From NCBI GenBank assembly GCA_900696455.1, contig CAADGB010000106.1, positions 1-36,786 on the forward strand: DNA of 36,786 nucleotides, written 5' to 3'. A program made the position numbers and the translations under genes. Source of the DNA: an uncultured delta proteobacterium (GTDB taxonomy: Bacteria; Myxococcota_A; Polyangia; Haliangiales; Haliangiaceae). The notes under the pieces are model-generated. The model was not told where the DNA came from, did no database searches, and saw nothing but the letters and a program-made list of their open reading frames with translations. Below, in pieces: positions 1 through 36,786 of the stretch; position 1 is the stretch's first letter, and every line of letters begins with the position of its first letter.

Positions 1-168
1 CCGACATCACTCGCGTGACGGCCGCGGCTTGTCGGCCTTCGACACGCCCTCGCTGGCGCTCGGGCGGCTCCTAACGAACGGCGCCGGCAAGCGCCCGACA
101 TCACTCGCGTGACGGCCGCGGCTTGTCGGCCTTCGACACGCCCTCGCTCACGCTCGGGCGGCTCAGGC
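1..168. repeat. 94-bp tandem direct repeat, about 1.8 copies
   Basis: Positions 1-54 recur identically at 95-148. The next 16-20 bases are almost identical (two changes), giving a period of 94 bp. The repeat begins at the window edge, so more copies may lie upstream. No reading frame here has coding character. It probably belongs to the intergenic region behind a gene outside the window. Confidence 0.85.
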
Positions 169-297
169 CGACCGGAGAGATGCAGCTCGCCGTTCATTCC
201 CGCGATCTCCGACCGCGGTCGGTGAAGAGCTCAGGCCGACCGGAGCGATGGGCTCGCCGTTCGTTTCCCGCGATCTCCGACCGCGGTCGGTGAAGGG
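162..297. repeat. 68-bp tandem direct repeat, two copies
   Basis: The block starting CTCAGGCCGACCGGAG at 162 is repeated at 230 with few changes, a period of 68 bp, and a remnant of a third start lies at 298. Each copy carries the perfect 10-bp palindrome GACCGCGGTC (211-220 and 279-288). The array abuts the 94-bp repeat. From 298 to the first gene at about 507 I see no gene, only the short direct repeat reported separately. Confidence 0.8.
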
Positions 298-405
298 CTC
301 AGGGTGAGCGGGTCTTCTTCGAGCCCGAATCCGAACGGTCAGCTCTCGCCCGGGCCGGGCGCGCCGGGCTGGGCGCGCCCGGCGCGGACGCCCTCGCATT
401 ACCCC

Positions 406-432
406 ACAGATCTCGACCGGTTACAGATCTCG
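406..432. promoter_or_regulatory. Paired direct repeat ACAGATCTCG upstream of the ECF operon
   Basis: ACAGATCTCG occurs at 406-415 and again at 423-432, 17 bp start to start, about 75-100 bp before the first gene of the sigma/anti-sigma operon. Two close copies of a 10-mer in the only upstream region of a regulatory operon could be an operator or an autoregulated promoter element. This is inferred from position alone, and no family of binding protein is recognised. Confidence 0.3.
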
Positions 433-506
433 CGGCGCGCGCGTCAACCGGCGCGCCCCCCTGCGGCTCCTGAGCCCTTAGAGTGTACGCGCAAGGACCC
501 ATCCCC

Positions 507-1160
507 TTGTCACGCGAAGTCTCGCTGACCCTGGCGGGCGCGGACGCCCGCGGGCGCCTGCTGGCGGAGCTGGCCGCCGGGCCGGCGCGCAAGGGCTACG
601 CCATCGCCTACGACATGCTCGGCAGCCGCGCCGAGGCGGAGGAGGCCGTGCAGGAGGCGCTGGCCCGTGCGTGCGAGCGCCTGGACGACCTGCGCGATCC
701 GGCGGCGGCCCCGGCCTGGTTCCTCCGCATCGTCGCGACCACGTGCCTGCGCAACCTGCGCCGTCGGCGCCTCAAGCGGGCGGTCTTCGGCCGCTGGTTC
801 GAGCGCGCGACCGCGCCCGACCCGGCGCGCGACGACGGCGCCGCCGCCGGCGCCGAGCCCGCCGATCCCGGCGCCAGCTCGCCCGGGATGCGGGTCGACG
901 ACCTCGACGGTCCGCCGCTGCACGGCACGCGCTCGCAGACCGCGGTCGCCGCGCTGACCGAGCGCGAGGAGGTGGTGGCGATGCTGCGCCACCTCGAGGA
1001 TCTGCCGGCCAAGCAGCGCGCCGCCCTGGTGCTGCGCTACGGCCATGACCTGCCCGTCCCCGAGGTCGCCGCCATGCTCGGCGTCGAGCTCGCCACCGCC
1101 AAGACCCACCTGGTGCGCGGCCTCGCCCGCCTGCGCGACCTGATGGAGGAGCACCGATGA
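507..1160 (+). CDS. ECF-type RNA polymerase sigma factor
   Basis: Extracytoplasmic-function sigma-70 factor that would direct RNA polymerase to a small stress or envelope regulon. Region 2 is seen near residues 20-85 ([17 protein letters not shown], then a basic stretch ending NLRRRRLKR). A low-complexity acidic/alanine linker follows, then region 4 near 160-215 ([30 protein letters not shown] helix-turn-helix). Two starts are possible: GTG at 483 has no ribosome site, while TTG at 507 has AAGGA nine bases upstream and is preferred. The stop overlaps the next gene's ATG (ATGA), so it is co-translated with the anti-sigma factor that follows. The family call is firm; regulon and signal are unknown. 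Confidence 0.88.
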
Positions 1161-1690
1161 AGCGCTGTACCCAGCTCGCCGACTCGCTGGTCACCGGCGA
1201 GCCGCTGTCCGACGCCGAGCGCGCGCACCTGGCGCGCTGCGCCGACTGCGCCCGGCTCGAGCTGGCGGCGCGCCGGGTCGGCGCCACCGCCACCGCCGCC
1301 GAGGCCGGGCCCGGCTTCAGCAGCCGCATGGTCGTCGGCGCGCGGGCCCGCATGGCCACGCGCCGGCGCAACCGCGCGGTCGGCTTCGGCCTGGCCACCG
1401 TGGTCGCCGCCGCGGCGACCGTCCTGGTGGTCACCAACCTGCGCGACCGCGCCGCCCCCGAGCGCGATCCGGTCGTCACTCGCCCCGCCGGGGACGATCC
1501 CACGCCGCCCGCGCCCGGCGAGCCCGATGACGGGCTCGGCGACGACGCGGGCATCACCGACGACGAGCTGCGCGAGCTGGTGGGTGACGCCCGCCTGTCC
1601 CGCGCGCTCGCCCCCACCGCCGACTGGGACCACATCGAGGCCCCGGTCCGCCACTACCGCGCCGTCCTGCGGCACGGAGGAGCGCCATGA
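1157..1690 (+). CDS. Membrane anti-sigma factor with zinc-binding HxxxCxxC motif
   Basis: A 177-residue protein whose N-terminus carries the ZAS-type motif H24-x3-C28-x2-C31. A single membrane segment (about residues 76-94, alanine/valine-rich) and a periplasmic Pro/Asp-rich tail follow. The architecture matches anti-sigma factors that hold their cognate ECF factor at the membrane and release it on an envelope signal. It overlaps the sigma gene by four bases and its own stop overlaps the next gene by four bases, so the three form one translationally coupled unit. It should therefore regulate the sigma factor at 507-1160. The periplasmic tail is short and has no recognised sensor fold, so sensing may depend on the third gene. 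Confidence 0.82.
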
Positions 1691-2646
1691 TCCGTCTACA
1701 CACCGTCACCGCCGCCCTGCTCGCCACCGTGCTGGTGGCGCCCTCGTCGATGGCCCAGCCCGAGGCGCCCGAGCCGCCGCCGCTCGATCCGTGGGCGCGC
1801 CCCGCGCCCGCGCCGCGACCGGCCGCGCCGCCGCGTCCGCCGCGTCCGCCGCGCACCAAGGTCAAGGTCGTCATCCCCGACGACGTGCGACCGCATGTCG
1901 AGGCCGAGCTGCGCCGGGCGCAGGCCGAGATCGCGCGCGCCCTGGCCGAGGTCGAGCGCAACCCGCACGTGCCGGCGGCGGTGAAGGCCAAGCTGCGGGC
2001 GCAGCTCGGCCGCCTGCGCACCGCCAAGCTCGACGACCTGGCGGCGATGGCCGCCGAGATGGAGGCGTTCGGCGAGGAGATGGGGCGCTGGGGCGAGGAG
2101 TTCGGCGAGGAGATGGAGCGCATGGGCGAGCAGCTCGGGCGCGACATCCAGCGCGACGTCGAGGCCGCGCTGCGCCGCTCCGGCATCCGCATGCGCGGGG
2201 GCGATCTCGACCTGGACTTCGACTTCGACGACGGCGGCGACGACCGCGACGTGAAGGATCCGTGGGCGACCGCGCCGCGGGCGCCCCGGGGGCGCGGCCC
2301 GGCGGGGCGCGATCCGGTCATCATCGACCTCCGCGATCAGGACTTCGCGCTCGACGTCGACGTCGATGATCTGCAGCTCTCCGCGCCCCAGCGCGCGCAG
2401 CTCAAGCGCATCGCCCAGCAGGAACAGGCGGCGGTCGAGCCGGTGGTGCGCCGCATCGACGCGCTGTCTCGCGAGCTGCGCGCGGAGCTCGAGGACGACG
2501 GCAGCGACGCCGCCACGCTCGATCGGCTGGTCGACGAGCTGTCGCGCCACGAGGGCGAGGTCCGCAAGGCCCGCCTGCGCGCGCTGGTCGAGACCCGCAA
2601 GCTGTTGACCGCCGCCCAGCGCGGCAAGGTCCGCCGCGGTCCCTGA
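1687..2646 (+). CDS. Exported Spy/CpxP-like periplasmic protein
   Basis: A 319-residue protein with a signal peptide (cleavage expected after SMA, residue 23) and a Pro-rich linker. A long charged helical section with repeated GEEMGRWGEEFGEEMERMGEQ-like heptads (about residues 120-160) and an acidic Asp-rich stretch (about 175-195) follow. The C-terminal helical domain contains LQLSAPQRAQLKRIAQQ and ends LLTAAQRGKVRR, resembling the LTxxQ hairpins of Spy/CpxP/CnrX-type periplasmic chaperones and metal sensors. It is the third gene of the coupled sigma/anti-sigma operon, so a role as periplasmic sensor or effector of the envelope response is reasonable. The Spy-like assignment rests on the motif and helical content, not on a full-length match. 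Confidence 0.7.
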   Translation: MIRLHTVTAALLATVLVAPSSMAQPEAPEPPPLDPWARPAPAPRPAAPPRPPRPPRTKVKVVIPDDVRPHVEAELRRAQAEIARALAEVERNPHVPAAVKAKLRAQLGRLRTAKLDDLAAMAAEMEAFGEEMGRWGEEFGEEMERMGEQLGRDIQRDVEAALRRSGIRMRGGDLDLDFDFDDGGDDRDVKDPWATAPRAPRGRGPAGRDPVIIDLRDQDFALDVDVDDLQLSAPQRAQLKRIAQQEQAAVEPVVRRIDALSRELRAELEDDGSDAATLDRLVDELSRHEGEVRKARLRALVETRKLLTAAQRGKVRRGP

Positions 2647-2866
2647 GCCCAGCGCAGCGAGGCGGCGCTGGTCCGGATGAGATCGGACGAGCCCGCCTGC
2701 GGGCGAGGTCGATCGATCGAGGGAGCGCCTGGCATCGATTCGATGACAGGCGGTGAGCCGAGCGCAGCGAGGCGGCTCGGTCCGGATGAGATCGGACGAG
2801 CTGGTCTGCGGGCGAGGTCGATCGATCGAGGGAGCGCCTGGCATCGATTCGATGCCAGGCGCTGAC
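2644..2866. repeat. 110-bp tandem repeat after the sigma operon
   Basis: Two near-identical units start at 2644 and 2754, with the start of a third at 2863. Differences are scattered single bases. Each unit contains GATCGATCGA and ends in an inverted repeat (perfect in unit two, one mismatch in unit one). No gene lies between 2647 and 3021. The rest of the gap holds a minus-oriented copy of the dispersed GAGGACGCCGG element at 2897-2932. Confidence 0.85.
2836..2860 (+). terminator. Perfect 12-bp inverted repeat, possible terminator
   Basis: GCCTGGCATCGA and TCGATGCCAGGC flank a single T, so RNA could fold a stem of about 10 bp with a small loop. It lies about 190 bases after the stop of the Spy-like gene inside the second tandem-repeat unit, and there is no U tract. 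It could serve as an intrinsic-like terminator or be part of a REP-like palindrome. Confidence 0.4.
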
Positions 2867-3021
2867 CCGAGCGGAGCCTGCGGATCTCCTCCGACGCAGA
2901 TCGGCGCCGGCGTCCTCGCCGGGGACCGACCGCGAACGCCCGGAGCCCAGGTCGCGTCGGGCGGCGGCGCGGCGGCCGGCCTTGGACCGGGCGGGCGGGG
3001 GCGTGGTATGAGAGAGCGTCG

Positions 3022-3747
3022 ATGTCGCCGATGTCGTCGCTCCGTGTCGGGCTCGTGTCCCCGGCGGCCCTGGCGTCCCTGGCGCCGGCGGCGCTCGCGG
3101 CGAGCGCCGCGCTGATCGCCGGCTGCAAGGGCGGCGAGGAGAAGGCGGCCACGTCGCCGCCGCCGCCGGTCACGGCGGTGACGCTCGACGCCGGCGCGCC
3201 GCCGCCGCCCGACGCCGGCGTGACGGCGCTGCCGACGTTCGATCCGGGCAGCGGCTTCCACCTCGACGAGGCCCCGGTGGTGCGGCCGTCGGCGCGGACG
3301 CCGGCGCGCGATCGCAAGGTCGTGCAGATCCTGCTCCGGTCGACGCCGACCGGCGCCATCGCCGCGGTCGACGGTGTCCGGCTGGGCTCGACGCCGGTGC
3401 TGTGGGAGGGCGTGCTCGACGGCCAGCCGCACGAGTTCACGTTCGTCGCCGCCGGCCACGCGCTCGCCCGCTACCGCTTCGTGCCGGTGACCGGCGGCAT
3501 CGTCCACGGCACGTTGACCAAGCTGACGAGCGATCGCGACGCCGGCGTGCCGGAGATCCCGCCGGTGGTCGTGCCGCCCGGGCGCGTGCTGGCGTCGCCG
3601 CCGCCGGTGCACCCGGGCGCGCCGCGGGTGACCCCGCCCCCGGCCCCGCCCTCGCCGCCGCCACCGCCGGTCGACGCGGCGCCGGCCGCCGTCGCGCCGC
3701 CGCCGGTGGACGCCTCGCCGGCGTCGCCGTTCGCGCCGCCACCCTGA
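3022..3747 (+). CDS. PEGA-domain lipoprotein, Pro-rich tail
   Basis: A 241-residue lipoprotein with a signal peptide ending in the lipobox LIAGC (Cys34). Residues from about 95 to 165 form a PEGA-like domain (ILLRSTPTGAIAAVDG, GSTPVLWEG, then the aromatic strand). PEGA is a surface beta module common in Myxococcota that is thought to bind wall or extracellular polymers. The last 60 residues are almost entirely Pro/Ala/Val. A weak GAGAG ribosome site lies before the ATG at 3022; ATG at 3031 is a possible alternative. It converges with the gene at 3869. No enzymatic function is visible. Confidence 0.72.
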   Translation: MSPMSSLRVGLVSPAALASLAPAALAASAALIAGCKGGEEKAATSPPPPVTAVTLDAGAPPPPDAGVTALPTFDPGSGFHLDEAPVVRPSARTPARDRKVVQILLRSTPTGAIAAVDGVRLGSTPVLWEGVLDGQPHEFTFVAAGHALARYRFVPVTGGIVHGTLTKLTSDRDAGVPEIPPVVVPPGRVLASPPPVHPGAPRVTPPPAPPSPPPPPVDAAPAAVAPPPVDASPASPFAPPP

Positions 3748-3751
3748 GGAT

Positions 3752-3772
3752 GAGGACGCCGGTGCCGACCTG
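3752..3772 (+). repeat. Dispersed GAGGACGCCGGTGCCGACCTG-type element, copy 2
   Basis: These 21 bases are identical to 8372-8392 and match, inverted and with two changes, the block at 2897-2932. Each copy sits just past the 3' end of a gene. The next 30 bases contain a 14-bp tandem duplication (ACACGTCGGCCGCG at 3801-3829). Confidence 0.6.
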
Positions 3773-3836
3773 CGCGAGCCGAGGGCACCGCGGCTCGGTC
3801 ACACGTCGGCCGCGACACGTCGGCCGCGACCGAGAT

Positions 3837-3864
3837 GACCGGGTGAGCACCTCCGCACCCGGTC
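3837..3864. terminator. Hairpin between convergent genes
   Basis: GACCGGGTG (3837-3845) and CACCCGGTC (3856-3864) form a perfect 9-bp stem with a 10-base loop. It is placed exactly between the plus-strand lipoprotein gene ending at 3747 and the minus-strand gene ending at 3869. The position suits a two-way terminator, but there is no U run. Confidence 0.45.
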
Positions 3865-3868
3865 GGGC

Positions 3869-5089
3869 TCAGTCGACGCGGTAGAGCGTGATGAGCTTGC
3901 TGCCGCGGTCGAAGCCGGCGTTCTTCTCCATCACCCACAGCACGTCGCCGACCCAGCCCCAGCGCAGGCGCTGCTTGGGGGCGAGGATGCGCGCGCGGCG
4001 CACGGCGCGGTCGCCGTCGACCTCGAACAGATCGAGGTACTCGGGATCGGCCTTCTTGCGCGCGACCGCCGGCGGGTTGACCGGATCGACCTGGAGCGAG
4101 AACCACAGCCGGTCGCCGCGGACGCCGTGCTGCAGCGACGCGGCGACGTAGTGGACCAGCGGCTGGTCGAGGGTGACCGCGCGCGGCACGCCGTCGCGCC
4201 AGACCTCGACCTCGCTGTTGTCTTCCTTCATCCGCGCGAACAGCCGGGACGGGCTGGCGGCCAGGACCTCGAGCTGACGGGCGCGACCGAGCAGGTCGGT
4301 GATGGGCTCGTCCTTGACCCACGCGCCGGTGAGCAGGCTCCACGCCGCCGCGGTGTCGGGCGAGCGCTGGTCCTCCTTCTTGCGCCACACGCCGCCGCGG
4401 GTGCCGACCGCGACGGTCATGTCGTCCAGGAAGTAGACCGGGGAGAAGTCGAGCCTGGCGTCGCGGCCGTCGGGGCCGACGAGGAGGCGGCCGGGCCGGC
4501 GCGTCACCTTGGTGGCCTTCATCAGGTCGAAGGCCTCGAGCTGGTGCAGGGTGCCGCCGCGCGCCTTCGGGTCCAGGGTGTAGGCGATGACGGTGGGCTT
4601 GCCGCCGACGTCGCGCAGGAAGACGTCGGTGGCGGGGCGGTGCTTCTTCGCGCCCCTGACCGGCCGGCCGTCGAGGCCGAGCAGCGTGCCGGTGGCCGGG
4701 CCGCCGTCGAGCGACGCGCCGACGACGAAGACCCGGTCGCCCAGGAGGTAGAAGCGGCGCACCTGCGGCGCGATCGCGGCGACGTCGAGGCGGGCGATGG
4801 CGCCGGCGTCGGCCATGCCGATGAGCTCGAGCTCGACCTGATCGGCGCCGTCGGTGACGACCACGCCGAGGCGGGCGCCGTCGGTGGTGACCACGTCGTC
4901 GAGGAAGCCGCGCTCGGGCGCGAACGCGCCGAGCGCGGACAGGCCGACCAAGGGCGGCGGCGGCGGCGCCTTGACCACCGGCGGGGGCGGCGGCGGCCGG
5001 CGCGGCGCCGGCCGGGCGGGCTGGGCCACCGCGGTCGCGGCGGCGGCGAGGCCGATCGTACACAGGATGGTCGTGAGTCGAGCGCGCAT
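3869..5089 (-). CDS. Exported protein of unknown function
   Basis: A 406-residue protein with a clear signal peptide (cleavage expected after TAVA, residue 22) and a Pro-rich linker. A mature part of about 350 residues follows, made of short beta-strand segments (LGVVVTDGADQVELELIG, RRFYLLGDRVFVVGAS, RWGWVGDVLWVMEKN), which suggests a beta-propeller-like or repetitive beta fold. I do not recognise a family and see no catalytic motif. Two adjacent ATGs exist at 5092 and 5089; GGAGGGG directly precedes the first, so the second is the likelier start. The gene is transcribed away from the methylase-like gene at 5262. Confidence 0.7.
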   Translation of the reverse strand: MRARLTTILCTIGLAAAATAVAQPARPAPRRPPPPPPVVKAPPPPPLVGLSALGAFAPERGFLDDVVTTDGARLGVVVTDGADQVELELIGMADAGAIARLDVAAIAPQVRRFYLLGDRVFVVGASLDGGPATGTLLGLDGRPVRGAKKHRPATDVFLRDVGGKPTVIAYTLDPKARGGTLHQLEAFDLMKATKVTRRPGRLLVGPDGRDARLDFSPVYFLDDMTVAVGTRGGVWRKKEDQRSPDTAAAWSLLTGAWVKDEPITDLLGRARQLEVLAASPSRLFARMKEDNSEVEVWRDGVPRAVTLDQPLVHYVAASLQHGVRGDRLWFSLQVDPVNPPAVARKKADPEYLDLFEVDGDRAVRRARILAPKQRLRWGWVGDVLWVMEKNAGFDRGSKLITLYRVD

Positions 5090-5261
5090 CATCCCCTCCG
5101 CGTCCGGGCTTGCCACGGCCAGCCGCCGGGCGCAACCGCGGACGGGGCCCGCGTGGTCGGCCACGCGCGGTCGAGGGCGATCGGAACGCGACCGCCGCCG
5201 CCGGCGAGCGAGCCGGGGTCGCCCCTGGCGTGCGTGCCGCGCCCGGGGGAAGCTGCAGGTC

Positions 5262-5966
5262 GTGGCCAGCCCGCCCGACGTCGATCCGGATGCGTCCGAT
5301 CCGCCCGGGCGGGCCAGGGCACCGCGCACCGTCCACCACGGCGACGGCGTCGCCTTCCTGGCAGCCGCAGGCTGGCCAGCCGATCACGCGGTGGTGACGT
5401 CGCTGCCCGATCACTCGGAGCTGCCGGGGCTAGGCGTCGACGGCTGGCGACGGTGGTTCGTCGACACCGTGGCCCTGGCCTGCCGTGCGGTCGCCGACGA
5501 CGGCGTCGCGATCTTCTACCAGACCGACGTCAAGCACGACGGGCGGTGGATCGACAAGGGCCACCTCGTGCACCTGGGCGCCGACGCCGCCGGCAGTCAC
5601 CTCCTGTGGCACAAGATCGCGTGCCGGGTGGCGCCCGGCACGATCACCTTCGGCCGCCCGGCCTACGCCCACGTCCTGTGCGTGTCGCGCGCCCTCCGGC
5701 TACCGCCCGGCCGCTCGACCGCTGACGTCCTGCCCGGGCTCGGCGAGATGCCGTGGTCGCGGGCGATGGGCGTCGACGTGGCGCGGGCGGTGGCGCGCTT
5801 CCTGTGCGAGCACACGTCGACGCGGGGGGTGGTCGATCCGTTCTGCGGCGTGGGGACGATGCTGGCGGCCGCCAACGAGCGCGGGCTGGCGGCGATCGGC
5901 GTCGAGCTGTCGCGGCGGCGAGCGGCGCGGGCGCGGCGGCTGGAGCTGGGACCTGGATCGGGTTGA
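5262..5966 (+). CDS. DNA-methylase-like SAM-dependent methyltransferase with SLPD motif
   Basis: A 234-residue protein starting at GTG 5262 (GGGGGA about 11 bases upstream). Motif order is that of beta-class N4/N6 amino-methyltransferases. The catalytic loop lies near the N-terminus (T46-S-L-P-D50-H-S-E) and the AdoMet-binding motif near the C-terminus (DPFCGVGT at 192-199, followed by AAIGVEL). In classical DNA methylases the loop reads TSPPY or DPPY; here it is SLPD, with Asp in place of the stacking aromatic residue. It lacks an obvious target-recognition region and has no restriction partner beside it. It may be an orphan DNA methylase, an RNA methylase, or a relative with another substrate. 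The fold is confident, the substrate unknown. The open frame continues upstream, but that part is antisense to the neighbouring gene. Confidence 0.72.
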   Translation: MASPPDVDPDASDPPGRARAPRTVHHGDGVAFLAAAGWPADHAVVTSLPDHSELPGLGVDGWRRWFVDTVALACRAVADDGVAIFYQTDVKHDGRWIDKGHLVHLGADAAGSHLLWHKIACRVAPGTITFGRPAYAHVLCVSRALRLPPGRSTADVLPGLGEMPWSRAMGVDVARAVARFLCEHTSTRGVVDPFCGVGTMLAAANERGLAAIGVELSRRRAARARRLELGPGSG

Positions 5967-6054
5967 CGCCCCGGCGGCGACGCGGTCTCCGGGGAACCTC
6001 CGGGCGGATGCGATCGGGTGGTGCGGCGGACGGCGGCGCGCGCGGCGCGGCCGC

Positions 6055-6918
6055 TCAGAAGCCGAGGTGGTACGCGCGAGGGGCGCCGTCGGCCCAGCAC
6101 ACGAGCGCGGCGGCGTCGCCGCCGGAGAGCACGAGCCCGTCGCCGGCGCAGGGCGCGGTGATGGTGCGGCGGCGCGAGGTGGGCCCCCAGCTCAGGCGGC
6201 CGTGGCCGTCGCCGCGGGCGATCCCGAGGAGCGTGAGCCCGCCGAGGGCGGCGGCGAGGGCGAGGGGCTCGAGGGGGTCGAGCTCGGGCGGCGCGGCGGG
6301 GGCGGGCAGAGGTGGCGGGGCGGGGACGGGGCGGCCGGCGCCGAGCTGGTGGTGGTGGCCGGAGGAGAGGGTGAGCCAGAGGCCACGCGGGCAGGCGGCG
6401 TCGGGATCGGGGTCGGAGTCGGCGTCGGGATCGGAGTCGGAGTCGGAGTCGGAGCCGGAGTCGGAGTCGGAGTCGGAGCCGGAGCCGGAGTCGGAGCCGG
6501 AGTCGGAGTCGGACTCGGCGTCGGCGTCGGCGTCGGCGTCGGGATCGGAGTCGGGACCGGAGTCGGGATCGGAATCGGAGTCGGAGTCGGAGTCGGAGTC
6601 GGTCTCGGAATCGGAATCGGAGTCGGAGTCGGACTCGGCCCCGGCCCCGGCCGTGGTGCACGCCGCGGCGCGGACCGCCTCGACGCGGTCGGGGCGACCG
6701 TCGCCGTCGAGGTCGAGCTCGAGCGCACAGTGGCCCGGTCCCAGGAAGCAGTCGGCGACGAGAGTCCGCGGGCGCGGGTGGGTGGAGGGGCGTGGTGGCG
6801 CGGCGCAGGCGAGCGCGGCGGCCAGCGGCGCCAGCGCGGCGGCCAGCGGCGCGAGCGCGGCGGCCAGCGGCGCCAGCGGCGCGAGCGCGGTGAAACCGGG
6901 GGCGAGCGCGCGGCGCAT
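6055..6918 (-). CDS. Exported Asp/Ser-repeat protein with EF-hand loop
   Basis: A 287-residue protein. The N-terminus is a long hydrophobic Ala/Leu signal segment built from tandem APLAAAL heptapeptides and ending ALACAAP (lipoprotein-like or ordinary cleavage). Residues 69-80 ([12 protein letters not shown]) match a calcium EF-hand loop at positions 1, 3, 5, 9 and 12. From about residue 95 to 174 the chain is a Ser-Asp/Pro-Asp/Ala-Asp/Gly-Asp repeat with Asp at nearly every second residue. The C-terminal 110 residues contain cysteines and an ordinary globular-looking sequence ending AYHLGF. Two other frames through the repeat are open (Val-Gly and Thr-Pro repeats) but lose sense outside it. 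A calcium-binding surface or secreted protein is inferred; no family is recognised for the C-terminal part. It converges with the methylase gene. Confidence 0.7.
6397..6636. repeat. Hexanucleotide microsatellite inside the Asp/Ser-repeat gene
   Basis: About 240 bp of imperfect 6-bp units (GTCGGA, GTCGGG, GTCGGC on the plus strand) encode the Ser-Asp dipeptide tract on the minus strand. The six-base period means gain or loss of units keeps the frame, so tract length can vary without destroying the gene. Confidence 0.9.
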
Positions 6919-6967
6919 GCGGAGAGGGTTGTACGAGACGCGGCGGGCGGCGACGGTCAGGGGCGCG

Positions 6968-7876
6968 TCAGGAGGTGGCCGCGAGGGCGACCGCGAGCTC
7001 GGCGGCGACCGCGGCGTCATGGCGGACGAGGGCGCGGTTGGCGGCGACGGCGGCGCCGCCGGTGGCGCGGGCCAGGCGGGCGAGCAGGAACGGGGTCAGG
7101 CGCTTGCCGGAGACGGCCTCGGCGCGGGCGTCGGCGACCGCGGCGTCGATGGCGGCGCCGATCGTCGCCTCGTCGAGGGCGGCCGCCGCCGGGATCGGGT
7201 TGCAGACCAGCACGCCGCCCTGGCCCAGGCCGTCCCAGCGCGCGCGGCAGATCGCGGCCAGGGTGGCGACGTCGTCGACGCGGTGATCGAGGCGCAGGCC
7301 GGAGCTGCGGGTGTAGAAGGCCGGCAGCTCGTCGGTGCGGTGACCGACGACCAGCACGCCGAGCGCCTCGAGCTGCTCGAGGGTGCGGGGCAGGTCGAGG
7401 ATGGCCTTGGCGCCGGCGGAGACCACGGCGATCGGCGTGCGGGCGAGCGCCAGCAGGTCGTGCGAGACGTCGCCGCTGTCGCCGCGGTGGACGCCGCCGA
7501 TGCCGCCGGTGGCGAAGACGCGGATCCCGGCGCGCCTCGCCAGGACGGCGGTGGCGCTGACCGTGGTCGCGGCGTCGCCGCCGCGGGCGAGGTGGACGGC
7601 GAGGTCGGCGGCGCCGGCCTTGGCGAAGCGGGCGCCGTCGGCGGCGAGGGTGGCCAGCGCGTCGGCGGGCAGGCCGATGCGGACGCGTCCGGCGACCACG
7701 GCGATCGTCGCCGGCGTGGCGCCGCCGGCGCGCACCGTGGCCTCGAGCTCGCGCGCGACCTCGAGGTTGTCGGGGTAGGGCAGGCCGTGGGCGACCAGCG
7801 TGGACTCCAGCGCCACCACCGGCGCGCCGACGGCGAGCGCGGCGGCGACCTCGGGCGCGACGTCGAGGGGGAGCAT
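6968..7876 (-). CDS. Pseudouridine-5'-phosphate glycosidase
   Basis: Cleaves the C-C glycosidic bond of pseudouridine 5'-phosphate to uracil and ribose 5-phosphate in pseudouridine salvage (reversible in vitro). At 302 residues it has the usual length for the PsuG/IndA family. Family motifs are all present: [10 protein letters not shown] with Glu24, [27 protein letters not shown]-type stretch around 105-131, the acidic region ending D140, VSAGAKAIL with the Schiff-base lysine K157, CNPIP near 225, and GKRLTPFLL near 258. AAGG lies about eight bases before the ATG. The kinase PsuK that normally makes the substrate is not beside it, so this copy stands alone here. Confidence 0.95.
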
Positions 7877-8054
7877 CGCGGGACCTTAGGGCGCGCGTAC
7901 GGGGAACTCAATCGCGCTCGCGGCCGATCCATCCCGGCTGGCGTCGCTGCCGGCGCCGGTCCTCGGGCCGGCCGAGGATGCGCCCTCGGAGCGGGGGAGC
8001 CGACGCGGCGCGCGCACCGGTGGTCAGGCGCGGCCGGACGCGGTAGATCGGGGC

Positions 8055-8270
8055 GTGCGCTTCCCTCTCACCGCGCAGCTCGTCGACGAGGCGCGGCGCT
8101 TCGAGCTGCGCTCGGCGTGCCGCGACTGCCTGTTCTGGCGCGCGCGAGCGCAGGCCTGCCTGCACGGCTGGCCCGACGAGGGACAGGGGCGGTGGCCGCT
8201 CGACGCGCCCGGCCCCGACGGCGCGCCGCCGACCGAGGTCGCGTTCTGCAAGGAGTTCGAGCTGCGCTGA
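8055..8270 (+). CDS. Small Cys-rich protein, unknown function
   Basis: A 71-residue protein starting at GTG 8055. It has C22-x2-C25, then C35-x-H37, and C65 in the closing FCKEFEL, an arrangement able to hold a metal ion or iron-sulfur cluster. Charged and aromatic residues are spread as in a folded domain, and the cysteines distinguish it from shadow frames. Ribosome site is not obvious. The 178-bp region before it is shared with psuG, which runs the other way, and contains no gene. No family is recognised. Confidence 0.6.
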   Translation: MRFPLTAQLVDEARRFELRSACRDCLFWRARAQACLHGWPDEGQGRWPLDAPGPDGAPPTEVAFCKEFELR

Positions 8271-8322
8271 CGCGGCCGCGCGCAGCGGTGAGGGAGCAGC
8301 TCGCCTCGGCTGCGCCCCGGCT

Positions 8323-8351
8323 CCGAGCGTGTGAAGGAATCACACGCTCGG
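8323..8351. terminator. Strong 12-bp hairpin between convergent genes
   Basis: CCGAGCGTGTGA (8323-8334) and TCACACGCTCGG (8340-8351) form a perfect stem around the loop AGGAA. It lies between the plus-strand small Cys-rich gene (ends 8270) and the minus-strand reductase gene (ends 8424). It is a plausible bidirectional terminator, although no T tract follows on either side. Confidence 0.55.
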
Positions 8352-8357
8352 GTCGAT

Positions 8358-8392
8358 CGGTCGGTCCCGGCGAGGACGCCGGTGCCGACCTG
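8358..8392 (+). repeat. Dispersed GAGGACGCCGG element, copy 3
   Basis: The stretch from the GGTCGGTCCCGG at about 8359 to 8392 matches, in inverted orientation and with about two changes, positions 2897-2932. Its last 21 bases are identical to 3752-3772. All three copies lie in gaps following genes. Copy number elsewhere in the genome cannot be judged from this window. Confidence 0.6.
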
Positions 8393-8423
8393 AGTCAGAA
8401 GAACTCGGCTCGCTTCGCTCGCC

Positions 8424-11009
8424 TCAGTCGAGATCCCAGTCGATGTCGGACAGGCTGGGGTCGCGGCTGACGTCGACGGCGCGGGTGGCGTCGTCGTGGC
8501 CGACCGGCCCGGGCGGGGCGGCGGGGCCGCGGCCGCTGCGCGGCGGTTCGCGGGTCTCGGGCTTCTTGCGGCTGGTGGCGCCCGCGCCCGACGCCCCGAC
8601 GCGCTCGCGCTCGCGCGCGAGCAGATCGCGCATGTCGCCCATGCGGGTGGCGTCCTCGTCCTCGAGCTTGGAGTAGCGGCGCGACTGCTCGCGCGGGCCG
8701 AGATCGATCGAGCCGTTGGCGCCGTCGCCCTGGTGGGTCGCCGACAGGAAGTCGAGGTCGTCGAGGGTGCCGTCGTCGAGCGTGGACGGGGCGCGCGGCG
8801 CGTCCTCGAACAGCGGGTCGAGGTCGTCGTCGTCACCGGCGCGCGCGAGCAGGCGCGGATCGACGTCGGCAGCGCGGGTCGGGTCGTCGAGTCGGAAGTC
8901 GTCGGCGATGCGCTCGGGGCCCCGCCGCAGCGGGCGGCCGCCGATCGCGGCCTCGGGCAGGGGCTGTGACGGATCGATCTGCCGCGTGGCCTCCTCGAGG
9001 AACATCGGCGCCGGCCGCGCCGCGCCCGCGCGCTGGCTGCGCGGGGGCTCCGGCGGCGGCGAGCCGTCGACGGGCGGGCGCGGGCCCTTGCCCGGCTTCA
9101 TCCGCACGCCGGGGCCGAGCTCGACCTCGTCGCTGGGGCGCTTGGACCGCGTGCGGGGGCCGGTGGCGTGAGCCTTGGCCAGCCCGACGATGACCGCCTG
9201 CTTGGCCGGCAGATCGTCCTGGCTGGGCGGGGGTGGCGGCGGGGCGCCGGCGACGCGCTGCACGCGCGGCTGTGGCGGCGGGGTCGGATCGCGGGCAGGC
9301 GGCGCCGCGCGGAGCGCCGCCAGGTCGACGAACGAGACCTTCGACTCCTCGTCGGCGATGCGGCCACCCTCGTCGCGCAGCATGCGGAGGACGCGGGTAC
9401 GCTCGCCGGCGGAGAGCTGATCGCGGCGGCCCTGGCCGGCGTGGGTGCGCTGGCGGCGCGCGAACTCGGACAGCGGCATGGGCTGCTCGATCTTGCGCGC
9501 GCCGGTGCCGAACAGGCCGGTGGCGGCGCGGATCCACTTCTTGGGACCGCTGACCGGCTCGGGCAGGGAGATCGACGACAGCGCGCGCTCGACCTCGCTG
9601 GGCAGCCGGGTGTCGCGGCCGGTGACGGCCATGGCGGCGGCGGCGGGATCCTGCGGGCACTCGGTCGCGGTCGGCAGCAGGCGGCGGATGAAGTCGTCGC
9701 TCTTGCCCAGCGCGTACTGGTGGGGGCGCAGGACGAAGCGCACGCCCAGCTTCTCGAGCCAGGTGACCGGCGGATCGGCGCCGATGAGGACGAAGGCGCC
9801 GGCGTTGGGGTAGCGCTTCTGCGAGCCGTCGGCGAGGGCGAGGATGACGCTCTCGGGCTCGAACGCGACGACCTGCGACTGGACCTTGGCCTTGAGGCGC
9901 TGCTGCTGGGCGTAGGACTCGATCGCCTGCTTGTTCTTGGGCTGGGCGCGATTGAAGGACTTGCCGCGGTAGCTGATGATGACGCGGGCGCCGGCGTCGG
10001 CGAGGGCGAGCGCGGCCTCGACCGCGGAGTCGCCGCCGCCGACGACGAGGACGTCCTTGCCACGCCAGTCGTCGGGGTCGTCGAGCAGGTTGGTGACCTT
10101 GGGCAGGTTCTCGCCGGGGACCTGCAGCGTGCGCGGCTTGCCGCGGGTGCCGGTGGCGAGGACGAGGCGCTGGGCGCGGTAGGCGGCGACCGTGGTGCGG
10201 ACGTCGAAGCTGCCGTCGGGGCGGCGGGTCGCGCTCTCGACCGCCTCGCCCTGGTTGATGTGCAGCCCGACGCGCTCGATGAGCTCGCGCCAGATGGGGA
10301 TGATCTGCTCCTTGCTGGAGTCGAAGACGGGCAGGAGCGAGAGGTTGACCGTGTCGTAGGGCTCGGCCATCACCAGCTTGCCCTTGGGGTAGCGGGCGAT
10401 CGTGGAGGCGATGAGCTGCTCCTTCTCGAGGACGACGTAGCTGAGGCCGCGCTGGATGCAGGTCAGGGCCGCCGACAGGCCACCCGGGCCGGAGCCGACG
10501 ATGGCGACGTCGACCGCGCCGGGGACGGCGCCCGGGACCAGGCCGGTGCGGAGCATGTGCTCGACCACGCCACGTCCGAGGTTGGCGGCGTTCTTGACCA
10601 GCGGCTTGCCGGCGACCTCGCCGATCAGGTACTGGCCGGGCACCGCGGTCTGGTACGAGTCGTCGAGCTCGGGCACCTTGAGCGGCGGCGGCTCCGAGCC
10701 CTCCCGGAACATCACCAGCGCCTCGGTCGGGCACGCCCACATGCAGGCCTCGCACTGGATGCAGTCGTGGAAGCGCAGCACCCGGCTCTTGTTGTCCACG
10801 AGATCCAGCACGTTGGTCGGACACACCGCCACGCAGGCGTCGCAGCCGGTGCAGCGGTCGTCGTTGATGTCGTGCACGAGGATCGACACACCGGGGTTAC
10901 CCGCGGCCTGGGCCGGCGCCGCCTTCCCGCGCCTGGCGCCCAGGATCGTGAACAGCGCCATCACGGCGATGGCGAGCCCGCCGAGCGTGAGCGGGACGAT
11001 CCACGTCAT
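8424..11009 (-). CDS. Membrane-anchored ferredoxin / FAD-NAD(P) oxidoreductase with disordered tail
   Basis: An 861-residue fusion. Residues 5-25 form a membrane anchor. Two [4Fe-4S] ferredoxin motifs follow (C53-C56-C59-C63 and C83-C86-C89-C93). A thioredoxin-reductase-like flavoprotein starts with VAIVGSGPGGLSAAL (about 168) and has a second dinucleotide site DVLVVGGGDSAVEAAL (about 318). The redox CxxC of true thioredoxin reductase is absent, so it resembles the YpdA-like group, passing electrons between NAD(P)H, FAD and Fe-S clusters. From about 470 onward the protein is low-complexity, Pro/Arg/Asp-rich. It carries four copies of [DE][DE][AP]TRxxD with threonines 675, 711, 788 and 842, and ends in DIDWDLD. 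These may be phosphorylation or FHA-docking sites. The physiological partner is unknown. Confidence 0.85.
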   Translation of the reverse strand: MTWIVPLTLGGLAIAVMALFTILGARRGKAAPAQAAGNPGVSILVHDINDDRCTGCDACVAVCPTNVLDLVDNKSRVLRFHDCIQCEACMWACPTEALVMFREGSEPPPLKVPELDDSYQTAVPGQYLIGEVAGKPLVKNAANLGRGVVEHMLRTGLVPGAVPGAVDVAIVGSGPGGLSAALTCIQRGLSYVVLEKEQLIASTIARYPKGKLVMAEPYDTVNLSLLPVFDSSKEQIIPIWRELIERVGLHINQGEAVESATRRPDGSFDVRTTVAAYRAQRLVLATGTRGKPRTLQVPGENLPKVTNLLDDPDDWRGKDVLVVGGGDSAVEAALALADAGARVIISYRGKSFNRAQPKNKQAIESYAQQQRLKAKVQSQVVAFEPESVILALADGSQKRYPNAGAFVLIGADPPVTWLEKLGVRFVLRPHQYALGKSDDFIRRLLPTATECPQDPAAAAMAVTGRDTRLPSEVERALSSISLPEPVSGPKKWIRAATGLFGTGARKIEQPMPLSEFARRQRTHAGQGRRDQLSAGERTRVLRMLRDEGGRIADEESKVSFVDLAALRAAPPARDPTPPPQPRVQRVAGAPPPPPPSQDDLPAKQAVIVGLAKAHATGPRTRSKRPSDEVELGPGVRMKPGKGPRPPVDGSPPPEPPRSQRAGAARPAPMFLEEATRQIDPSQPLPEAAIGGRPLRRGPERIADDFRLDDPTRAADVDPRLLARAGDDDDLDPLFEDAPRAPSTLDDGTLDDLDFLSATHQGDGANGSIDLGPREQSRRYSKLEDEDATRMGDMRDLLARERERVGASGAGATSRKKPETREPPRSGRGPAAPPGPVGHDDATRAVDVSRDPSLSDIDWDLD

Positions 11010-11362
11010 CGGCCGGCCGTCCGCTGCGCGGCACGCGCTACTCGTGACACGGTCCTAGCATAGGCAATTTCGGTGCCTCGTGGCGAGGCCATCGTTTCGC
11101 GGACTTGCGGCAGCGCCTCGGGGCGCGCGGGCTCCGCGGTTGGGGGCGTCCCGCCGCCGCCGCTGGCGCCGGGGGCGACCGCCCGGCGTCCGACCGCGTG
11201 GCGTCCGGGGTTGACCGCTGGGAGGGCGGGGTCCCGGCTCGGTGCCCGCGTCCAGTGTGGGCGGCCGTCGTCGGCGAGTCGTGGCCGGGCGAGCGTCCTG
11301 CGCCACGCCGCGACGGCGCGACCCCGTCGGGGACGCGGGGGCGCGGACCGTATCCGCCGTGC
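11010..11362. other. Gap without a supported gene
   Basis: This 353-base stretch lies between the start of the ferredoxin/FAD gene and the 3' end of the transposase gene. Open frames cross it on both strands, but their products are Arg/Pro/Ala-biased and lack any recognisable motif. It probably holds the promoter of the reductase gene and the downstream flank of the transposon-like gene. I find no palindrome matching the one at 12333-12374. Confidence 0.6.
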
Positions 11363-12262
11363 TCAGGTTGGCGCGAGTGGTGCCACCGCGACGTTGGCGA
11401 AGCGGCGGAGCCAGCAGGTCCCGGCGGGGAAGACCGCGCGGAGTCCCGACAGCCAGCGCGCGCGCGCCTCGCGGTAGGCGTCGAGGAAGTCGTGGTAGCG
11501 AGCGATCGCCTTCATGAGGACGTCGCGGTCGCTGGCCGCGAAGCGCGGCTCGCGATCTCGCTTCACCTCCTCGGAGGTCGGGAACGAGCGCCACGACTGG
11601 CGGAGGACCGCCCGCCGGCCCATGACGCGCTTGCCGGTGCGGGCGCGCTCCTCGGCGAGGCGCTGCTCGCCGAGCGCGACCCGCTCGCGGAGCCGCGCCC
11701 GGAACGCGTCGGCGTCGCCGAGCTCGGGCGGGACGACCAGCTCGAGCGTGGCGGTCTCGGGCATGACCCCGCCGGCGCGGAAGAAGTGCCGCGGACGCTT
11801 CACGGTGATCGCCCGACCGTTGAGGAGGGCGCTCAGGCCGCTGACGCCCGGCCAGTGGTGGGCGCGCTCGACGAGGCCGGCCTTGACCGGGTTCAGTGCG
11901 GTATAGGCGACCTTGTCGACGACCTCGGCCGGATCCTCGATGCGGACGATCGAGACCTGCTCGCTCGACCAGAAGTTCTCGGAACGGCCACGGTACTCGT
12001 TCATGGCCCGGGCGAGCAGCTTGTGGAAGTGCTCCACGAACGGGATCACGTTGCCGTGGCGATCGAAGATGTCGGTGTGGTGGTGATTCGAGAGCGCCAC
12101 CGGGAGGATGACCTCGAGCTGGAAGCGCTGGGCGGCCTCGGCCAGGCAGTAGAGGAAGATCTGGTTGGTCTCTTCGTCCGCGTGCAGCAAGTACTGCCGT
12201 TGCGTGCAGCGCCGGGTGATCTTGTAGAAGGAACCGGGGATGACCTGGCGGGGGAGGGTCAT
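11363..12262 (-). CDS. REP-associated tyrosine transposase (RAYT, Y1/HUH family)
   Basis: A 299-residue protein related to IS200/IS605 TnpA, which cuts and joins single-stranded DNA. The metal-binding histidine cluster lies in LSNHHHTDIFD (about residues 57-67). A hallmark block VVDKVAYTALNPVKAGLVE near 115-133 holds the candidate catalytic tyrosine and the NPVxAGLV signature. The C-terminal half (about 150-299) is a family-typical extension with basic helices. ATG at 12262 has AGGA four bases upstream. As a single-copy domesticated gene it would be expected to act on REP palindromes; a 17-bp palindrome lies 71 bases upstream of its start. Full length and intact motifs suggest it is not decayed. 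Confidence 0.82.
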   Translation of the reverse strand: MTLPRQVIPGSFYKITRRCTQRQYLLHADEETNQIFLYCLAEAAQRFQLEVILPVALSNHHHTDIFDRHGNVIPFVEHFHKLLARAMNEYRGRSENFWSSEQVSIVRIEDPAEVVDKVAYTALNPVKAGLVERAHHWPGVSGLSALLNGRAITVKRPRHFFRAGGVMPETATLELVVPPELGDADAFRARLRERVALGEQRLAEERARTGKRVMGRRAVLRQSWRSFPTSEEVKRDREPRFAASDRDVLMKAIARYHDFLDAYREARARWLSGLRAVFPAGTCWLRRFANVAVAPLAPT

Positions 12263-12332
12263 GGTTCCTGAAGGTCACAGCACGGGGCGTGCCATGGCGC
12301 GCTGCCAGGGATCTCGCTCACCTGCGCCCGGC

Positions 12333-12374
12333 GCGTCCGGAATCCGGCCACGGGGGCGGCCGGATACCGGACGC
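12333..12374. repeat. Long palindrome (17-bp stem, one mismatch) beside the transposase
   Basis: GCGTCCGGAATCCGGCC (12333-12349) and GGCCGGATACCGGACGC (12358-12374) pair over 17 positions with one A-A mismatch, around the loop ACGGGGGC. It lies between the 3' end of the Ig-domain gene (12445) and the start of the transposase gene (12262), both on the minus strand. It may be the REP/terminal palindrome recognised by the RAYT, or a terminator for the Ig-domain gene. Confidence 0.6.
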
Positions 12375-12444
12375 TGTCCGAGATCCGCCACCCCGTCGGC
12401 GCCGGCCACGCCGCGGGGCGGGCTCCGCCCTCGAGGTGACGCCC

Positions 12445-15423
12445 TCAGGGCTCGATCGTCATCGCGCCGAGGCCTACGGGTGAGAACGTCAACCCCGCGT
12501 TGGCCCCGGCACCGTCGAGATCGCAGTACGTCCAGTTGGTTCCATCGAGCGATGCCCGCGCCGCGTAGGCGTGGTCGCCCGCCGCCGGGGTTGATGGCTG
12601 GAGCTGGTACTCGTCGTCACTCCCGATCTGGAGGTTGAAGGCGGCCGGGAACCAAAGCCATCCGCTCTCGACCTGGGGATTCGCCGAGACTGGCCCGAGC
12701 CCGATCTCGACGCGCACCAGCGCGGAAGCACCGGGGAGCTCGGTCAGCCCCGCCTCGTAGAGCCGGGCGTAGATGGCGGGCAACGTCGCGCCGACCGGGG
12801 CGGAGATCGTGGGCGGGTGCTGGAGAACGCAGTAGTCGATCTCGTGCGGCCGGTCGCTCTCGCTGGCCACGCACGCGCAGATCCGCGGCGCCGCGGTGGT
12901 GCTGCTGCGCGGAATCGGCGCAGCCACCACGAAGTCGGTGCTGTCCTCGCGTCCATCGACACAGCCGTCGCCCCGGCGCCGCACCGCCGTCGTGTTGCCG
13001 GGCGCGGGCGTCGGCCCGGCGCCGTCGAAGCAGGTTGCCGCGGCCCCGAAGCCAACGAGATCGACGATCTGTGGCCCGCTCGGGCAGCTCCCGCTCAGCG
13101 CCGCCACGGTGGTCGTCAGCGCCACTTTGCCGGCAGACGCCGCCATCGCGATCGTGCCGGTGGCGTCGGGCGCCGGGAGCGGGGTCGTGCCCCCGGCCCC
13201 GGCCGCCTGCTGCACCAGGAAGTACCCGCCCGGCTCCAGCTCGACCGCCGGCAGCGGCGTCACGTTCCAGCTCGTGCCGGTTGCGCTCGCGTACTGCACG
13301 GCCATGTCCGCGAGCTGGACCGGGGTTGGTCCGGTGTTGTGCAGCTCGATGAAATCGTGCGTGTACACCGCGCCGACGTTGCCGCCGCCTCCATAGATCT
13401 GGCTCACGACCAGACCGGACCCGCACGGCTCGTCCACGCGCGTCGTGAAGCCGGTCGGCTGGGTGACATCGGCGGCCAGGCCGACTCCCTCGACGCTCTC
13501 GGCCGCGGTCGTCACCCGCACGCGGAAGGTGGTGCCCAGGGCCAGCGCCGGCACCGGGGCGCAGGTGGCCACGGTGTCGCCTGCGCTCATCGTCGGCGCC
13601 GACAGCGGCAGGCAGGTCTGGAAGCCGTCGGTCGAGACCTGGACGCTGCCCGCGCACGTGCCGGGGATGCCCTGGCCCACCAGCGTTGCCGGGTTCATGG
13701 CTCTCGAGAAGGTCACCGAGATCAACCCCGGAGAGGGGACGGCGGAGGCCCCGTCCGCCGGGCTGACCGCCACCACGACCGGCCGCGGCGCCACGGTGAG
13801 CGTCGTCTCCCCGCGCGCGACCCCCACCGTGGCCGACACGGTCGTCTGGCCCTCGGCCAGGGCGGCGGCAACCCCGGAGGCGCTCACGGTCGCCACTCCC
13901 GCGTCGCTGGAGGCCCAGGTGGCCTGGGCGGTCACGTCGCCGACGCTCGCGTCGCTGAAGGTCCCGGTGGCGGTGAACACCACGTCCGTGCCCACGGCGC
14001 GCGTGGGGTCGGCTGGGGTGACCGTGATGGTGTCGACTATCGCCGGCCCGACCGTCACCAGCGTCTCCCCGCTCACCCCGTCGAACGTGGCCGAGATGGT
14101 CGAGGTCCCGACCTCGGTCGCCGTCGCCACCCCGCCTCCCGACATGGTCACGGCATCCTCGTCGCTGGAGGCCCACGTCGCGGTCGCCGTCAGGTCCGGC
14201 ATGGCGCCGTCGCTCATGAGCCCGGTGGCGCTGAACGTCTGGACCCGTCCCCGCGGCAAGGTCGGGGCCGCCGGGGTCACCGTGATGGCCTCCAGGACCG
14301 CCGGGGTTACCTCCAGCGTCGCGGTCGCCATGACCACTCCGGAGCTGGCGGTGATGGTGGCCGTGCCATCACCAACCCCGGTGGCCACGCCGCGCGTGCC
14401 GGCGGCGGTCGACACGGTGGCAACCCCGGAGGCCGAGGAGGACCACGCGACCTGCTCGGTGAGGTCGACCACGGAGCTGTCGCTGAAGGTCCCGGTGGCG
14501 GTGAAGGCCACGGTGCGCCCGCGCGCGATGGACGCGGTCGCCGGGGTTACCGCCAGCGCCACCAGGCTCGCCGGCGGCACGGTGACCGTCGTCTGGCCGG
14601 CCACGGCGCCCAGGGTGGCCACGACCGAGGTCGCGCCCTCGGCCACGCCCACCACCAGGCCGCCGCCGCTCACGGTGGCCACGGTGGCCGACCCGGTCGT
14701 CCAGGTCACCTGCGCGGTCAGGTCCATGGTCGGCCCGATGCTGTACGACCCGGTGGCGGTCATCTGCTGGGTCATGCCGATGCCCACCACCGGATCCGCC
14801 GGGGTGACCGCGATCGCCTGCAGCAGCCGCGGCCCGACCGTGACCGTGACCATCGCGCTGGCGCCGTCGCGGCTGGCGGTGATCACGCTCGTCCCCGGCG
14901 CCAGGCCCATCACCACGCCGCCGCCGTCCACGGCAGCCACCAGCGGCGACGCCGATGCCCAGGCCACCAGGCTCGTGATGTCGGCCGACCCGCCATCGCT
15001 GAACGTCCCGGTCGCGGTCAGCGCCACCGTCAGCCCCGCCGCCACCGTCGGCGCCTCGGGCGTGATCGCGATGGCGGTGACGACCGGCCTGCCCACCGTG
15101 ATCTCGGCCGTCGCCGACAGGCCGCGGGCGCGCGCGGTGACCACGGTCGTGCCGGTGGCGAGCCCGCGCACCGTCGCCGCCCCGTCGGCGCGCGGCGTCA
15201 CCGACGCCACCCCGCCGTCCCCGATCTCCCACGCCACGCCCTCGCCCAGGCGCTGCGACGCCTCGTCGACGACAAGGTACGCCGTCACCGCGACCTCGTC
15301 GCCGATCCCGAGCGTCACCGGCGCCGGTCCGATCCGCAGGCCGCTGGGCTCGCCGCCGTCGCCGCCACAGGCCAGCGCCAGCCACGAGGCAAGCCAGATC
15401 CACAGGATGGTTCCCGAGCGCAT
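12445..15423 (-). CDS. Surface lipoprotein with Ig-like (BIG2) repeats and lamin-tail domain
   Basis: A 992-residue exported protein whose signal peptide ends LALACGG (lipid attachment at Cys19). Six BIG2-type Ig-like domains of about 85 residues follow to residue 560, each starting with a strand like AIAVTPADPVVGIG and containing ATGTFSDGS...DLT and VATVSGGGVV segments. Next comes an SbsA-type Ig module beginning VSPADGASAVPSPG, with FSRAMNPATL. A lamin-tail (LTD) domain lies at about 665-800 (LVVSQIYGGGGNVG, DFIELHNTG), and a C-terminal Cys-containing beta domain follows. It is likely an adhesive or scaffold protein on the cell surface. The frame is open for another 458 codons upstream, but that part is antisense to the next gene; ATG 15423 has GGGGGCGG before it. 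Confidence 0.85.
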   Translation of the reverse strand: MRSGTILWIWLASWLALACGGDGGEPSGLRIGPAPVTLGIGDEVAVTAYLVVDEASQRLGEGVAWEIGDGGVASVTPRADGAATVRGLATGTTVVTARARGLSATAEITVGRPVVTAIAITPEAPTVAAGLTVALTATGTFSDGGSADITSLVAWASASPLVAAVDGGGVVMGLAPGTSVITASRDGASAMVTVTVGPRLLQAIAVTPADPVVGIGMTQQMTATGSYSIGPTMDLTAQVTWTTGSATVATVSGGGLVVGVAEGATSVVATLGAVAGQTTVTVPPASLVALAVTPATASIARGRTVAFTATGTFSDSSVVDLTEQVAWSSSASGVATVSTAAGTRGVATGVGDGTATITASSGVVMATATLEVTPAVLEAITVTPAAPTLPRGRVQTFSATGLMSDGAMPDLTATATWASSDEDAVTMSGGGVATATEVGTSTISATFDGVSGETLVTVGPAIVDTITVTPADPTRAVGTDVVFTATGTFSDASVGDVTAQATWASSDAGVATVSASGVAAALAEGQTTVSATVGVARGETTLTVAPRPVVVAVSPADGASAVPSPGLISVTFSRAMNPATLVGQGIPGTCAGSVQVSTDGFQTCLPLSAPTMSAGDTVATCAPVPALALGTTFRVRVTTAAESVEGVGLAADVTQPTGFTTRVDEPCGSGLVVSQIYGGGGNVGAVYTHDFIELHNTGPTPVQLADMAVQYASATGTSWNVTPLPAVELEPGGYFLVQQAAGAGGTTPLPAPDATGTIAMAASAGKVALTTTVAALSGSCPSGPQIVDLVGFGAAATCFDGAGPTPAPGNTTAVRRRGDGCVDGREDSTDFVVAAPIPRSSTTAAPRICACVASESDRPHEIDYCVLQHPPTISAPVGATLPAIYARLYEAGLTELPGASALVRVEIGLGPVSANPQVESGWLWFPAAFNLQIGSDDEYQLQPSTPAAGDHAYAARASLDGTNWTYCDLDGAGANAGLTFSPVGLGAMTIEP

Positions 15424-15507
15424 CCGCCCCCTGTTTCTCACCCCGGCGCGCGCCGGTAAAGCCCAAACGGCGGTAGCCTGGCCGCCGCGGACAGCGCGAG
15501 GTTCACC

Positions 15508-16506
15508 ATGAGCGACACGTCGATCTGGTACGTCGGCATCAAGGGTCAGCAGCAGGGCCCGCTCGGCACCCAGCAGGTCATCGACCTCATCCGCAGCGGC
15601 CAGGTCGATCAGACGGCCTACGTCTACGGCCAGGGCCTTCCGGCGTGGACGCCGATCACCCAGGTCTCGACCTTCGCGCAGGTGTGGAGCGCGCCGCCGC
15701 CGCCGCCGCCGCCGCCGCCCGGGCCCGCCCCGACCATGGTCGACGTCATCGACCACGAGGTCTTCGGCGAGGAGATGCAGTACATCGAGATCACGCTCGA
15801 CCCGGGCGAGGCCGCGATCGCCGAGGCCGGCGCCTTCATGTACATGGAGCCGGGGATCGAGATGCAGACCGTGTTCGGCGACGGCAAGCCGATGGAGCAG
15901 GGCTTCCTCGCCAAGCTGGCCCAGGCCGGCAAGCGGGTGCTCACCGGCGAGTCGCTGTTCATGACCGTCTACGGCAACAAGGATCAGCAGCGGCGCAAGG
16001 TCGCGTTCGCCGCGCCCTACCCGGGCAAGATCATCGCCATGGACCTGCGCGCCCTCGGCGGCACGCTCCTGTGCGAGAAGGACGCCTTCCTGTGCGCCGC
16101 CCGCGGCATCAGCGTCGGCATCGCCTTCCAGAAGAAGCTGGGCACCGGCCTGTTCGGCGGCGAGGGCTTCATCCTGCAGAAGCTCGAGGGCCAGGGCATG
16201 GCCTTCGTCCACGCCGGCGGCACGATCATGGCGCGCGAGCTCGCCGCCGGCGAGACCCTGCGCATCGACACCGGCTGTATCGTCGCCTTCGAGCCCCGCG
16301 TCCAGTACGACGTGCAGTGGGTGGGCGGGCTCAAGAGCGCGCTGTTCGGCGGCGAGGGCCTGTTCTTCGCCACCCTCACCGGGCCGGGGAAGATCTGGCT
16401 GCAGTCGCTGCCGTTCGCCCGCCTCGCCCGCCGCATGGTCGCCGCTGGCGTCATGGGCGGCCAGGGCGAGGGGTCGATCCTCGGCGGCATGGGCACCGGC
16501 GACTGA
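15508..16506 (+). CDS. GYF_2-domain / AIM24 family protein
   Basis: A 332-residue protein. Residues 1-62 form a GYF_2 (DUF4339) domain ([22 protein letters not shown]-type start, [12 protein letters not shown]), which in other proteins binds proline-rich peptides. A run of nine prolines follows. The rest (about 80-315) is an AIM24/TIGR00266 beta-sandwich domain ([21 protein letters not shown]-like start, [40 protein letters not shown]). The proline run immediately after GYF could be an internal ligand. GAGG lies eight bases before ATG. It is divergent from the Ig-domain gene. The AIM24 name comes from a mitochondrial protein; the bacterial role is not established. Confidence 0.9.
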
Positions 16507-16608
16507 TCTCGTCGCACGCTCGGAACCGAGCTGCGCCGGGCGCCGAGGCGCGTCGTCGCGCCACACCCCGCGAGGGTGAGGGCGCGACCGTCGGTCGACA
16601 TGTAGACC

Positions 16609-16631
16609 CAGGTCTCCCCAGGTGAGACCTG
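16609..16631 (+). terminator. Hairpin downstream of the AIM24 gene
   Basis: CAGGTCTC (16609-16616) and GAGACCTG (16624-16631) form a perfect 8-bp stem with a 7-base loop, about 100 bases after the AIM24 stop and about 90 before the next gene. No U tract follows. It is a possible terminator. Confidence 0.4.
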
Positions 16632-16723
16632 CGCGCCACCGCGGCTGCGGTCGTGAGGCGGGGGATCGATCCGGCCGTCCGGCTGTCATCGGGAGGTCAG
16701 GGGTCGCGTGGTAGATTGAAGTC

Positions 16724-17605
16724 GTGCGCTCGGCGATCGCGCTCCTGGCCGCGCTGACGGTGTGCCTCACCGCGGCCGCCGCGCGCGCCGACGCCATCGA
16801 CGACGAGGCCGCGCAGCTCGCGTCGGCGTCGAGCTACAAGCGCCGCCTCGCCGCCGCGCTCGCCCTCGCCCGGAGCCACGACGGTCGCGCCGTGGTCGCG
16901 CTCGCCAGCGCGCTGCGCCGCGATCGCGAGGCGCAGGTCCGCCGGGTCGCCGCCCTCGCCCTGCCCAAGGCCGTCGACGCCAGCACGCCGCCCCGCATCC
17001 GCGACGCCGCCCTCGGCGCGCTCGAGCACGCCGCCGCGCGCGACGCCGATCCCAAGGTGCGCGAGCTGTCGGCGCGCGCGCTCACCAAGCTGGCGGCGCT
17101 GCGGCCCCAGCCCGAGCCTCCGCCCGGCGCGCGCCCGTCGGTCTTCGTCCACATCGGGGCCGCCACCGATCTATCGAGCCAGGCGCCCAAGGACACGGCC
17201 CCGCGCCTGGCCAAGGTCGTGCGCGACGTGGTCGCGCGACGCGCCGGCGACCTGTCGACCGAGTGGCCCGGCGCGCTCCCCACCGAGAAGCAGCTCGCGG
17301 CCAGCGGCGCCCGCGCCTTCATCGTCGCCGCCACGATCTCGGCGGTGACCGTCAGCCGGAGCGGCAGCAAGGCCGAGATCGCCTGCACCGTCTCGGTCCG
17401 GGTCGCGCCGTGGAACGGCACCGACGGCGCCGAGCGGTGGACCGCGCACAAGGCGGCGTCGGCCTCGGGCTCGGGCAAGGCGCTGACCGGCGCCGCCCCC
17501 GCCGCCGTCCAGGGCGGCATCCGCGACTGCGTGCTCGCGGTCGGCGAGGAGCTCACGGGCAAGCAGGTCGTGCCGTTCCTCAAGCGCGTCGCCGTCGACG
17601 GCTGA
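16724..17605 (+). CDS. Exported HEAT-repeat protein
   Basis: A 293-residue protein with a signal peptide (cleavage expected after ARA, about residue 22). Alpha-helical HEAT-like repeats occupy about 27-130 (SSYKRRLAAALALARS, REAQVRRVAALALPKAV, DPKVRELSARALTKLAAL). After a Pro-rich linker comes a C-terminal beta domain (SVFVHIGAATDLSS to FLKRVAVDG, about 137-293). It starts at GTG 16724. HEAT repeats usually mediate protein-protein contacts, so a periplasmic scaffold is inferred. Its stop is only 13 bp from the stop of the convergent gene at 17619. The C-terminal domain family is not recognised by me. Confidence 0.75.
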   Translation: MRSAIALLAALTVCLTAAAARADAIDDEAAQLASASSYKRRLAAALALARSHDGRAVVALASALRRDREAQVRRVAALALPKAVDASTPPRIRDAALGALEHAAARDADPKVRELSARALTKLAALRPQPEPPPGARPSVFVHIGAATDLSSQAPKDTAPRLAKVVRDVVARRAGDLSTEWPGALPTEKQLAASGARAFIVAATISAVTVSRSGSKAEIACTVSVRVAPWNGTDGAERWTAHKAASASGSGKALTGAAPAAVQGGIRDCVLAVGEELTGKQVVPFLKRVAVDG

Positions 17606-17618
17606 CCGCGCGCGACCA

Positions 17619-17975
17619 TCACACCAGGCGGGCCCACGCCTCCGGCGCGACGCCGACGATGACCCGGCCGCCGGCGACCACGATCGGCCGGCGCAGCAGG
17701 TTGGGCTCGGTCACCACGGCGCGCGCGAACTCGGCGGGCGGCGGTGGCGTCCGCGCCCAGCCCCGCTCCTTGGCCACGGCGTGGCGGGTGTTGAGCACCG
17801 CGGCGACCCCGCCCGCCCCGGCCACGATGGCCTCGACGGTGGCGGCGTCCAGCGGCTTGCGGGCGTAGTCGATCTCGGTCAGGTCGAGCGGCAGCTTGCG
17901 CAAGGAACTCCTCGCGTCGCGGCAGCTCGTTCAAGTGGACTTGAGGTAGAGGGTGGCGGCCGGGCGGGCGCTCAT
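17619..17975 (-). CDS. Candidate selenoprotein: Spx/ArsC-family thioredoxin-fold protein with in-frame TGA
   Basis: Read from ATG 17975 with TGA (17933-17931) as selenocysteine, this is a 118-residue protein. It begins MSARPAATLYLKST, then U15-T-S-C18-R-D-A-R, and continues in the same frame to the stop at 17619. The start matches the TLYxSPSCTSCRKAR pattern of Spx/ArsC proteins, with TGA at the first Cys of CxxC. Downstream signatures agree: DYARKPLD, VLNTRHAVAKERGW, EPNLLRRPIVVAGGRVIVG. A hairpin with a suitable loop follows the TGA (listed separately). Starting at the internal TTG 17903 would give a 94-residue protein lacking strand one and the whole active site. Spx and ArsC use this cysteine for redox control or oxyanion reduction; which applies here is open. 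No strong ribosome site is seen. Alternatives are a nonsense mutation or sequencing error. Confidence 0.75.
17899..17916 (-). promoter_or_regulatory. SECIS-like hairpin after the in-frame TGA
   Basis: On the minus strand CGCGAGG (17916-17910) pairs with CCTTGCG (17905-17899), seven pairs including one G-U, around the tetraloop AGTT. Twenty-one bases separate the TGA from the loop, and the second loop base is G. Both fit what is described for bacterial SECIS elements (loop roughly 16-37 nt after UGA, a G in the first two loop positions). A lower AGCT/AGCT pairing (17927-17924 with 17896-17893) could extend the stem. Confidence 0.55.
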
Positions 17976-17987
17976 GGCGGCACGCTA

Positions 17988-18111
17988 CCACGGCCGCCGA
18001 CCGCCGACGTGGCTCGCCGCGTGCGACCACGGCCGCCGGCCGGCGCCGACCGCCGCCGTGGCTCGCCGCGCGCGACCACGGCCGCCGGCCGCCGCCGTGG
18101 CTCGCCGCACG
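17988..18111. repeat. Three imperfect GC-rich tandem units
   Basis: CCACGGCCGCCG followed by GTGGCTCGCCGCG recurs at 17988, 18027 and 18076 (spacings 39 and 49 bp). Each unit contains CCACGGC and GCCGTGG-like arms that can pair. The array fills the region between the divergent candidate selenoprotein gene and the small membrane protein gene. Confidence 0.65.
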
Positions 18112-18188
18112 CGCGCTCACGCGGAGCTCACGCCCGCGCCGTCGCCCCTTCACGCCGGCGCGCCGCATCCTGGACGGAGGAGCTCGCC

Positions 18189-18380
18189 ATGGAGGTCGCC
18201 TTCGTCGCCGTCGTGCTCGCCCTCGCCCTCGTCGTCGCCGGCGCGGCGACGCTGGTCCTCCGCTGGTGTCGCGAGGCCGGGGTCGAGGCCACGGCCGCGG
18301 CCGCGCCGCCGTCGGTGGCCGACGGCGACCTCGACCGGCCGCGCGTCCTCGCCGTCGACCTGCGCGACCGCGAGCCGTGA
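18189..18380 (+). CDS. Small single-span membrane protein
   Basis: A 63-residue protein beginning MEVAFVAVVLALALVV, one transmembrane segment (about 3-24), then a short Ala-rich acidic tail ending VDLRDREP. The start is well supported: GGAGGAG lies seven bases before the ATG at 18189, the best ribosome site in this region. The frame extends upstream through repeats but without sense. Its stop is 36 bp from the convergent Lnb-like gene. Function unknown. Confidence 0.6.
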   Translation: MEVAFVAVVLALALVVAGAATLVLRWCREAGVEATAAAAPPSVADGDLDRPRVLAVDLRDREP

Positions 18381-18416
18381 CCTCGGCTCGGCGCGCGCGA
18401 GGGCGTCCCACGCGCC

Positions 18417-19628
18417 TCAGCGCCGGCGCGCCAGCGGCGGGCTGGGCAGCTCCAGCGCGATGAGGCCGAAGAGCGCGAAGCCGACCACGATCGGCACCCA
18501 CAGCGGCTGCAGGAACAGCCCGACCGCGCACAGGAGCGACACCACGACGAACGTCGCCAGGCGCACCCGCGCGTACTGCCGGCGCCGCGCCGGGGCCAGG
18601 AACGGCAGCACCACGTCGAACGGCACGTACAGGAACAGGGCCTCGTTCCAGCGCAGGCCGGGGATCGTCGAGATGATCGCGGCGGTCCAGATGACGAGGC
18701 CGAGCAGCGCCAGCGGCACGCTCACGATCGCCACCGCGCCGCGCTCGAACCGCCCGGTGAGCTTGCTGGCCAGGAGCGGGAGCGCGAGCAGGAGACCGAA
18801 GAACAGCGCCCAGCCCCGGTTGGTGGGCCCGTCGTCGGGGATGGGCGGGCCGCGCCGCTCGTAGAGGAGCTGGGCCGGTGCCGCGAACACGTGCTCGACG
18901 TGGTCGCGCAGGACGAAGGGGTGGAACATCGCCTGCCACAGCGTGATCGGCTCGTCGAGCGCCCGGCCGACCGCGAAGTCGCCGAAGGCGATGAGCGGCG
19001 GCAGCTCGGCCAGGCCCTGCCGCCCCATCTGGCGGAAGGTGAGCGGGAAGCGCGACCCCGAGCCCTCGCGCAGCGCGCCGCCGGTGTGGGCGTCGATGAT
19101 GTCGCGCAGCCGGGTGGTGCAGTTGTCGGCGAAGTGGTCGTAGATGTAGAAGCGGTTCTCGGGGCGGATGTCGTGGAGGAGCCGGGCCTCGATCGCCCGC
19201 GCCTGCTCGGCGGTCAGCCGCAGGTCCTGCCGCCACATCGTGCGGTCCTCGTGGCGGTAGAACGCGACCATGCCGTTCAGCGGCACCGGCTCGACGTAGA
19301 ACTTCTGGCGGCCGCGGATGAAGGCCCAGGTCAGGTCGACCGGGTCCATCGTGAAGTCGGTGACGCCGTAGTTGAAGCACACCGTCTCGCGACCGGGCTC
19401 GCGGTAGTCGAGGCAGAGGGCGGTGTGGCCGAACTTCTCGAAGATGAGCTCGCCGCGGCCGATCGTGAACAGCACCACCACCGGCGGGGTCGCCCCCGGC
19501 GACAGGTCCAGGACTCCGCCCATGCGGCCCTCCTGGGCCCGCGCCGGGCCGGCGCCGAGCGCCACGACCGCCGTCGCCACCAGCGCGGCGGCGGCGGCGA
19601 GGGCGGGGCGACCGGAGGCGCGCCTCAT
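18417..19628 (-). CDS. Lnb/DUF4105-family membrane protein (possible lipoprotein N-acyltransferase)
   Basis: A 403-residue protein with a signal peptide to about residue 31. A periplasmic DUF4105 (Lnb N-terminal) domain follows, containing GELIFEKFGHTAL (His68) and YDHFADNCTTRLRDII (Cys170), the probable catalytic His and Cys of a papain-like/NlpC-type fold. From about 286 to 396 there are four or five hydrophobic segments. Proteins with this domain, first characterised in Bdellovibrio, N-acylate lipoproteins in place of Lnt; that function here is inference from family membership. It is the last gene of a coupled operon, its ATG overlapping the stop of the M16 gene before it. The many predicted lipoproteins in this window would be natural substrates. 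Confidence 0.82.
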   Translation of the reverse strand: MRRASGRPALAAAAALVATAVVALGAGPARAQEGRMGGVLDLSPGATPPVVVLFTIGRGELIFEKFGHTALCLDYREPGRETVCFNYGVTDFTMDPVDLTWAFIRGRQKFYVEPVPLNGMVAFYRHEDRTMWRQDLRLTAEQARAIEARLLHDIRPENRFYIYDHFADNCTTRLRDIIDAHTGGALREGSGSRFPLTFRQMGRQGLAELPPLIAFGDFAVGRALDEPITLWQAMFHPFVLRDHVEHVFAAPAQLLYERRGPPIPDDGPTNRGWALFFGLLLALPLLASKLTGRFERGAVAIVSVPLALLGLVIWTAAIISTIPGLRWNEALFLYVPFDVVLPFLAPARRRQYARVRLATFVVVSLLCAVGLFLQPLWVPIVVGFALFGLIALELPSPPLARRR

Positions 19629-21868
19629 GACCTGGGCTTGGCGAAGGTCGCGCGATCGATCGCCGGATCGACCTCGACCTTGTCGACGGTGATGTCGGAG
19701 ACCTCGCCGGCGGCGCTCGACACCCGGCGGTGGGCGATGCGGATGCCGGCGACCTCGCGGTAGTCGTCGAAGCGCTCGACGGTCTCGGCGCCGCCGCCGC
19801 TGGCGTAGCGCTGGGCCACCAGCAGCTTGGTCGCCGGATCGAGGTAGAGGCGGGTGGTGTGGGCGCCGTCGGCCGACGTCACCTGCACCACGTCCAGCAC
19901 CTTGCCGTCGACCTTCTCCGCCGGCAGCGCCGTCACCCGGGCGCCCGGCTCGCGGGGGCGCAGGAGCACCAGCTCGGGATCGACCCAGCGCTGGCGCGCC
20001 AGCTCGGGGAGCTGGGCCGCCGGGAGATCCTCGAGCCCGCCCGGCGACCGCGTCCACCCGCCGGCCGCGCCGTCGAGGGCGAACGAGATCTGGAACTGCT
20101 TGGCGATGACGATGTCCATCCGCATCCGGTCGGGCAGGAGCAGCGTGCGGGTCAGCTCGACGTCGACGGTCTGGCCCTGGGCCGAGAGCTTGCCGGCGCC
20201 GGTCATGCGCAGGGCCTTGAGCGCGACGACCTTGTCGCCGCCCTTGGCCGCCAGCGCCGCGTCGAGCAGCTTGACCCCGGCCGCCGCCAGCTTGGGGTCG
20301 ATCGTCGTCGGCGTGGTCGGCGTCGCCGCCTCGGGCTGGGGCCCGATGGGCGCGTCGAAGCGCACGCGCTCGAACGGGATGCCGGCCTGCTGGAGCTGGG
20401 GCGCGATGCGGTCGCCGTCGCCGAGCAGCACGACCACGAAGGCGCGCGGCGTGAGCACGGAGCGCGCGGCCTCGGCCGCCTCCTCGCGCGAGACCTGGCC
20501 GACCAGGACCGGGAAGTTGGCGACGTAGGCCTCGGACAGGCCGTGGAGATCGGCGGTGACCAGGGCGCCGGCCAGGTCGTCGGCGCCGGACACGCGCATG
20601 ACGTAGCTGCCGGCGAGGTTGGCGATCGCGGCCTTCACCTCGTCGTCGGTGGGGCCGCCGGCGTGCATCTTCTGGAGCTCGCGCAGCACCAGCTCGAGGG
20701 TGGCGACGGTCTCGGCGGTGCGGGTGAAGGTGGTGACCACGAACGAGCCGCGCTCGGCGTTGCGATCGAACGCCGACGACGCGCCGTAGGTCTTGCCGCC
20801 CTCGCTGCGCACGACCTGCATCAGGCGCGAGCTGAAGGCGCCGCCGCCCAGGGCGTAGTTCCACACCAGGGTCGGGAAGAAGCGCGGGTCGTCGTGGCGC
20901 ACGCCGTACTGGGCGACGCGGATCTGGGTCTGGGTCTGGCGCGGCTTGTCGACCAGGCGGACCTTGATCCCGCCGATGGGCGGCGCGACGTGCTTGGGCC
21001 GCGCCGGCACCGGCGCCCGGGCCCAGCCGGCGAAGGCCCGGGTCAGATCGCGCTTGAGCCGGGGGACGTCGACGTCGCCCGACACCGCCAGCATGGCGTT
21101 GCCGGGCACGAACCAGGTCTTGTGCCAGGTCACCAGCTCGGCCCGGGTCAGGCGTCGGATCCACTCCGGCGAGGTCGTCCAGCCCCGGACGTGGTCGTCG
21201 CCCCACAGCAGGTTCTGGACGTGGGCGGCGGCCAGGGCCGGCGCGTCGTCGAGCCGGCGCATCACCCCCACCACCTGCGCCTCCTTGGCGCGGGTGATCT
21301 CGACCTCGGGGAAGCTGGGCTGGGTGACCATCTCGGGCAGGAGCTCGAGGCAGACCTTGGCGTCCTTGGTCATCGTCGTGCAGGTCAGCCAGGTCGCCTC
21401 GAAGCCGGCGAGGGCGCGGATGTGGCCGCCGACGTGATCGATCGTGCGCGCGATGGCGAGGGCGTCGCGCTTGCGCGTGCCCTTGGGCAAGAGGTCGGCG
21501 GTCAGCTCGGCCACGCCGAGCCGGGCCAGCGGCTCGTCGGCGCGGCCGGCCTTGATCATGAGCTGCAGCGACACCACCGGCAGCCGGCTGTCCTTGACCA
21601 CCAGCACCTCGAGGCCGTTGGGCAGCGTGAAGCGCTCGATGGGCGGCAGCGTCACCGGCTGCGGCGGCCGCACCGGCGGCGCCTCGATGAGGTCGGCGCG
21701 ACCGGCCCAGGGATCGGGAGCGGCCGGCGGCGTGTCGTCGGTGGGGCGCGCGACGTGGTCGGCGCCGTCGCCGGGCAGGGTGGGGATGACCGCGGGGCCG
21801 GCCTTGGGGCCGCAGGCGGCGCCGACCGTGAGCGCCGCCAGGGCGAGGGCGATGGAGGTGCGAGTCAT
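19625..21868 (-). CDS. Non-catalytic M16-family lipoprotein with extra C-terminal domain
   Basis: A 747-residue protein with a lipoprotein-like signal (GAACG, Cys19) and an M16 (insulinase/pitrilysin-like) core from about 70 to 500. The start of the domain (FTLPNGLEVLVVKDSRLPVVSLQLMIKAG) is typical, but the zinc-binding HxxEH is replaced by GVAELTADLL, so it should not hydrolyse peptides. The RxxxY-type C-terminal signature region (SRLMQVVRSEGGKTYG) is intact. From about 530 to 747 there is a beta-rich domain resembling outer-membrane lipoprotein-sorting (LolA-like) folds. Its ATG overlaps the stop of the catalytic partner and its stop overlaps the Lnb gene, so the three are translationally coupled. 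It probably pairs with the active subunit. Confidence 0.85.
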   Translation of the reverse strand: MTRTSIALALAALTVGAACGPKAGPAVIPTLPGDGADHVARPTDDTPPAAPDPWAGRADLIEAPPVRPPQPVTLPPIERFTLPNGLEVLVVKDSRLPVVSLQLMIKAGRADEPLARLGVAELTADLLPKGTRKRDALAIARTIDHVGGHIRALAGFEATWLTCTTMTKDAKVCLELLPEMVTQPSFPEVEITRAKEAQVVGVMRRLDDAPALAAAHVQNLLWGDDHVRGWTTSPEWIRRLTRAELVTWHKTWFVPGNAMLAVSGDVDVPRLKRDLTRAFAGWARAPVPARPKHVAPPIGGIKVRLVDKPRQTQTQIRVAQYGVRHDDPRFFPTLVWNYALGGGAFSSRLMQVVRSEGGKTYGASSAFDRNAERGSFVVTTFTRTAETVATLELVLRELQKMHAGGPTDDEVKAAIANLAGSYVMRVSGADDLAGALVTADLHGLSEAYVANFPVLVGQVSREEAAEAARSVLTPRAFVVVLLGDGDRIAPQLQQAGIPFERVRFDAPIGPQPEAATPTTPTTIDPKLAAAGVKLLDAALAAKGGDKVVALKALRMTGAGKLSAQGQTVDVELTRTLLLPDRMRMDIVIAKQFQISFALDGAAGGWTRSPGGLEDLPAAQLPELARQRWVDPELVLLRPREPGARVTALPAEKVDGKVLDVVQVTSADGAHTTRLYLDPATKLLVAQRYASGGGAETVERFDDYREVAGIRIAHRRVSSAAGEVSDITVDKVEVDPAIDRATFAKPRS

Positions 21869-23253
21869 GGCGCGCTCCTCGGCGGCACCACCACGACGGT
21901 GGCGCGCTCGGGCGTCAGGTAGGTGCGGGTCACCCGCGCCAGGTCGGCGGGGGTGACCTTCTCCAGCTCGTCGAGATCCCGCAGCCACTGCGTGGGATCG
22001 CCGGTCAGGATCCACGACTGGCCGATCTGCTCGGCGAGGCCGAGCGGGCTGTCGAGCCCGAACACGAAGCCGGCCAGGATCTGGTTCTTGGCCTTGCGCA
22101 GCTCGTCGGCGGTGGGCGGCTTGCTGGCGATCCGGGCCAGCTCGTCGAAGATCGCGCCCTCGACCGCGGCGCCGGCGGCGGCGTCGCGGTAGACGCCGAG
22201 GGCCAGGAACAGGCCCGGGTGCTCGCGGACCAGGATGGGGGCCGCGGCCTCGACGCCGAGGGGCTGCTTGGTCTTCGGATCGATCGTCCTGATGCGCTGG
22301 CGCAGGCGCGCCGACTCGCCGGTGCCCAGCACCAGCGACAGCACCTGGAGCGCGTAGATGTCCTGGGCCCGGGCCTCGGGGATCTTCCAGCCGGCGAAGA
22401 CGATGCCGATCTGGCCGGCCTCGACCACCTCGCGCCGCTTCTCGGTCTGCGGCGGCTCGGGCGTGGCGTCGGCGGGTCGCGGCGGAGGGGCCGCCGCCGG
22501 GATGGGGCCGAAGTGCTTCTCGGCGGAGGCCTTGACCTCGGCCAGCGTGGTCTGCCCGACGACCACCAGGAGCGCGTTCCCCGGCTGGTAGTACGTGTTG
22601 TAGAAGGCCTCGAGGTCGGCGGGCGTCGTGCGGTCGAGATCGGCGATCGTGCCGCCCGCGGTCCACGCGTAGGGGTGGCGGGTGAAGGCGATCTCGAGGA
22701 AGCGGAGCAGGCCCTTGCTGACCGGGTCGTTCTCCTGCTGCCGGATCTCCTCCTTCACCACCTCGCGCTCGGTGGCGATGGTCGCCGGGTCGAAGCGCAG
22801 GTTGCGCATGCGCTCGGCCTCGAGCTCGAGGACGAAGTCGAGGTACTCGGCGGGGACCACCTGCAGGTACGCGGTGGCGTCCTCGGAGGTGTGGGCGTTG
22901 GCCTGGCCGCCGACGCCGTTGACGAAGCGGGCGTGGGCCTCGGGCCGCACCCGCTTCGTGCCCTTGAACATGATGTGCTCGAACATGTGGGCCGAGCCGC
23001 GGCGGTCGCGGGCCTCGTCCTTGGCGCCCACCCGGTACCAGACCTCGACCGCCACCACCGGGGCGGCGTCGTGGCGGAGGAAGACGCCGCGCAGGCCGTT
23101 CTCCAGGGTGAAGGTCTCGAGCTGGGGCAGCTTGAGGCCGGCGGGGGTGGAGGCGCGAGGGCGGGGTGCCGGGGGCGCCGCGGGCTGGGCGGTGGCCAGG
23201 GCCGCGCCGCCGAGCAGCGCCGCCACGGCCGTGACCGGGAGCAGGAGCTTCAT
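21865..23253 (-). CDS. Zinc M16 family peptidase (catalytic subunit)
   Basis: A 462-residue exported zinc peptidase with a signal peptide to about residue 22. The inverted zinc motif is intact: H89-M-F-E92-H93, followed about 76 residues later by the third ligand in REVVKEEIRQQE (E168/E169). The C-terminal M16 half (about 250-460) includes the RIR/GVYRD region. It forms the usual active/inactive M16 pair with the next gene. GGAGAA lies about six bases before ATG 23253. It should degrade small peptides in the periplasm. It is the first gene of the three-gene operon with the inactive partner and the Lnb-like protein. Confidence 0.93.
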   Translation of the reverse strand: MKLLLPVTAVAALLGGAALATAQPAAPPAPRPRASTPAGLKLPQLETFTLENGLRGVFLRHDAAPVVAVEVWYRVGAKDEARDRRGSAHMFEHIMFKGTKRVRPEAHARFVNGVGGQANAHTSEDATAYLQVVPAEYLDFVLELEAERMRNLRFDPATIATEREVVKEEIRQQENDPVSKGLLRFLEIAFTRHPYAWTAGGTIADLDRTTPADLEAFYNTYYQPGNALLVVVGQTTLAEVKASAEKHFGPIPAAAPPPRPADATPEPPQTEKRREVVEAGQIGIVFAGWKIPEARAQDIYALQVLSLVLGTGESARLRQRIRTIDPKTKQPLGVEAAAPILVREHPGLFLALGVYRDAAAGAAVEGAIFDELARIASKPPTADELRKAKNQILAGFVFGLDSPLGLAEQIGQSWILTGDPTQWLRDLDELEKVTPADLARVTRTYLTPERATVVVVPPRSAP

Positions 23254-23409
23254 CGGGTTCTCCGTTAGCGCGCGGAACCTACTCCGGCCAGGCCGGCCGG
23301 GCCAGGGGCTCGCCCAGGTCCTTGCGCCCATCCGGGGTGGGACCGGGTGACGCCCCGCGGGGTTGCCTCGGGCGGGATCCTCATGGCCGGCAGGGGGTTG
23401 CGGCGAGGG

Positions 23410-23603
23410 GCCGGGCTCCGGGGTTGGTTCCGGGGTTGCCCCCGGAGGGCGGGCTCCGGGGTTGGTTCCGGGGTTCCGGGGTTGGTTCCCGGGGTTGGTT
23501 CCGGGGTTGCCCCCGGAGGGCTCCGGGGTTGGTTACGGGGTTGCCCCCGGAGGGCTCCGGGGTTGCTTTCCGGGGTTGGTTTCCGGGGTTGGTTTCCGCG
23601 GGC
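23410..23603. repeat. G-rich tandem array of CCGGGGTTGG / CCCCCGGAGGG units
   Basis: About twelve CCGGGGTTG copies, spaced 10-35 bp, are interspersed with GCCCCCGGAGGGC. On the plus strand the repeated GGGG runs have G-quadruplex potential, and the CCCCCGG/CCGGAGG parts can also pair. Although several frames are open here, their products are simple Gly/Val/Pro repeats and I see no gene. Confidence 0.85.
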
Positions 23604-23699
<96 letters not shown>

Positions 23700-23779
23700 G
23701 GATTCCTGACAGGCCAGAGGCGAAATGGGGTTCGGGCTCGGGTCGCCCCCAAATTCTGCTATTTCTGTATTTGTTTTGC

Positions 23780-23808
23780 TTGACTGGAATGCCGTGGTCG
23801 AACAGAAT
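23780..23808 (+). promoter_or_regulatory. Sigma70-type promoter for the small conserved-looking gene
   Basis: TTGACT (23780-23785), 17-bp spacer, then CAGAAT (23803-23808), lies inside the only AT-rich stretch of this neighbourhood (about 23745-23835). The spacing is ideal and the -35 box matches five of six consensus bases, the -10 four of six. Transcription would start near 23815 and read into the gene at 23932. Confidence 0.6.
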
Positions 23809-23931
23809 GGTGTGACTGTCGCAACGACTATTTCGCGGTGAGCATGTGCCGTCGCGAGAAGAGAGGTGGACGTGGCACGAGCTTCAGCTGCTGCAGCGCA
23901 ATCAACGACTCACGAAGAAGGAGGGGCCCGC

Positions 23932-24123
23932 GTGCTGGATGTCACCGGAGTGAAAGTGTTCTCGGCAACCAAGGCCAAGGAGCGCGAGCTACTCGGCGAG
24001 ATCATCACCGACTGGATCCGCTCCCACCAGGACGTCGACATCGTCGACAAGATCGTCACGCAGTCGTCGGACTCGGAGTTCCACTGCCTGACCATCACCC
24101 TCTTCTACAAGCACAAGTCCTGA
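23932..24123 (+). CDS. Small alpha/beta protein with strong expression signals, unknown function
   Basis: A 63-residue protein starting at GTG 23932, six bases after AAGGAGGGG, the best ribosome site in the window. An upstream GTG at 23866 would add a low-complexity Ala stretch and is rejected. The sequence (VKVFSATKAKERELLGEIIT, then HQDVDIVDKIVTQSSDSEFH, then CLTITLFYKHKS) predicts a beta-alpha-beta-beta fold and has balanced composition, unlike the Ala/Arg-rich shadows. With the promoter at 23780 it looks well expressed. I do not recognise a named family. It precedes rpsU by 260 bp, which contain only short repeats (GCCGTTTCGGGG twice) and a weak GCCTC/GAGGC hairpin just after its stop. 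Confidence 0.78.
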   Translation: MLDVTGVKVFSATKAKERELLGEIITDWIRSHQDVDIVDKIVTQSSDSEFHCLTITLFYKHKS

Positions 24124-24383
24124 GCCTCCCGCCGCGAGGCGGAGCGCGATGGGTGTGGGCCGTGGGGGACGAGCACGAGGGCGCCTGCTGACGCGGGCGC
24201 CCCGTCGCCGTTTCGGGGGCGTCACACCCGCCGGCCAGCGCGTCCCCTCGACGCGCTCCTGCCGCCGTTTCGGGGCCCGCCGTCCGCCTGGCCAGCCGCC
24301 CAGGTCCCTCCGCGTGTCCTGGGTAAGCCCGGCGCGTTCCTGGCTTGATCTCGGTGCCGTGATCGGGTACCCCTTCGGACCCC

Positions 24384-24620
24384 ATGGAGAACGCGTTCGG
24401 CAAGCCTGTCGAGGTCGAGGTTCGCGACAGCCTCGAGAAGGCGATGAAGATCCTCAAGCAGAAGATGTCCAAGGAAGGCATCCTGCAGGAGCTCAAGCGC
24501 CGTCGCTTCTACGAGAAGCCCTCGGTGAAGAAGAAGCGGAAGACCCGCGAGGCCCGCAAGCGGCTGCGTCGCGAGATGAAGCGCAAGTCGGGCATGGGCA
24601 CCGGCCCCGGCCGGATGTGA
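24384..24620 (+). CDS. rpsU: 30S ribosomal protein S21
   Basis: A 78-residue basic protein matching S21: a short N-terminal strand (VEVEVRDSLEKAMKILKQK), EGILQELKRRRFYEKPSVKKKRK and a very basic helical tail. S21 sits near the anti-Shine-Dalgarno region of 16S rRNA and affects initiation. The ribosome site is weak, and codon use is richer in AAG/GAG than in the neighbours, as expected for a ribosomal protein. It stands 24 bases before prmA. Confidence 0.93.
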   Translation: MENAFGKPVEVEVRDSLEKAMKILKQKMSKEGILQELKRRRFYEKPSVKKKRKTREARKRLRREMKRKSGMGTGPGRM

Positions 24621-24644
24621 CGACGTGATGGTCGTGATCCGGTC

Positions 24645-25550
24645 GTGAGCGGGACCGGCGCCGGCCCGGGCGACTGGGTCGAGATCATCGTCCCGGCCGC
24701 CGCCGCCGACGTCGACGAGGTGGCCGCGCTGCTCGCCGACGCCTGCGAACCGGCGCGCGAGGGCACCGAGATCCGCGGCGACGAGGTCGTGATCTGGGCG
24801 CCGCTGGCCAGCCGCGAGGCGGTCGTGGCCGAGGTCCGCGCCGCGGTCGCCGCCTTCGCCGAGGCCGGCCTCGGCGTCGATCCGTCCACGGTACGCGCCC
24901 AGCCGGCGCTGCCCGAGGCGGAGTGGCGCGACGCGTGGAAGAAGTACTTCCACGTCACCCGGATCACGCCGCGCATCGTCGTCGTCCCGAGCTGGGAGCA
25001 GCACACCCCGGCGCCCGGTGAGGTCGTGATCGACCTCGATCCGGGCATGGCCTTCGGCACCGGCACCCACGCCTCCACCCGCCTGGTGCTCGCCGCCCTC
25101 GACCGCCTCGCCGCCGACGGCGCCGCGCCCACGCGCGTCCTCGACGTCGGCGCCGGCTCCGGCATCCTCGCCATCGCCGCCGCCAAGCTGTGGCCGGCGG
25201 CGACCGCGCTGGCCATCGACAACGATCCGATCGCGGTCGCGGCGTGCGCCGAGAACGTCGCCGCCAACCGCGTCGCCGACCGCGTGCGCTGCGCCGGCAC
25301 GCCGGTGGAGGACGTCGCCGGCGCCTGGCCGCTGGTCCTGGCCAACATCCAGGCCCACGTCCTGCGCGCGCTCGCCGACGCGCTCGCCGCCCGGGTCGCG
25401 CCCGGTGGCACGCTCGTCCTGTCCGGCCTTCTGACGCCGCAGGCCCCGGCGGTCGCCGACGAGTACGTCGCGCGCGGCCTGCGCCTGGTCGCCCTCGACG
25501 AGAGTCCCGACGACGCGGCGTGGTCGAGCGCGATCCTCGCCCGGCCATGA
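24645..25550 (+). CDS. prmA: Ribosomal protein L11 methyltransferase
   Basis: Trimethylates lysines of ribosomal protein L11 using AdoMet. At 301 residues it is family length, with the N-terminal recognition domain (WVEIIVPAAAADVDEVAALL) and the linker WRDAWKKYFHVTRITPRIVVVPSWE. The signature DLDPGMAFGTGTHASTRL is present, followed by the AdoMet motif VLDVGAGSGILAIAAAKL (about 160) and the catalytic-loop motif LANIQAHV (N-I-Q where most family members have NIL). It starts at GTG 24645 without a clear ribosome site, directly behind rpsU, consistent with one transcript for translation functions. Confidence 0.93.
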   Translation: MSGTGAGPGDWVEIIVPAAAADVDEVAALLADACEPAREGTEIRGDEVVIWAPLASREAVVAEVRAAVAAFAEAGLGVDPSTVRAQPALPEAEWRDAWKKYFHVTRITPRIVVVPSWEQHTPAPGEVVIDLDPGMAFGTGTHASTRLVLAALDRLAADGAAPTRVLDVGAGSGILAIAAAKLWPAATALAIDNDPIAVAACAENVAANRVADRVRCAGTPVEDVAGAWPLVLANIQAHVLRALADALAARVAPGGTLVLSGLLTPQAPAVADEYVARGLRLVALDESPDDAAWSSAILARP

Positions 25551-25680
25551 TGTCGCCGGCGTCCCCGCTGTCCCCGACGTCCACGGCGATCGCGACCTGC
25601 CCGGCGTCCCCGGCATTCCCGGCCTGCCCGGCCTCCCCGTCTCCCGCCCGCGCGCCCGCGCGCTCGCCCGGAGCTCGCCG

Positions 25681-26493
25681 GTGACCGCGCGCCTGTGCGT
25701 CGCCCCGGCGCGCCTGACGCCCGGGCCGCTGCGCCTCGACGGCGACGACCACGCCTACCTGTTCCGCGTCCGCCGCCTGGCGGTGGGCGACCCGGTGCAG
25801 CTCTTCGACGGCGCCGGCCGCGAGGCGCCATCGGTGGCGGTCGAGATCGGCCCCGGCCACGCCGTGCTCGAGGTCGGCGCCGTCGCGGCGCGGCCGCCGC
25901 TCGCCCCCACCATCACCGTGCTGCAGGCCGTCCTCACGGGCGAGCGCATGGACTGGTGTCTGGAGAAGCTGGTCGAGGTCGGCGTCGACGGCATCGTGCC
26001 CGTCGAGACCGCCCGCACCGTCGTCCACCTCGACGACGAGCGCCGCGCCCGCCGTCAGGCTCGCCACCAGCGCATCGCCGCCGAGGCCGCCCGCCAGTGC
26101 GGCCGCGCCGACGTCCCGCCGGTGGCGCCGGCCCGCCGCCTCGCCGACGCCCTGGCCGCGGTGACCGCCGGCGTGCGCCTGGTCGCCGATCCCGGCGTCG
26201 ACCACCCGCTCCTGGCTGCGGCGCCGGCCGACGCGACGACGGTGGCGCTCCTGATCGGGCCCGAGGGCGGGCTCACCGCCGACGAGGTCGAGCGCGCCCA
26301 GGCCGCCGGCTTCGTCGCGGTCTCGCTCGGCGCCACCGTGCTGCGGGCCGAGACCGCCGGCTTCGCCGCGGCGTTCGCCCTCCGCGCCGCCCGCGCGGTC
26401 CGCGCCGTCCACGGGGGGCCGGGCGCCGTCGGCGACGCCGAGCGGAGCCCCGAGTTTCGAGGATTTGCGCCCGGGGGCGACCCGGCCGTATAA
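25681..26493 (+). CDS. rsmE: 16S rRNA (uracil(1498)-N3)-methyltransferase
   Basis: SPOUT-class enzyme methylating U1498 of 16S rRNA. It has a PUA-like N-terminal domain (HAYLFRVRRLAVGDPVQLFDGAG) and a C-terminal knot domain with LLIGPEGGLTADEVERA, then VSLGATVLRAETAGFAA, the AdoMet-binding knot signatures. EKLVEVGVDGIVPV and AAEAARQCGRADVPPV are further family landmarks. It starts at GTG 25681 with GGAG seven bases upstream. The 130-bp spacer after prmA is made of CCCGGCGTCC-like imperfect repeats and holds no convincing gene. The last 25 residues are an unstructured tail. Confidence 0.93.
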   Translation: MTARLCVAPARLTPGPLRLDGDDHAYLFRVRRLAVGDPVQLFDGAGREAPSVAVEIGPGHAVLEVGAVAARPPLAPTITVLQAVLTGERMDWCLEKLVEVGVDGIVPVETARTVVHLDDERRARRQARHQRIAAEAARQCGRADVPPVAPARRLADALAAVTAGVRLVADPGVDHPLLAAAPADATTVALLIGPEGGLTADEVERAQAAGFVAVSLGATVLRAETAGFAAAFALRAARAVRAVHGGPGAVGDAERSPEFRGFAPGGDPAV

Positions 26494-26501
26494 GGGACAG
26501 C

Positions 26502-27173
26502 ATGAGCGACGGCGAGCCCGCCACCCTCGGCCTCCTCGCCGCCAGCGAGACCGGCGACGCCGGTGGCGATCACCGTGGCGATCACCGTGGCGATCACCGT
26601 GGCGATCACCGTGGCGATCACCGTGGCGATCACCGTGGCGGCGACCCGGGCGATCGCGCCCGCGCCCGACCCGCCGCCGCGCGTCCGGCGCCGCGCCCGC
26701 GCTCGGCCGGGATGACCGTCCACGTCGCCGGCTTCTGGCGCCGCGCGGGCGGCGCCGCGATCGACGCCGGCGTGATCCTGCCGGTGTCGCTGGTGCTGAC
26801 CTGGCTGACCAGCGCCCTGGCCGGCATCCGGCTCCCCGCCGGCAAGCAGGGCGAGCTCGATTTCTGGCTCGATCTCGTCCTCACCAGCGATCCGGCGGTC
26901 ACCACCGCGGTCGTCATCACCCTCGCCGTCACGTCGATCTACCTGTTCGTCTTCCAGGCGACGATCGCGCAGACCCTCGGCATGCGGGTGATGAAGCTGC
27001 GCGTGATCGACGTCTACGGTGACCCGCCGTCCTATCCGCGGGCGGGCCTGCGCACCGCCGGCTACCTGGCCTCGCTGGCCACCCTCTTGCTCGGGTTCCT
27101 GTGGATCGGCTTTGACGCCGAGAAGCGGGGCCTCCACGATTGGATCGCCGGCACGTACGTCATCCGCGCCTGA
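26502..27173 (+). CDS. RDD family membrane protein with GDHR repeat
   Basis: A 223-residue protein starting at ATG 26502 with AAGGGA seven bases upstream, eight bases after the rsmE stop. The N-terminal 70 residues are hydrophilic and contain six tandem Gly-Asp-His-Arg units followed by an Arg/Pro stretch. From residue 71 (MTVHVAGFWRRAGGAAIDAGVI) begins the RDD domain, with three hydrophobic segments, the R-A...D signature, and the closing QTLGMRVMKLRVIDVYG and DAEKRGLHDWIAGTYVI. RDD proteins are integral membrane proteins of mostly unknown role. The His/Asp-rich extension is unusual. An internal ATG at 26712 would give an RDD-only product. Confidence 0.88.
   Translation: MSDGEPATLGLLAASETGDAGGDHRGDHRGDHRGDHRGDHRGDHRGGDPGDRARARPAAARPAPRPRSAGMTVHVAGFWRRAGGAAIDAGVILPVSLVLTWLTSALAGIRLPAGKQGELDFWLDLVLTSDPAVTTAVVITLAVTSIYLFVFQATIAQTLGMRVMKLRVIDVYGDPPSYPRAGLRTAGYLASLATLLLGFLWIGFDAEKRGLHDWIAGTYVIRA
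26565..26636 (+). repeat. Six perfect 12-bp tandem repeats encoding GDHR
   Basis: GGCGATCACCGT is repeated six times without a mismatch, encoding Gly-Asp-His-Arg each time within the RDD protein. The 12-bp period keeps the frame if copies are gained or lost. Each unit contains GATC. Confidence 0.97.
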
Positions 27174-27181
27174 GCCCGCCC

Positions 27182-29857
27182 ATGTCCTCCCGCCTGAGCT
27201 CTCTCCTCGTCCGCGACGGGCTCGTCGGGGTCAAGCGCATGGAGAAGGCGTTCCAGCGCCAGGTGATCTACGGCGGCAGCCTCGACACCACGCTGCTCGA
27301 GATGGGGCTGGTGTCGGAGGATCGGCTGACCCAGTACCTGGCCCTGGCCTCGGGCCTGCCGCCGGCGACCCGCGCCGAGTGCAACGTCTTCGATCCCGAG
27401 GCGGTGCGCCTGTGCCCGCAGGACCTGTCGATCCGCTACCGGGTGGCGCCCCTGTCGTTCGACGACGGCTCGCTCCGGGTCCTGGTCCACGATCCGGTCG
27501 ACATGGGGCTGCTCGAGGAGCTGGCCGACCAGCTCGACGTGCCGGTGCAGCCGCTGATCGCGCCCGAGTACCGCTGGCACGTCGTCTTCACCCGCGACTA
27601 CGGCGGCCAGCCCACCGCCCGCTTCTCGACCCTGGCCCGCGCCGCCGACGCCTCGCCCATCACCTCGCCGGTGGGGCGGGCCCGCACCGTCATCGTCGAC
27701 GGCGAGGAGCACACCGTCGTCGACGTGCGCTCGCCGGTGCTGCGCGCGATCGGCCCCGAGCAGGCGACCCAGCGCGTGGACACCCTCGCGGTCCACGGCC
27801 TCGCCGGCGCCCGCGCCCCGACCCCGGTCCAGGTGAGCGGCGCGGCCGCCCCGGTCACCGCCGCCGAGCCGGGGCGGAGCGGCGAGCGCCGGGTCACGCG
27901 CGAGGTCGCGGTGGCGCCGCCGCCGCGGCCGCCCACCGAGCCGCCGCCGGTCCGCGCGCCGACCGCGCCGCCGCTGGAGCTGACCGCCGAGGAGCCGGGC
28001 GACGGCGAGGTCCCGCCGCCGCCGATCCCGCCGCGTCGCACCACCGCCGAGCTGTCGACGCCGGCGGTGGCGGCGCACTTCGCCAGCGCCGAGAGCCAGC
28101 GCCGCGAGGCCAGCGAGCGCCGCGCCGCGACCGCGTCGATCCGCGACTCGGGGCCGACCAGCGACGGCGTCCCGCACCGGCCGCTGGTCAGCGGCAGCAC
28201 CCCGACCCCGCCGGTCACGCCGCCGGTCTCGACCGACGTCGCCGACGACGGCAGTCCGCTGCCGGTGCCGGTGGTGCGCGCGCTCATGGCCGACGCGACC
28301 GATCGCGATCGCGTCTTCCAGCTCCTCCTGCGCGGCCTGCGCAGCCGCACCCGCTGGGCCGGCCTGCTCACCGTCCAGGGCGGCGTGGCGATCGGCCGGC
28401 TCGCGCTCGCCGACGCCGGCATCGACACCGCGGCGGTGGCGGCGGTGCTGATCCCGCTCGACACCAGCTCGCCGTTCCAGTCGACGACCCACGCCCGCCA
28501 CCCCTACGTCGGGCCGATCGCCAGCGGCAACGTCGACATCGACGTGATGATCGCGCGCATGGGCGGGGTCGTGCCTCCCACCGCGCTCCTCCTGCCCATC
28601 CTGCTCCGCGATCGCTGCATCGCGCTCGCGGTCGCCCACCGCGCCGCCGAGCCGGTCAGCCTGGCCGAGGTCACCGAGCTCCTGCCCCTGGCCGCCGCCA
28701 CCGCCGACGCGCTCGGCCGCCTGATCCTGCGCTCCAAGGCGGTGGGCTACCGGGTGCCGTCGCAGCCGGTGGGCGCCCCGATCACGACGATCGACGCCGA
28801 CGAGGTGGCGACCAAGAAGGTCCAGGCCCGGCGCGCGGAGTGGTCGGTGCCGGCCGAGGCGCCCCCGCCGGTCATCCCGCGCGGCGCCCCGGCGCCGGTG
28901 TTCCCGCCGGTCGAGGTCGCAGCCGGCTCGATCACGGTCGCCGCGCCGCGGCGGCCCATCGCCGCCGTGCTCGACGAGGTCGAGGGCGACGACGAGGCCC
29001 GCGCCGACGGCGCGCTGGCCGAGGCCGTGACCCGGCTCGACGAGGTCAAGCCGCTGCTCGCCGAGCGCTTCCCCGGGCGGCTGCGCGTCGATCGCTACCA
29101 GGTGAGCGGCCGCGCCCTGCGCCCGGCCCAGTACGGCGGGCTGCTCGAGCTGGTGGTGCGGGTCGGCGCGCCCCTGGCCGACCTCCTGCTCGAGAAGATG
29201 ACCGACGCGCGCCGCGACCTGCGCTTCTACGCCACGGTGTGCGCCGGGGCCATCCGCCCGCGTAGCGCGGTCTACGCCCTGGTCGAGCGCCTGTTCGACG
29301 CCGACTACGGCGTGCGCGGCGCCGCCGTCGACGCTCTCGCCGGCTACCCGCTGCGCGATCTCGACCTGGCGATGATCCGCTGCCACCACGCCCTGCACAG
29401 CGACGAGCTCGAGCGGGTCATCGCCGCCGCCGCCGCCATCGCCGAGCTCGCCGACGTCGCCGCCATCCCCGATCTGCTCGACGTGGTCGGCCGCGACGGC
29501 AAGCGCTCCGAGCACGCCCGCCGCGCCCTGGTCGCCCTCACCCGCGTCGATCACGGCACCTCCGAGCGCAAGTGGCGGCGCTGGTGGGAGGACCACCGCG
29601 GCCGCCACCGCATCGAGTGGCTCGTCGACGCCCTCGGCCACAAGGACGCCTCGCTCCGCGCCGCCGCCGCCGAGGACCTGCGTCGCCTGACCGGCGAGTC
29701 CTTCGCCTACGATCCCAACCACGGCAAGCGGGAGCGCGAGGAGGCGCGGGCGCGCTGGGAGCAGTGGTGGAACGAGACCGGCCGCCAGCGCTTCGTGCGG
29801 GACGACGACGAGCGGGGACGGCCGACCGCGCCCCTGCCGGTCTACCGCCGGGACTGA
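27182..29857 (+). CDS. GspE_N (MshEN-like) - GAF-like - HEAT repeat protein
   Basis: An 891-residue protein without signal peptide or membrane segment. Residues 1-130 match the N-terminal domain of GspE/PilB-type secretion ATPases (LLVRDGLVGVKRMEKAFQRQ, GGSLDTTLLEMGLVSEDRLTQYLA), which in some proteins binds c-di-GMP, but there is no ATPase core. A Pro/Ala-rich linker (about 200-340) leads to a GAF-like domain (about 345-510, RDRVFQLLLRGLRSRTRWAGLL, then LLPILLRDRCIALAVAHR). A C-terminal region (about 620-830) of HEAT repeats is followed by Trp-rich segments (RKWRRWWEDHRGRHRIEWLV). It is likely a cytoplasmic signalling or scaffold protein linked to type IV pilus or secretion regulation; this is inference from the domains. 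Confidence 0.78.
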   Translation: MSSRLSSLLVRDGLVGVKRMEKAFQRQVIYGGSLDTTLLEMGLVSEDRLTQYLALASGLPPATRAECNVFDPEAVRLCPQDLSIRYRVAPLSFDDGSLRVLVHDPVDMGLLEELADQLDVPVQPLIAPEYRWHVVFTRDYGGQPTARFSTLARAADASPITSPVGRARTVIVDGEEHTVVDVRSPVLRAIGPEQATQRVDTLAVHGLAGARAPTPVQVSGAAAPVTAAEPGRSGERRVTREVAVAPPPRPPTEPPPVRAPTAPPLELTAEEPGDGEVPPPPIPPRRTTAELSTPAVAAHFASAESQRREASERRAATASIRDSGPTSDGVPHRPLVSGSTPTPPVTPPVSTDVADDGSPLPVPVVRALMADATDRDRVFQLLLRGLRSRTRWAGLLTVQGGVAIGRLALADAGIDTAAVAAVLIPLDTSSPFQSTTHARHPYVGPIASGNVDIDVMIARMGGVVPPTALLLPILLRDRCIALAVAHRAAEPVSLAEVTELLPLAAATADALGRLILRSKAVGYRVPSQPVGAPITTIDADEVATKKVQARRAEWSVPAEAPPPVIPRGAPAPVFPPVEVAAGSITVAAPRRPIAAVLDEVEGDDEARADGALAEAVTRLDEVKPLLAERFPGRLRVDRYQVSGRALRPAQYGGLLELVVRVGAPLADLLLEKMTDARRDLRFYATVCAGAIRPRSAVYALVERLFDADYGVRGAAVDALAGYPLRDLDLAMIRCHHALHSDELERVIAAAAAIAELADVAAIPDLLDVVGRDGKRSEHARRALVALTRVDHGTSERKWRRWWEDHRGRHRIEWLVDALGHKDASLRAAAAEDLRRLTGESFAYDPNHGKREREEARARWEQWWNETGRQRFVRDDDERGRPTAPLPVYRRD

Positions 29858-29884
29858 CCCCGCCGGGACCGGCTCCGAGCCCGG

Positions 29885-30523
29885 TCAGCGCCGTCGCGCG
29901 CGCGCCGCCGGCGCGAGGGGCCGGACCTCGAACGTCACCTCGACGGTGTGGCGGACGTGGTCGAGCTCGCGCCGCGCGGTGACCTCGGCGGCGACGCCGC
30001 GGCGGGCCAGCCAGTCGCGCAGGAGCGCGACGTTGTCGGCGGCGCGCCCCGGCTGCCAGGGCTGGCCGCGGAGGAGGGTGGGGACGCCGGCGGCGCTGGC
30101 GGCGAGGCGCGCCGGCACGCCGGTCACCCGGACGTCGTCCACCAGGTAGACGTGGCCGGCGGACACCTCGAAGACCACGTGGGCGCCGCCGGCCCAGGTC
30201 ACGCGGACGTCGTCGACCGCGGCGCCGAGGTGGCCGCGGGCCTCGAGGGTGGCGACGAGCGCGGCGCGATCGCGCGCCAGGTCGGCGTCCGTCAGCGGCG
30301 CCCCGACCCGGGTCGAGAGCGCGCGCTCCAGGGTCGCGATGGGGAGGCCGGAGCCGGCGACCCGGACCGACGCCACCTCGCCGGCGGCGGGCGGGCGGGT
30401 CGACGCCGCCGGCGTCGCGCTCGCGGCCGTCACCTCCAGCTCGCCGAGGGCACGCCCGCGGACCGCCGCGATCGCGGCGGCCAGCGCCAGCGTCCCGGCG
30501 AGCACGAGGAGGAAGGAGCGCAT
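29885..30523 (-). CDS. Membrane-anchored POTRA-domain protein
   Basis: A 212-residue protein with one N-terminal membrane segment (about 3-21) and a Pro-rich linker. It has two POTRA-like modules: SVRVAGSGLPIATLERALSTRVG...ARGHLGAAVDDVRV and YLVDDVRVTGVPARLAASAAGVP...LLRDWLARRGVAAEVTARREL. POTRA modules in BamA, TamA, FtsQ and TpsB bind partner proteins in the periplasm; no beta-barrel follows here. ATG 30523 is chosen; GTG 30532 is possible. Neither has a good ribosome site. It converges with the GspE_N-HEAT gene. Confidence 0.68.
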   Translation of the reverse strand: MRSFLLVLAGTLALAAAIAAVRGRALGELEVTAASATPAASTRPPAAGEVASVRVAGSGLPIATLERALSTRVGAPLTDADLARDRAALVATLEARGHLGAAVDDVRVTWAGGAHVVFEVSAGHVYLVDDVRVTGVPARLAASAAGVPTLLRGQPWQPGRAADNVALLRDWLARRGVAAEVTARRELDHVRHTVEVTFEVRPLAPAARARRR

Positions 30524-30980
30524 CGTCGCCACGAGCTAGCAACCGTCGGACCAGCTCCGATCATGGCCAACTCGCTGGAAGCTCGCCGGCGCCGCTGCCA
30601 GCCCTGTCTCGCCGCTGCCACAGATGGCAGGGCGAGCTGGGTCCGGCTGGTCACCACCCGGCCCGGCGCGAGCGGGCGGAGCGACGGCGCACGCAGGGAC
30701 GGACGTCGCGCGGACGAGCACGGCGATCGGCGGGCCCGAGCACGACAGCCGGCGTTGCTGCACCTGCCGGGTGCCCCGACCAGTGCCCGCTCCTGCCCCG
30801 CCCGCGTGCACCGCCCTCCACCGGCTCGTTGGCAGAACATGGTACGGGCTTCCCGACCAGAACCTTCCCTCCCGGTGGTGGAATAGACCAAGGGATGGTG
30901 GTCCCGACCGATGGATCCGGATTTGACCATGTGATTTCAGCTTGTTGAGGATGGCACTACCCTTGCTGTGTACGCGGGGC
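30524..30980. other. Intergenic region with a bulged 12-bp hairpin
   Basis: No supported gene lies between the POTRA gene and the sigma factor gene, which diverge. At 30608-30636 CTCGCC, one bulged G and CTGCCA pair with TGGCAG and GGCGAG around the loop CAGA. The last 100 bases are less GC-rich and contain TTGACC at 30923 with a possible -10 GAGGAT 18 bases on, a weak promoter candidate for the sigma gene. Confidence 0.55.
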
Positions 30981-31634
30981 ATGCCGGTGCTCGCCGTTCG
31001 CCCGTCCCTCCACGCGTCCGACTGGTCCGATCGTGAGCTGCTCGCCCGCGTCTTGCGGCGCGAGGAGCCGGCGTGGAACGAGCTCGTGCGCCGGTACCGC
31101 GCCCTCATCTACCGCTGCATCACCAAGGTCACGAACAAGTACGCGCCGTACGCGGCAGGGGCCGACGTCGACGAGGTGTTCGCCGAGGTCCTCATCTCGC
31201 TGGTGCGCGACGACATGCACAAGCTCCGCATGTACGACCCGGCGCGCGGCACCAAGCTCGGCTCGTGGATCGGCATCATCGCCGTCAACGCCGGCTTCGA
31301 CTACCTGCGCGGCACGATGCGCCGCAACGTGAACGACCGGCTCGACCCGTCGTACGACCCGCACGAGCCGTACGACCGCACGCCGCTCGACACCCTGCTC
31401 GACAAGGAGCGCTGGGACAGCCTCAACGAGATCCTGGCCGAGTTCAGCGACAAGGATCGCCAGTTCCTCGACCTGTTCTACGCCCGCGGGCTGGAGGCCG
31501 AGGAGGTCGCCGCGGAGATGAAGATCAGCCTCAAGACCGTCTACTCCAAGAACCACAAGATCCGCTCGCACCTGCGCCGCTGCCTCGAGCGCGTGCAGGC
31601 GATGAGCGCGATCGGCGACCTCGCGCCGGCCTGA
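30981..31634 (+). CDS. Sigma-70 family (ECF-type) RNA polymerase sigma factor
   Basis: A 217-residue sigma factor. Region 2 is seen in DRELLARVLRREEPAWNELVRRYRALIYRCI, followed by a long segment ending KLGSWIGIIAVNAGFDYLRGTMRRN. Region 4 is LAEFSDKDRQFLDLFYARGL, EAEEVAAEMKISLKTVYSKNHKIRSHLRRCL (helix-turn-helix). Starts at ATG 30981, ATG 30951 and TTG 30942 are all possible; 30981 begins closest to region 2. No anti-sigma gene adjoins it. Codon use is typical of the window. The regulon is unknown. Confidence 0.86.
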   Translation: MPVLAVRPSLHASDWSDRELLARVLRREEPAWNELVRRYRALIYRCITKVTNKYAPYAAGADVDEVFAEVLISLVRDDMHKLRMYDPARGTKLGSWIGIIAVNAGFDYLRGTMRRNVNDRLDPSYDPHEPYDRTPLDTLLDKERWDSLNEILAEFSDKDRQFLDLFYARGLEAEEVAAEMKISLKTVYSKNHKIRSHLRRCLERVQAMSAIGDLAPA

Positions 31635-31720
31635 GCCGCCCCCTGATCGCCGGGCGACCTCGGCCCGAGCCCCCTGATCGCCGGGCGCGCTCGCGTCCGC
31701 CGGATCGCCCGGCCGGCGGC

Positions 31721-32335
31721 TCACTCGCGCTCGAACAGCGCCGTCACCCGCGTCGTGACCTGGCCGTCGGGTGCGGTCTCGACCCCGCCGAGGAGGAGCG
31801 CGTCGGCCCAGCCGTGGAAGCCCTGGTCGCTCTCGAGCCGACCGTAGAGCCGGCCCAGCCCGGCGGCGTCCCGGGCGTGCAGCCCCACCCGGCATTGCGT
31901 GCGGCGGCACTCGATGGCGTCGACGTCGACCGGCGTGCCGTGCGCCGCGAGGTCATCGACGATGCGGCGCAGCCGGAGGGTCAGCTCGCGCTCCTGCTCC
32001 ACCGCCCAGGTCGCGTCGCGGTCCTCCTGCTCGAACGCCCGCGACGGCGCCGCGCCCGCGACCTCGCCCGGCGGCGCGCCGCTGGCGGTCCCCGCGCCGG
32101 GGCCGGTCGCCGGCGTCGGCGTCGGCGTCAGCGGGCGGTGTGGCGCCGGCCCACGGGGGACGAGCCCACGCGCGCGCGGGTCCCGCGGCTCGTCGCTGGC
32201 GCGCGCGTCGGCGGACCCAAGGGGCGCGCCGCCGTCCGCCGCCCGGCGATCGCCGCCACCGCGCACGAGCAGCGCGGCCACCACGGCGGCGCCGCCGAGG
32301 GTCAGCCCCAGCCCCACGCTGATCGTGCGTTTCAA
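31721..32335 (-). CDS. Anchored protein of unknown function
   Basis: A 204-residue protein beginning at TTG 32335 (LKRTISVGLGLTLGGAAVVAALLV, one signal-anchor segment) with a Pro/Thr-rich linker. A C-terminal domain of about 110 residues follows (EQERELTLRLRRIVDDL, VDVDAIECRRTQCRVGLHARD, FHGWADALLLGGVETAPDG, TRVTALFERE). The C-R-R-T-Q-C-R pair of cysteines (about 140) could form a disulfide in the periplasm. The start is uncertain, since the frame runs far upstream antisense to the PBP gene. GCCCCCTGATCGCCGGGCG occurs twice in the 86-bp gap behind it. I recognise no named family. Confidence 0.6.
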   Translation of the reverse strand: MKRTISVGLGLTLGGAAVVAALLVRGGGDRRAADGGAPLGSADARASDEPRDPRARGLVPRGPAPHRPLTPTPTPATGPGAGTASGAPPGEVAGAAPSRAFEQEDRDATWAVEQERELTLRLRRIVDDLAAHGTPVDVDAIECRRTQCRVGLHARDAAGLGRLYGRLESDQGFHGWADALLLGGVETAPDGQVTTRVTALFERE

Positions 32336-32428
32336 GGTCCCGTGATCGTAGCTGAACTCGCCGCCCCGCGGAGGCGCTTGCCGAGGGCATCCGGCGGTGG
32401 CTAGATACCCCGTCACAGGAACGCCGCG

Positions 32429-35044
<2,616 letters not shown>

Positions 35045-35132
35045 GCGTCGCCCCGGCCGGGGCCGCCGCGAGGTCCGGGCCCGGGCGCCCGCGACCCCGG
35101 GTGGCGGCGGGACCGTCGGCGGCCAGATGCTG

Positions 35133-35147
35133 CCAGCGTCACGCTGG
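35133..35147. promoter_or_regulatory. 7-bp inverted repeat upstream of the kinase gene
   Basis: CCAGCGT, one base, ACGCTGG form a perfect inverted repeat 76 bp before the kinase ATG, in the 178-bp gap after the PBP stop. It could be an operator or part of a terminator. Confidence 0.3.
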
Positions 35148-35222
35148 ATCCGTCCGCCGGCCCCGCGCGTTGAAGGCTCGAGGCATCCGGCCCGTCACAG
35201 GGGCTGGTCCCAGGCTAGGATC

Positions 35223-36786
35223 ATGACCAGCGTGCGCCCCGACCCCGCCAGCGACCCCCTCATCGGCCAGACGGTCGGCGGTCGCTACGTGCTCCTGCGC
35301 CGCGTCGGCAAGGGCGGCATGGGCGTGGTCTACGAGGCCGATCACACCGGCCTGGGCAAGCGGGTGGCGGTCAAGCTCCTGCTCGACAAGTACACCGACG
35401 ACCCCGAGGTGGTCGCCCGCTTCCAGCGCGAGGCCCGCACCGCCAGCTCGATCGGCCACGACCACATCGTCGAGGTCACCGACGCCGGCACGCACGACGA
35501 CGGGCGTAGCTACATCGTCATGGAGCTGCTCGAGGGCGCCAGCCTGGCCGAGGTGCTGGAGGCCAGCGGGCCGATGCCGGCGGCGCGCGCCGTCCACATC
35601 GTGCACCAGGTCCTGCGCGGGTTGGGCGCGGCCCATGCCAAGGGCATCGTCCACCGCGACATGAAGCCGGAGAACGTCTTCCTGGTCGCCAAGGGCGACC
35701 GCGTCGACTACGTGAAGATCATGGACTGCGGCATCTCGAAGTTCCTGATGTCGACGGAGAGCAAGGTCCGGCTGACCGCCACCGGCGCGGTCATCGGCAC
35801 CCCGGTCTACATGGCGCCCGAGCAGGCCATGGCGCTCGGCGAGGTCGACGCCCGGGTCGACCTGTACGCGGTCGGCGTGATGCTCTACGAGATGCTGGCG
35901 GGGCACCCGCCGTTCCAGGCGCCGAGCTACATCGCGCTGGTCACCCAGCACCTCAACCTGCCGCCGCCGCCGCTGGGCGCCGAGCGCCCCGATCTGCCCC
36001 GTCGCCTGGTGGCGGCGGTGCACCACGCGCTGGAGAAGGACCCGGCCCATCGCTTCCAGAGCGCGGCCGAGATGGCCGCCGGCATCCCCGCCGCCGACGC
36101 CCTGGCCTACGCCGATCAGCTCTCGACGGTGGGCTCGAGCGGCGAGCACCCGGGCGCCAGCCGGACCTCGGCCGAGTCGCCGCAGGCGCTGGCGCGCGCG
36201 TTCCCGGCGCACCACTCCACGCCCGGCGGCACGGTGCCGACCGGGAGCCAGGTCTTCGGGCTGCCGCCGGCGACCGGTGCGGCGCCGGCGCCGCCGCGCT
36301 CGCGCTGGCCGCTCGCGATCGCCGGGCTCGCGGTCCTGGCCGCGGCGGTGATCCTGGCGGTCGGTCTCGGCGGCGGACGCGCGGCGCCGCCGCCCGCGCC
36401 GGCGGCCGGGCAGACCCAGCCCGAGGATCCGGCCGCGACGCCGGCGCCGGGGGCGGCCGGCGAGGCGGCGGGGACGCTCGAGATCGTGTCGCAGCCGGCG
36501 GGCGCGACGGTGTTCGTCGACGGCGTCGAGCGCGGCAAGACGCCGCTGGTGGTGGCCGAGGTGGCGGCCGGCATCCACGAGATCCGCCTCGCGCTCGATG
36601 GCTACACCGAGGTCGCGCTCAACAAGTCGGTGCGCCCGGGCCGCGACGAGACCGTGACCGCGACGCTGGCGCGGGCCGAGGTCGCGCCGGTGCGCGCCGG
36701 CGGTCCGGCGGTCACGGGGCCGCGCACCGGCGGGCGCGGCGCGAGGCCGGGCGACGGCGGGGGCAGCGCGAGGCCGGGCGACGGCG
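35223..36786 (+). CDS. Ser/Thr protein kinase with membrane anchor and PEGA domain (3' end outside window)
   Basis: An open frame of 521 codons running off the window. The kinase domain (about 20-285) has GKGGMGVVYEA, K51 in VAVKLL, H-R-D146-M-K-P-E-N and the activation-segment end MAPEQ. The magnesium motif reads D168-C169-G, where nearly all such kinases have DFG. A Pro/Ala linker, a transmembrane helix (about 361-383) and a PEGA domain (about 416-490: LEIVSQPAGATVFVDG, GKTPLVVAEV, IHEIRLALDGY) follow, then a Gly/Arg/Pro tail. The cytoplasmic kinase would respond to the external PEGA domain binding wall or surface polymers. The DCG variant should be checked for activity. It lies behind the PBP gene. 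Confidence 0.9.
   Translation, partial: MTSVRPDPASDPLIGQTVGGRYVLLRRVGKGGMGVVYEADHTGLGKRVAVKLLLDKYTDDPEVVARFQREARTASSIGHDHIVEVTDAGTHDDGRSYIVMELLEGASLAEVLEASGPMPAARAVHIVHQVLRGLGAAHAKGIVHRDMKPENVFLVAKGDRVDYVKIMDCGISKFLMSTESKVRLTATGAVIGTPVYMAPEQAMALGEVDARVDLYAVGVMLYEMLAGHPPFQAPSYIALVTQHLNLPPPPLGAERPDLPRRLVAAVHHALEKDPAHRFQSAAEMAAGIPAADALAYADQLSTVGSSGEHPGASRTSAESPQALARAFPAHHSTPGGTVPTGSQVFGLPPATGAAPAPPRSRWPLAIAGLAVLAAAVILAVGLGGGRAAPPPAPAAGQTQPEDPAATPAPGAAGEAAGTLEIVSQPAGATVFVDGVERGKTPLVVAEVAAGIHEIRLALDGYTEVALNKSVRPGRDETVTATLARAEVAPVRAGGPAVTGPRTGGRGARPGDGGGSARPGDG

Follow-up and report, generated by a model that had tools for sequence, protein, structure and literature searches.

The window, i.e. the whole stretch of 36,786 nt analysed here, carries on its minus strand a frame that runs from position 17975 to 17619 and translates as MSARPAATLYLKST-TGA-TSCRDARSSLRK...NLLRRPIVVAGGRVIVG...ARLV-TGA, with one internal TGA (codon 15) and no other interruption. 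The features of the locus are the following:

17619..17975, minus strand: coding sequence of the candidate selenoprotein (118 aa), with ATG at 17975 and a TGA stop at 17619-17621
17931..17933, minus strand: TGA codon of the predicted Sec15, the U of the UxxC active site; TGA or TGC/TGT in every clade homologue examined
17922..17924, minus strand: codon of Cys18, the presumed resolving Cys of UxxC; an invariant column of the family alignment
17899..17916, minus strand: predicted bacterial SECIS hairpin, 7-bp stem CGCGAGG/CCUUGCG with an AGUU apical loop at 17906-17909
17885..17929, minus strand: extended lower stem of the SECIS, less conserved; a predicted fold (RNAfold, -25.5 kcal/mol)
17982..17987, minus strand: TANNNT (TAGCGT) -10-like element, beginning 12 nt before the ATG; proposed from sequence only

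The preliminary description of this DNA had proposed a frame starting at ATG 17975, and the translation reproduces its coordinates and motif exactly: the protein has a complete ArsC/Spx fold, and the TGA opens its U15-T-S-C18 active site. When this codon is read through, residues 10-115 match the Pfam ArsC domain (PF03960; E-value 2e-11, 44.5 bits against a gathering cut-off of 24). As the same description had stated, plain ORF calling starts instead at the internal TTG 17903 and loses the active site; the product is 94 aa long, and the TTG sits within the 3' arm of the hairpin.

The AlphaFold model of the protein (mean pLDDT 93.5) superimposes on Spx (1z3e; Z 15.8, rmsd 2.2, 112 residues aligned) and on YffB (1rw1; Z 15.4, rmsd 2.7, 111 residues aligned), and ArsC-type proteins are also among the best matches of solved structure. 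Because the structural scores of Spx, YffB and the ArsC-type proteins are tied, the fold alone cannot pick among them; by sequence, the nearest solved structure is Spx (profile E-value 5e-20). Fold and sequence together place the protein closest to Spx and YffB. The label 'Spx/ArsC family', under which the protein was first presented, is right for the fold, but neither a regulator of the Spx kind nor an enzyme that reduces arsenate follows from it. YffB, an ArsC family reductase, is alike in fold and shares 23% identity with the window protein, which falls short of the YffB model PRK10853 (20.6 vs 121 bits). The fold and the motif suggest that the protein is most likely an oxidoreductase.

One alternative is that the protein acts as an Spx-like transcription regulator that binds the C-terminal domain of the RNA polymerase alpha subunit (alpha-CTD) and uses the U15-C18 selenenylsulfide as a redox switch. 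Besides being the best solved-structure match by sequence and fold, Spx of Firmicutes shares with the window protein the CTSCR(K/D)AR motif (CTSCRKAR-like), the STR/NTR arginine (R64, corresponding to Spx R60), the LLRRPI segment with R96 (Spx R92) and the VG(F/Y) ending. In Spx, R60 and K62 serve activation, K62 being required for full activation, and G52 contacts alpha-CTD (PMC2801614). However, K62 is not conserved in the window's family, which has Ala, Glu or another residue instead, and the G52 region is shortened by a one-residue gap, which makes the counterpart of G52 ambiguous; the window protein has Sec in place of Spx Cys10, lacks the C-terminal tail of Spx, and scores far under the cut-offs of the Spx/MgsR model TIGR01617 (36.7 vs 75 bits) and of the Spx model PRK01655 (40.1 vs 123 bits). 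We regard a regulatory role as unlikely, and equally improbable would be its wider implication, a Sec-based regulator of the Spx type outside Firmicutes that throws a selenenylsulfide switch on RNA polymerase.

The R773 ArsC arsenate reductase (1i9d, 1jzw) combines a catalytic Cys in a CxxS motif with R60, R94 and R107. The window protein could be such an enzyme with Sec in place of the catalytic Cys, as it has the Pfam ArsC fold and the Arg of the RPI motif (R96, equivalent to ArsC R94), and reviews name related selenoproteins 'arsenate reductase'. However, Arg is absent from the sites equivalent to ArsC R60 and R107, the active site is UxxC rather than CxxS, the score against TIGR00014 (ArsC) is 35.4 bits with a cut-off of 106, and the neighbouring genes that were examined included none for arsenic resistance. 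We have turned this candidate down on catalytic residues and score, and give it only a slight chance. An Spx/YffB-like oxidoreductase remains our preferred reading.

Selenoproteins with a UxxC motif in this fold have been described before. The 2008 survey of the Global Ocean Sampling selenoproteome reported 'Arsenate reductase 2' (cd03032, UxxC, 42 sequences; PMC2398784), which, like the window's group, has an ArsC/Spx domain and was recognised as a bacterial selenoprotein from Sec/Cys pairs; the window's group differs in coming from Myxococcales-related genomes, and the two were compared by published description. A UxxC 'arsenate reductase-like protein' also figures in reviews (PMC9312934) and is now tied to the family NF041106 (PMC13188914). 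NF041106 (ArsC_rel_Se_1, 'ArsC family (seleno)protein') resembles the window's group in its ArsC-like fold, UxxC motif, hairpin after the TGA and phylum, but has WYYHRKGUTSC and LRAP where the window's group has KSTUTSC and RRPI, and forms a separate clade on a long branch of the tree. Membership of NF041106 was ruled out by score (24.1 bits for the window protein vs a cut-off of 85) and by the tree, and an NF041106 search of the window's own genome gave no match at 1e-12. As the window protein lies below this cut-off and in a different clade, and neither it nor any of the relatives scanned in detail passes an NCBIfam cut-off, the window's group is apparently a new, unnamed subfamily of the known UxxC ArsC/Spx-like selenoproteins, the 2008 set having been compared by description. 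Literature searches on Spx-type selenoproteins with SECIS elements and on the selenoproteomes of Myxococcota found nothing relevant.

Proteins above the NF041106 cut-off were found in 77 of the 379 genomes of the phylum (L071-L095), and in none of the approximately 25 genomes with the window's subfamily; a genome of the same genus (G026) has NF041106 instead. It is possible that the two families replace each other functionally, a comparison confounded by ancestry. We also noticed a third group of Sec-containing proteins, of the ArsC type (L066, L067, L069 and L070, around locus position 1525 on the coding strand), with the motif LICK-[RK]-T-U-STCRKAVALL ... RPI ... GRPP and its own hairpin after the TGA, GCAAGGCGGUCGCCUUGC; one member (L067) scores 90 against TIGR00014, with a cut-off of 106.

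The window's own genome (G000) and four others of its genus (G023, G024, G027 and G028) have TGA at the codon homologous to codon 15, as do genomes of other families, other orders and one other phylum. TGA is kept in 22 of 38 further homologues of the clade, one of which belongs to Planctomycetota, and the other 16 read TGC or TGT, so that with the window counted the clade comprises 23 TGA and 16 TGC/TGT genes; the expectation that homologues would have Cys or TGA at position 15 is thus borne out. A search of a species-level genome collection revealed two loci with TGA at the same codon, one in Myxococcales and one in Planctomycetota. At the order level, 19 of 35 genomes gave a match, with a single in-frame TGA in 16 genomes (the window's own counted) and TGC in two close homologues, and a search of the 379 genomes of the phylum added further Sec and Cys members. 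On these counts the recurrence of TGA across genomes is far beyond chance. Its conservation in independent genomes rules out both an error of sequencing and a nonsense mutation of recent date. When the Sec label is mapped on the tree with all families shown, 9 changes are counted, at least 4 of them forced by well-supported branches; judged from this tree, Sec and Cys have switched several times. In the family alignment U15, C18, R19, R22, R64, R96 and P97 are invariant if Sec is counted as Cys. One genome (G112) contains a Cys copy (L051) and a TGA copy (contig C82:7499-7822) of the subfamily together.

The 5' arm of the hairpin begins 17 nt past the start of the UGA, and the distance from the UGA to its apical loop is 21 nt, inside the range of 16-37 nt published for bacterial SECIS elements (PMC10778597). 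The loops of the Sec genes are AGUU or GGUC, and distant members with GGUC have changed stem bases with pairing retained. Over 20 distinct rows of Sec genes, 95.7% of the cells are paired, and the covariation score is 0.414 as compared to 0.199 for shuffled alignments, with none of 500 shuffles reaching the observed score; sliding the pairing partner leads to a sharp drop in covariation. In the Cys homologues (n=16) only 36.6% of the cells in the same columns are paired, which at best equals the slid versions. Resampling of synonymous codons gave p=0.0095 for the hairpin of the window, with a median p of ~0.01 for the Sec genes and 0.66 for the Cys genes. From this analysis, the hairpin after the UGA is a bacterial SECIS that is present only with the TGA forms. 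In the distant Sec homologues L046, L049, L057 and L059 the hairpin is shifted or imperfect and the loops differ, and recognition by SelB may have drifted there. A SECIS model searched against the window's own genome returned the window hairpin as the only clear match (63.5 bits; all others E>0.1), a score that shows uniqueness and not independent discovery, as the model was built from the same family; no further selenoproteins were revealed by this search. Standard ORF calling would fit a pseudogene, or a nonsense mutation that has left a short gene with its start at TTG 17903, but this reading is refuted by the comparison of homologues and has practically no chance of being correct. The same TGA recurs in 23 genes of two phyla, the homologues are conserved before as well as after it (TLYLKST being kept upstream), in the genus comparison dN falls well short of dS before the TGA and after it, and the conservation of the hairpin that follows exceeds what coding requires.

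The genome of the window (G000; 7.98 Mb in 554 contigs) was searched for selA, selB, selD and selC, a check put forward in the preliminary description, and all the corresponding components were found: SelA (467 bits), SelB (293 bits, above the cut-off), SelD (296 bits) and a tRNA-Sec with the anticodon tca (UCA; 70.7 bits). The Sec trait of this genome is therefore complete. The gene of SelD has an in-frame TGA at the Cys/Sec position of its active site (L020:1531-1533, RLTQYARGGGUAAK), so SelD itself is likely to be a selenoprotein. SelA was detected in 21 of the 23 genomes with the Sec form, as compared to 9 of the 15 with the Cys form only; the two Sec-form genomes in which it was not found (G003 and G027) are fragmented assemblies of about 1550 and 1770 contigs. 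A code in which UGA is read as Trp or Gly, or simple readthrough, would equally leave the frame open, but is hardly credible, because the residue in the homologues is Cys and never Trp or Gly, TGA terminates the window gene and many of its homologues, and a complete Sec machinery with a SECIS is present. With TGA and a matching hairpin kept in the relatives and the full machinery in the genome, it is strongly supported that the in-frame stop at the active site is a selenocysteine codon and that the gene encodes a real selenoprotein that has been overlooked. The candidate selenoprotein of the preliminary description is thus upheld by the machinery, the recurrent TGA, the Cys homologues and a covarying SECIS limited to the TGA forms, and none of the three objections that the description had named was borne out.

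The alignment of the genus members begins at the start codon. In 14 of 33 homologues a TANNNT box sits at -12 or -13 relative to the start codon, as against only 4 such boxes in the rest of the 60-nt upstream region, and most homologues show no Shine-Dalgarno sequence there. As a -10 box 12-13 nt before the start would put the transcription start on or beside the start codon, the mRNA of the selenoprotein is probably leaderless. The neighbours of the gene, a protein with an Lnb_N domain and an uncharacterised convergent gene, are common to the genus only; outside the genus no conserved neighbour genes were found, and the neighbours vary by genome and give no functional lead. At one homologous locus (L030) an ORF that by eye resembles a reverse transcriptase adjoins the selenoprotein gene upstream.

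Taken together, the locus quite probably encodes a stand-alone, 118-residue, Spx/YffB-like selenoprotein oxidoreductase with SECIS-directed Sec and a U15-C18 selenenylsulfide. The sequence itself shows the TGA and its conservation, the SECIS, the machinery and the predicted fold; we infer Sec insertion, the enzyme chemistry, the reductant and leaderless transcription as follows. The gene would be transcribed from its own promoter, probably into a leaderless mRNA, and during translation the hairpin would recruit SelB with Sec-tRNA(UCA), leading to Sec at position 15. The U15 selenolate, at the N-terminus of helix 1, would serve as the nucleophile, and C18 would resolve it with formation of the selenenylsulfide, with R96 and Pro97, both in the RRPI loop, completing the active site. 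Most likely the enzyme would reduce a substrate that is a thiol, a disulfide or some other oxidised form of sulfur, and would itself be regenerated by thioredoxin or by the thiols of the cell.

Our analysis adds a well-supported selenoprotein subfamily, which standard annotation truncates past the active site. Gene finders are likely to miss its members, as no curated family model searched covers the subfamily. Its Sec and Cys relatives form a clean set, in which the SECIS appears and vanishes alongside the TGA; given the several changes between Sec and Cys in the tree, the group is well suited to testing which advantage Sec has over Cys in a protein of the Spx/ArsC fold.
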